A DNA stretch of 41,772 nucleotides from Candidatus Gastranaerophilales bacterium (GTDB taxonomy: Bacteria; Cyanobacteriota; Vampirovibrionia; Gastranaerophilales; Gastranaerophilaceae): NCBI GenBank assembly GCA_947624265.1, contig CANQJQ010000003.1, positions 1 through 41,772 on the forward strand, written 5' to 3'. The notes beneath the pieces were generated by a model. It saw only the letters and a list, made by a program, of their open reading frames with translations, did not search any database and was not told the origin of the DNA. Positions 1 through 41,772 of the stretch are shown in pieces. The translations under genes and the position numbers were made by a program. How positions within the stretch are numbered: the first letter of the stretch is position 1; every line of letters begins with the position of its first letter.

Positions 1-267
1 TTTATTGCAGCCCCGGGAGGCTTCGGCACCTTTGAAGAAATTTTTGAAATATTAGTGGCAAAACAATTGGGCTACCACAATAAACCCGTTATTTTCTTTA
101 ATTTTGACAACTATTACTCTGATATGTTAAAGATGTTTGAAACCGTTTACGAGAATAAATTTGCAAAACCAGAAGCCCGCGATTTGTACTTTATAGCAAA
201 CTCAATAGCTGAAATGTTTGATTATATTAAAACATACACACCTAAAGAGTTTGTTTTAAAGTGGTAA
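1..267 (+). CDS. LOG-family nucleoside 5'-monophosphate phosphoribohydrolase, 3' end only
   Basis: The frame is open from base 1 and encodes about 88 residues, so the start lies outside the window. The first residues read AAPGGFGTFEEIFE, which matches the PGGxGTxxE signature of LOG/TIGR00730 (lysine decarboxylase-like) proteins. In characterised members this loop binds the nucleotide and hydrolyses the N-glycosidic bond of cytokinin or purine nucleoside monophosphates. The remainder (KPVIFFNFDNYYSDML and a helical tail) fits the C-terminal Rossmann half of the family. It ends 4 bases before the convergent OB-fold gene. The family call is firm; the substrate cannot be inferred. Confidence 0.85.
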   Translation, partial: FIAAPGGFGTFEEIFEILVAKQLGYHNKPVIFFNFDNYYSDMLKMFETVYENKFAKPEARDLYFIANSIAEMFDYIKTYTPKEFVLKW

Positions 268-271
268 AAAG

Positions 272-655
272 TTATTTAACAACAGAAATTGTATCAACTT
301 CTACAGACAAAGAATGAAAGTCTTTATCAACTTCGCCTGTGATTTTAACGGTATCATTAGCACTGACGGTTGTTCCCGCCCAAACTTTATCATCGATTTC
401 CACAGTTATAGTACCTGTTGAGTCCTTAAAAAGATATTTTTCTTTTCCGATTTTTGAAACAATATTTCCTTGTAAAGAGATATAAGAATTATCGGCAAAA
501 TTTTTAACGGAAGCAACTGTTGCTGCTTTGTCTTGAGAAGCACCCGTGAATCCTCCGACGGCATTATTATACTGAGTATTGTCTGCATAACCCGCAAAAA
601 CGGTTGATGCGGTCATAACAAAGATAATTGAAGTCAATGCTAATAATTTTTTCAT
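272..655 (-). CDS. Secreted OB-fold protein, YgiW/YdeI (BOF) family
   Basis: A 127-residue protein with a clear signal peptide: MKK, a hydrophobic stretch, and an AFA-type cleavage site near residue 21. The mature part from about residue 45 reads as the NirD/YgiW/YdeI OB-fold (SLQGNIVSKIGKEKYLFKD, then TVEIDDKVWAG and VKITGEVDKD), small periplasmic proteins linked to stress tolerance in enterobacteria. An AAAGGAG Shine-Dalgarno sits just upstream (about 663-669). A plausible -10 (TATAGT, complement of 700-705) lies in the shared upstream region, divergent from the poly-G element at 745-799. Ligand and role are unknown. Confidence 0.82.
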   Translation of the reverse strand: MKKLLALTSIIFVMTASTVFAGYADNTQYNNAVGGFTGASQDKAATVASVKNFADNSYISLQGNIVSKIGKEKYLFKDSTGTITVEIDDKVWAGTTVSANDTVKITGEVDKDFHSLSVEVDTISVVK

Positions 656-744
656 ATATTTCTCCTTTGTTAATAAAATAACTAATTATGATAATAAGTA
701 CTATACCATATTTTATAGCTGATTGTGCATATTTTATGATTTGT

Positions 745-799
745 CTTGGGGGGGGGTAAAAGTGGTATAATTATTTTGTTTACAAATTTGGGTGTTTTT
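745..799 (+). promoter_or_regulatory. Poly-G (G9) promoter-like element, copy 1
   Basis: A run of nine G (748-756) is followed after nine bases by a perfect TATAAT (766-771) and then by the ATG of the TPR gene at 800. A TTGTCT at 741-746 would be a -35 with a 19-bp spacer that contains the G run, so slippage in the run would change promoter spacing. Poly-G spacers of this kind control porA in Neisseria meningitidis. The same element recurs at 3544-3598. An alternative is translational: with ten G, the ATG at 736 would read in frame into the TPR gene. No transcript data are available. Confidence 0.55.
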
Positions 800-1843
800 A
801 TGTGTAATGATAAAGAGAATATAGAAAAGGGAAAAAACAACAAACAAAGTTGGTGGAAAAATGTTGGGTTAAAAAAAATCCTGCAAATCTTATTTATTGG
901 AATTATTGTAGTGTTTATTATTATTTTTTCTATACATCAAATTATTGATTTAAAAATAAGTAGTTATATTAAAAATAATGAAATTAATAATGCATATAAA
1001 TTACTCAATATTTCTTATAATATAAATCTTCCTATTTTCAAAAAAAATCAATTTTCCCTTGAAAAATTATATAAAATGGCTTGTATTGACTTTAGCATAG
1101 GTAATACCGAACAAAGTTTAGAAAAATTTTATTATATTGAAAAAAATTTAAAGAATAAAAAAACTGAAATTTACCTATCTACATTAGCAAATATTATTTC
1201 TATAATTTATTTAAATGGTGATTATGAAAATGCCAAAAAATATATAAAATTTTTGATAATAAACGGTAATGAAAATATTGAAAGATTATCATTTCTGGTA
1301 AAATTTAGTTACTTGTTACAAAATAATGAAGATACATTAAAATATTATAAAAAATTTATTGAGTTAAATCCTAATAATAAAAATGACAAATTTATATATA
1401 TACTTAATCTGATTGAAATATATTCTATGTTTAATCAAGATAAAGTAATAAATAAAAAAGATATAGATTATATTCTTCACTTTATGAATAATGAACAAAC
1501 AGATTATACAAAATATCTTACAAGTAATGCTCTTGCTGAATATTATTTAAAGCAAAAAAATAAAGAAAAATCGTTATTTTATACCTTAGAATTAGAAAAG
1601 TTCATAGAAGAATACAACCCATCATCATTAAGATACTATTTTTATGTGTCATACCTAATGTATAGAAATAATGAAAGAGATAAAGCATTGCAAGTATTAG
1701 AAAAACTTAAAAATGATAAGCAATTTACGGCGCAAAACAATAAATATAAAATTTGTCTGGATTCTTATACTGATTTATATATGAAAAATATAAATATAAA
1801 TAATGTTTTTTGTAGAAATTTACTGGAAATTAGGGGAATATAA
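800..1843 (+). CDS. Single-pass membrane TPR-like protein, possibly 3'-frameshifted
   Basis: About 347 residues from the ATG at 800. A TTG at 746, inside the G-tract element, would add 18 residues but has no ribosome-binding site. Residues near 30-50 form one transmembrane helix after a basic cytoplasmic N-terminus. The rest is a run of degenerate helical pairs typical of TPR/Sel1-like solenoids (for example YLNGDYENAKKYIKFL and YYKKFIELNPNN). The gene is visibly more AT-rich than its neighbours, with many AAA/AAT/TTA codons, suggesting different ancestry. Near the 3' end a T6 run (about 1806-1811) precedes a second open frame that reads sensibly to a stop at 1911-1913 and ends in a TPR-like LVLNPTNE. 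A one-base shift may therefore have truncated it. No specific function is recognised. Confidence 0.65.
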   Translation: MCNDKENIEKGKNNKQSWWKNVGLKKILQILFIGIIVVFIIIFSIHQIIDLKISSYIKNNEINNAYKLLNISYNINLPIFKKNQFSLEKLYKMACIDFSIGNTEQSLEKFYYIEKNLKNKKTEIYLSTLANIISIIYLNGDYENAKKYIKFLIINGNENIERLSFLVKFSYLLQNNEDTLKYYKKFIELNPNNKNDKFIYILNLIEIYSMFNQDKVINKKDIDYILHFMNNEQTDYTKYLTSNALAEYYLKQKNKEKSLFYTLELEKFIEEYNPSSLRYYFYVSYLMYRNNERDKALQVLEKLKNDKQFTAQNNKYKICLDSYTDLYMKNININNVFCRNLLEIRGI

Positions 1844-1968
1844 AACGGAATATGTAAAATCACAAACTCGTATTGAAGCAAGCAGGTTGGTTCTTAACCC
1901 AACAAACGAATAAAACAATATATAAAATATTTTAAATTTTCCAAAAAATTTTGATACATTTTATTATT

Positions 1969-1984
1969 AGATAATATATTATCT
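1969..1984. promoter_or_regulatory. Palindromic operator of hipBA, copy 1
   Basis: AGATAATATATTATCT is a perfect 16-bp palindrome 42 bases upstream of the hipB start. A 14/16 match overlaps the promoter at 2010-2025. Paired palindromes in front of a HipB-type antitoxin are the expected arrangement for autoregulation. The assignment rests on position and symmetry only. Confidence 0.7.
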
Positions 1985-1989
1985 ATATA

Positions 1990-2025
1990 TTGACTTTTTG
2001 CATAAAATAGGTTAATATATTATCT
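1990..2025 (+). promoter_or_regulatory. hipBA promoter with embedded operator copy 2
   Basis: TTGACT (1990-1995), a 17-bp spacer and TAATAT (2013-2018) make a good sigma-70-type promoter. The -10 lies inside the second operator copy (2010-2025, 14 of 16 bases identical to the palindrome at 1969). Initiation about 7 bases after the -10 would fall at the hipB ATG (2026), so the mRNA may be leaderless. No Shine-Dalgarno is visible before that ATG. A TAAAAT at 2003-2008 is a weaker alternative -10. Confidence 0.55.
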
Positions 2026-2304
2026 ATGAATAATCTGTTTATAAATCAAAAAACGCCCAATGAAATTGCGAAAAATTTAGCGGATAAAATTAAAAAAAAC
2101 CGTAAAAAATTAAAGATTTCGCAGGAAATTTTAGCGCAAAAATCAGGTGTTAGTTTAGGCAGCATTAAAAGATTTGAAACAAAATATGAAATTTCTCTGC
2201 AATCGCTTATAAAAATTACAATTGCACTTAATTTAGATAATGACATTGAAAATTTATTTACACAAAAAACTTACACTTCAATCGATGAGGTAATTAATGA
2301 ATAA
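2026..2304 (+). CDS. hipB: HipB-like XRE-family antitoxin
   Basis: A 92-residue protein with a helix-turn-helix of the XRE/Cro class at roughly residues 14-72 (RKKLKISQEILAQKSGVS, then SIKRFETKYEISLQSLIKI). It is immediately followed by a HipA-like kinase, whose start overlaps this gene by 8 bases, so the two are translationally coupled. In HipBA systems the antitoxin binds and neutralises the kinase and represses the operon. The palindromes at 1969-1984 and 2010-2025 are the likely operators. No Shine-Dalgarno precedes the ATG; see the promoter entry. Confidence 0.88.
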   Translation: MNNLFINQKTPNEIAKNLADKIKKNRKKLKISQEILAQKSGVSLGSIKRFETKYEISLQSLIKITIALNLDNDIENLFTQKTYTSIDEVINE

Positions 2305-3403
2305 TTATAAATACCTTAAAGTTTTTTATAATGATAAATTAGTCGGAACCTTAGCTAAAACGCCCGACAGGCTCGTTGCTTTTGAATATGACAGCGAATG
2401 GATTAATTCAGGTTTTAGCATTTCACCGTTCTCACTCCCGCTTGAAAAAAAAGTATATTTGCCGAAATTTGAACCGTTTGACGGTTTATTTGGGGTGTTT
2501 AATGACAGTCTGCCTGACGGTTGGGGAAGATTACTTGTTGACAGATTTTTGCTTAAAAACAAAATTAACCCAAGCGAAATTGATAATTTGAATCGTCTTG
2601 CGGTTGTTCAAGAAAGCGGTATGGGAGCTTTAACATATAAACCCGAGCACAGATTTGAAACTTCAAAAGAAGAATCCGATTATGATAAACTTGCTAATGA
2701 ATGTTCAAAAATATTAGAGTCGCAAAATTCGGATAATTTAGATGAATTGTTTAAACTTGGAGGCTCATCAGGCGGTGCAAGACCGAAAATTCTTACTAAA
2801 ATAAATAATGAAGATTGGATAATCAAATTTCCGTCTTCACAAGATTCTAAAAATATAGGAGAACAAGAATACAAATATTCGCTTTTGGCAAAAGCTTGCG
2901 GAATAAAAATGAGCGAAACCCAATTATTTCCGTCTAAAATATGTTCGGGATATTTTGGGATAAAGCGTTTTGATAGAGAAAACGGCAGAAAAATTCATAT
3001 GGTATCAGTCAGCGCCTTATTAGAAACAAGTCATCGCCTGCCCAATCTTGATTATAATATTTTGATGAAGCTGACTTTAGAATTAACCAAAAATTATCAA
3101 GATATTGAACAATTATACAGGCTTATGTGTTTTAATGTTTTTGCCCATAATAGAGATGACCACTCTAAGAATTTCTCGTTTTTATATGATGAAAATAAAA
3201 AAGAATGGCACTTGTCGCCTGCGTATGATTTGACTTACAGCTCGTCTTTCAACGGAGAACACGCAACAACAATCAACGGCGAAGGTAAAAATCCGAGTTT
3301 GGAAAATATTTTAGCAGTTGCAAAAAATATTGGAATAAAAGAAAAATCGGCTCGCGAAATCGCTCTTGAGATTAAAGAAAAATGCTTATCATTAGTTGAT
3401 TAA
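2297..3403 (+). CDS. hipA: HipA-like serine/threonine kinase toxin
   Basis: A 368-residue protein with the layout of HipA: an N-terminal lobe with the coupling motif FNDSLPDGWGRLLVD (near residues 70-85), a glycine/serine-rich loop GGSSGGARPK at about 155-164, a catalytic segment AHNRDDHSKNF near 283-293, and the metal-binding SPAYDL near 307-312. The catalytic Asp and the downstream Asp are both present, so it is predicted active. It is shorter than E. coli HipA (about 440). E. coli HipA phosphorylates glutamyl-tRNA synthetase; the target here is unknown, though a gltX gene lies at 39112 in the same window. Confidence 0.88.
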   Translation: MNNYKYLKVFYNDKLVGTLAKTPDRLVAFEYDSEWINSGFSISPFSLPLEKKVYLPKFEPFDGLFGVFNDSLPDGWGRLLVDRFLLKNKINPSEIDNLNRLAVVQESGMGALTYKPEHRFETSKEESDYDKLANECSKILESQNSDNLDELFKLGGSSGGARPKILTKINNEDWIIKFPSSQDSKNIGEQEYKYSLLAKACGIKMSETQLFPSKICSGYFGIKRFDRENGRKIHMVSVSALLETSHRLPNLDYNILMKLTLELTKNYQDIEQLYRLMCFNVFAHNRDDHSKNFSFLYDENKKEWHLSPAYDLTYSSSFNGEHATTINGEGKNPSLENILAVAKNIGIKEKSAREIALEIKEKCLSLVD

Positions 3404-3543
3404 TATTTACCGTAATTTGAGTTAATTACAAACTTGTATTAGAAGGCAAATTTATAGATACCATATTTTATGTTTCTGTAATTATGTAAAAACAAGCAGT
3501 TTGAATTTACTTAGTTTTCCCATTCGAAAAACTTTAAATTTGC

Positions 3544-3598
3544 CTTGGGGGGGGGGTAAAAGTGGTATAATTACTATGTTTACAAGCTTAGGTGTTTA
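3544..3598 (+). promoter_or_regulatory. Poly-G (G10) promoter-like element, copy 2, without an attached gene
   Basis: A second copy of the 745-799 element. It has ten G (3547-3556), then the same 17 bases including TATAAT at 3566-3571, then about 20 of 27 matching bases. TTGCCT at 3540-3545 would be a -35 at 20-bp spacing. No credible plus-strand gene follows before the convergent gene at 3645, so it is probably an orphan copy or the remains of a lost gene. The rest of the 3404-3644 gap shows no recognisable gene. Confidence 0.5.
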
Positions 3599-3644
3599 TT
3601 AGTAAAATGTTTGTTTATGTAGAACAGATATTTTGCTCTCATTA

Positions 3645-3971
3645 TTAATTTTTGTTTTCAATATCTGTTGCTTCGAGTTTAAAAATAACGGGGCGAAGTC
3701 CGTCATTACAAGAACAAATGGCAACCCCGGGTGTTTTTATCCAATCATTAAAATAAAAAGTTGTTTTATCAGCCCCGTGAGCAAGCGCAAAAACATATTG
3801 ATAAATTGCCTTCCAAGCTTCATCACAAAAACTTTCAGGTTTAGCATAATCCGCCAAATAAGTTTGCCCTGCTTTATGAAAAGGACAGGTTGATAAGCCT
3901 TCAACTCCGTATTCTTTAGCTAAATCCTCTTGAAACGTAGTTTTTAACACCGTAATTTTAACTTTTTGCAT
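3645..3971 (-). CDS. TIGR04076-like small protein
   Basis: A 108-residue protein whose order of motifs (VKITVLK, DLAKEYG, a CPFHKAGQ segment, a SFCDEAWKAIYQYVFAL segment and a glycine/threonine-containing end) resembles the small uncharacterised TIGR04076 family. Four cysteines are present, including the CSC pair near residue 87. A GAGAGAGG Shine-Dalgarno precedes the start. It sits head-to-head with the nitroreductase gene, and both may respond to redox conditions. No biochemical role is known to me. Confidence 0.65.
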   Translation of the reverse strand: MQKVKITVLKTTFQEDLAKEYGVEGLSTCPFHKAGQTYLADYAKPESFCDEAWKAIYQYVFALAHGADKTTFYFNDWIKTPGVAICSCNDGLRPVIFKLEATDIENKN

Positions 3972-4056
3972 AAATTTAGCCTCTCTCTTGAAAACACTAC
4001 TTTTTTAATTTAGCATAAAATAAAAGATTGAAAAATAAATTAAAAGGAGTTTAATT

Positions 4057-4563
4057 ATGTCATTTTTAGAGTTAGCACGTGAAAGATATTCTTGCAGAAA
4101 ATTCAGTAATAAAGAAGTAGAACAGGATAAAATTGATAAAATACTTGAAGCGGGCAGAGTTGCTCCGACTGCTGTTAACTATCAATCTCAAAGAGTTCTC
4201 GTTTTACAAAGTAAAGAAAGTCTTGAAAAATTAAAAACGGTTACTCAATATCATTTTGATGCTCCGCTTGCTTTTTTAATTTGCTATAATAACACCGTAA
4301 GCTGGAAAAATCCTTTTAATAATTTTGATGAAGGAGTAGTAGACGCAAGTATTGTTACTACGCATATGATGTTAGAAATTGCAGATTTAGGCTTGGGGTC
4401 TACTTGGGTCGGATATTTTGATTCAAAAATTGCTCAAAAAACATTTAATTTAGCGGATAATATTATTCCAGTTGCAATACTTCCCGCAGGCTATCCTGAT
4501 AAAGAACCCTCTCATATGCACAATACCAGAAATGAATTATCCAAAACGGTTCAATATCTATAA
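4057..4563 (+). CDS. Nitroreductase-family FMN oxidoreductase
   Basis: 168 residues. It starts with the family hallmark ERYSCRKFSNKEV (FMN phosphate binding by the Arg-Ser/Cys-x-Arg segment) and continues with EAGRVAPTAVNYQSQ and, near residue 125, the ADLGLGSTWVGYFD segment typical of nitroreductases. At 168 residues it is one of the short members. AAGGAG lies 8 bases before the ATG. The gene is followed after 39 bases by a flavodoxin-fold protein, so the pair probably forms a flavoprotein operon handling electron transfer to nitro or quinone compounds. The substrate is unknown. Confidence 0.9.
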   Translation: MSFLELARERYSCRKFSNKEVEQDKIDKILEAGRVAPTAVNYQSQRVLVLQSKESLEKLKTVTQYHFDAPLAFLICYNNTVSWKNPFNNFDEGVVDASIVTTHMMLEIADLGLGSTWVGYFDSKIAQKTFNLADNIIPVAILPAGYPDKEPSHMHNTRNELSKTVQYL

Positions 4564-4602
4564 TTTTTTAATAAACCGGCATAATATTCAAGGAGCAATA
4601 AA

Positions 4603-5250
4603 ATGAGAAATATAATTATAGTAAACGGAAGTCCGAGAAAAAATTGTAACACGGCAAAAATGTGTGAAAGCTTTGCCAATGGCGTTAAAGAAGCGGGCGA
4701 AGAAGCTGAAATAATAAACCTTTATGACATCGATTTTAAAGGATGCAGAAGCTGTTTTGCGTGCAAGTTAAAAGAAGGTAAAAACTTTGGCAGATGCTCA
4801 TACCCTGACGGTTTAACGCCGATACTGGATAAAATATCCGCTGCAGACGGTCTTGTAGTGGCAAGTCCTATATATTGCTCAGATGTAACGGGGGTTACAA
4901 GATGTTTTATAGAACGTCTTACCTTCCCATTCTTTGAATACAAAGAAGGTTATCCTTCAATTGCTCCTAAAAAGCTCAAAACAGCAATGATTTATACTAT
5001 GAATGTATCTGAAACCCTTTCAAATCAAATGTATCCTGATATGTTTGATAAAACCGAGTTTATGATAACAACGGTATTTGAAAAACCCGTTAGGATTTTT
5101 GCCTATGATACATATCAATTCACGGATTACGATAAATACGTAGTTGAGACTTTTGACAAAAATGAAAAATTAAAACAAAAAGAACAACAATTCCCAAAAG
5201 ACCTTCAAAGAGCATTTGAAGCAGGAAAAAATATGCTCGAAAACATCTAA
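4603..5250 (+). CDS. Flavodoxin-fold NAD(P)H-dependent oxidoreductase, iron-sulfur flavoprotein-like
   Basis: 215 residues. The N-terminus IIIVNGSPRKNCNTAKM is the phosphate-binding loop of the NADPH-dependent FMN reductase family. A cysteine cluster follows at about residues 48-65 (C-x2-C-x2-C-x10-C), as in iron-sulfur flavoproteins and related anaerobe reductases, although the spacing to the last Cys is long, so cluster binding is uncertain. The SPIYCSDVTG segment supplies the second flavin-contacting loop. AAGGAG lies 7 bases before the ATG. It probably acts with the preceding nitroreductase. Confidence 0.87.
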   Translation: MRNIIIVNGSPRKNCNTAKMCESFANGVKEAGEEAEIINLYDIDFKGCRSCFACKLKEGKNFGRCSYPDGLTPILDKISAADGLVVASPIYCSDVTGVTRCFIERLTFPFFEYKEGYPSIAPKKLKTAMIYTMNVSETLSNQMYPDMFDKTEFMITTVFEKPVRIFAYDTYQFTDYDKYVVETFDKNEKLKQKEQQFPKDLQRAFEAGKNMLENI

Positions 5251-5271
5251 AATCCTAAAAACAACTAATAA

Positions 5272-5496
5272 TTACATCAGCGGTTCAAATTTAGAATAGA
5301 ACTCTGTTTTTTCACGCACAAAAATCATATCAGGATGCTTATCACTTTTATATAAAACCATCACTTGTCCGTCATTAACGTTGGTGCAGTTTATTACGTC
5401 ATCACGGAGCATCTCGTATATATTGCCCGTTTTTAAATGCTTAAACTTTTTGGAAAACATAAATATACTCATGTTTAAAAATGTAGAACCCGCCAT
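5272..5496 (-). CDS. DUF1653 protein
   Basis: The segment KHLKTGNIYEMLRDDVINC, then VMVLYKSDKH and the terminal FVREKTEFYSKFEPL match DUF1653, a small fold of unknown function. The 74-residue frame starts inside the end of the methyltransferase gene; internal ATGs at 5472 and 5460 are also possible starts and the conserved domain begins at about residue 19. All three give an overlap with the upstream gene (stop at 5441), so translation is probably coupled. No clear Shine-Dalgarno distinguishes the starts. Confidence 0.7.
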   Translation of the reverse strand: MAGSTFLNMSIFMFSKKFKHLKTGNIYEMLRDDVINCTNVNDGQVMVLYKSDKHPDMIFVREKTEFYSKFEPLM

Positions 5497-6316
5497 TTAG
5501 GGCTCTATAGCGCCACAGGTTAGCTGTTTTGCCTTTTGCTCTTTCGTTACCTTCCATATTTTTAACTATTACGGCTTTCATTTTGAAGCCGATTTCACGC
5601 ATTTTTTGAGCACAATCAGCGCCTAAGGGAACTATTTCTCCGTTCGCATACTTATCGCCTATAATTAAAGCTGTAAATCTGCCTTTTTCCAATAAATCAT
5701 AACCGTTTTTCGCTACCTTTTGGAACAAATCATAAAATTCCTCTGTTGTAGCACAGTTTGATAAATCTTCTTTTTTATCCGAAAACTTAATAATATCGTC
5801 ATAAGGCGGATGAAGGATTAAAAATTGTGCTTTGTCTTCTCTCATTACGTCAAGTCTTGCCTGAATTTTATCTTTAACCTTAACATCTGCACTATCAGAA
5901 CATATTATGTTTACGTCGGTTACAAGTTCTTTTTTTGAGAATTTGTTTTTAACAACTTCAACCTGTTCGGGCTTAAGTTCAACCCCGATACATCTTCTTT
6001 GCATATTTAAAGCTTCAATGGCGCTTGTGCCCGAGCCTAAAAACATATCAAGAACTATATCGCCCTTTTTTGTAAATCTTTCAAACAACTGTTGAGCCAA
6101 TTGAGGAATATAGTTGCCGTGATATTCGTTAGAATGCCCGTGAGTATTATCTCTTGAAGCAAATTCCCACCACGTATCGGTTTTAATGTGGCTGTATTCT
6201 TTCCAATTATTCAGGTCAATATCACTGTATGGTTTTGTTTTAACTTTCGGAGCTACCCTTAAATCAGGTCTTTGCTCTTGAATTTTAACTTTTTTAGTAT
6301 TATCGCCTCTTACCAT
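5441..6316 (-). CDS. Orphan DNA methyltransferase (N4-cytosine/N6-adenine class)
   Basis: 291 residues with the two methyltransferase signatures: an AdoMet loop DMFLGSGTSAIEA at about 90-102 and a catalytic HPPYDD at 169-174. The usual first residue of the catalytic motif is D, N or S; an HPPY variant occurs in a subgroup of these enzymes. The order catalytic motif after AdoMet motif fits the beta-like class. A GAGGG Shine-Dalgarno supports the start. No restriction endonuclease is adjacent (the neighbours are DUF1653 and export-apparatus genes), so it is probably a solitary methylase with a regulatory or protective role. The recognition site is unknown. Confidence 0.85.
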   Translation of the reverse strand: MVRGDNTKKVKIQEQRPDLRVAPKVKTKPYSDIDLNNWKEYSHIKTDTWWEFASRDNTHGHSNEYHGNYIPQLAQQLFERFTKKGDIVLDMFLGSGTSAIEALNMQRRCIGVELKPEQVEVVKNKFSKKELVTDVNIICSDSADVKVKDKIQARLDVMREDKAQFLILHPPYDDIIKFSDKKEDLSNCATTEEFYDLFQKVAKNGYDLLEKGRFTALIIGDKYANGEIVPLGADCAQKMREIGFKMKAVIVKNMEGNERAKGKTANLWRYRALNGGFYIFKHEYIYVFQKV

Positions 6317-6542
6317 AATCCCTCAAATGTATACTATATTCATTTGTTTAGTATATGGAATTTCTTTAATTTCCAAATCATATAAAATTACGATTTATTT
6401 TTTATGCTTGAATTTCATGCCAAAAACCTTAATAAATAGATAATATCAATCTTTTTCTTTCTAAAAAAAATACAACATATAAATGATGCTTATACATGTA
6501 AAAAAATATATTGTATAGCTATGAGTAAGATTAGGGTGATAA

Positions 6543-7703
6543 ATGACGGCTTTAAAATCGGATGTAAATACTAAAAAAACCAAAAATCTTGTAAAAGATT
6601 ACCCTTGGTTTTATTCAAATATTTATGAAAAAATTCAGGAAGCTACCGAAAAATTTTTCCAAAAGGACATTAATTTAAGATTTATGGGAGTTTCTACGGA
6701 CGAAAATATTTTTGTATACGGAGATGAATATTTTGTTAATCAAATACCCGTGAGCAAAAATTCCGTAGTTAAGGTTAAAATTTCTGCAAATCTTGTATCT
6801 TCAATATTGGATGTTGTTTTAGGCGGTTCGGATACCCCATTTAAGCTTAACAGTTTAACTGATATTGAAGCTATGCTTATGAAATCATACACAATATTTC
6901 TTTATAAGCATATTGAAGAACCTTTGATTAAGACAGAACTTAACAGAAAGGTGCTGGAAAATTCAAAAGATTACAATTTCACCTTTTTCGCACAATGCAA
7001 TAATAAACATTCGGGCAAAATAATCATAACAATACCTGATTATATGATACCCGAGATTGAACATAATATAAATAAAGAACATTTCTCAATATCGGATTTT
7101 AAGAATTCAAGAGTAAAAGTAAAATTAAACGCAGGCTCGGCAAAAATTGCGTTAAATGAAATTCAAACAATCGAGACAGGCGACATTATTCTTTTGGATG
7201 ACAGTAACGTCAATAGAATGTCTGTAGTATGGGATGATAAAAAAATAAACTTTAATATAAACCCGAATCCATCCTTAATAGTGAGTGTAAGTAATAACGG
7301 AGGCAAGGAAATGGAAGAAACAGCTAATGCAAAACCTCAAAATATGTGGGATTCAATTCTCGTAGATATAGTTGCGGAGTTTGATAACGTAAAATTAACC
7401 CTAGGAGAATTAAAACAAATATCGGAAGGGCTTGTTATAGACCTTGGCTCGGTTTATGAAAATAAAGTCAGATTGAGAGTTGAAAATCAGGTGGTTGCAA
7501 CTGGCGAACTGGTAATTCTCAATGACAGATACGGAGTAAGAATTGATAAAGTTGCGAAAGTAAAAAGTAATGAAGTAAAAAAAGAACAACCGGCAAAACA
7601 AGAGGCTAAAGCTCCGGTAAAAGAAAATCCCAAGCAAGCACCGAAGAAAGGTGATGAAAACTTTGACTACAGTGATTTTGAAATAGAAGATGAAAGTATT
7701 TAA
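6543..7703 (+). CDS. FliM/FliN-like (SctQ-like) C-ring protein with two SpoA domains
   Basis: 386 residues. The N-terminal half has a FliM-middle-domain-like stretch (SSILDVVLGGSDTPF, then LTDIEAMLMKSY near 100-115). Two surface-presentation-of-antigens (SpoA) domains follow, at about 195-245 (VKVKLNAGSAKIALNEI) and about 275-335 (VDIVAEFDNVKLTLGELKQI). The C-terminal 50 residues are a Lys/Glu/Pro-rich linker and an acidic tail. FliM has one SpoA and FliN one; a single chain with both resembles injectisome SctQ or a FliM-FliN fusion. It heads the fliO-fliP-fliQ-fliR operon and would form the cytoplasmic sorting or switch ring. A GGTGA precedes the ATG. Confidence 0.78.
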   Translation: MTALKSDVNTKKTKNLVKDYPWFYSNIYEKIQEATEKFFQKDINLRFMGVSTDENIFVYGDEYFVNQIPVSKNSVVKVKISANLVSSILDVVLGGSDTPFKLNSLTDIEAMLMKSYTIFLYKHIEEPLIKTELNRKVLENSKDYNFTFFAQCNNKHSGKIIITIPDYMIPEIEHNINKEHFSISDFKNSRVKVKLNAGSAKIALNEIQTIETGDIILLDDSNVNRMSVVWDDKKINFNINPNPSLIVSVSNNGGKEMEETANAKPQNMWDSILVDIVAEFDNVKLTLGELKQISEGLVIDLGSVYENKVRLRVENQVVATGELVILNDRYGVRIDKVAKVKSNEVKKEQPAKQEAKAPVKENPKQAPKKGDENFDYSDFEIEDESI

Positions 7704-7708
7704 AAAAG

Positions 7709-7966
7709 ATGAACGATTATTTAATACATTTTGCCACATATACACTTGCAATGCTGGGATTTATAGTCCTTGCGGTATATGTATATAAAAAAACCATCTA
7801 TACTTGTCCAAAGCAAGACAACAAAAATTTTTTGAAGGTGGAAAATGCTTTAAGATTATCTGCAAGCAAAACAATATATGTTTTAAAAGCTGGTAATGAA
7901 AAGTTTTTAATAGCAGGCGACAGCTCAAATACAACAATGCTTGCAAAATTAAAGGAAGAGAATTAA
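7709..7966 (+). CDS. fliO: FliO-like export-apparatus assembly protein
   Basis: 85 residues: one N-terminal transmembrane helix (about 7-27) and a small cytoplasmic domain. That domain's pattern VENALRLSASKTIYVLKAG, then FLIAGDS, is the FliO signature (LxxxxxVxVVxxGxxxxLLG-like). FliO helps assemble the FliP pentamer in flagellar systems and is not normally found in injectisomes. It begins 5 bases after the SpoA protein and 19 bases before fliP. The gene symbol is by similarity of pattern and position. Confidence 0.72.
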   Translation: MNDYLIHFATYTLAMLGFIVLAVYVYKKTIYTCPKQDNKNFLKVENALRLSASKTIYVLKAGNEKFLIAGDSSNTTMLAKLKEEN

Positions 7967-7985
7967 GAAAAAAACAGAGGTAAAC

Positions 7986-8627
7986 ATGGATTCAGTATTA
8001 AGAGATTTAAGCCCGATATTACAGTTACTAATGGTAATGGCAATATTTTCACTGTTACCGTTTATGTTTGTATGTATGACAAGTTTTATGCGTTATGCAA
8101 TAGTATTCGGATTTTTAAAGCAGGCTCTGGGGGCGCAGCAGATTCCTCCCGCCATTGTACTTGTCGGTTTATCAATAATATTGACTTTCTATACGATGGG
8201 ACCTGTTTTTCAACAAATGTACGAACTCGGTTCTAAACCTTATGAAAAGGACGGCTCTATTGTTATGGCATTGACGGAAGGCTCAAAACCCTTGAAAGAA
8301 TTTATGCTGAAACAGACAAGAGAAAAAGACCTCGCATTTTTTGTACAATTATCAAGAAAAGAAGCACCCGCATCAATTGAAGATGTTACCATCTGGGAGG
8401 TTGCTCCCGCATATATATTGAGCGAATTAAAAACAGCTTTTGAAATAAGCTTTATTATATTTGTACCGTTTATAGTCTTGGACTTGGTAATAGCGAACGT
8501 ACTGTTGGCATTAGGTATGTTCATGCTGTCGCCCACAATTATATCCTTGCCGTTTAAACTGCTGATATTTATTGCCGTGGACGGATGGGGCTTGATTGTA
8601 AACGGTTTGGTCGGAAGTTTTAATTAA
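7986..8627 (+). CDS. fliP: FliP/SctR export-gate protein
   Basis: 213 residues with family hallmarks: TSFMRYAIVFGFLKQALGAQQ-like region near 35-55, the periplasmic FMLKQTREKDLAFF near 103-116, and ELKTAFEISFIIFVPFIVLDL near 143-165. Four hydrophobic segments are present. There is no cleaved signal peptide, so the length is that of SctR (about 215) rather than most FliP proteins (about 245 with signal). It forms the core of the inner-membrane export gate with FliQ and FliR. An AGAGGT Shine-Dalgarno lies before the ATG. Confidence 0.95.
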   Translation: MDSVLRDLSPILQLLMVMAIFSLLPFMFVCMTSFMRYAIVFGFLKQALGAQQIPPAIVLVGLSIILTFYTMGPVFQQMYELGSKPYEKDGSIVMALTEGSKPLKEFMLKQTREKDLAFFVQLSRKEAPASIEDVTIWEVAPAYILSELKTAFEISFIIFVPFIVLDLVIANVLLALGMFMLSPTIISLPFKLLIFIAVDGWGLIVNGLVGSFN

Positions 8628-8636
8628 GGATAAATT

Positions 8637-9134
8637 ATGGAAATATTAATAGAATATCTTGCAAAAGGACTAATGACAATGCTGATGATAGCGATGCCAT
8701 GTGTATTGGTAGCGGCAGCAATCGGTCTTGTTGTCGGTATCCTGCAAGCGGTAACTCAGGTTCAGGAACAAACTATAGCCGCAGCACCTAAGATATTTGC
8801 GGTATTCTTAACTATAATTATTTTGGGAACAGGCTATATTAAACTTTTATCCAACTTCTTTAATGAAGGAGCTTCCATTGCCTTTGATGTAATCCCAAAA
8901 TCCGACGATTTTGTGCTTCCCGAAGGATATTACAATTATACGAAGCCGTTTATAGATGAAATGAAAACGGATGTAAAAAAAGATATGATTCCGATGAACA
9001 GAATACTTAATAATGCAACCAAACCGCAAGGAATAAACGAAAGTGATAAATTTAATTTCTTAAGAAACGGAGCAAAAGAAATCCCGACACCTAACCTTGC
9101 CGAAAGAAAAAGAATAATGGAAAATAAACGCTGA
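8637..9134 (+). CDS. fliQ: FliQ/SctS export-gate protein with long C-terminal extension
   Basis: The first 85 residues are a standard two-helix FliQ (VLVAAAIGLVVGILQAVTQVQEQ, then IIILGTGYIKL). FliQ and SctS normally end near residue 90. Here about 80 further residues follow: a Tyr/Pro/Lys-rich polar stretch ending NLAERKRIMENKR, without a recognisable domain. The extension is in frame and overlaps the fliR start by 3 bases in a TGATG-type junction, so it is unlikely to be an artefact. It would lie at the membrane surface of the export gate and could contact the C-ring protein or a chaperone. Confidence 0.93.
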   Translation: MEILIEYLAKGLMTMLMIAMPCVLVAAAIGLVVGILQAVTQVQEQTIAAAPKIFAVFLTIIILGTGYIKLLSNFFNEGASIAFDVIPKSDDFVLPEGYYNYTKPFIDEMKTDVKKDMIPMNRILNNATKPQGINESDKFNFLRNGAKEIPTPNLAERKRIMENKR

Positions 9135-9916
9135 TGCTGGACGCTATATTAAACGAATTTCCGAAAATATTTCCAGAAATTAATAATGCAATAGCTGCAG
9201 GCATACCCATATTTGCCCGCACGGCAGGCTTAATGAGAGCAACTCCCTTCTTAAACAGAAGCGAAGTACCCATGATAGCTAAAGTCGGCTTTACTTTTAT
9301 TTTTACGGTCATATTAACAATGCTTTTAAAACCGGGACCTATGCCCTCTAACGTATCTTTACCGATAGTTATAATATTAAATTATTTATGCGGAGCTTTA
9401 ATAGGTTATATTGTAAATTGCATAATTTCAGCCGTAGAAAGCGGAGGAGATATGATAAACATGCAGCAGGGTGTATCTTCCGCAACAATTATGGATCCTT
9501 CAACATCATCTCAAGTTTCTATTATGGGAAGGTTGTTCAGCTTGTTAGGCTTAATTATTTTTCTAGAAATAGGCGGTGCATACTGGACATTTAATGCTTT
9601 TATCAGAAGTTTTGAAATTTTCCCGATATATTCAGCTTTAGTGCCCATTGATGAAATAGTTAATATGCCTTATCTGGTAAAAATTACGTCAAATGTTTTA
9701 TATATAGGTTTACAGATAGCATCACCCGTTTTGCTTGCAACATTAGGGCAGGATATAATTCTGGGTATTATTTCCAAAACTGCACCTCAGGTTAACGTAT
9801 TTCAAATGAGTTTCTTATTTAAACCGTGCTTGGGTTCCGCAATATTAATCGTAATACTGCCTTCCGTTTTTGATGCAATTAATGATTTCTATCTGTCGTT
9901 TGCTAATATTTTTTAA
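9134..9916 (+). CDS. fliR: FliR/SctT export-gate protein
   Basis: 260 residues, all-helical and membrane-embedded, with family features: FARTAGLMRATPFLNRSEVP near 22-42, the GALIGYIVNCIISAVESGGDMI region near 85-110 (GxxxGxxxxxxxxxxxxxGxxI), and the ASPVLLATLGQDIILGIISKTAPQVNVFQ segment near 190-220. It starts at the last base of fliQ's stop codon. No flhB or flhA follows: the operon ends here and a convergent gene begins 10 bases on. The rest of the apparatus must be encoded elsewhere. Confidence 0.93.
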   Translation: MLDAILNEFPKIFPEINNAIAAGIPIFARTAGLMRATPFLNRSEVPMIAKVGFTFIFTVILTMLLKPGPMPSNVSLPIVIILNYLCGALIGYIVNCIISAVESGGDMINMQQGVSSATIMDPSTSSQVSIMGRLFSLLGLIIFLEIGGAYWTFNAFIRSFEIFPIYSALVPIDEIVNMPYLVKITSNVLYIGLQIASPVLLATLGQDIILGIISKTAPQVNVFQMSFLFKPCLGSAILIVILPSVFDAINDFYLSFANIF

Positions 9917-9925
9917 ATAAAATTT

Positions 9926-10168
9926 TTAATTAAAATAATCGCAAATCAGTTCTTTTTTATTTTGTTTAACTTTCTTAATAATTTTAGATAGGAAAGAGGG
10001 TTCTTTGTGCAATAATTTATCTCTTAAAATAGCTTTTTCCACTAACAATTTATTAAAAGATTCATTTAAAGCCGGTTTTTCATCCGACAAATGCGGTTTA
10101 ATTGTATTTAGCCTTAACTTGCACATTCTTATAGACTCTTTTATTTCTTCCTGTTTATTTTTATTCAT
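9926..10168 (-). CDS. Small basic helical protein, unrecognised
   Basis: 80 residues, rich in Lys, Glu and Leu, predicted as two or three helices with no membrane segment or known motif. Likely cytoplasmic. It ends 10 bases from the fliR stop in convergent orientation. The upstream region (10169-10361) is non-coding. An AGGAC precedes the start by about 12 bases. Coding character is supported by codon use like its neighbours, but no homolog family is recognised. Confidence 0.5.
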   Translation of the reverse strand: MNKNKQEEIKESIRMCKLRLNTIKPHLSDEKPALNESFNKLLVEKAILRDKLLHKEPSFLSKIIKKVKQNKKELICDYFN

Positions 10169-10361
10169 AAAGTAATTGTCCTAATTATGTGATGACCATT
10201 ATTTCCTGACAAATTTATAATAATCAATTTTTTTTAAAATTCATTCCTCTAAAAAGTTTAAAATGATATTTCAAATGTAAACTTTTATTGTATTTTTTTT
10301 AAAATAAATTCATATAAATAATGGTATACTATATTAATAAAACAGAAAAAATGAGGAAAAT

Positions 10362-11087
10362 ATGGAAAATAACGTAATATGTGTAAAATGGGGAACAAAG
10401 TTCGGACCTGAATACGTAAACAGATTATATAAAATGGTGGAAAAAAACCTTACCATACCGCACAGATTTGTTTGTTTAACAAATGAACCCGAAGGTATAG
10501 ATAAAGAAATAGAAGTAAGACCGTTTTTTACGCTTGATGATTCAGGACTGCCGGAAAAAGCTTGGAAAAAACTCGGGCTGTTTACGGATAAGCTTGCCGA
10601 CATTGAGGGCAGAGCTTTATTTTTGGATTTGGATGTTGTTATTCTTAAAAATATAGATGATTTTTTCAAAGTTGAAGGGGAATTTGTAATTATTAAAGAT
10701 TGGGATTTTAAGAAAGATATTATAGGAAATTCCTCTGTTTTCAGATTTGAAGTTAACAAACATAAGGATATTATTGAAAACTTTTATAAAGAAGGAAAAG
10801 ATATAAGAAAAAGATACAGAAATGAACAAGCTTTTCTTTCTTATCAAATGTATAAAAAAGGAATTCTTTCATATTGGGATAAAAGCTGGTGCGTAAGTTT
10901 TAAGAGAAATTGCCTAAGAAGATTTCCGCTTAATTATTTCCAAGTACCGAAAGAACCAAAAGATGCAAAAATATTAGTTTTTCATGGAAGACCAAACCCC
11001 GAGCAGGCTTATGAAGGTTTTATGGGTAAGGGGGGTTTAAGATACGTTAAACCTACCAAATGGCTTGATAAATATTGGGAAAAATAA
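10362..11087 (+). CDS. Glycosyltransferase with DxD motif (GT8-like)
   Basis: 241 residues. The GRALFLDLDVVILKNIDDF segment (DLD at residues 89-91) is the metal/nucleotide-sugar-binding DxD of GT-A enzymes that handle UDP-sugars, and the C-terminal IGNSSVFRFE, RNEQAFLSY and KILVFHGRPNP segments fit a retaining GT8-type fold. No membrane segments, so cytoplasmic. GAGG lies 7 bases before the ATG, and TATACT at 10325-10330 in an ATGGTATACT context may be the -10. It stands alone and is flanked by a 14-bp direct repeat (10275-10288 and 11092-11105). Confidence 0.78.
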   Translation: MENNVICVKWGTKFGPEYVNRLYKMVEKNLTIPHRFVCLTNEPEGIDKEIEVRPFFTLDDSGLPEKAWKKLGLFTDKLADIEGRALFLDLDVVILKNIDDFFKVEGEFVIIKDWDFKKDIIGNSSVFRFEVNKHKDIIENFYKEGKDIRKRYRNEQAFLSYQMYKKGILSYWDKSWCVSFKRNCLRRFPLNYFQVPKEPKDAKILVFHGRPNPEQAYEGFMGKGGLRYVKPTKWLDKYWEK

Positions 11088-11105
11088 AAGTATGTAAACT
11101 TTTAT
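11084..11105 (+). terminator. Weak AT-only hairpin after the GT8-like gene
   Basis: ATAAAAGT (11084-11091), a 6-base loop and ACTTTTAT (11098-11105) form an 8-bp perfect stem that overlaps the stop codon and is followed by a T-rich stretch. The stem has very little GC, so termination would be inefficient. The right arm belongs to the 14-bp repeat at 10275-10288. Confidence 0.3.
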
Positions 11106-11114
11106 ATTCTTATT

Positions 11115-11144
11115 TTTACAATAATAAAAAAATGGGTATATAAT
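11115..11144 (+). promoter_or_regulatory. Promoter of the GAF-GGDEF-HD-GYP gene
   Basis: TTTACA (11115-11120), an 18-bp spacer and TATAAT (11139-11144), about 36 bases before the GTG start. The -10 is the usual AAATGGGTATATAAT context seen at other genes in this window. Confidence 0.6.
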
Positions 11145-11180
11145 AATAAATACAAAATTACTCTTAATACGGTAGCAATC

Positions 11181-13091
11181 GTGGGAATATTTTCAGGTTT
11201 TAAAGATTTACTAGGGCAGATTAACAGAATAGACGGGGCTGTTTATACTCAAGGACGAGATTTTGCTGATGTTTATGCCAGAAATATTGCCTTGGAAGAA
11301 GAAATTGCAGTCCGTACAAAAGAACTTGAACAAGCTAATCAAACAATTCTAACTTTAAACAGCGTCTGGGATATGATGAATTCTTCTCAGCCGTTATCAA
11401 GTTTGCTTGATAAAATTGTGAGTATTTTGCATGATGATATGGGTTACGTTTATACGGCTATTTTAAAACTGAATAGGGATGAAAATGGGAATGAATACTT
11501 TTCAATTATGTCTTCTTCGGAAGATAAACTGGTTGGAAGTATTTTTTCCTTAATTAATGAAAATCTGCAGACGTATAAAATACCTTATATAGAAAATTCA
11601 ATAATAGAAAAAGCGCTCCAAGAAGGTCAAATAAGCTCAACTCCTGATATGAAGGGCGTATTAAACATGTTTTTTCCGATGCTCAATGAAGAACAGTTAA
11701 AAGAATATGTTTCTCAAATGATTACCAAAAGTGTAATTATTGTACCTTTAAAAAGAGAGAAGCTTAATTACGGCTGTGTTGTTATAAGCTCACAAAGAGA
11801 GCTTACAAGCGATACGGAGGTAAACTTTTTATCCTTGTTCGCAAATCAAATAGAACTTGCTATAACGGTAGCAGGATTATTTGAAGAAGTAAAAAAACAA
11901 GCTATAACTGACCCTCTGACGGGTATTTATAACCGCAGATATTTTGAAGACAATATTGTAAAAGAAGCGGAAAGAGCTTTGAGATTAAAACAGCCTTTTT
12001 CCGTTATTTCAATGGATTTAGACTTTTTAAAGAAAATAAATGATACATACGGGCATCAATATGGTGATTTGGCTATAAAAACTATTGCAAATATAATGAA
12101 AAAAGAAGCCCGTTCAATAGATATTCCTGCAAGAATAGGCGGAGAAGAGTTCAACCTGCTTTTACCAGGCGTTGATTCAAACGGAGCTTATATAGCAGCG
12201 GAAAGAATAAGAAAATCAATAGAAAGTCAGGTTTTGGATACAATCGGAGGAATAACCGCCAGCATAGGTGTTGCTACGTTTTTAGAGCATTCAGACAGAA
12301 TAGATGAGCTTATTGAATTGGCTGATCAAGCTATGTATAAAGCTAAAATTAACGGACGTAATCAGGTTCAGGTTTCTCAAGGTCATAATACAAACCTTAA
12401 TTGGCAAAAATTGGCTATTGATGCATTTACGGATATCCTTGCAAAAAAACGCATCCCTGTTGATGAAAATTTTGCAAAAGAACTTATTCAAAAACTCAAT
12501 AGTTCTAAAATCAGCGAACAAAATACAAAAGATGTTTTATATTCAATAGTTGATATGATTTCTAAAACATATAATCAATCTTATAAAGAAGGTACTACAA
12601 AATCTAAATTACTACTTGCCGTTATGATTGCAAAAAAAATGCAATTATCCAAAGAGGACATTGATAAACTGCAATTGGCAATTTTATTATATGACATAGG
12701 AAATGTGATGATTCCGGAGGAAATTTATAATAAAAAAGAACCTTTAAATGACCATGAATATGAAATAATCAAACAGCATCCCGTAATTGCAGCAAGGGAA
12801 ATTTTAAAACCGATTTCAAATATTCAAGATATAATTCCGATAATAGAAGCTCATCATGAAAACTGGGACGGAAACGGTTATCCGAGCAGAAAATCAGGGA
12901 TTGAAATCCCAATAATGTCGCAAATAGTATTACTTGTTGATGCTTTTTATGCTATGACTCAAGACAGGCCTTATCGTAAAGCATATACTCTTGAACAGGC
13001 AGTTAATATTATAAAAGCTGATGCGGGTAAAAAATGGAATAAAGAATTAATTGATGATTTTATTTTTGTTCTAAAAAATGAATTAATTTAA
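11181..13091 (+). CDS. GAF-GGDEF-HD-GYP cyclic-di-GMP protein with a degenerate HD site
   Basis: 636 residues starting at GTG. A coiled-coil (about 30-60) leads to a GAF-like sensor (about 65-235), then a GGDEF domain (about 240-405) with GGEEF at about 320-324 and an RSID I-site five residues before it, so diguanylate cyclase activity with feedback inhibition is expected. The C-terminal half is an HD-GYP fold with HHENWDGNGYP near 557-567 and a downstream VDAFYAMTQDRPYRKA segment. The first metal motif, normally HDIGK, reads YDIGN near 503-507, so one metal-binding His and the Lys are missing. Phosphodiesterase activity is therefore doubtful. No membrane segment: a soluble sensor-enzyme. The gene is single, with its own promoter. 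Confidence 0.9.
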   Translation: MGIFSGFKDLLGQINRIDGAVYTQGRDFADVYARNIALEEEIAVRTKELEQANQTILTLNSVWDMMNSSQPLSSLLDKIVSILHDDMGYVYTAILKLNRDENGNEYFSIMSSSEDKLVGSIFSLINENLQTYKIPYIENSIIEKALQEGQISSTPDMKGVLNMFFPMLNEEQLKEYVSQMITKSVIIVPLKREKLNYGCVVISSQRELTSDTEVNFLSLFANQIELAITVAGLFEEVKKQAITDPLTGIYNRRYFEDNIVKEAERALRLKQPFSVISMDLDFLKKINDTYGHQYGDLAIKTIANIMKKEARSIDIPARIGGEEFNLLLPGVDSNGAYIAAERIRKSIESQVLDTIGGITASIGVATFLEHSDRIDELIELADQAMYKAKINGRNQVQVSQGHNTNLNWQKLAIDAFTDILAKKRIPVDENFAKELIQKLNSSKISEQNTKDVLYSIVDMISKTYNQSYKEGTTKSKLLLAVMIAKKMQLSKEDIDKLQLAILLYDIGNVMIPEEIYNKKEPLNDHEYEIIKQHPVIAAREILKPISNIQDIIPIIEAHHENWDGNGYPSRKSGIEIPIMSQIVLLVDAFYAMTQDRPYRKAYTLEQAVNIIKADAGKKWNKELIDDFIFVLKNELI

Positions 13092-13098
13092 AAAACTA

Positions 13099-13356
13099 CT
13101 ATTCTTCAATAGTAAATACTTGTTGTCCCGCTTCTTCCTTCATTGCGGTTTCAAGTAAAATATATGTCATATAAGCACCAAGTGCTACTGCTTTAGGGTC
13201 TAAATCCGTGTTTTGGGCAGCTTCAATAATAGCAGAATTAATTTCGGGATTTTCTTCTTTTATGTAATGAATCATTTTCTTTCGCCAAGAGTGTACATCT
13301 TGAAATATTTCCGCGAAACATAATGTTGATTGTTCTTGATTTACTATCGGAAGCAT
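13099..13356 (-). CDS. Small helical protein, unrecognised
   Basis: 85 residues with a conserved-looking core (NPEINSAIIEAAQNTDLDP, then AVALGAYMTYILLETAM). A GAGAGA Shine-Dalgarno lies before the ATG. Mostly helical, acidic C-terminus, no signal peptide. It is convergent with the GGDEF gene, 8 bases away, and divergent from accB. No family is recognised, but the start, spacing and codon use support a real gene. Confidence 0.6.
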   Translation of the reverse strand: MLPIVNQEQSTLCFAEIFQDVHSWRKKMIHYIKEENPEINSAIIEAAQNTDLDPKAVALGAYMTYILLETAMKEEAGQQVFTIEE

Positions 13357-13497
13357 TTTCTCTCTTCTTTCTTATGCTTATAGGATAACATTGATTAAAT
13401 ATTATATCAAGTAAAGTTTTTGTGAAATGTTTAGTTTCTTGACTTGGTTGTTTTTTAAGCCTAAAATATTTAAAGTCTTAATTTAAAAAGGGATTGT

Positions 13498-13956
13498 ATG
13501 AAGGAATTTGAAACTGATTATATAAAAAAATTAATTGATATAATGCAGAATAACGAGTTAACGGAAATTACTCTTGAGGATAAAAACCAATCTATAGTAA
13601 TTAAAGGTAACGGATTCAAACCTGTTATAAAGAACAAGGAAACGCAGGAAGAAAAGGTTGTTGAACTTGAAAAAGAGCCCGTTGAAGAAATACAACCTGC
13701 CGAAGAAAAGAAAAATCTTGTTCCCGTGGTGTCAAATATGATAGGTTTATTTTACTCGAAACCTTCTCCAAATGAAGACGCTTTTGTAAAAGTCGGAGAT
13801 AAAGTAAAAGAAGGTCAAGTTATCTGTATTATAGAAACAATAAAATTAATAAATAAGATTACGGCTGAATTTTCGGGCAAAGTTGCCGAAATTTGTATAG
13901 AAGACGGTAAACCTGTTGAATACGGTCAAGTAATGATGTATATAGAAAAAGATTAG
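13498..13956 (+). CDS. accB: Biotin carboxyl carrier protein of acetyl-CoA carboxylase, variant biotinyl site
   Basis: 152 residues: a short N-terminal domain, an Ala/Pro/Glu-rich linker (near 50-75), and a biotinyl domain from about residue 75 (LVPVVSNMIGLFY, VKVGDKVKEGQVICII, VEYGQVMMYIEKD). The biotin acceptor is Lys116 in ETIKLINKI; in cyanobacterial and plant BCCPs the site is usually EAMKLMNEI, so Ala-Met is replaced by Thr-Ile. It lies 12 bases before accC, so the carrier and carboxylase are co-expressed. It serves the first step of fatty acid synthesis. Confidence 0.93.
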   Translation: MKEFETDYIKKLIDIMQNNELTEITLEDKNQSIVIKGNGFKPVIKNKETQEEKVVELEKEPVEEIQPAEEKKNLVPVVSNMIGLFYSKPSPNEDAFVKVGDKVKEGQVICIIETIKLINKITAEFSGKVAEICIEDGKPVEYGQVMMYIEKD

Positions 13957-13968
13957 CGGTAAAAGAAT

Positions 13969-15324
13969 ATGTTTAAAAAAGTATTGATTGCAAACAGAGG
14001 CGAGGTAGCGGTAAGAATAATAAGAGCCTGCAGGGAAATAGGAATTCCAACGGTTGCAGTATACTCTCAGGCTGATGCAAATTCTCTGCATGTAAGTTTG
14101 GCAACGGAAGCATACTGTATAGGCCCGAATGAAAGTTCAAAGAGTTATTTAAATATACCTGCAATAATATCAGCAGCTTTGGTATCAGGAGCGGATGCAA
14201 TCCATCCCGGATACGGTTTTATGTCAGAAAGAGCTGATTTTGCCGAGATTTGTGCAGAACACAATATTAAATTTATAGGTCCATCACCTGAATCTATGCA
14301 ATTAATGGGCGATAAAGCAACAGCAAGAAAAACCATGGCATCTAAAAATGTACCTATCACCCCCGGGACCGGTATCATTACCGATATTGAAGAAGCCAAA
14401 AAAGCGGCTAAAGAGTTTGGTTACCCTGTTATTGTTAAAGCAACCGCAGGTGGTGGCGGTAAGGGTATGAGAGTTGCCAATAACGATGCAGAGCTTGAAC
14501 AAAATATTACTCTTTGCCGTCAGGAAGCTGAAAAGTTTTTCGGCAACCCTGATGTTTATATGGAAAAATATTTGGTAAATCCAAGACACATTGAGGTTCA
14601 AATTATTGCTGATAAATTCGGTAATGTAGTACATTTAGGCGAAAGAGACTGCTCTATCCAAAGAAGACATCAAAAGCTTGTGGAAGAAGCACCATCACCC
14701 GCAGTAAGCGAAGAAGTTCGTAAAAAATTAGGCGATGCTGCCATTAGAGCCGCTAAAGCAGCTAATTATGAAGGCGTTGGTACTATTGAATTCTTACTTG
14801 ATAAAGATAAAAATTTCTATTTTATGGAAATGAATACAAGACTTCAGGTAGAACATGGTATTTCCGAAATGATTTCTAACGTTGATATAGTCAGAGAGCA
14901 AATTAATATAGCGGCAGGAAACCCCTTATCATTTAAACAAGAAGATATTAAACTATACGGGCATGCAATAGAATGCCGTATTAATGCGGAGGATCCCGAC
15001 CGAAACTTCCTGCCCGCCCCTGGTGAAATCAACGGTTATATTCCTCCGGGAGGTTTCGGAGTCAGAGTTGATTCCCACGTTTATTCAGGCTATAAAATTC
15101 CGCCTTACTATGATTCTTTAATAAGTAAAGTTATGTGTTGGGCGCCTACGCGCGAAGAAGCAAGACGCAGAATGTACCGCGCTCTTAAAGAATATGTTAT
15201 TACCGGGGTAAAAACAACACTCCCCTTCTATCAGGAGCTTATTGAAGATGAAGTATTTATAAGCGGTAATTTTGATACGGGCTTTATGAATACCTACAAG
15301 CAAAATAAAGAAAAAGAGCAATAA
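13969..15324 (+). CDS. accC: Biotin carboxylase subunit of acetyl-CoA carboxylase
   Basis: 451 residues, the usual length. N-terminal FKKVLIANRGEVAVRIIRA, the ATP-grasp glycine loop KATAGGGGKGMRVA near 156-169, the carboxylase signature YMEKYLVNPRHIEVQI near 198-213, and the catalytic FMEMNTRLQVEHGISEMI near 285-302 are all present. The usual HPVTE is HGISE here, a mild variation. It carboxylates the biotin on AccB using bicarbonate and ATP. No accA/accD are in the window. Confidence 0.97.
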   Translation: MFKKVLIANRGEVAVRIIRACREIGIPTVAVYSQADANSLHVSLATEAYCIGPNESSKSYLNIPAIISAALVSGADAIHPGYGFMSERADFAEICAEHNIKFIGPSPESMQLMGDKATARKTMASKNVPITPGTGIITDIEEAKKAAKEFGYPVIVKATAGGGGKGMRVANNDAELEQNITLCRQEAEKFFGNPDVYMEKYLVNPRHIEVQIIADKFGNVVHLGERDCSIQRRHQKLVEEAPSPAVSEEVRKKLGDAAIRAAKAANYEGVGTIEFLLDKDKNFYFMEMNTRLQVEHGISEMISNVDIVREQINIAAGNPLSFKQEDIKLYGHAIECRINAEDPDRNFLPAPGEINGYIPPGGFGVRVDSHVYSGYKIPPYYDSLISKVMCWAPTREEARRRMYRALKEYVITGVKTTLPFYQELIEDEVFISGNFDTGFMNTYKQNKEKEQ

Positions 15325-15376
15325 ACCTAAATTAAAGTATTGTCTTAATTTTATTTGCGAGAGATTAAAATAAAAA

Positions 15377-15407
15377 AAGTAAAGGAGAGTTGAACTCTCC
15401 TTTACTT
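15377..15407 (-). terminator. Strong intrinsic terminator of the repeat-protein gene
   Basis: AAGTAAAGGAGAGT (15377-15390) and ACTCTCCTTTACTT (15394-15407) form a perfect 14-bp stem with a 3-base loop. Read on the minus strand, a run of T follows, so it terminates the repeat-protein gene ending at 15411. It may also stop accC read-through weakly in the other direction. Confidence 0.88.
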
Positions 15408-15410
15408 AAA

Positions 15411-16205
15411 TTAATTTTCATCATTTTCGGGTTTTACGACTGTTGTTATACCCAATAAAGCCTTAAAAAAGTCTTTTATTGAAGAACCTTTATCTTGTCC
15501 TGCTTTTACTGTACCAAAGGCTCCGCCTTCAGTCGCTCTATCTAAAAGTTCTTTAAAATTTTGTCCTGCTTTTACTGTACCAAAAGCTCCACCTTCAAGC
15601 GCTCTATCTACCAGTTCTTTAAAATTTTGTCCTGCTTCTACTGTACCAAAGGCTCCACCTTCAAGCGCTCTATCTACAAGTTCTTTAAAATTTTGTCCTG
15701 CTTCTACCGTGCCAAAGGCTCCGCCTTCAATCGCTCTATCTACAAGTTCTTTAAAATTTTGTCCTGCTTCTACCGTGCCAAAGGCTCCGCCTTCAAGCGC
15801 TCTATCTACAAGTTCTTTAAAATTTTGTCCTGCTTCTACTGTACTAAAGGCTCCGCCTTCAGTCGCTCTATCTAAAAGTTCTTTAAAATTTTGTCCTGCT
15901 TTTACTGTGCCAAAGGCTCCGCCTTCAAGCGCTCTATCTACGGCGTCCTCTAAAGCTGATCCTTCTGCACCTGCTTTTACTACTGCATTAGCTCCACCTA
16001 AAATTGCTCCTTTTACCGCATCCTCAAAAGCTGATCCTTCTGCACCTGCTTTTACTACACCAAGGGCGCCTGTAACTGCTCCTTCTACGGCATCCTCAAA
16101 AATAGGTTTTTCAGTTCCTTCATCCTCTTTGGGTGTATCAGTCTCTTGATTTTCTTGAGGTTTAACAACAGCTGATAATCCTATTAATTTTTCTACAAAA
16201 CTCAT
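15411..16205 (-). CDS. Tandem 22-residue repeat protein, function unknown
   Basis: 264 residues without signal peptide or membrane helix. About residues 87-245 hold six units of NFKELVDRALEGGAFGTV-type 22-residue repeats (66 bp each at the DNA level) plus partial flanking units. The preceding region has three related 25-residue units (EDAVxGAxxGGAxxVVKAGAEGSA), so the array seems to have grown from an older repeat. The N-terminus (VEKLIGLSAVVKPQ) and the C-terminus (FFKALLGITTVVKPE) are copies of one short module. Units differ mostly at Leu/Val, Ala-Leu/Ala-Thr and Glu/Lys positions. AAAGGAAA precedes the start, and a strong terminator follows. No family is recognised; a filament, sheet or adaptor is possible. 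Confidence 0.75.
   Translation of the reverse strand: MSFVEKLIGLSAVVKPQENQETDTPKEDEGTEKPIFEDAVEGAVTGALGVVKAGAEGSAFEDAVKGAILGGANAVVKAGAEGSALEDAVDRALEGGAFGTVKAGQNFKELLDRATEGGAFSTVEAGQNFKELVDRALEGGAFGTVEAGQNFKELVDRAIEGGAFGTVEAGQNFKELVDRALEGGAFGTVEAGQNFKELVDRALEGGAFGTVKAGQNFKELLDRATEGGAFGTVKAGQDKGSSIKDFFKALLGITTVVKPENDEN
15497..15943 (-). repeat. 66-bp tandem repeat array inside the repeat-protein gene
   Basis: Units recur at exact 66-base spacing: a TTCTTTAAAATTTTGTCC word starts at 15549, 15615, 15681, 15747, 15813 and 15879. Copies are nearly identical, which makes unit-number variation by recombination likely. It is a coding repeat in phase with the protein, not a CRISPR array. Confidence 0.93.
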
Positions 16206-16380
16206 AAAAATTTCCTTTCATTTTTTACAAGTTTAAAATCGGAAAGCAGGTGTAAAAACTTAAGTTTAAAATTATTTTTTTTTACAAAAATTAATAAATA
16301 TTATAAGTTTAATAATTTTCCGCAACTATAAACTAATTTCACTTTTTTGTTAAAATAATTATGAATAAGGACATAAAAAC

Positions 16381-17493
16381 ATGGAAGAAGTTAAGGGAAA
16401 ACAAAAGAAACCAATTATTAATTACATCAATGTCTTTAGAGGACTTGCAATTCTTTTAATACTTGCGGGACATACCCTGCAAATAGGGGCAAAAGGCAGC
16501 TGGGTAAATAATATTTCTTATGAAATATGGGCTGGCGGTACTGCTTTATTTATTTTTATTTCCGGATTTTTATTCCAGCATCTGTCTTATAAGTTTGAAT
16601 ATAAAAACTATATGCAAAAAAAATGGACAAATGTAATTATTCCATATATTTTAACAGCAATTCCGGGGATAATATTATGTTTTTGGATACCAAAAATCTA
16701 CGGCAACCCTTTTGAAGGGTTAAATCCGTTTTTACAGATAGGGGTTTTCCTTACTACAGGCAGAGTTCACAATGTTCCTGTTTGGTTTATACCAATGATT
16801 ATTATATTTTTTGTTATAAGTTTTTTACTTCTTTATTTGGAAAAAAAGAATATTTTATATAAGTTATTGCCCGTATTATTTTTGATTACACTTGTTATAC
16901 CAAGGTCGGATATAGAACCTGAGTGGGTTATAAATATGGACTACTGGCATAAATACTTGGCTTATATGGGTTATGTACTGAACGGATTTATACATTTTAC
17001 ATCTATGTATGTTTTTGGTATGTATTTATCCAAAAACAAAGATAAAATTGATATTTTCTACGATAAAAGACTTTTAATATTTGTTTTAATGATATTAACC
17101 GCAGGACTTGATGTTTATTTAAATCATAACAATATATATTTAAACGGAACAATATCTAAATTTTTCTTAACAGTTCTTGTTTTAGGATACTTAAAACATT
17201 ATGATGAACTTATAAAATCACACGAGAGAATAAATTCTTGGCTTGATGTAACCGCAAAATACAGCTTTGGACTGTTTTTTATCCATTGGTACTACGTATT
17301 TGCATTTAATAAACTTTTTAATATGCCAAAAGTACTGCCTGTCAATAGCTGTGGTCAGTTAATTTATTCCTCCGCTCTTGCCTCCTTAAGATACATATTT
17401 GTTTTAGCCGTAAGCTTTTTAACCTTATTTATTCTTAAAAAACTATTAAATAAATTAAAAATAGAAAAAACAAGAACTTTCATAGGGGTTTAA
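16381..17493 (+). CDS. Acyltransferase family 3 membrane protein
   Basis: 370 residues with about ten hydrophobic segments. The first helix region NVFRGLAILLILAGHTLQ carries the RGxAxxxxxxGH-type arginine and catalytic histidine of acyltransferase family 3 (OatA/WecH/NodX type), and the end is a short basic tail. These proteins O-acetylate or O-succinylate extracytoplasmic sugars, peptidoglycan or lipids. A -10 (TAAAAT, 16351-16356) with a TG extension lies upstream. It neighbours a glycosyltransferase and galE on the opposite strand, so it probably modifies a surface glycan. Confidence 0.85.
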   Translation: MEEVKGKQKKPIINYINVFRGLAILLILAGHTLQIGAKGSWVNNISYEIWAGGTALFIFISGFLFQHLSYKFEYKNYMQKKWTNVIIPYILTAIPGIILCFWIPKIYGNPFEGLNPFLQIGVFLTTGRVHNVPVWFIPMIIIFFVISFLLLYLEKKNILYKLLPVLFLITLVIPRSDIEPEWVINMDYWHKYLAYMGYVLNGFIHFTSMYVFGMYLSKNKDKIDIFYDKRLLIFVLMILTAGLDVYLNHNNIYLNGTISKFFLTVLVLGYLKHYDELIKSHERINSWLDVTAKYSFGLFFIHWYYVFAFNKLFNMPKVLPVNSCGQLIYSSALASLRYIFVLAVSFLTLFILKKLLNKLKIEKTRTFIGV

Positions 17494-17542
17494 ATATTAT
17501 CTGATTTGTTAAATTATACCCTATAACTTCAACAGTATGAAA

Positions 17543-18220
17543 TTATTTTTTTTCAAATACATAATAATCAGATAATAAGTCATTAAATTTTTTAGATATT
17601 TCTTCTATATTTTCTTTCTTCCAACCTAAAGAAGTAAGCTTTGATATAATAATATCTTTATCCTCAAGATTTAAGTTGATAAAATATATTTTATTTTTTT
17701 CTTTTAAAAATTGAGAAATGTCCGCATCATCTATAATTATTTTATTATCTTTGTTTACATATTTTACTGAAAAATTATTATTTCTTTTAATTTTATTTAC
17801 ATCAACTACTATCTTGTTATAATGATTGCAATATGTACAAGGATTTTCACGCATTATTATAACTGTATTATCGTCTAACTCATCTAATTGTTCCATTCTG
17901 TTTAAAGTATCTATAGTTCTGGAATTATCAGTAATTAGAGGAAATAATACATTAAGTTTTTTAATATATAGAGAAAATAAAATTGCAAGTATAAGAATTA
18001 TTGTAAAATTTAAAATACCAATAAACCGATTTTTTCCGCAATAATCAAATATTTTACAAGTAATTATAATTATTGACGGAGTAAGAAATAATATTACACG
18101 ATTACAAAAAGGATAAAATCCTAAATATGATAATATTAAGAAAAAATATACGGGTATAATTAAAAATAAACCGTTAAAGTTTAGTGATAACTTACCCCCC
18201 CCCCAGCTCATTTTTCTCAA
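17543..18220 (-). pseudogene. C-terminal half of GT-C glycosyltransferase, out of frame with the N-terminal half
   Basis: 225 residues. Its first residues MRKMSWGGGK read through the end of the preceding gene and the G10 tract; no Shine-Dalgarno supports an independent start. Residues about 10-100 are hydrophobic membrane helices continuing the upstream half, and the rest is a soluble domain with no recognised motif. With nine or twelve G at 18195-18204 the upstream frame would read straight into this one, giving a ~525-residue protein. The piece is therefore best read as the second half of one gene, in the OFF state or broken in the assembly. Confidence 0.78.
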
Positions 18221-19121
18221 TTTTTATACAAATTAAAACACTTCCTATTAAAAATAATATTAAAATAAATAATAAAACGCCGTGAGGAAGCATAGCAGTA
18301 ATTCGAGAATCAAAAAATTCATGCTGAAAAAATATAAAATGTATAATAGAATTTAAAGCTTTAAAAGAATTCGGCGTAAAATAATATAAGTTTGACATCC
18401 ATTGTTCTTTTAATCCGTCATCAGCCTGCATTTGTATAATATAGCTATAATAGTTAACCAAAATAAAAGTTAATGTAAAAATTTGAAAAATGATTATTTT
18501 TATAATATTCTCCGAATTTTTATAAATGAAGTTTTTTAATAATAATAAAAATGAAAATATTTCAATTATTACAATTGATGTAATTGACGAATATACCATT
18601 ATTAAAGACCCTAAAATACACAAAATCAGTTTTTTAGGATTAATTTTATCTAAACTATTGCCGAGAACTAGGTTTAACATCAAAAGCATACAAAACAAAT
18701 CATAAGAATACGGTTTTATATAGTGCGAAAAATGTATGTAACTATAATTAAAACAATATAAAAAAAGACAAAAAACAATTAGTAATTTGTTTTTAAAAAC
18801 TTTTTCAAGTAATCTAAAAAACAAGAAAAAGGATAAAAATTCTGCAAGCAAAGAAAAAAGTTTATAAACAGTAAAATCTAATCCCCATATTTTATAAATA
18901 AATTTCATTAAGCATCTGTATAAAGGTAAAAAATTGGTTCCTTGTATAAAATTGAAAAAAATATCATGTAAAGGAACAAAAGAACCCCACAAACTGTGAC
19001 ATTCATCTCCAATCATATAGTATCGGTTATTTATAAGAGAAATTATTCGAATTGCAAATCCGATAATAAACAATAAAATTATTGCAAAATAGTATAAATT
19101 AAATTTATTAGTTTTTTCCAT
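18192..19121 (-). CDS. GT-C (family 39-like) membrane glycosyltransferase, N-terminal half, phase-OFF state
   Basis: 309 residues ending in GGG-stop created by the G10 tract. It has about eight membrane helices. The first extracytoplasmic loop carries GDE at residues 38-40, the Asp-Glu pair used by lipid-linked-sugar GT-C enzymes of the PMT/ArnT group. Its reading frame joins the downstream 225-residue frame if one G is lost (see the poly-G feature). An AGGTGA lies before the ATG. It is followed upstream on the same strand by galE, suggesting an epimerised UDP-sugar pathway and transfer of a sugar to a surface polymer or protein. Both halves are more AT-rich than galE. Confidence 0.82.
   Translation of the reverse strand: MEKTNKFNLYYFAIILLFIIGFAIRIISLINNRYYMIGDECHSLWGSFVPLHDIFFNFIQGTNFLPLYRCLMKFIYKIWGLDFTVYKLFSLLAEFLSFFLFFRLLEKVFKNKLLIVFCLFLYCFNYSYIHFSHYIKPYSYDLFCMLLMLNLVLGNSLDKINPKKLILCILGSLIMVYSSITSIVIIEIFSFLLLLKNFIYKNSENIIKIIIFQIFTLTFILVNYYSYIIQMQADDGLKEQWMSNLYYFTPNSFKALNSIIHFIFFQHEFFDSRITAMLPHGVLLFILILFLIGSVLICIKIEKNELGGG
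18195..18204 (-). repeat. G10 homopolymer in the glycosyltransferase reading frame (phase-variation switch)
   Basis: Ten C on the plus strand, ten G on the coding strand. With ten G the gene stops at 18194-18192; with nine (or twelve) the two halves fuse into one protein. Slipped-strand mispairing of poly-G is the classic ON/OFF mechanism in surface glycosyltransferase genes, for example in Campylobacter and Helicobacter. Confidence 0.85.
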
Positions 19122-19169
19122 TTTTCACCTAATTAACATAATAGTACAAATATGATAATCAAAATGATT

Positions 19170-20156
19170 TTATATATTTTTTGATTTTTCCCACAGATAT
19201 GCGGTTTTTATGCTGTCTTTAAGAGAATGTTTACAATTCCAGCCGAGGAGTTCTTTTGCTTTATAAGAATTTGCCAGTAAAACTGCCGCATCTCCCGCTC
19301 GTCTTTGTTCATATTGAACTTGTATTTCTTTATTGGTTAAGGCTTTTACCGTATCAAATACTTCTTTTACACTGCTGCCTTTTTCAGTCCCAAGGTTAAA
19401 ACAATCCGATTTATTGTTTTTCAATAAATATAAGTATGCGAGTCTGTGAGCTTCCGTTAAATCTTCTACATTTACATAATCTCTTATACAGGTGCCGTCG
19501 GGGGTAGAATAGTCAGTACCATAAATTTTAAAAATTCTGTTTTTATCAAAAATTGATTTTAAAATATTCGGGATTAAATGAGTTTCAGGCTCGTGCCATT
19601 CACCCGTTCTGATTTCACTATCAGCCCCTGCTACATTAAAATATCTTAATTTTATTGATTTTAAACCGTATGCTTTATCATAATCATCTAAAATTTGTTC
19701 AATTATGTATTTTGTTTTGCCATATGGATTTATCGGATTTTTGGGGTGATTTTCATCTATCGGAGTATATTGCGGTTCCCCGTAGATTGCACAAGTTGAA
19801 GAAAATACTATTTTCTTTACGTTATTTTCTACCATAACATCCAAAAGGTTTATTGTTCCCAAAACATTATTTTTATAATATTTGGAAGGGTCTTCAACAC
19901 TTTGAGCCACTTCAATATAACCTGCAAAATGGATAACGCAGTCAATTTTATATTCTTTAAATACATTTTCAATATCAGATTTATTTTTTAAATCACCTTG
20001 GATAAAATGAACTTTTCCAAGAGTTTTAAGCTTATTAACCGTTTCAATATGCCCGTTTTCAAGGTTATCAAAAATAACAATTTCATCATTTGCACGCAGG
20101 AAATTAATAACACAATGACTTCCGATGTAGCCGGCTCCCCCCGTAATTAAAATCAT
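19170..20156 (-). CDS. galE: UDP-glucose 4-epimerase
   Basis: 328 residues, typical for GalE. GGAGYIGSH at residues 6-14 binds NAD, SSTCAIYGEP near 121-130 supplies the catalytic Ser/Thr, and the YGKTK motif (near 145-149) carries the catalytic Tyr and Lys. DYVNVEDLTEAH and QYEQRRAGDAA are further family segments. It interconverts UDP-glucose and UDP-galactose. The start shares one base with the mscS stop (TAATG), so it is translated from the mscS-galE message; the glycosyltransferase pair follows 48 bases downstream. Confidence 0.96.
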   Translation of the reverse strand: MILITGGAGYIGSHCVINFLRANDEIVIFDNLENGHIETVNKLKTLGKVHFIQGDLKNKSDIENVFKEYKIDCVIHFAGYIEVAQSVEDPSKYYKNNVLGTINLLDVMVENNVKKIVFSSTCAIYGEPQYTPIDENHPKNPINPYGKTKYIIEQILDDYDKAYGLKSIKLRYFNVAGADSEIRTGEWHEPETHLIPNILKSIFDKNRIFKIYGTDYSTPDGTCIRDYVNVEDLTEAHRLAYLYLLKNNKSDCFNLGTEKGSSVKEVFDTVKALTNKEIQVQYEQRRAGDAAVLLANSYKAKELLGWNCKHSLKDSIKTAYLWEKSKNI

Positions 20157-21019
20157 TATACATTTTCCTTTTCTTGTGCTTTATTAACAACCACCTGCGG
20201 GAACGGAATTTCTATTCCTTCTTTTTCAAATCTTTCTTTAATCATTTGATTAAATTTTCGTTTTACCATCCATTGTTCATGCGGAGTTGTTTTAAATCTT
20301 GCAAGGATAACAATTGATGAATCTTGAAATTCATTAAGTCCGAATATTTCCAAATCAGAAAGAATATATTTAGAATAGCCTTCTGTTTGTCTGATTTCAT
20401 TACTTAAATCTTTTAAAACTCTTATCAAATGATTGATATCAGTATTATATGCAACACCAATATTAAATAAAGGCCATGAAAAATCTTTTGTTTGATTAAT
20501 AATAGTATCAATTTGACCGTTTCTAAGATAATGAACATCACCATTAAAGGTTCTTATAATAATCATTGTTAGGGTGATTTTTTCAACGGTGCCTGTTGAA
20601 TTATTAACGGTAACAAAATCACCTACTCTAACTTGTCCCGAAAGAATAATAGATAAACCCGTAAACAAGTCTTCAATAAATTTTTTAGCCCCAAAGCCGA
20701 CTGCAACACCTAAAACACCTGCTGTTGCAAGTATAGGTTTCATATCTATTCCGAAATTCTCCAAAATATTTGTTGCAAAAAACAGTATTATTATTGCATC
20801 TATTATATATATTCCTAATTGTCTTATGGTTTGGTAAACTTTTTTTGTTTCGGAGTCTTTAATTCTATTTGTAATTCTTTCAAAAAATATATTAAATAAT
20901 TTATTAATTATTCTTATTACAAAAAAGAAAATAATTATTTCTAAAATAGTTTTTCCTATAAGAAACAAATTAATTTTATCAACATGGTTAGCAAGCATTT
21001 GTTTTAAAATATTGTCCAA
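20156..21019 (-). CDS. MscS-type small-conductance mechanosensitive channel
   Basis: 287 residues: three or four membrane helices, the pore-lining helix region GVLGVAVGFGAKKFIEDLF near 105-125, then the FTGLSIILSGQVRVGDFV beta-domain entry and a C-terminal alpha-beta domain ending in a short charged tail. The length matches E. coli MscS (286). It releases osmolytes on hypo-osmotic shock. It lies directly upstream of galE and downstream of two secreted proteins in one run of minus-strand genes. Confidence 0.92.
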   Translation of the reverse strand: MDNILKQMLANHVDKINLFLIGKTILEIIIFFFVIRIINKLFNIFFERITNRIKDSETKKVYQTIRQLGIYIIDAIIILFFATNILENFGIDMKPILATAGVLGVAVGFGAKKFIEDLFTGLSIILSGQVRVGDFVTVNNSTGTVEKITLTMIIIRTFNGDVHYLRNGQIDTIINQTKDFSWPLFNIGVAYNTDINHLIRVLKDLSNEIRQTEGYSKYILSDLEIFGLNEFQDSSIVILARFKTTPHEQWMVKRKFNQMIKERFEKEGIEIPFPQVVVNKAQEKENV

Positions 21020-21059
21020 AATATGTCTCCTTAGTGTTTTATATATTATTATTAACTAA

Positions 21060-21665
21060 TTAAAATTTTATTATGTCAATATTATTATCGGACAATTTAG
21101 AACCCCATTTGGGATAATAATAGATTACAATTTTATCTTTAGGAGTAATTTTAGCATGTCCGCCGAGAATAATATTTGTAAAAGACCCTGTAGGAGGCAG
21201 AGGCGTTAATGCCCACTTGACGGGAAGCACGTATATTGTTCTGTTTGCTCCTTTTTTTATATATAGTGATTTTAGTTTATCTTTTTCTATATTTGGTATC
21301 TCAAAATTGTCAACAATCATAGTTGCGGGAATACCATTCCATCCTCGAGTAGTGTATGTTTCTATCTCGGCTTTAACTATCGTACCTTTTTTTATAATTA
21401 TTTTGTTATCATAAAATACATCTTCTCTAACTCTAAATTCAATCTTTTCACCGTCATATATATTATCTTTTTTGGTGGAAATACTGTTTGTAATTTGCAG
21501 TTTTATAGGTACGCGCTCTAAAGATTCATAATTATAGTTTAAATTTGTATAAGGCGCAGGATATTTATTTGAAGCAAGAGTTTTTTCAACAAAATAATCT
21601 CTTTCAATACCTAAAACAGGCATAGAACTCAAAAGTAAAATAAACAATATAAAAAATTTATTCAT
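21060..21665 (-). CDS. Secreted protein, unrecognised
   Basis: 201 residues with a signal peptide (MNKFFILFILLLSSMPVLG, cleavage near 19). The mature part is beta-rich (IEFRVREDVFYDNKIIIKKG, AEIETYTTRGWNG, ATMIVDNFEIP). The phrase 'KIIIKKGTIVKAEI' looks like an SLT- or CHASE-free beta sandwich, with no known domain identified. It overlaps the preceding M48-like gene by 8 bases, so the two are translationally coupled and probably act together in the periplasm or outer membrane. Confidence 0.6.
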   Translation of the reverse strand: MNKFFILFILLLSSMPVLGIERDYFVEKTLASNKYPAPYTNLNYNYESLERVPIKLQITNSISTKKDNIYDGEKIEFRVREDVFYDNKIIIKKGTIVKAEIETYTTRGWNGIPATMIVDNFEIPNIEKDKLKSLYIKKGANRTIYVLPVKWALTPLPPTGSFTNIILGGHAKITPKDKIVIYYYPKWGSKLSDNNIDIIKF

Positions 21666-22353
21666 ATTTAATATTTTCCTTTGAACCTTTTTCTATTTTT
21701 TGCTGTAATTTTTGTCTGTTATTTATAGAAGTCAAAAGGAAATTTTGATAATAAGGGTTAGAAATATAAGTATTATTAGCTAAAAACGAAGGATATTTTG
21801 TATAAATATACTCATAAATATTAGCAAGCCGAACAGATGTTAAATTTGTTCTGACAAAAGTATCATATCTTTTCTGCGGATATGTTTTATTCATGTAAGT
21901 AATTAAAGCTAAAGGGTTATAGCCTGCAGTTACCATTAAATCCACCGCACGTTTATCAAAGAAAATTTCATATTTCTTTGGTGCAAATTTTACCTGCGCC
22001 GCCCCGACAATACCTTTCAACTGACCTGAGTATGATTCAGCGGTTTTACATATTTCCCTTGATAAAAAAGCAGCTATTTCATTATCATCTGAGGCATGCT
22101 GAATATCTTTATCATAAATTATAATCTGTCTTTTTGTTAAAGAAGGCTCACCTTTTAGCAGTTTATCATCTTTGCTGTATATAAATACCATTCTGACATC
22201 TATTTTATTAGCATTTAATATGCGTGTACCTATTTCATTAACATGGTCTTGAAGCATAATATCATTTAATATTTTAATATCGTATTTAACGGCGTAAGCT
22301 TTTGTTCCGACAAGCAAAACAAAAATACTCAAAAAACATAAAAACTTTTTCAT
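21658..22353 (-). CDS. Secreted M48-peptidase-like protein lacking the zinc motif
   Basis: 231 residues with a signal peptide (cleavage near AYA, residue 21). The order of segments matches BepA/LoiP-type M48 metallopeptidases: DDNEIAAFLSREIC near 89-102 where HExxH is expected (both His and the second Glu context are lost), then FDKRAVDLMVTAGYNPLA near 131-148 in the position of the ExxAD-x-AGYDP segment, and a helical tail. It is probably a pseudo-enzyme or a scaffold. Its coupled partner follows in the same operon. Confidence 0.55.
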   Translation of the reverse strand: MKKFLCFLSIFVLLVGTKAYAVKYDIKILNDIMLQDHVNEIGTRILNANKIDVRMVFIYSKDDKLLKGEPSLTKRQIIIYDKDIQHASDDNEIAAFLSREICKTAESYSGQLKGIVGAAQVKFAPKKYEIFFDKRAVDLMVTAGYNPLALITYMNKTYPQKRYDTFVRTNLTSVRLANIYEYIYTKYPSFLANNTYISNPYYQNFLLTSINNRQKLQQKIEKGSKENIKYE

Positions 22354-22390
22354 AAAAAATATTCCAACTTAATTCCAAAATTATTATATC

Positions 22391-22416
22391 AAAAAAGGAC
22401 TGCTGATGCAGTCCTT
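22391..22416 (-). terminator. Intrinsic terminator of the cupin gene
   Basis: AAGGACTGC (22395-22403), loop TGAT and GCAGTCCTT (22408-22416) form a perfect 9-bp stem. On the minus strand it is followed by a run of T (complement of 22391-22396). It lies 5 bases after the cupin stop. Confidence 0.88.
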
Positions 22417-22420
22417 AAGG

Positions 22421-22789
22421 TTAAATTTTAATAAGCAGAAAATTAGAATCTTTGAGTGCCTTTAGCGTGTGCATAACATTTTTTTCAAAAAAGAACAGCT
22501 GACCTTTTTTAATTTTATATTTTCTGCCTTCTTCTTTATCATCTTCCGGCACTTGGCATCCGCATGCCTGACAGGTGCAGTTATCTTCGTCATTAAATTT
22601 TACTTCTATTTCACCTTCGGTTACAAAGATACATGCATCGGCATGGGACATATGCGGTTCTATTTCCTGATGTTTTTTTAAATAAACAAGCTTTAAATGC
22701 GCTCCGTTATTTTCCATTAAGTCTACAATCTGTCTGTCTGCTTCTTTAATATCCAATAAATCATCCGTTTCTAATACTTTATACATCAT
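22421..22789 (-). CDS. Cupin-domain protein with a cysteine-rich insert
   Basis: About 122 residues from the ATG at 22789. An ATG 27 bases further upstream is in frame, but a GGAAGGAG Shine-Dalgarno lies between the two, favouring the inner start. The domain reads as a single cupin: EIEPHMSHADACIFVTEGEIEV (the His-rich metal loop and Gly) then GQLFFFEKNVMHTLKAL (second motif). Between them is an insert CTCQACGC (positions about 78-85), a dense Cys-x-Cys-x2-Cys-x-Cys pattern not usual in cupins. A metal-sensing role is possible. A strong terminator follows, so the gene is its own unit. Confidence 0.78.
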   Translation of the reverse strand: MMYKVLETDDLLDIKEADRQIVDLMENNGAHLKLVYLKKHQEIEPHMSHADACIFVTEGEIEVKFNDEDNCTCQACGCQVPEDDKEEGRKYKIKKGQLFFFEKNVMHTLKALKDSNFLLIKI

Positions 22790-22904
22790 ATTTCTATTTA
22801 CTCCTTCCTTTTGCATATTTTAACGTTACGTTTACTGTTCGTAATTCCCCAAAAGCTTATTGTTAAGATTAATTTTTTTATTGTAAAATTCATTTATTAA
22901 AAGT

Positions 22905-22910
22905 TATAAT
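22905..22910 (+). promoter_or_regulatory. Possible -10 of the polytopic membrane protein gene
   Basis: TATAAT 20 bases before the ATG at 22930. No convincing -35. A weak ACGAGG Shine-Dalgarno (22915-22920) follows. Confidence 0.35.
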
Positions 22911-22929
22911 TTTTACGAGGATTTGTTTT

Positions 22930-24435
22930 ATGGAAGAATTGGAAAAAAATAAACAATTTAATATCTTAAAGTGGATATTCATAATAATATCTTTAATACA
23001 CGTAGTATATGCAACAATTGTATTTAGAGGATTATATGAAGACGGATCTGTTTGGATGGTTCAACTATTAAACAATTTGGCAAATGGTTCCTGTAAATTA
23101 GAAATAGATTGGGGCCACACAAGATTTATTTTGATAGCTCTTATACAAATACCGGTAGTATTTGCATATAAGTTCTTACATATTACGAACAAATTTTCAC
23201 TTATGCATATTTTTACTTTTATTCAATTTTTCCTGCCGCTTTTAGTTTTATATTGGAACTATAAATTAACAAAACGTACGGGAAGAATTGATATATTATG
23301 CTGGAATCTTTTTATTTACGGTTGTATTAATCTTACTTTTTCTATCTTTTCCGTAGTTGAAATTATCACAGGATCTATATTCAATTTTATTTTATGGAAT
23401 TATTTGGCATCAAAGATAAATTATACAAAAAAAGATATATTTTATATTACCTGCTTATTAATAATAATGTTTGGAACATATGAATATATAACAGTTTTAG
23501 GTATAATATTTTTTGCTGCATCTTTATATTATGCCTCAAAAGAAACAATTAAGAAAAATAAATTGGTGAAAATCTTCATAGGAATAGGCTCACTCATTGC
23601 ATCAATATTCAACATTGTATATATGCTGAGAGTACCCGGTGAAGGAAACGAAATATTCAGATTCTTAAAAGAAGCTCACGATTATTTATCTTTGATATTT
23701 AATTTGAATATTACTTTTACATTTATTGCCATAGCAATAATCATAATGTTAATGTTCAGAAAAACATTTTTAACAAACAATTTGCTAATGTTAATATCGG
23801 CTGCATTTATATTTATGTTTATAAGATTATCAAACACACCAGAATTATCGATATATCCAATGTGGGAACAGCATTTAAGAACAATACCCTGCTGGTTAAT
23901 CCCATTATTATTTATTTGTATGTGGATAGCTGACATAATAAAAGAAGAAAAAAATAAAATAAAATTTATAAATTATATTTGCGTATTATTAATTTGCTCA
24001 ATAACTCAAACGTGCTGGCAATTTTATAACGATTATTATTGGAACAAAAATGTGGAATATTTAAAAAATGAATTAGAAAATACACAAGAGTTATTGTATA
24101 TACCGGCTGACCACGAAGAAATATCAAGTTTTCATAATAATAACTTAAGAAGATATATTTGGTTTGGCACTTATCCTGCTATGAGTATTTTATTTTCAAA
24201 AGAACATGAAATAAAAACCTTTTTATTAACTTATGATATTCAACCAGATCCAGGAAACATAACAGCCAGAGAATTTCTTTTTGTACCAAAAGATGAAGAA
24301 AATATCCTTTATATTCCGTATGGCAACAGAATAAATATAAAAAACGAATTTTGGGATTTAACAAAATGTGCCGAAGCTTTGGATAAATATAATAAAAAAC
24401 ATAAAATTAAAACAATTGAGGACATGCAAGAATAA
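22930..24435 (+). CDS. Polytopic membrane protein, possibly a GT-C glycosyltransferase
   Basis: 501 residues with about ten hydrophobic segments and a hydrophilic C-terminus of about 120 residues (from about residue 380), rich in Asp/Asn/Tyr. The first loop contains GLYEDGSVWMVQLLNNL (near 35-50), an acidic patch in the place where GT-C enzymes have their Asp/Glu catalytic pair, but no family signature is decisive. The gene is AT-rich. It could build a lipid-linked glycan, but this is uncertain. Confidence 0.5.
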   Translation: MEELEKNKQFNILKWIFIIISLIHVVYATIVFRGLYEDGSVWMVQLLNNLANGSCKLEIDWGHTRFILIALIQIPVVFAYKFLHITNKFSLMHIFTFIQFFLPLLVLYWNYKLTKRTGRIDILCWNLFIYGCINLTFSIFSVVEIITGSIFNFILWNYLASKINYTKKDIFYITCLLIIMFGTYEYITVLGIIFFAASLYYASKETIKKNKLVKIFIGIGSLIASIFNIVYMLRVPGEGNEIFRFLKEAHDYLSLIFNLNITFTFIAIAIIIMLMFRKTFLTNNLLMLISAAFIFMFIRLSNTPELSIYPMWEQHLRTIPCWLIPLLFICMWIADIIKEEKNKIKFINYICVLLICSITQTCWQFYNDYYWNKNVEYLKNELENTQELLYIPADHEEISSFHNNNLRRYIWFGTYPAMSILFSKEHEIKTFLLTYDIQPDPGNITAREFLFVPKDEENILYIPYGNRINIKNEFWDLTKCAEALDKYNKKHKIKTIEDMQE

Positions 24436-24440
24436 TTTTT

Positions 24441-24448
24441 GATATAAT
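24441..24448 (+). promoter_or_regulatory. Extended -10 promoter of tilS, with a predicted leaderless transcript
   Basis: TTTTTGATATAAT: a TGn extension and TATAAT at 24443-24448. Initiation 6-8 bases later coincides with the tilS ATG at 24455, so little or no 5' leader would exist. No -35 of quality is seen. Confidence 0.5.
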
Positions 24449-24454
24449 AATGGA

Positions 24455-25819
24455 ATGATAGAAACAGTAAAAAATATACTAAAAAAATATATAAATATTT
24501 CCTGTGAAACAACTTTAATTGTAGGCTTTTCGGGTGGATGGGACTCCATGTGCCTTTTAGATATTATGAATAAACTTTCAAAGGAATATGGTTTTTTACT
24601 TGTTGCCGCACATTTAAATCACAACTGGCGCGGAAAAGAATCCGAAGCGGAAAAAGAACGCTGTCTTGCTTTTTGTGAAGAAAATGATATTACCTTTATA
24701 TCAGATACTCTTGACCCTGATACAAAACCGTCGGAACTGCTTGCAAGAGAAATGAGGTATGACTTTTTTAAACGATGTGCCGAAGAATTTGAAGCGGATG
24801 CGATTTTAACTGCTCATACAAAAAGCGATAACGCGGAAACCATTTTATACAGAATTATAAAAGGTACAGGACTTAACGGTTTGGAAGGAATTAGAGAAGT
24901 AAGAGATTTGGGCGGTTTTAAAGTTATAAGACCCATTCTTAACTTCTCAAGAAAAGATATTGAAGCTTATTGTATTAAAAATGAATTATATCCCAATAAT
25001 GATTCAAGCAACACAAATACAAAATATGCAAGAAACAATATCAGACACAATATTATGCCCGCGATAAAAGTTATTAATCCGAATATTGAAAATTCTTTAA
25101 TTACTCTTGCGGAAATTGCCGCAGGGAACAATAAAGTTATTAATGAATTAATGCAAAATATTGAAAACCAAATAACAATAGGTGATAAGTGGCTTACTCA
25201 AAACTTTCTAATATTAAACTCCGCAATAAAGCAGCATTTTGTTTATAAATTGCTTGTAAAAAATGACCTTGAACCGAGTTTTACCAAAATTCAGGAACTA
25301 ATTAATTTTATCAGCGAAAATCAAAAATCAAAAACAGGTAAAACTCTATCCGTAACTAACGATAAATGGCTTTTTGTTTCACATAAATACACCTATTTTA
25401 TCAGCGAAGAACATTATAAAAAAATTGAAGAAATTATAAATATAGAAAAAGCCGGCAGTTATAATTTTGGAGAATATAAAGTTATAGTTGAAGAAACAAA
25501 AGAAAAAATAGAAAAATTTCCAAAAGCAATAAGTTACAGTGCCTTTGTCGATTTAAGCAATATCGGTTTCCCTTTAACATTAAGAACAAGAAGAAACGGT
25601 GATATTATTCAACCCTTTGGTATGCAGGGGAAAATGAAACTGAAAAAATATTTTATAAATAAAAATATACCCGAACACGACCGCGATAAAATTATATTGC
25701 TTTGCAGGGAAAACGAAGTACTGTGGGCAGCAGGCGTAGGTCTGAGCGAAAAATTAAGGACAAAAGATTTGCCGACTCATAAATTATATTTGGAAAAACA
25801 GGAAAATAAAAATGCTTGA
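24455..25819 (+). CDS. tilS: tRNA(Ile)-lysidine synthase
   Basis: 454 residues. The N-terminal PP-loop ATPase motif SGGWDS at residues 26-31 (usual SGGxDS), HLNHNWRGKESEAE near 53-66 and the RNNIRHNIMP segment near 192-201 are those of TilS; the C-terminal part (RRNGDIIQPFGMQGKMKLKKYF near 370-392) is the TilS substrate-binding domain. It modifies C34 of tRNA-Ile(CAU) to lysidine, allowing AUA decoding, important in an AT-rich genome. It overlaps hpt by 8 bases, as in many bacteria. Confidence 0.96.
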   Translation: MIETVKNILKKYINISCETTLIVGFSGGWDSMCLLDIMNKLSKEYGFLLVAAHLNHNWRGKESEAEKERCLAFCEENDITFISDTLDPDTKPSELLAREMRYDFFKRCAEEFEADAILTAHTKSDNAETILYRIIKGTGLNGLEGIREVRDLGGFKVIRPILNFSRKDIEAYCIKNELYPNNDSSNTNTKYARNNIRHNIMPAIKVINPNIENSLITLAEIAAGNNKVINELMQNIENQITIGDKWLTQNFLILNSAIKQHFVYKLLVKNDLEPSFTKIQELINFISENQKSKTGKTLSVTNDKWLFVSHKYTYFISEEHYKKIEEIINIEKAGSYNFGEYKVIVEETKEKIEKFPKAISYSAFVDLSNIGFPLTLRTRRNGDIIQPFGMQGKMKLKKYFINKNIPEHDRDKIILLCRENEVLWAAGVGLSEKLRTKDLPTHKLYLEKQENKNA

Positions 25820-26351
25820 TAAAAACAAAAACGACTTAAAGATATTAATAACGGAAAAACAACTGCAGGATAAATTAAAAGAACTCGCCGAAAAAATTGA
25901 AAATGTTTTTGATAAAAATGAAGACATATATGTAATATGCGTTTTAAAGGGTTCTGTCATGTTTTGTGCGGATTTAGTTAAGCATATTCACAATAATGTT
26001 CAAATGGAATTTATAAGAATATCAAGCTACGGCAACGAAACAAAATCTACAAATAACTTGCAGGCAATAGATTTAACTCTGCCGAATTTAAACGGGAAAA
26101 ATGTTTTAATTGTTGAAGATATTATTGATACCGGACTTACGGCAAGATTTTTAACCGATTTGTTTAAAATAAAACACGAACCCAAAAAAGTATTATTCGT
26201 ATCGCTTTTAAATAAAAAATGCGCACGAAAAATAGAAATCGAACCTGATTTATACGGGTTTGAAATAGATGATAAATTTGTAGTGGGTTTTGGTTTGGAC
26301 TATAAAGGCTACTTTAGAAATCTGCCCTATATAGCTTATTTCCCAAATTAA
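25812..26351 (+). CDS. hpt: Hypoxanthine phosphoribosyltransferase
   Basis: 179 residues, usual size. The PRPP-binding motif VLIVEDIIDTGLTARFL near 97-113 with its paired acidic residues, and GFGLDYKGYFRNLPYIA at the C-terminus (near 156-172) are those of Hpt. It converts hypoxanthine (and guanine) with PRPP to the nucleotide, a purine salvage step. The gene starts inside the tilS stop region (8-base overlap), so tilS-hpt is an operon. Confidence 0.95.
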   Translation: MLDKNKNDLKILITEKQLQDKLKELAEKIENVFDKNEDIYVICVLKGSVMFCADLVKHIHNNVQMEFIRISSYGNETKSTNNLQAIDLTLPNLNGKNVLIVEDIIDTGLTARFLTDLFKIKHEPKKVLFVSLLNKKCARKIEIEPDLYGFEIDDKFVVGFGLDYKGYFRNLPYIAYFPN

Positions 26352-26542
26352 AACCAATCACCTTTTACGTATACATTTTTAAATTGGAATAATACAAACC
26401 CCAGCCGATTAAAAATTGCATCTTTTGTTGAGGCAAAGTTTAACTGCGCTTTCTTATACAGATTTGTATATTTATCCAGCATAGACTTCAGATTTTTAAT
26501 ATCATGCTCAAGTTCTAAGTCCAACTCTACATTAGAAATCAT
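26348..26542 (-). CDS. Small helical protein, unrecognised
   Basis: 64 residues, mostly one long helix (LDLELEHDIKNLKSMLDKY), then an aromatic C-terminus. A GGGGTAGTGA precedes the ATG. It overlaps the hpt stop by 4 bases in convergent orientation. It might be a real small protein, but it has no family and short length, so confidence is modest. Confidence 0.4.
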   Translation of the reverse strand: MISNVELDLELEHDIKNLKSMLDKYTNLYKKAQLNFASTKDAIFNRLGFVLFQFKNVYVKGDWF

Positions 26543-26636
26543 TCACTACCCCAAATAAATATTTATATTACCTTACTAATATATAAAGTATTTTTTTTGG
26601 AAAAAATTACCAAATTTAAAATAATTGTTACAAAGA

Positions 26637-27473
26637 TTAAACTTCTTCTTGGTCTATATTTTCAAGTGCAATATTTTTTAATTTTTTTTCAATTTTTCTG
26701 TTCCAAGGTAAATCCTGCCTGAAAATATATTCATAACCCGTAACTTCACCTTTAGAGAATGTTGCAAGCTGTTCATCACACAATTGTTCAAACTCTTTTT
26801 GAATTTTAAGTGTAAATTCATGCCTGTCAAACTTGCAGTTTTCTTTAGTAATAATAATCGGTTCACCCACTTGGGCTAAGCATTCGGGTCTATCCTCACG
26901 CAAAAAAGTATAATTAACCGCGAGAGGAATAAGATTAACTCCTCCGTGTTGTTTTGCAACATTTTGAGCTATATAAGCAAGCCCCGTTTGAAATTCTATA
27001 GGTCTAAAATTTGGCGGTTTAACAATACCCTGAGGGAAAATCCAAAATCCCAAATCAGGTTCTTTAAGGTTTTCAACAATGTATTTTAAAGAAATCATAG
27101 CCGCCTGAGCCGAAGCTTTATTTACGGGAAACGCACCTATAAAGGAAAACAAAGGAAATCTGTTCATTTCTTCTATCATCATACGGGGTTTAACCTTAAA
27201 AGCTCGGCGCATAAGGTTGTAGCCGACAATACCGTCCCACCAGTTCATATGCGGAGCATATATTATGGAAGGATAATTTTTATTTCGGTGTTCATTAAAA
27301 GCTTCAAGATTTTTTATTCTTAAAGCATAAAATCTGTGGCTTAACATTCTAAAAAACACTCTGTCCGCAATCCAAGTCCAAAAAGCGTAGTTATGAGCTT
27401 TTCTAAATTTCTCTTTTCTGTTTCTCAGCCTTGTGGGCGGAATATCAGAATATAATTTTTCTGTCTTTTGCAT
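26637..27473 (-). CDS. PlsC-like lysophospholipid acyltransferase family protein
   Basis: 278 residues. APHMNWWDG contains the HX4D acyltransferase motif (His75, Asp80) and FWIFPQGIVKPPNF (near 142-155) is in the place of the EGTR-like substrate motif, with Gln for Glu. Segments NRFPLFSFIGAFPVNK fit the glycerol-3-phosphate/lysophospholipid acyltransferase group, tolerant of variation. It lies downstream of mgtC in an operon running from oppB. Predicted cytoplasmic or membrane-surface. Confidence 0.83.
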   Translation of the reverse strand: MQKTEKLYSDIPPTRLRNRKEKFRKAHNYAFWTWIADRVFFRMLSHRFYALRIKNLEAFNEHRNKNYPSIIYAPHMNWWDGIVGYNLMRRAFKVKPRMMIEEMNRFPLFSFIGAFPVNKASAQAAMISLKYIVENLKEPDLGFWIFPQGIVKPPNFRPIEFQTGLAYIAQNVAKQHGGVNLIPLAVNYTFLREDRPECLAQVGEPIIITKENCKFDRHEFTLKIQKEFEQLCDEQLATFSKGEVTGYEYIFRQDLPWNRKIEKKLKNIALENIDQEEV

Positions 27474-27516
27474 TTTTAACCCCAGACCATTTAATTATAT
27501 CATTTTTTCAAAACTT

Positions 27517-28230
27517 TTAATCAAATATTTCCTTTACGCTTAATGATTTTAATATTTTTAAATCGTCGAGTTTCTTGTAAATAGTTACAACGGGATTTTT
27601 TTCACTTGAAAAAACTTTAGCATTGACTTTAATACAATCGGCATCTTCATCAACGGTTTTATGATTATAATCAATAACCTCAGGGAAAATCCCTATAAAT
27701 TTATTGTATATTCCTTCATATTCATCATACTTACAAACAAAAGAAATTTTAACCTTCCTTAAGTGTTTAAGATTTTTAGGCATTATTTTAAATTCAAAAA
27801 TTCTGATTAGAACAAGAATAGCTACCGCAAAAACCGTAGACACAACAGCGATGTTAATAAAACCGCATCCGCAAGCCATACCTATAGCGGCTACAATCCA
27901 TAAAGTTGAAGCGGTAGTTAAACCCGTAATTGTTAATCCCTGTCTTAGAACAGTACCTGCACCAATAAAACCTATACCTGTAATAATTTGAGCTGCAACC
28001 CTTGCAGGGTCTCCCATCGGATATAAACTTACAGCTGTTGAAAATCCGTATATTGAAAGTATTGTAAATATGCAAGAACCCAAACAAACCATTATTTGTG
28101 TTCTCAGTCCTGCTGATTTATTTGTTATTTCACGTTCAAATCCGATTACGGAACCTAAAATAATAGAGAATAATATTCTTATAAGAATATCAGCGTTCTC
28201 TATCTGAAAATAATGTAAAAAATCGTGCAT
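27517..28230 (-). CDS. MgtC/SapB family membrane protein
   Basis: 237 residues with five hydrophobic segments. The N-terminal SIILGSVIGFEREITNKSAGLRTQ (near 19-43) is the MgtC/SapB signature, followed by VCLGSCIFTILSIYG and ITGIGFIGAGTVLRQG. The C-terminal 85 residues are a soluble alpha-beta domain, as in the longer MgtC-like proteins. MgtC members modulate F-ATPase or Mg2+ homeostasis and help intracellular survival in some bacteria. The gene follows oppC after 6 bases. Confidence 0.9.
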   Translation of the reverse strand: MHDFLHYFQIENADILIRILFSIILGSVIGFEREITNKSAGLRTQIMVCLGSCIFTILSIYGFSTAVSLYPMGDPARVAAQIITGIGFIGAGTVLRQGLTITGLTTASTLWIVAAIGMACGCGFINIAVVSTVFAVAILVLIRIFEFKIMPKNLKHLRKVKISFVCKYDEYEGIYNKFIGIFPEVIDYNHKTVDEDADCIKVNAKVFSSEKNPVVTIYKKLDDLKILKSLSVKEIFD

Positions 28231-28236
28231 AAACTG

Positions 28237-29334
28237 TTATCTTTCCTTACTGTTAGGGTCAAGCGCATCTCTTATTGTATCACCAATTACATTAAATGAT
28301 AAAACCGCAACAAAAATTAAAAAACCGGGGGTTAAAAGCCAAGGGCGTGAGATTATATTGATAAATTCCTGAGCTTCTTTAAGCATATTTCCCCAGCTGG
28401 CATCAGGCTGTTGAATACCCAAACCCAAAAAGCTTAAACCTGATTCTGAGAGTATATAAGAAGGAACACTCAAGGTCATGGCAACTATTACATAGCTTAA
28501 AGTTTGAGGCAATATATGATAAATTATTGTCCGCATATTAGATGCCCCCATGGCTTCTGAGGCTGTAACAAACTCTTTTTTCTTAATTGATAAAACCATA
28601 CCTCTTACTACGCGTGAAAATCCTGCCCAGCCGATAAGCGCCAATATAACTACAATAAGCGCAAACCTTTGTGTGCTTGTCATATTTGCAGGTAAGATAG
28701 ATGCCAAAATAATTAACAGATAAAAACTCGGTATAGACATTATGGCTTCAGCCATTCTCATCATAATAAAGTCTGTTTTTCCGCCTAAATACCCTGAAAT
28801 CCCGCCATATAACATTCCCAAAGGAAACGACACTAACAAAGCCAAAAAACCTATTGTAAGCGATATTTGACCTCCGTATAAAAGCCTTGAAAAATTGTCG
28901 CGTCCGTTTATATCGGTTCCTAAAAGGTATAGTTCTCCGCCTTTATCAACATCATAAAAGTGCCTTTTTAAAGGTATCATACCCCAGAGTTTATATTTTT
29001 CTCCTTTTGCAAAATATTTTACTTTATACTTTTGAGTCCTGTCTTCAATGTATTTTGTTTCAAAATTTTCTTTGTCAAAATATCTTATGTAGTTATATGT
29101 GTAGGGAAAACTCAATTTGCTTTTTTCGTTAATTATATATATTTTAGACGGCGGACAGTAGGATTTATTTCTGTTTGAATATTCTTTAGAATAAGGGCTT
29201 ATAAAAGAAGCTAAAAACACAAAAAGGTATAAGCAAACCAGTACCCAAAAAGCGATTTTTGCGAATTTATCCTTTAAAACCGCTTGTAAGATATTTTCAT
29301 TTTGTATTGAGTTAAATTCGGGGAGTTTTGCCAT
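28237..29334 (-). CDS. oppC: ABC peptide-transporter permease, OppC/DppC type
   Basis: 365 residues. The C-terminal 200 residues are the binding-protein-dependent transport domain (TIGFLALLVSFPLGMLYGG, then the EAA-loop segment KKEFVTASEAMGASNMRTIIYHILPQTL near 254-281). The N-terminal OppC helix (near 28-48) is followed by a long extracytoplasmic loop of about 110 residues, unusually Tyr/Lys/Phe-rich. It shares one base with oppB's stop. No binding protein or ATPases are in the window, so the rest of the transporter is elsewhere. Confidence 0.88.
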   Translation of the reverse strand: MAKLPEFNSIQNENILQAVLKDKFAKIAFWVLVCLYLFVFLASFISPYSKEYSNRNKSYCPPSKIYIINEKSKLSFPYTYNYIRYFDKENFETKYIEDRTQKYKVKYFAKGEKYKLWGMIPLKRHFYDVDKGGELYLLGTDINGRDNFSRLLYGGQISLTIGFLALLVSFPLGMLYGGISGYLGGKTDFIMMRMAEAIMSIPSFYLLIILASILPANMTSTQRFALIVVILALIGWAGFSRVVRGMVLSIKKKEFVTASEAMGASNMRTIIYHILPQTLSYVIVAMTLSVPSYILSESGLSFLGLGIQQPDASWGNMLKEAQEFINIISRPWLLTPGFLIFVAVLSFNVIGDTIRDALDPNSKER

Positions 29335-30302
29335 TAAACAGCCTCCACTCTCGGATCAACTATCTTTAATAATATGTCAGCTAAAAGATTTCCGGCAACA
29401 AGCATTAAGGTACCTATCATTAAAGATGCCATTACAAGATTAATATCAGATTTCATAACCGCTTCAAGGATTAATCTGCCAAGCCCCGGATACTGAAATA
29501 CGTATTCTGTTAAAGCAGCCCCGCTTAAAAGTGATGCAAATTCAAACCCTAAAAGAGTAACCATTGGGTTAATTGCATTACGAAGCGCATGTTTATATAT
29601 TACTTTTGTTTCACTCAAGCCTTTAGCTCTTGCAAATTTAACATAATCCGATTCCAATACATCCAGTAAATTTCCTCTCATTTGTCTTTGAAGCCCCGAT
29701 AAGGATATCGTAAATAAAACTACTACAGGCAAAACCAAATGATGTAAAACATCCAAAACTTTACCTAAAGGCGAAAGCTCCGAGTAATTAAAGCTTGTCA
29801 GACCTCCTGTAGGAAACCAGCCAGTTTTAACGGCAAATATTAACAACAATAAAGCAAAAAAGAATGACGGAATTGCCATCCCAATACTGGATAATATTGT
29901 AAGAATTCTGTCAATCGGCTTTCGCCAATGAAGCGCTGCAACAATACCTAAAGGAATACCCGCAGTCCAAGTTAAAAATATTACAAAGCTTGTTAAAAGC
30001 AGAGTATTGGGTATTCTTTCAAGAAGTTTATCGGATACTTTTTCGCCCGTGGTACAATAACCCATATCTCCTTTAACAAAACTTTTCAGCCATTTGCCGT
30101 ATTGAACAATAACGGGTTTATCCAGTCCGAGTCTTTGAGTTTCATAATTTAAGGTTTCCTGCGTTATGGAGGGATTTAACTTTAATTCCGCCAACGGGTC
30201 AACGGGAGCTAATCTTATCAGAAAAAAACTTATAACGGATACCATAAATAATAACGGTATCGTTTGCAAAATCCTTTTTATTACATATCCTAATAAATTC
30301 AT
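29334..30302 (-). CDS. oppB: ABC peptide-transporter permease, OppB/DppB type
   Basis: 322 residues, typical for OppB. The N-terminal GYVIKRILQTIPLLFMVSVISFFLIR helix, the PVIVQYGKWL segment, and the C-terminal EAA loop (KFARAKGLSETKVIYKHALRNAINPMVTL near 222-250) are hallmarks of dipeptide/oligopeptide/nickel permeases. It is the first gene of the minus-strand operon oppB-oppC-mgtC-acyltransferase. A permease pair without its ATPase is normal if the other parts are at another locus. Confidence 0.92.
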   Translation of the reverse strand: MNLLGYVIKRILQTIPLLFMVSVISFFLIRLAPVDPLAELKLNPSITQETLNYETQRLGLDKPVIVQYGKWLKSFVKGDMGYCTTGEKVSDKLLERIPNTLLLTSFVIFLTWTAGIPLGIVAALHWRKPIDRILTILSSIGMAIPSFFFALLLLIFAVKTGWFPTGGLTSFNYSELSPLGKVLDVLHHLVLPVVVLFTISLSGLQRQMRGNLLDVLESDYVKFARAKGLSETKVIYKHALRNAINPMVTLLGFEFASLLSGAALTEYVFQYPGLGRLILEAVMKSDINLVMASLMIGTLMLVAGNLLADILLKIVDPRVEAV

Positions 30303-30417
30303 ACGCTAATTTTAAAATATATGTTAATTTTTGGCAATTAGCCTTTAATTTTCTAAAATAATAAACTTCTCTAAATTGTAAAATAATATTTCAATATTTA
30401 TTAATATCGTAATTTTT

Positions 30418-30425
30418 GATACAAT
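30418..30425 (+). promoter_or_regulatory. Extended -10 promoter of the AAA protein pair
   Basis: TTTTTGATACAAT: a TGn extension followed by TACAAT (30420-30425), 32 bases before the ATG at 30457, and a GGGAAGGA Shine-Dalgarno. The pattern matches the tilS promoter at 24443. Confidence 0.5.
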
Positions 30426-30456
30426 AATATAATTTCTAAAAAGGGAAGGATAAATA

Positions 30457-31353
30457 ATGCAGGTAACATTTGGGGTTAATAATCAAGCCGGATATATTTT
30501 TCAGGACATGCCTTATAATGAAAAAAATACTTATCCTTCATATATAAATAAAAATAATTCGGATACTTTTGAACGGCAATCGTTAAAGAACAAAATCAAA
30601 AGTAATAAAAAATTGATAATAGGCGGTGCAATAATAGGTACAGCTGTTATAGGGGCAATAGTATTCAGAAAAAATATAGCAGGCTTGATAAAATCTGTAA
30701 AAGCTCCCAAACAAACAGTAACAGAGCCTGTAAAAACATCAGGTCTGACAGAAGATATGATTAATAAAGCAAAGGATTTCCTTATAAATGATGTTCAGAC
30801 CACAGGTGAAGCAACGGCTAACGGAATATGTTTTTACGGTCCGGATTCACTCGGAAAAGAAAAAGCAATTTCTCAGTTTTTAAATGATTTACAAACTTCC
30901 GGATATAAAATAGAGCATGCTCCAAGGGTAAATAATACCCCACTTCAGGAAATAAGCGGCCATATAAATGAATTAATTAAAGAAGCGGAAGAAAGATTTA
31001 ATTCATCAAAAATAAGAACTGCAATAGTAGTAAGAGATATAGATAAAATTGCATCAGACAGACGCATAGGCAACGGAGAAACATCAAGTGTTGTAAGTGC
31101 TTTATTAAAAATGCAGGATTGCAGAAAACGAGGTTTTGCTTGGATATCGGAGGCTGTGGATGTATCAAAAGTTGATGCTGCAGTTGCAAGAATGGGCAGA
31201 ATGGAGCATAAAATTCCTATAATGCCGTTAGCAGACGAACCAATATCCGTATGGAATAAGTATATTGCACTTATTGAAAGATTTAAAGACGGAGTTAAAA
31301 AAGATACTCTTTTACAAGAAGCACGAGAAATAATAAGTAAGAAAGGAATATAA
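30457..31353 (+). CDS. Membrane-anchored degenerate AAA-type protein
   Basis: 298 residues. After MQVTFGVNNQ there is a transmembrane helix at about 53-70 and then an AAA-like domain. The Walker-A position reads YGPDSLGKEK (about 127-136): the P-loop Gly and Lys remain, but the Thr/Ser after Lys is Glu. The Walker-B position (IVVRDIDKIA, about 189-198) lacks the usual DE. A likely arginine-finger region VARMGRMEHKIP follows near 243-254. It is 8 bases before a second AAA protein and probably forms a complex with it. It is likely a weak or non-hydrolysing subunit. Its TFG tag near the N-terminus resembles that of the next protein's SFG. Confidence 0.72.
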   Translation: MQVTFGVNNQAGYIFQDMPYNEKNTYPSYINKNNSDTFERQSLKNKIKSNKKLIIGGAIIGTAVIGAIVFRKNIAGLIKSVKAPKQTVTEPVKTSGLTEDMINKAKDFLINDVQTTGEATANGICFYGPDSLGKEKAISQFLNDLQTSGYKIEHAPRVNNTPLQEISGHINELIKEAEERFNSSKIRTAIVVRDIDKIASDRRIGNGETSSVVSALLKMQDCRKRGFAWISEAVDVSKVDAAVARMGRMEHKIPIMPLADEPISVWNKYIALIERFKDGVKKDTLLQEAREIISKKGI

Positions 31354-31361
31354 TTTTAATT

Positions 31362-32651
31362 ATGAAAATTTCGGCAATTAATGGTTTAAACCCGACAAAA
31401 GTTAATAAAAAAAGTTTTGTAAATTTTAACAGGGAAAATAAAGGACAATATACAAGCAATGCAATAAATATGCCAAACGATAATTACGGCAAAGCTCAAA
31501 TCGGATTAAACAAAAAATATAATCCTTCTTTTGGTTTTGACCTGTTCACTCTCGGTATGATTGGATATGCCCTTTTATATGCGGGGATTTTAGGTGCAGG
31601 AGTTTATCAAACAAATCTGGATGAAAAAAAACGTGCTGAAGAAAGCAGAAAATTAGAACAAGAAACGCAAAATTCAATAAATTCAATATCACAAAAATTA
31701 AATGTTTCTTATGATGAAGCTAAAGATTATCATTATAGTTTCTTAAGATTAGCTGATATTCCGTTTCAAAACAACGGGCATGAAAGAGGTTTAAACGCAG
31801 TTCAAGGTTACGGAGTAGAAAAATACAGACTATCCATGGATGTAATTGCACCGATTGTTGCGAAATCAAAAGATCAATATTTGGGTTATAACGGCAAAGT
31901 TCCTAACGGAGTGTTATTATACGGACCCACCGGAGGAGGCAAAACTTATATTTCCGACAAAGTTTGTGATCACTTAAAATATTTAGGTTTACCCGTAGAA
32001 GACATTGAATTGGATGAAAATAACCATGCCAAAAATGTAAGAAATATTCAAAATGCATTTAAAAAAGCAGAAGAAACCTATAATCAAACAGGCAAGATAA
32101 CAATGATAAACTTTAAGCAGGATGTGGATAATTTCTTTTTAGACAGGAGAAACCATCCTGAATGTATTAAAGAAGTAAGGGCACTGTTAAAGTGTATGGA
32201 AAATTGCGCTGAAAAAGGTGCTGTTTGGATAGGAACGGCAAACAATCCTCAAATGATTGATTCTGCATTGTTACGTCCCGGAAGAACAGATGTTAAACTT
32301 CCTATTGGAGATATGCAGGATTTTGCCGTAGCAGATATGATTAAGTATTCTTTGTTTAAGTATGATGAAAAAGAAAGCGCAAAGGATTTTGATTATCAAA
32401 AAGTCCTTGATAATATGAAAGATAATTTACTTGTATTCACGCCTGCAGAATTAGAGTTATTTGTAATTCAAGCAATAAATCATAAATTAGCACCTTCTCA
32501 ACATCTGAGCGCAGATATGATTATTGCTGAAATGGAGCATTATTCACAAAATGATTTTCCGACTTTAACCGAAGAAATGAAACAAAGATTTAAAGAAGAT
32601 AAAATTTATATGACTTCGTTAGAAAGTTCGAAAAAAGGGAAAAAAAGTTAA
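31362..32651 (+). CDS. Membrane-anchored AAA ATPase
   Basis: 429 residues. A polar 55-residue N-terminus holding NPSFGFD (about 54-60), a transmembrane helix at about 60-82, a coiled-coil, then an AAA domain: Walker A YGPTGGGKTY (Tyr187-Tyr196, with Lys194 and Thr195), sensor-1 WIGTANNP near 288-296, and arginine-finger LLRPGRTDVKLP near 303-314. Walker B reads MINFKQDVDNFF (near 247-258), with no DE pair, so hydrolysis is uncertain. The layout resembles FtsH without its protease domain. It is 8 bases after the degenerate paralogue and no Shine-Dalgarno is visible, so the two are probably translated together. Confidence 0.78.
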   Translation: MKISAINGLNPTKVNKKSFVNFNRENKGQYTSNAINMPNDNYGKAQIGLNKKYNPSFGFDLFTLGMIGYALLYAGILGAGVYQTNLDEKKRAEESRKLEQETQNSINSISQKLNVSYDEAKDYHYSFLRLADIPFQNNGHERGLNAVQGYGVEKYRLSMDVIAPIVAKSKDQYLGYNGKVPNGVLLYGPTGGGKTYISDKVCDHLKYLGLPVEDIELDENNHAKNVRNIQNAFKKAEETYNQTGKITMINFKQDVDNFFLDRRNHPECIKEVRALLKCMENCAEKGAVWIGTANNPQMIDSALLRPGRTDVKLPIGDMQDFAVADMIKYSLFKYDEKESAKDFDYQKVLDNMKDNLLVFTPAELELFVIQAINHKLAPSQHLSADMIIAEMEHYSQNDFPTLTEEMKQRFKEDKIYMTSLESSKKGKKS

Positions 32652-32683
32652 AAATTTTTTAAAATTTATATTCTTTAGATCTA

Positions 32684-32712
32684 TTTACATGCCTAAGAAA
32701 ATGGTATAAAAT
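32684..32712 (+). promoter_or_regulatory. Probable nrdD promoter
   Basis: TTTACA (32684-32689), a 17-bp spacer and TAAAAT (32707-32712). It leaves a ~90-base leader that contains the hairpin at 32755-32782. Confidence 0.45.
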
Positions 32713-32754
32713 AAAAAAGTAAATCGAGAGATTTGGGATATAAATAAAAAAATT

Positions 32755-32782
32755 AAAAATGCGTAATTTATTACGTATTTTT
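32755..32782 (+). other. Hairpin in the nrdD leader
   Basis: AAAAATGCGTAAT and ATTACGTATTTTT pair over 13 bp with one G-T wobble around a 2-base centre, ending in a T-run. It lies 29 bases before the nrdD ATG and after the predicted promoter. It could be an attenuator-like terminator or a binding site for a regulator such as NrdR. It does not match the known NrdR box closely. Confidence 0.45.
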
Positions 32783-32810
32783 GATTACTTATAAAATAAG
32801 GAGAGTTGTC

Positions 32811-34952
32811 ATGGGAGATGTAGATTCAAAAGAACTTTTTGTTATTAAAAAAGACGGAACAAAAGAAATTTTTGACGTACAAAAAGTTGTTAATGCCGTA
32901 AAAAAATCTGCAAGACGTGTATTAATTGATTTTACCGAAGAAGAAATTAATAAAATCTGCTCAATAGTTGAAGAAGAAGTAAAAAACACAGGACATAACG
33001 AAATACAAATTCAGGAAATGCATAATATAGTTGAACAAGCTTTGGAAAATGTTAATCACAAAGTATGTGAAAGCTACAGAAACTACAGAAACTATAAACA
33101 AGACTTTGTCAGAATGCTTGATAAAGTTTATCAGGAAAGCCAAAAAATTATGTATATCGGAGATAAAGAAAATTCAAACTCCGATTCTGCGTTAGTATCA
33201 ACAAAACGTTCTTTAATTTTTAATCAATTAAACAAAGAATTATATAAAAAGTTTTTCTTAACCGTAGAAGATTTACAGGCAATTCGCGACGGATATATAT
33301 ACATACACGATATGTCCGCAAGACGCGACACTATGAACTGCTGTTTATTTGATGTGGCTGAAGTTTTAAAAGGCGGTTTTGAAATGGGCAACCTTTGGTA
33401 CAATGAACCAAAGACTTTAGCAGTAGCTTTTGATGTAATCGGCGATATTGTTATGGCTGCAGCAAGCCAGCAATATGGCGGTTTTACCGTTCCCGAAGTT
33501 GATAAACTTCTTGCTCCTTATGCGGAAAAATCTTATAACAAACAATATGAACGTTATATTTCAATGGGTTTAAGCTTTGAACAGGCAAGAAAAGAAGCTT
33601 TAAAAGATGTTCAAACTGATTTTGAACAAGGTTTCCAAGGCTGGGAATATAAATTCAACACGGTAGCTTCTTCAAGAGGCGATTATCCGTTTATCACCAT
33701 TACTTTTGGTTTAGGTACGGGTGAATATGAAAAAATGGCTTCAATTGCCGCTTTAAATACAAGAAAGAACGGACAAGGTAAAAAAGAATGCAAAAAACCT
33801 GTTCTGTTCCCAAAACTTGTATTCTTATATGATAAAGAACTCCACGGAAAAGGCGGAGAACTTGAAGATGTATTTGAAGCAGGCTTGGAATGCTCTCAAA
33901 GGTCAATGTACCCAGACTGGTTAAGCTTAACGGGCGACGGATACGTTGCAAGTATGTATAAAAAATACAAACGAGTTGTATCTCCTATGGGCTGCAGAGC
34001 TTTCTTATCTCCTTGGTATGAAAGAGGCGGTATGAAACCTGCGGATGAAAACGATAAACCTGTATTTGTCGGAAGATTTAATATAGGTGCTATCAGCTTG
34101 CACTTACCTATGATTTATGCAAAAGCTAAAAAAGAAAGTAAAGATTTTTATGAAGTTCTTGATTACTACTTGCAGTTAATCAGAAAAATCCATATAAGAA
34201 CTTATGATTACTTAGGCGAAATGAGAGCTTCAACAAATCCTTTAGCATACTGTGAAGGCGGATTCTATGGCGGACACTTAGGCTTCCACGATAAAATTAA
34301 ACCTTTATTAAAGGCTGCAACAGCATCATTTGGTATTACCGCATTAAATGAACTTCAGGAAATTCATAACGGTAAATCACTTGTTGAAGACGGTCAATTT
34401 GCCGTTGAAGTTATGGAATACATTAATAAACGTGTAAACGAATTTAAAGAAGAAGACGGAAACTTATATGCACTGTATGGAACTCCCGCAGAAAGCTTAT
34501 GCGGACTTCAGGTAAAACAATTCCGTGAAAAATACGGTATTGTTCCAAATGTTTCCGATAGAGGCTACGTATCAAACAGCTTCCACTGCCACGTAACGGA
34601 AAAAATTACCCCGATAGAAAAACAGGATTTGGAAAACAGATTTTGGAATTTAATGAACGGCGGTAAAATCCAATATGTAAAATATCCGATTTCATACAAC
34701 AAAGAAGCTATCAGAACTTTGATTGAACGTGCTATGGATATGGGATTTTATGAAGGTGTAAACTTGTCGCTTTCATACTGTGATGATTGCGGACACCAAG
34801 AATTAAACATGGATGTCTGCCCGAAATGCGGAAGCAGAAATTTAACAAAAATAGATAGGATGAATGGTTATCTTTCATACTCAAGGGTAAAAGGTGATAC
34901 TCGTCTTAACGAAGCAAAAATGGAAGAGATAAAAGACAGAGTAAGTATGTAA
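32811..34952 (+). CDS. nrdD: Anaerobic ribonucleoside-triphosphate reductase
   Basis: 713 residues from the ATG at 32811, preceded by AAGGAGAG; a TTG start 30 bases upstream has no site. An ATP-cone (about 5-95) for allosteric control comes first. The catalytic body contains HIHDMSARRDTMNCC-type and PAESLCGLQ segments. Near the C-terminus a zinc-binding set (Cys657, Cys660, Cys670, Cys673) precedes the glycyl-radical loop RMNGYLS (Gly686). It makes deoxynucleotides without oxygen. The following nrdG, 2 bases on, activates it. Confidence 0.97.
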   Translation: MGDVDSKELFVIKKDGTKEIFDVQKVVNAVKKSARRVLIDFTEEEINKICSIVEEEVKNTGHNEIQIQEMHNIVEQALENVNHKVCESYRNYRNYKQDFVRMLDKVYQESQKIMYIGDKENSNSDSALVSTKRSLIFNQLNKELYKKFFLTVEDLQAIRDGYIYIHDMSARRDTMNCCLFDVAEVLKGGFEMGNLWYNEPKTLAVAFDVIGDIVMAAASQQYGGFTVPEVDKLLAPYAEKSYNKQYERYISMGLSFEQARKEALKDVQTDFEQGFQGWEYKFNTVASSRGDYPFITITFGLGTGEYEKMASIAALNTRKNGQGKKECKKPVLFPKLVFLYDKELHGKGGELEDVFEAGLECSQRSMYPDWLSLTGDGYVASMYKKYKRVVSPMGCRAFLSPWYERGGMKPADENDKPVFVGRFNIGAISLHLPMIYAKAKKESKDFYEVLDYYLQLIRKIHIRTYDYLGEMRASTNPLAYCEGGFYGGHLGFHDKIKPLLKAATASFGITALNELQEIHNGKSLVEDGQFAVEVMEYINKRVNEFKEEDGNLYALYGTPAESLCGLQVKQFREKYGIVPNVSDRGYVSNSFHCHVTEKITPIEKQDLENRFWNLMNGGKIQYVKYPISYNKEAIRTLIERAMDMGFYEGVNLSLSYCDDCGHQELNMDVCPKCGSRNLTKIDRMNGYLSYSRVKGDTRLNEAKMEEIKDRVSM

Positions 34953-34954
34953 AG

Positions 34955-35467
34955 ATGAACTACCACAATATCACAAAAGACGACATGCTAAATGGAGACG
35001 GCTTAAGGGTCGTATTATGGGTTGCAGGCTGTAATCATCAATGTGAAGGCTGCCAAAATCCCGTAACTTGGGATATAACAGGCGGACTTCCGTTTGATGA
35101 AGCAGCGGAAAATGAATTATTTGAAGCGCTTGCTAAACCTCATATTTCAGGTATAACCTTCTCGGGCGGAGACCCTCTGCATCCGTTTAACCGCGGTGAA
35201 ACTTTCCGCTTGATGAGAAAAGTTAAAGAACTTTATCCTGATAAAACCGTATGGGTTTATACGGGGTTTTTGTGGGAAGAATTTAAACAAAATCCTAAGA
35301 TGAAGTATATCGATGTCTTAGTTGATGGAAGATTTGTAAAAGCACTAAACGACAATAATCTTTGCTGGATTGGAAGCTCAAATCAAAGAATTATTGATGT
35401 TCAAAAAACCCTTGCAACAGGCGAAGTTGTTCTTCATTATGATAACAACAAAAAGAAAAAATCATAA
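34955..35467 (+). CDS. nrdG: Anaerobic ribonucleotide reductase activating protein
   Basis: 170 residues. The radical-SAM motif CNHQCEGC (Cys26, Cys30, Cys33) and GGDPLHPFNRGE (near 70-81) are those of NrdG. It uses a 4Fe-4S cluster and AdoMet to form the glycyl radical on NrdD. The ATG lies 2 bases after the nrdD stop, so the two are translated together. It overlaps the convergent plsC-like gene by 6 bases at the 3' end. Confidence 0.96.
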   Translation: MNYHNITKDDMLNGDGLRVVLWVAGCNHQCEGCQNPVTWDITGGLPFDEAAENELFEALAKPHISGITFSGGDPLHPFNRGETFRLMRKVKELYPDKTVWVYTGFLWEEFKQNPKMKYIDVLVDGRFVKALNDNNLCWIGSSNQRIIDVQKTLATGEVVLHYDNNKKKKS

Positions 35468-36118
35468 ATTATCTTTTTTCTTATGTGCCATATAAAGTTC
35501 TTGGACAATATTTCTTATTCTTTCGGTAAATGCTTTTGTTGAAGTATTATCGTAGCATATAGGATCTGAAATATAGATATCCGAAATGAACGGAACTAAA
35601 ATTGCATCTATTTTTGGAAGAATTTTATCGGGTCCGTTTATATATATAGGAATTATGGGCACATTCGGGTTCATTGAGGCAATATGAGCAATACCTGTTT
35701 TAAATTCAAGCAAAGTATTATCTTCACCTCTTGTACCTTCAGGGTAAATAATGATAATATGATTATTTTTCAAAGCTTCATTAACATCTTTAAACAGAAT
35801 TTCTTTTGTAACTCTTTTAAATTTGCGCTCTATGGGGATAATGTCAATAAGAGTTTTAAATAAAAATGACTTAAATTTAGTGTCGCAAAAATAATCTTCC
35901 GCCGCTAAAGGGTGAATTTTAAGTATGGTTGATATCGGAAATAAACTCATAAGAATAAGTGTATCCAGATGCGAGTTATGATTTGCCGCGATAATAAACG
36001 GACCTGATTTGGGTAATTTTTCCATTCCTCGTGCATTAATTCCCAGCGCCAAAAAAACGAAAGGTTTTACTATAAATAAGAAAAATATAAATTTTATAAA
36101 ATTATTTTTGTTCAACAT
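35462..36118 (-). CDS. PlsC-like 1-acylglycerol-3-phosphate acyltransferase
   Basis: 218 residues: an N-terminal hydrophobic helix (about 8-25), the HX4D motif in NHNSHLD (His47, Asp52), and IIIYPEGTRGEDNTL (EGTR) near 122-135. Its size is that of PlsC (about 240). It makes phosphatidic acid from lysophosphatidic acid in standard pathways. It is the last gene of the minus-strand lipid operon that begins with the CDP-alcohol transferase-flavodoxin protein. The other acyltransferase in the window (26637-27473) is unlinked. Confidence 0.87.
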   Translation of the reverse strand: MLNKNNFIKFIFFLFIVKPFVFLALGINARGMEKLPKSGPFIIAANHNSHLDTLILMSLFPISTILKIHPLAAEDYFCDTKFKSFLFKTLIDIIPIERKFKRVTKEILFKDVNEALKNNHIIIIYPEGTRGEDNTLLEFKTGIAHIASMNPNVPIIPIYINGPDKILPKIDAILVPFISDIYISDPICYDNTSTKAFTERIRNIVQELYMAHKKKDNL

Positions 36119-36121
36119 ACT

Positions 36122-37072
36122 TTAATATAGTATTCCTATCTTATAAAAGTATGCAATATAGTGGAAAAACATAGGGACAGTGAATATCATACTGTCTAAT
36201 CTATCCAAAATACCGCCGTGCCCCGGCAATAGAGAACCTGTATCTTTGACTCCCATATCCCGTTTAATTGCAGACATCGTAATATCTCCAAAAAATCCCA
36301 AAACAGAGATAACCGCACCTATAATTAAAGCTTCAAGGTACGATAACGGAGTGAGTAATTGAGATAAAGCACAGGATAATAAAGCTGAAGAAATTACTCC
36401 GCCCATAAGTCCTTCCCAAGTTTTATTGGGGCTTACATTTGGAGTTATTTTATGTTTTCCGCACATTTTACCGCAAACATACTGCATAAAATCATTTGAT
36501 ATTGTTATTATCAATATATATAATAATAATCCTAATGCTCCTCCTGACGGATTTATTTCATTCGGTATCGAAAAATATACCGCAAAATATCCGATTGCAT
36601 ATACACAGGTCATTAACCCCCAATGTATTGTTCCGCAGGATTTTAAAAACCCTTCGGTATCTCCTATTATTACCATTCTTAAAGGAATCAGGATAAATAA
36701 ATACATCGGAATAAACAAATAAAACATTGTAATCCAGCCTATATATATAAAATAAAACTGTATTGGGATGCTTAAATACGCCCATAATAAAACTCTTCTG
36801 TCTGAACGTCTTGTAGGTATCATTGAGAAAAATTCTTTTAATGCCAAATAACTTATCAGCATTATAAAAAATACAGCCGATAATTTATTAAACCCAAATG
36901 CCAGAGTAAATAGAATTACTATTATCCAAAATGATTTCATTCTTGTTTTGAAATTTGTTGTATCTTTTTTTAAAAATCCCAAAATATATGCACTCAACGT
37001 AATAACAGACAGGACTGCATATAAAATTATAATGCATAATTTAACATCACCTGTAAGATAAATGTTTTCCAT
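36122..37072 (-). CDS. CDP-diglyceride synthase-like (CdsA family) enzyme
   Basis: 316 residues with eight or nine membrane helices. The C-terminal part holds the CdsA signature region: SPNKTWEGLMGG, then LGFFGDITMSAIKRDMGVKD and LPGHGGILDRLDSMIF (about 265-300). It activates phosphatidic acid to a CDP-lipid with CTP. It is 3 bases before the plsC-like gene and 11 bases after the methyltransferase gene. If the genome encodes another CdsA, this one is probably dedicated to this operon's lipid (see the YnbB comparison in the finding). An AGAGGT Shine-Dalgarno is present. Confidence 0.9.
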   Translation of the reverse strand: MENIYLTGDVKLCIIILYAVLSVITLSAYILGFLKKDTTNFKTRMKSFWIIVILFTLAFGFNKLSAVFFIMLISYLALKEFFSMIPTRRSDRRVLLWAYLSIPIQFYFIYIGWITMFYLFIPMYLFILIPLRMVIIGDTEGFLKSCGTIHWGLMTCVYAIGYFAVYFSIPNEINPSGGALGLLLYILIITISNDFMQYVCGKMCGKHKITPNVSPNKTWEGLMGGVISSALLSCALSQLLTPLSYLEALIIGAVISVLGFFGDITMSAIKRDMGVKDTGSLLPGHGGILDRLDSMIFTVPMFFHYIAYFYKIGILY

Positions 37073-37083
37073 TTAAACCTCTT

Positions 37084-37890
37084 TTATATTTTTTTTGCCA
37101 AAATAACGGGGTAATGTCCTTTGTCATCAGACCTGTTTAGAATAACGGTAAATCCCAAATCCTTTAGGATGGAATTTATGATATTCATATCCCATGTAAC
37201 CATTTTAAGCTGATGATTATTGAAATCTTTAAAGATTTTATTTGTCAGACTTAAAGCAGAATGCCCTGCCTGTATTGAAAATACAAAATATCCGTTTACC
37301 GGTAAAGCGTTATAAATTAGAGACATTGATTTTCTTATAACATTTTCATCGTCAAACCAATCATAAAATCCCGAAGCAACTATAATATCAGGATTTTTAT
37401 TAAATTGAAAATCACTTTCTTCCAGTGCATTTGCACTTTTGTATTCAATATCAATTCCTCTTGATTTTGCGGTTTCTTTAGCCTCCATAAGCCACCTTAT
37501 ATCTAAATCTCTGATTTCGGCAGTTACATTTTGACCTTTAAAAGCTTCTAATGTTTCAATTATATATCTTGCAGGCCCTGAAGCAACATCTAAAATTCTT
37601 GCTTCGCCTTTTTCTTTTAATGTTAAGTTTACCGCTTCTTTAAGATTTAAAACAAGATTATTTTTTCTGTTTCTGACATCTTGCCATCCGGGATGGTCCA
37701 AATAAATTTTATCAATTATTTTCCCTATAAATAATCTGCCCGAGGGTTCATTTTTATAAATATAATCAAGCATTTTGCCCGAGGTAAACCCCTCTTTTTG
37801 TGCAAGAGATATACCGCTGCTTAACTTTCCCAAAGTATCGACTACTATTTTTAATACACCTATTTGTATATTCTCAATAAATTTGTTCAC
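37084..37890 (-). CDS. Class I AdoMet methyltransferase, YnbC C-terminal-like
   Basis: 268 residues starting at GTG. Glycine loop ILDVASGPARYIIETL (about 99-114) binds AdoMet; the segment DLDIRWLMEA and IIVASGFYDWFDDENVI follow in the usual order. The N-terminal 90 residues are helical. The type resembles Methyltransf_20, the domain found at the C-terminus of E. coli YnbC. The GTG shares one base with the stop of the transferase-flavodoxin gene, so the pair is coupled. A lipid or alcohol substrate is inferred only from the operon. Confidence 0.78.
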   Translation of the reverse strand: MNKFIENIQIGVLKIVVDTLGKLSSGISLAQKEGFTSGKMLDYIYKNEPSGRLFIGKIIDKIYLDHPGWQDVRNRKNNLVLNLKEAVNLTLKEKGEARILDVASGPARYIIETLEAFKGQNVTAEIRDLDIRWLMEAKETAKSRGIDIEYKSANALEESDFQFNKNPDIIVASGFYDWFDDENVIRKSMSLIYNALPVNGYFVFSIQAGHSALSLTNKIFKDFNNHQLKMVTWDMNIINSILKDLGFTVILNRSDDKGHYPVILAKKI

Positions 37891-38978
37891 TATTTAATCC
37901 TTTCATATAATTTTTTCCCGAATAAATAAGCATCAAGCAAATCATTTTCATCAGGGTGGTTTTTATATGTTTTTGCTATTGAATGATAACCTTTGATATT
38001 TATTGAAGATAAAGGTTTTTTATTTAATTTTTCAGTAAAATATTTTATGCACTTTCTGTTTGAAAACCACCTTTTTACAGGTAGTCCTGACGTCATAACA
38101 AGAGCATACTCTTTTATATTATGATTATCTTCAAGGAAATTAATCATATCGGGCGGCATAATTCTTCTTCCGAGGTGCGGAACGGCAAGAATTACAAGGT
38201 CATATTCGGATAAATCTTTTTTATTTAAAGATTTAACATTTACGGACTCGCATAACAGCGCCTGCGATACTTCATTAGCTGCTTTTTCCGTATTGCCCGT
38301 TTGAGAATCATGTATAACAATAATCTTTTTACTTATATTTCTGTATTTAATCCAATCAAGTTTTGCACATTCTTTAAGTTGTGCCTTAAGCCTGTTAAAC
38401 ACCGTAACTTGACCTAAAATAATAAATAAAATCATTAACCATTCAAAGTAATTTAAAGAATATAATTTGCTGATTTTCCCCGTTAATTGGTAATATTCAA
38501 GTATAGAAAAAATCATAATAAGAATAAGGCGCTCCACTTTACCTAAAGGGCCTTGATGCTGCCAGTTTGCACCTATTGCTTTTGAAAGCATACCTGTATA
38601 ACTAACCAAAAACATCGACGCCATTCCCATCATACCTAAATATGTATTGCATAATGAGGATATTGATATCCCCATTAATATAAATATGTCAGAATATCTG
38701 TCAGGCAATGCATTAACAATCTCGCCTTTTAATCTTAAATTTCCGCGTTCAATTGCTATAACGCCGTCTATGGTATTTAATGTCATTCTGAATAAAGTTA
38801 ATATAACTGAAATTATCAGCAAATATGGTTTATCAGGTGCATATACATAACAAAATGCCGTAATCAATGCTATAAAAGTTGCCAAATATCCTAAAATATC
38901 AGGGTCTACAAACTTAATTTTTTTTGCTAACGGCAATAAAATTTTCCGATACGGATATTTCAATAAATATAAAGCCAT
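37890..38978 (-). CDS. CDP-alcohol phosphotransferase fused to a flavodoxin domain
   Basis: 362 residues from the ATG at 38978, chosen because a GAGGGAG Shine-Dalgarno lies 8 bases upstream; the ATG at 39011 overlaps no such site. Residues about 20-200 are a membrane CDP-alcohol phosphotransferase. Its active-site line reads N68-x2-D71-G72 and G85-x3-N89-x3-D93, with Asn in place of the first and third Asp, as in a YnbA-like subgroup. Residues about 218-362 are a flavodoxin domain (SQTGNT at 225-230). A redox FMN domain on a lipid-head-group transferase is unusual. It heads the operon with the methyltransferase, CdsA-like and PlsC-like genes. Confidence 0.85.
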   Translation of the reverse strand: MALYLLKYPYRKILLPLAKKIKFVDPDILGYLATFIALITAFCYVYAPDKPYLLIISVILTLFRMTLNTIDGVIAIERGNLRLKGEIVNALPDRYSDIFILMGISISSLCNTYLGMMGMASMFLVSYTGMLSKAIGANWQHQGPLGKVERLILIMIFSILEYYQLTGKISKLYSLNYFEWLMILFIILGQVTVFNRLKAQLKECAKLDWIKYRNISKKIIVIHDSQTGNTEKAANEVSQALLCESVNVKSLNKKDLSEYDLVILAVPHLGRRIMPPDMINFLEDNHNIKEYALVMTSGLPVKRWFSNRKCIKYFTEKLNKKPLSSINIKGYHSIAKTYKNHPDENDLLDAYLFGKKLYERIK

Positions 38979-39072
38979 TTTACATACTCCCTCTACTTTT
39001 TTAGGATACAATTTTTTCTAATTTTTTACAAGGAAATCTTTTTATTTTATTTTAAACTTCCGATTTTTTTGT

Positions 39073-39080
39073 TATAAAAT
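39073..39080 (+). promoter_or_regulatory. Possible -10 of gltX
   Basis: TATAAAAT in a TTTTTTGTTATAAAAT context, 32 bases before the gltX ATG, similar to the tilS, AAA-pair and acyltransferase promoters. Confidence 0.45.
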
Positions 39081-39111
39081 TAAAATATAAACATGAAATT
39101 TGGAGAGTAAA

Positions 39112-40581
39112 ATGGACGAAATCAGAGTTAGAATAGCACCGTCTCCGAGCGGTAATTTACATATAGGCACGGCAAGAACAGCGTTATTTAACTATTTATT
39201 TGCAAAGAAAACCGGCGGTAAATATGTATTAAGAATTGAAGATACGGATGCTGAAAGAACAAGCCAAGCTTATATTGATAATATTTTTGACAGCTTAAAA
39301 GCATTGGGCTTAAATTGGGATGAAGGCCCTGATGTTGGAGGACAATACGGTCCTTATACACAATCGGAACGTTTTGATATTTATCCAAAATATGCTCAAA
39401 TGCTTCTTGATAAAGGATTTGCTTATGAATGCTTCTGCACACCCGAAGAACTTGAAGCGGAAAAAGAAGAAGCTACAAAAGCAAAACGCGCCTATGTATA
39501 CTCTAAAAAATGCGAAAATTTAACGAAAGAAGAAAAAGAAAAATTAAGAGCCGAAGGCAGAAAACCTGCAATACGTTTTTCAATAGAAAAAGCTCAAAAA
39601 GCTTTCCACGATTCTCCGATAATCCATTTTGAAGATTTGGTTAAAGGCGATCTTCATCAAGATACAAGCTTAATCGGCGACTTTGTTATAATGAAATCCA
39701 ACGGAACCCCTACATATAACTTTGCCGTTGTAATAGACGATATGCTGATGAAAATATCTCATATCATAAGAGGCGAAGACCATATTTCAAATACATTTAA
39801 ACAAATTTTAATATATGAAGCCTTGGGTGCGGAAGTACCAAGATTCGGGCATTTAGGTATGATTCTTGCACCCGACAGAAGCAAACTTTCCAAACGCCAC
39901 GGAGCAACCGCAGTTTCGGAATTTGTTGAAAAGGGTTATTTAACCGAAGCACTTTTAAATTTCGTCGCTCTTTTAGGCTGGGCGCCGTCTGACGGACAAG
40001 AAATAAAAACTTTGGATGAGATTGCTCAAGATTTCAGAATTAATGAAGTATCTTCATCCAACTCAATTTTTGAATACGATAAACTTAACTGGATGAACGG
40101 CCAATATATTAAGAAAATGGATATTAAAAAACTTACACAAATGGCAAAACCGTATTTATCAAAATATGATTTATCCGAATTAACCGAAGATAAGCTTGAA
40201 AAAGTTATAGAAGCAACCCGTGAGCCAATTACAATTTTATCTGATTTAACAAACGATGTGGCATATTTCTTCGGTAAAGATGTCGAATATGAAGAAGGGG
40301 TTAAGGAAAAAAATATAGATACCCAGCAGGCTCAAAATATTTTAAAATACTTTAATTCTCAATTAGACGGCTATGATTTTGATAATGAAGAAAAACTTCA
40401 CGAGCAGCTGGCTGATTTTAGAACATATTTTAAAGAAAACTACGGTATAAAACCGAAAGAAACAATGTGGACAATAAGAGCAGCTCTTACAGGCAGAACC
40501 CACGGAGCCGATATGGGTGTTATACTTGATGTCTTAGGCAAAAATAAAGTAAAATATCGTATAGAAAAAGCAATAGTATAG
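39112..40581 (+). CDS. gltX: Glutamyl-tRNA synthetase
   Basis: 489 residues from the ATG at 39112, preceded by TTGGAGAG; a TTG at 39100 is inside that site and rejected. The class I signatures are present: APSPSGNLHIGTARTA (HIGH-type) near 8-23 and SKLSKRHGA (KMSKS-type) near 261-269. The Cys-x-Cys pair (near 106-108) remains of a zinc site. It charges tRNA-Glu. It is followed after 8 bases by a GT2 gene. HipA in other bacteria targets this enzyme; no link can be shown here. Confidence 0.97.
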   Translation: MDEIRVRIAPSPSGNLHIGTARTALFNYLFAKKTGGKYVLRIEDTDAERTSQAYIDNIFDSLKALGLNWDEGPDVGGQYGPYTQSERFDIYPKYAQMLLDKGFAYECFCTPEELEAEKEEATKAKRAYVYSKKCENLTKEEKEKLRAEGRKPAIRFSIEKAQKAFHDSPIIHFEDLVKGDLHQDTSLIGDFVIMKSNGTPTYNFAVVIDDMLMKISHIIRGEDHISNTFKQILIYEALGAEVPRFGHLGMILAPDRSKLSKRHGATAVSEFVEKGYLTEALLNFVALLGWAPSDGQEIKTLDEIAQDFRINEVSSSNSIFEYDKLNWMNGQYIKKMDIKKLTQMAKPYLSKYDLSELTEDKLEKVIEATREPITILSDLTNDVAYFFGKDVEYEEGVKEKNIDTQQAQNILKYFNSQLDGYDFDNEEKLHEQLADFRTYFKENYGIKPKETMWTIRAALTGRTHGADMGVILDVLGKNKVKYRIEKAIV

Positions 40582-40589
40582 TTGGAATA

Positions 40590-41582
40590 ATGGAAGATTT
40601 TCTTAATTTACCTAAAGTTTCATTTATTGTGATAACTCATAATTTTTCGCAATTTGTCGAAGATTGTCTCAATAGTATTAAAAACCAAACTTATAAAAAC
40701 ATTGAGATTATTGTTGTTGATGATGTTTCCAAAGATGATACAACACAAAAAATTGAAATTTTTATTAAGCAAAATCCTTCTTTATCCGTAAAATTAATTA
40801 AAAATGAAACCAATATAGGTCAACTGGCTTCTTTTATAGAGGGGTTAAAACAGGCAGAAGGTCAATTTGTATGTTCTATTGATGGTGATGACATATTATT
40901 CCCCGAATATTGCGCCATACATATTGAAACCCATTTAAAGACTCCTGTTGCACTTACTTCATGTTTACAGGCGGAAATAGATGAAAATAATGTAATACAT
41001 ACACTAACTTCAATCGACAGTCCCAATAAAAAAGAGCAAAATATATCTGTCGAAAATAAAAACTTTGAAGAATTTTGTAAATACAGAAGTGCAAACGACA
41101 TAGACAAAGAAAATGCCGATGTAAAAATATTGGATAATGATAAATACAGCTTTGCCACATGGCATTGGGGACCTGCAAGCTCGGCTATGATGAGAAAATC
41201 AGTCTGCGATATGATTATTTTAATTGAAAAAGCACGCAAACTAAAAATTACTGCCGATAAATTTTTATTTTCCTTTTGCCATTTAATCGGTTCAAGCGCG
41301 ATAATAAATAAAACTTTATTTGCCTACAGAAGGCATAATACAAATTATTCAATGGCAAATCCTGTTTTAGGTAATAAAAAATATTATAAAGCAAAAACTC
41401 AGGCAAATTACTTTAGAAATAATAAAAGACTCAGAAGCCAAATGTTTGCTTTTATTAAGAGCAATGAAGATTATTTTAAAGAAAGATTTAATAAAATTAA
41501 TCTGCTGTTAATATACAAACGAATAATATTTTCTTTTGATTCAAGATTTTTTAAAGGTTTAATAAAATCCTTGTTTATTTGA
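40590..41582 (+). CDS. Family 2 glycosyltransferase
   Basis: 330 residues. The N-terminal GT-A fold starts PKVSFIVITHNFSQFVEDCLNSI, with the nucleotide-binding DDVSKDDT and the DGDD metal site at 98-101. The C-terminal 130 residues are basic and helical with no membrane segment. It uses a nucleotide-diphospho-sugar; acceptor unknown. TTGGA lies before the ATG, and only 8 bases separate it from gltX, so it may be cotranscribed. Confidence 0.9.
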   Translation: MEDFLNLPKVSFIVITHNFSQFVEDCLNSIKNQTYKNIEIIVVDDVSKDDTTQKIEIFIKQNPSLSVKLIKNETNIGQLASFIEGLKQAEGQFVCSIDGDDILFPEYCAIHIETHLKTPVALTSCLQAEIDENNVIHTLTSIDSPNKKEQNISVENKNFEEFCKYRSANDIDKENADVKILDNDKYSFATWHWGPASSAMMRKSVCDMIILIEKARKLKITADKFLFSFCHLIGSSAIINKTLFAYRRHNTNYSMANPVLGNKKYYKAKTQANYFRNNKRLRSQMFAFIKSNEDYFKERFNKINLLLIYKRIIFSFDSRFFKGLIKSLFI

Positions 41583-41640
41583 CATAAGAAATATTATAAA
41601 TATATAATTTATAAATTATTAAAATAAACAAAAAAAATAA

Positions 41641-41772
41641 AGTTTGAAAACCACATACGGAGTTTCGTAAATTTTCTTGCAAGACAACATCAAGTGAGGA
41701 CATGTTTGACGACCGAAGGGAGGAGTTCCGCAGCTTTGGTCGCAGCTGGAAAATTAGAAACGCAGTATCAGG
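41641..41772. other. Compositionally distinct, structured end of window
   Basis: The ~60 bases after the GT2 stop are plain AT-rich spacer. From about 41650 and especially 41700 the sequence becomes much richer in G/C. CGACCGAAG (41710-41718) and CTTTGGTCG (41734-41742) can pair over 9 bp with one wobble. An ATG at 41702 opens a short frame (MFDDRREEFRSFG) that runs off the end with atypical codons (CGA, AGG, CGC). It may be a mobile-element end, a structured RNA, a REP-like element or foreign coding sequence. Nothing can be assigned. Confidence 0.35.

Follow-up and report, generated by a model that had tools for sequence, protein, structure and literature searches.

Phase-variable glycosyltransferases are known from Neisseria, where lgtA, lgtC, lgtD and pglA carry a poly-G tract within the reading frame, while the porA-type promoter of Neisseria contains a poly-G spacer. 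In Campylobacter jejuni NCTC11168, 29 poly-G/poly-C contingency loci with runs of seven or more have been described (PMC4965091). Here, we analyze a window, meaning the whole stretch of DNA studied, of 41,772 nucleotides from the genome of an uncultured Candidatus Gastranaerophilales bacterium. One locus in it is very probably a contingency locus, in which a gene encoding a membrane glycosyltransferase of GT-C type is phase-variable, and is one of about 34 such switches in the genome. Candidatus Gastranaerophilales (Melainabacteria) are a non-photosynthetic sister lineage of the cyanobacteria known from gut metagenomes. The preliminary description of this DNA knew of no report of phase variation in the lineage, and a search of 5.4 million open papers likewise found none joining the two subjects, an absence that is no proof; the sole paper in that literature containing both Melainabacteria and phase variation concerns flagellins and is unrelated. 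What is new here is the lineage and the scale, not the mechanism.

Like its Neisseria counterparts, the gene carries poly-G within a glycosyltransferase reading frame; however, those enzymes have other glycosyltransferase folds, whereas the one described here is a putative GT-C membrane enzyme of a family without a close curated profile. The resemblance to C. jejuni extends to G/C runs of about 8–11 in glycan and surface genes, to a similar number of them per genome and to their placement both in reading frames and between genes. In contrast, the two phyla are unrelated, MutS and MutL are present here, and length variation was measured in C. jejuni while switching is here predicted from sequence.

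The proposed switch is a G10 tract (18195–18204, minus strand) read directly from the sequence. It is immediately followed by a TAA (18194–18192) that terminates a 309-residue ATG frame on the minus strand (19121–18192) representing the N-terminal part of the glycosyltransferase. The C-terminal part (17543–18194, minus strand) lies beyond the tract in another frame, which stays open down to 17543 and encodes about 216 residues; the mechanically called ORF for this half (17543–18220) overlaps the tract. Changing the run length in silico yielded a single frame of 525 amino acids at 9 G and of 526 amino acids at 12 G, while the remaining lengths tried led to truncation at about 308–314 amino acids. 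The preliminary description had placed the end of the 309-residue half at the G10 run and had predicted that losing one G or gaining two would fuse the halves into a protein of about 525 residues, and both statements hold. Its remark that the C-terminal half lacks a Shine-Dalgarno sequence of its own needs to be qualified: the C-terminal frame has an ATG located 7 nt ahead of the tract, preceded by only a weak GAG. In the window, with a GC content of 31%, 8 G8 matches were seen compared with 0.12 expected from dinucleotide-preserving shuffles.

Intact relatives of 505–527 residues are encoded in other species of the genus and are collinear, without gaps, with the N-terminal part followed by the C-terminal part. 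The N-terminal part shares 34–42% identity with approximately residues 1–315 of these proteins, and the C-terminal part abuts it, sharing 27–39% identity with approximately residues 304–525 of the same relatives over the longer matches; in the better-matching relatives the C-terminal alignment starts at about 304–316 and reaches the end. These relatives show that both halves derive from a single ancestral gene. At the junction, the intact relatives have no G or C run of six or more, so the tract is a derived insertion, located in a loop just before a conserved GLF..PVYFFLxLSxLxIYPFxNR segment.

The closest ortholog, 76% identical in the N-terminal part, is found in a Candidatus Gastranaerophilales MAG (G029; record CANPYW01, Lapin-002). 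It carries a G9 run at the same site, compared with G10 in the window, and likewise falls out of frame, with a register that is not that of the window gene. The regions flanking the run differ by indels of −2 before and +7 after it, and because these are not multiples of three, the full-length register of G029 would be 10 rather than 9 or 12. The same split in close relatives had been named in the preliminary description as a finding that would speak against switching. G029 is indeed split as well; however, it has another run length and another ON register, and its flanks have gained indels of sizes not divisible by three, so this is not the fixed split that was meant. In the assemblies, the OFF state is thus found in the window gene as well as in its only close ortholog (G029), which we infer to reflect chance of state. 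Between the two, dN/dS (Nei-Gojobori) is 0.24 for the N-terminal and 0.35 for the C-terminal part, with nonsynonymous change depleted in both halves (Fisher p of 1e-14 and 3e-7, respectively). Judged by these substitution patterns, both halves are under purifying selection between the two species, which argues against decay. Such constraint is unexpected for a permanently silent C-terminal part, suggesting that read-through of the gene has taken place during much of the period after the two species diverged.

The preliminary description had called the product a GT-C protein with a GDE pair in the first external loop. The motif is present as I-G-D39-E40-C in that loop, and across 41 relatives the acidic pair is nearly invariant (D in all, E in at least 90%). 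The GT-C part of the assignment derives from relatives, since no Pfam match was obtained for the window protein itself and an AlphaFold model of the N-terminal part, built from two sequences, was of unusable quality (pLDDT 43.8). Matches to PMT_2 (PF13231; best 6.3e-9) were obtained for 17 of 41 intact family members, and matches to MT1671-like mannosyltransferase, ArnT and TMEM260-like models for single members; a PDB sequence search with family profiles gave no match. The Asp-Glu pair in the first loop, the hydrophobic multi-helix pattern and the profile matches of the relatives are shared with GT-C/PMT_2 (ArnT-like) enzymes, although the window protein itself matches no profile. Based on this family evidence, we take it as a GT-C-type membrane enzyme.

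Both neighbors named in the preliminary description, galE and an acyltransferase, were found by Pfam match. A galE-like UDP-sugar epimerase gene (19170–20156, minus strand; PF01370/PF16363, E 6.5e-55 and 8.6e-59) is located 49 bp upstream of the glycosyltransferase gene on the same strand, and the two probably form one transcription unit. Downstream, a convergent gene encodes a membrane acyltransferase (Acyl_transf_3; 16381–17493, plus strand; PF01757, E 8.3e-26). These neighbors fit a glycan locus but prove nothing. Further along, the ORF at 15411–16205 contains an in-frame 66-bp tandem repeat (15495–15941; 6.8 copies, 93% matches).

The tract is one of many in its genome. Over 1.65 Mb, 34 runs of eight or more were found compared with about 5.6 expected under a dinucleotide model. 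The run-length spectrum of the whole genome (G7 3, G8 4, G9 18, G10 10, G11 2) is non-monotonic with a peak at 9, unlike the decay of random run lengths. According to frame analysis of the 34 tracts, 16 lie within a single open frame and are ON in the assembly, at least 5 come between a start and the body of its gene (OFF) and 3 are of promoter type, with the rest located at gene ends, near starts or in ambiguous positions. The products of tract-bearing genes include several with typical phase-variable functions, namely an acyltransferase, GT2, polysaccharide pyruvyl transferase, RgpF, a TupA ATP-grasp protein, two AlgX/DHHW-like proteins, PglD-like transferases and giant Pmp-like proteins, as well as hexapeptide transferases, a phosphomannose-isomerase-like protein, DUF1796 and several radical-SAM enzymes. 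Three giant ORFs, with lengths from about 1,700 residues upwards, are found in L063, L071 and L074 (G000 contigs 13, 40 and 59), with G9–G10 at or just before the start and Chlamydia Pmp-type repeat matches in two of them. The GT2 gene of L064 has two G runs, at 14208–14218 and 15234–15242, one just before the start and one near the end. In L062, tandem AlgX/DHHW-like genes share an identical tract and flanks (726–734 and 2520–2528), both in frame as assembled.

Two promoter-type tracts are located in the window itself. The first, a G9 run (748–756, plus strand), lies in the spacer between TTGTCT (741–746) and TATAAT (766–771) and precedes a gene for a membrane protein with weak TPR matches (800–1843, plus strand) that probably starts at the ATG at 800. 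The second, a G10 run (3547–3556, plus strand; TATAAT at 3566–3571), is another copy of the same cassette, TTGnnn-(n)-Gn-TAAAAGTGG-TATAAT, with near-identical flanks; it is apparently geneless, runs into a convergent ORF and is perhaps the remnant of a lost paralog. Located between the two promoters (2026–3403) are a short HTH-like ORF and a HipA-family kinase gene (PF07804) that resemble a toxin-antitoxin pair. Across the genus, about 70 instances of a tract followed by TATAAT were counted, compared with 4 in a reversed control, and in 16 readable cases the run lies between the −35 and −10 elements with spacers of 17–20. Many cassettes precede a membrane-protein family with a common 5′ region and start (MSNDKENI...). 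These tracts may switch expression by spacing, as in porA-type promoters, with which they share the position between a TTG-type −35 element and TATAAT and the spacer of 17–20; what differs is the conserved TAAAAGTGG behind the tract and the recurrence of the cassette in numerous paralogs and species.

Tracts are also found elsewhere in the same glycosyltransferase family. Eight intact members have an in-frame G9–G10 or C9–C10 run at about codons 1, 161, 163, 204, 210, 332, 335 and 340, and four are out of frame, namely L116 and L117 (both split at the run), the window gene and G029. Tract sites over the different members thus fall at codons ~1, 161–163, 204–210, 305 and 332–340, and all tract-bearing members come from tract-rich genomes. 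The location of tracts at different points of one enzyme family, both in and out of frame, indicates that they were gained repeatedly.

Within one genus (41 species, each represented by one MAG), nine-G matches number 0–4 in some genomes and tens to about 290 in others. Long runs contribute to the highest of these counts, and some of them, at contig ends, may be sequencing artefacts. G013 and G019 contain poly-G stretches of at least 20, in G013 at contig ends, which inflate the raw counts and are probably artefacts of two-colour sequencing. Exact-G9 runs, counted over 241 genomes of the order, are patchily distributed and reach up to 63 per genome. MutS and MutL exceed the cut-off in G000 and in nearly all genomes of the genus, whether tract-rich or tract-poor. 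Loss of mismatch repair was therefore rejected as the cause of the many tracts, and slippage would not be helped by it. It should be noted that G032, which has the most exact-G9 runs (63), gave no MutL match at 96% completeness, while MutS is present. Type IV pilin-like genes with G9/C9 in a short leader were observed in G032 and G008 (L156, L160, L162–L164, L167–L170 and L175). The run lies just before the prepilin cleavage motif (FTLAEVLITL; PF07963 in several) and mostly out of frame with the upstream ATG; however, these regions had been selected for exact G9, and the uniformly OFF, uniformly G9 leaders were therefore discarded as evidence. In viral contigs, neither same-species length variants nor phage-borne relatives were found.

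The sequence following the tracts is biased as well. TA(A/G) directly follows 20 of the 34 long tracts in this genome (binomial p ~2e-16 against a 6% background). In 18 sampled genomes of the genus it follows 171 of 283 exact-G9 runs, compared with 19 in a mirrored control, a count inflated in some genomes by shared ancestry of paralogs. Genus-wide, TA(A/G) comes directly after about 60% of exact-G9 runs, with either strand coding, compared with about 6–7% in controls; in another tract-rich genus (g22) the bias is absent. Selection for a stop codon proved insufficient as an explanation: the bias is equally strong when the C strand codes, so the adjacent stop cannot be the whole reason. A broader reading, which we offer tentatively and consider possible rather than probable, is that Gastranaerophilales species vary their glycans, pilins and giant surface proteins by poly-G phase variation at multiple loci, which was gained or lost within one genus while mismatch repair is kept, and that some process or constraint in this genus gives rise to tracts, or preserves them, in the fixed context [C/T]-Gn-TA(A/G) with either strand coding.

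Transcriptional slippage or ribosomal frameshifting at the poly-G run might instead produce the full enzyme at all times, at reduced level and at any run length. Purifying selection on a C-terminal half that is out of frame in the DNA of both orthologs could be explained in this way, but the differing ON registers of the window gene and G029, the in-frame tracts of other family members and the three promoter tracts, where there is no frame to shift, make it improbable. Still less probable are two separately translated, functional subunits. The split in both close species, the constraint on both halves and, in the window, the C-frame ATG located 7 nt ahead of the tract would be expected for subunits; however, G029 has no equivalent start, its first listed one being an internal TTG within the first membrane segment, the more distant relatives are all single proteins, and neither a long G run as the breakpoint nor the roughly 33 other tracts would be explained. 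A frameshifted pseudogene, suggested by two out-of-frame genes among two close orthologs, is very hard to reconcile with the constraint on the C-terminal half (dN/dS 0.35, p=3e-7) and with the absence of additional stops and frameshifts from both halves of the gene in the two species. An error of sequencing or assembly in a whole gene, conceivable given that homopolymers are error-prone in a metagenome assembly and that artefact-like poly-G of at least 20 occurs at contig ends in some genomes of the genus, is equally implausible, as a long run is found at the same site in an independent MAG (G029), the 34 runs peak sharply at 9, no more than 0–4 nine-G matches occur in tract-poor members of the genus, and a one-base mistake would still leave a long G run.

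The phase-variable architecture proposed in the preliminary description is thus supported by the intact relatives, by an ortholog of other length and register, by constraint on both halves and by the genome-wide set of tracts. In a phase-variable gene of this type, slipped-strand mispairing at the poly-G run during replication would change its length by single bases. Run lengths that are multiples of three (9, 12) would yield the complete enzyme of about 525 amino acids (ON), while the assembled ten would stop translation at 309 amino acids, so that the final membrane segments and the C-terminal domain are not made (OFF). Depending on this state, a surface glycan may or may not receive a lipid-linked sugar from the enzyme, leaving the population mixed in surface structure; the roughly 34 proposed switches of the genome lie in reading frames and in promoters. 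The rate and reversibility of slippage, as well as the role in the glycan, the donor and the acceptor, are inferred.

If these tracts act as proposed, the poly-G switches would be as many as in C. jejuni NCTC11168, or more, and many seemingly split genes in such MAGs would be switches rather than pseudogenes, which should serve as a warning in their annotation. A seemingly harmless gut lineage thus seems to use a surface-changing device best known from pathogens. According to a 2025 review, the apparent restriction of multi-locus phase-variable genomes to pathogens is a major open question, for which database bias is suggested as one reason (PMC11868660). Because many switches and tract-poor species occur together in the same genus, this question may be testable here with existing metagenome reads.

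Follow-up and report, generated by a model that had tools for sequence, protein, structure and literature searches.

The window (the whole stretch of 41,772 nucleotides analysed here) carries two adjacent genes, hereafter A and B, which form an obligate operon pair and encode membrane-anchored classic-AAA proteins. The N-terminal tag borne by both products belongs to a larger, hitherto unnoticed and lineage-specific set of tagged proteins. To our knowledge, the order Gastranaerophilales comprises non-photosynthetic gut relatives of cyanobacteria, the cell biology of which is hardly known. The pair would be a clear-cut example from nature of a membrane AAA machine built from one degenerate and one unorthodox subunit, and we consider the tag to outweigh it in importance.

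The A–B gene pair and its genomic site

Gene A (30457..31353, forward strand) encodes a protein of 298 aa with a short FG tail, one predicted TM helix and a degenerate AAA core, and gene B (31362..32651, forward strand) encodes a protein of 429 aa with a bipartite N-terminal tag, one predicted TM helix and an AAA domain with a helical lid. An ORF check of the window confirmed both frames, on the same strand and 8 bp apart. Both proteins scored above the gathering cut-off of 21.2 for Pfam AAA (PF00004), with 34.4 bits for A and 55.2 bits for B. Each has a single hydrophobic peak (A, residue 52, mean KD 2.17; B, residue 61, mean KD 1.75), and the TM helices predicted at residues 52–70 of A (30610..30666) and 61–79 of B (31542..31598) are called from hydrophobicity only, the AlphaFold pLDDT being below 50 across most of that region. 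The arrangement described in the first-pass annotation, with an FG tail (TFG in A, PSFGF in B), one TM helix and an AAA-like domain in each of the neighbouring genes, was therefore recovered in full.

In a search of 58 related genomes, orthologues of A and B were found in the identical 18 of the 35 same-genus genomes, the other 17 having neither; outside the genus, none of these genomes yielded an orthologue of A or B, and distant AAAs matched weakly. Gene A lies directly upstream of B in all 18 carriers, the two being separated by −4 to +27 bp. A wider scan of 84,980 species genomes returned 20 loci (three of them additional to the first 18), all from Gastranaerophilales and all paired (20/20); the relatives matched are Candidatus Gastranaerophilales, mostly MAGs labelled 'Lapin'. 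The coupling of the two genes, proposed from the window alone, is thus borne out, since no relative with only one of them was found among the 58 genomes or the 20 loci.

The site of the pair is frequently just upstream of nrdD, and its neighbours in the window are permease genes, nrdD and nrdG. In genome G004, which lacks the pair, the same permease gene precedes nrdD, and a small unrelated gene lies between the two. As these flanks are the same, the pair appears to be present or absent at a fixed site by gain or loss.

Fold, active-site residues and the putative ring

The cores of A and B are homologous (hhalign probability 99.4, 137 columns). The structure models had a mean pLDDT of 76.5 (A) and 72.7 (B), the AAA parts being confident and the tails and membrane helices mostly below 50, and both matched p97-type AAAs in a structure search. 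Cdc48/p97 (VCP) were also the nearest solved relatives of A and of B by sequence comparison, and VIA-align superposed the B model on p97 with a Z of 19.6 and an rmsd of 3.0 Å over 242 residues. However, the fold ranking was tied at Z values of about 18–20 (p97 19.6, proteasomal ATPases, FtsH 18.5/18.3, i-AAA 18.4), so the fold does not single out FtsH. The NCBIfam FtsH score was 37.6 bits against a cut-off of 600, with the match within the AAA part. The earlier suggestion of a relationship to FtsH-like proteins is thus not specifically supported, and FtsH ancestry, which we considered, finds no support in the sequences. B ends after the lid and one further helix and has no zinc-protease domain.

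Several known systems resemble the pair in part. Cdc48/p97 is nearest to A and B by sequence and aligns with the B model, but A and B have one AAA domain rather than two and a predicted membrane anchor, no p97 N-domain is shown in either, the Walker B of B is non-canonical and A lacks the P-loop Thr; the score against the Cdc48/p97 family was 43.9 bits, with a cut-off of 802.65. FtsH and i-AAA share with A and B an N-terminal TM segment followed by an AAA domain, and are tied with p97 in fold (Z 18.3–18.5), but A and B are devoid of the protease domain. The Ycf2-FtsHi complex of chloroplasts is a membrane-anchored hetero-oligomeric AAA motor with protease-dead subunits. It offers an analogy of working principle, and its entry 8xqw was among the Foldseek matches of B; however, its proteins are far larger and from another lineage, the AAA fold being the only evidence of common descent.

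The Walker A motif of B (GPTGGGKT, 31923..31946), defined by orthologue alignment, conforms to GPxGxGK[T/S] in all 18 aligned orthologues, residue 195 being Thr in 17 and Ser in one. Neither the sensor-1 residue N294 (32241..32243) nor R305 and R308 of the RPGR motif (residues 305–308, 32274..32285) varied among these 18 sequences. The Walker B region of B (INFKQDVD, 32106..32129) follows the pattern F-x-[Q/D/E/R/H/N]-D-x-D (FKQDVD in the window) and aligns to F-I-D-E-I-D of Cdc48; D254 and D256 are conserved in 18/18, and the catalytic-Glu position is thereby an Asp in every orthologue, whereas position 253, that of the Walker-B Asp, is unconserved (Q in nine, D in four, E in two, and R, H and N in one each). 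In A, the degenerate P-loop GPDSLGKE (30838..30861) retains its lysine in 18/18, and the next residue is Glu in 13, Asp in one and Thr in four, Thr thus being lost in 14/18. Three of the four sequences with Thr read NKT instead of GKT, and one A orthologue (L018) has an intact-looking Walker A. The Walker-B region of A reads R/K/N followed by D/E, and the arginine-finger-like motif R245-x-G-R248 (31189..31200) is retained in 18/18. The Walker B DE of AAA (PF00004) is consequently absent from both proteins.

These alignments agree with most of the initial reading, in which Glu replaced the P-loop Thr/Ser in the first gene, Walker A, sensor-1 and RPGR were kept in the second, and neither had a clear Walker-B DE. 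Its description of B as active-looking nevertheless goes too far, since the E-to-D change is invariant and the Walker-B Asp has been lost. Judged by these residues, B is an unorthodox AAA and, without the catalytic Glu, may be a pseudo-enzyme as well.

The residue pattern would fit a nucleotide-binding subunit (B) beside an arginine-finger donor (A), and a hetero-oligomeric membrane machine appears to be the best reading of the pair, in view of the strict co-occurrence, the homologous cores, the arginine fingers in both proteins and the loss of the P-loop in most A sequences. In the likeliest arrangement, A and B would form one shared ring at the membrane, in which A is a pseudo-ATPase subunit retaining the arginine finger and B is the subunit that binds nucleotide, presumably with residual ATPase activity. 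Such a ring might be a remodelling machine, slow or switch-like, that has no protease. We give about even chances to the proposal as a whole, namely an obligate paired membrane AAA machine, likely one ring, with both subunits in the set carrying a sorting tag.

It could be argued instead that B alone forms a working homo-oligomeric ring and that A is a regulatory partner or adaptor outside it. The B model is a complete AAA with a lid, A has no normal P-loop, and the C-terminal helical part of the A model is short and does not amount to a full lid. However, the retention of R245 and R248 in every A orthologue, residues relevant chiefly at a ring subunit interface, argues against this arrangement, to which we attribute about one chance in four. 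A function of the pair as an anti-phage system related to IetAS would be in keeping with its patchy distribution in the genus, with a weak PADLOC IetA match of B (4.6e-8) and with the strong IetA match (1.3e-45) of a second tagged AAA, encoded at L038:13192 in the same genome. It is nevertheless very unlikely, as the NCBIfam IteA score of B was 20.7, the cut-off being 510, and A and B are accompanied by permease genes and nrdD/nrdG rather than by a serine-protease partner. The one-ring machine remains our preferred reading of the pair.

A bipartite N-terminal tag in Gastranaerophilales

The N-terminus of B consists of two conserved boxes separated by a linker of variable length. Mean pairwise identity is 66% in box 1 (residues 1–8, MKISAING, 31362..31385), 22% in the linker (residues 9–54) and 97% in box 2 (residues 55–58, PSFG, 31524..31535). 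All 18 B orthologues in the first set carry SFG, and the three additional ones have SFG, RFG and SFK, the last being a form within the wider tag pattern. The codons of box 2 vary synonymously: Ser uses three codons, drawn from both of its codon boxes, Gly uses four, and this variety indicates selection on the protein. The tail of A, with its TFG motif at residues 4–6 (30466..30474), is less strict (F5 in 15/18, G6 in 11/18) and fits the tag only loosely. Conservation of the FG tails, on which the first-pass annotation had made its proposal depend, was accordingly found, most clearly for B.

Throughout the order, N-termini are enriched in a bipartite pattern, M-x-[IV]-[NS]-x-[IN] followed by a variable linker and [ST]F[GK]. 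We compared ORFs having a start box (M-x-[IV]-[NSQTPK]-x-[IVLFN]) with the remaining ORFs for the presence of [STN]F[GK] within 75 residues, in about half of the genome of the window and 200–400 kb from each of six other genomes. The start-box pattern used for all these genomes had been drawn up after examples were seen. In the own genome, 14/64 start-box ORFs had the motif vs 56/668 others, B of the window being counted among these 14. The corresponding values were 6/13 vs 16/167 in G020, 5/15 vs 11/157 in G026, 4/16 vs 12/155 in G024 and 12/35 vs 27/330 in G045, which belongs to another family. Enrichment was therefore seen in five genomes from two families of the order. Outside the order, the association was absent from G057, and G058 displayed no enrichment (1/14 vs 18/318), although its 50% GC weakens this comparison. 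The suggestion in the first-pass annotation that the FG tails may be a lineage-specific signal turned out to be its most fruitful point.

A count of all 8000 possible 3-mers in start-box ORFs, in which box 2 was not pre-chosen, gave the smallest p-values (4–5e-9) for SFG (16 vs 2.3 expected) and FKG (14 vs 1.7 expected); box 2 is the only part for which this test is free of bias, and related genomes are pooled in it. Plain positional counts of [STN]F[GK] revealed no clear N-terminal excess, which emerged when the motif was considered together with the start box. A limited search of the open-licence literature returned no account of a tag of this kind, and nothing pertinent on secretion systems or AAA proteins in Gastranaerophilales, Melainabacteria or Vampirovibrionia.

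Most of the 20 tagged proteins scanned had no convincing Pfam family. The others are a phosphoglucomutase, a PRPP synthetase, a GH77 glucanotransferase, a nucleotidyltransferase and an AAA. A predicted TM or hydrophobic stretch was found in 12/41 tagged ORFs, vs 44/102 untagged start-box ORFs; other tagged proteins look cytosolic. The share is thus lower when the tag is present, and a role in membrane insertion as a general rule was rejected.

The clearest contrast concerns the alpha-glucan enzymes. The orthodox GH77, present in nearly every genome of the order, matched the tag pattern in 1/30 sequences, and this match was a chance NFK, whereas the divergent extra GH77 copies sampled across the order (L221–L236, L240) had a tagged start in 15/17. 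GlgA was tagged in 0/29, and the pattern matches in GlgP (8/29) are false, the SFG lying within the conserved domain at about residue 52. As GlgA, orthodox GH77 and GlgP are untagged, we rejected a general role of the tag as a mark of glycogen enzymes. Additional long glycosyltransferase-5 (glycogen-synthase-like) proteins have a tag-like start (L037:5973-8675, L237:973-3636 and L238:2599-4863), and two of these three contain a hydrophobic stretch. Tagged and untagged copies with the same chemistry suggest different destinations, and the difference between extra and orthodox GH77 would be hard to explain otherwise.

The tails could also be regarded as meaningless products of compositional chance in an AT-rich genome, given that triplets of the SFG/SFK type are short and will turn up by chance in about 8% of N-termini. 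However, the difference in identity between PSFG and the linker within B, the p-value of about 4e-9 in the 3-mer test, the GH77 counts and the varied codons leave this explanation extremely improbable.

Two further sets of tagged genes were observed. The tagged AAA matching IetA (L038:13192-14586, '..SFGYDK..') is a protein of 464–480 aa found in most sampled genomes of the genus (also L021, L023–L030), beside an ftsX-like permease gene and with no protease partner seen. Another adjacent tagged gene pair (L050:17003-18824 and L061:12000-13815) is conserved in two genomes of the genus.

Possible destinations of the tagged proteins

We infer that the tag is a lineage-specific sorting signal; it would act at the protein level and would most likely be read by one receptor. 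The tagged proteins have no apparent common destination, which we counted against a single sorting function. It is tentatively proposed, at somewhat less than even chances, that Gastranaerophilales possess an undescribed sorting code, in which the bipartite tag diverts dozens of proteins, including the duplicate alpha-glucan enzymes and the paired AAA machine, to a common destination. This could be a compartment, the envelope or the outside of the cell, possibly reached through a filament-less flagellar-type T3SS. If the tag is indeed a sorting or export signal, it defines a hidden protein set at one stroke, in a directly testable manner.

Genes for SctQ/FliMN-like, FliO, FliP, FliQ and FliR proteins of such a system are present in the window (6543..9916, forward strand) and provide a candidate exporter, the link to the tag being hypothetical. 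An operon on another contig of the same genome (L096:6510-14732) encodes rod proteins, a transglycosylase, FliE, FliF, FliH and FlhA. The short (second) FliP and a second FlhA are found in nearly all genomes of the order, beside ordinary flagellar copies in the flagellated families and alone in the genus that has lost flagellin (no match, with two exceptions). The tag might then be a type III secretion signal, with A, B and the duplicate alpha-glucan enzymes among the exported proteins. In early flagellar substrates, a hydrophobic N-terminal signal is followed by a downstream GRM, the spacing of which is critical (PMC8983047), and this two-part layout with a linker resembles that of the tag. 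There is also a precedent: glycogen enzymes of Chlamydia bear T3S signals, and 5/6 of the chimeras tested were secreted by a T3SS (PMC4829429). However, the tag is far more conserved in sequence than early flagellar export signals, and the rod proteins and FliE, the expected substrates of the system described here, are untagged. Furthermore, G058, from another order, has both FliP types yet no enrichment of the tag, and many tagged proteins look cytosolic. We therefore regard export by this T3SS as unlikely, at perhaps one chance in five, and retain the broader proposal of a sorting code.

The filament-less flagellar-type T3SS itself is conserved across the order, and the short FliP extends to other orders of the class. 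Nearly all genomes sampled from the order also encode a protein of about 490 aa whose sole match is to the C-terminal cytoplasmic portion of FlhA (FHIPEP about 321–655; for example, L061:13847-15310). Elsewhere in the window, a small helix-turn-helix gene is followed by a HipA-looking gene of the toxin-antitoxin type (2026–3403, recognized by eye only), and positions 15411–16205 encode a protein of near-identical repeats (about 'FEDAVxGAxxGAxxxVKAGAEGSA').
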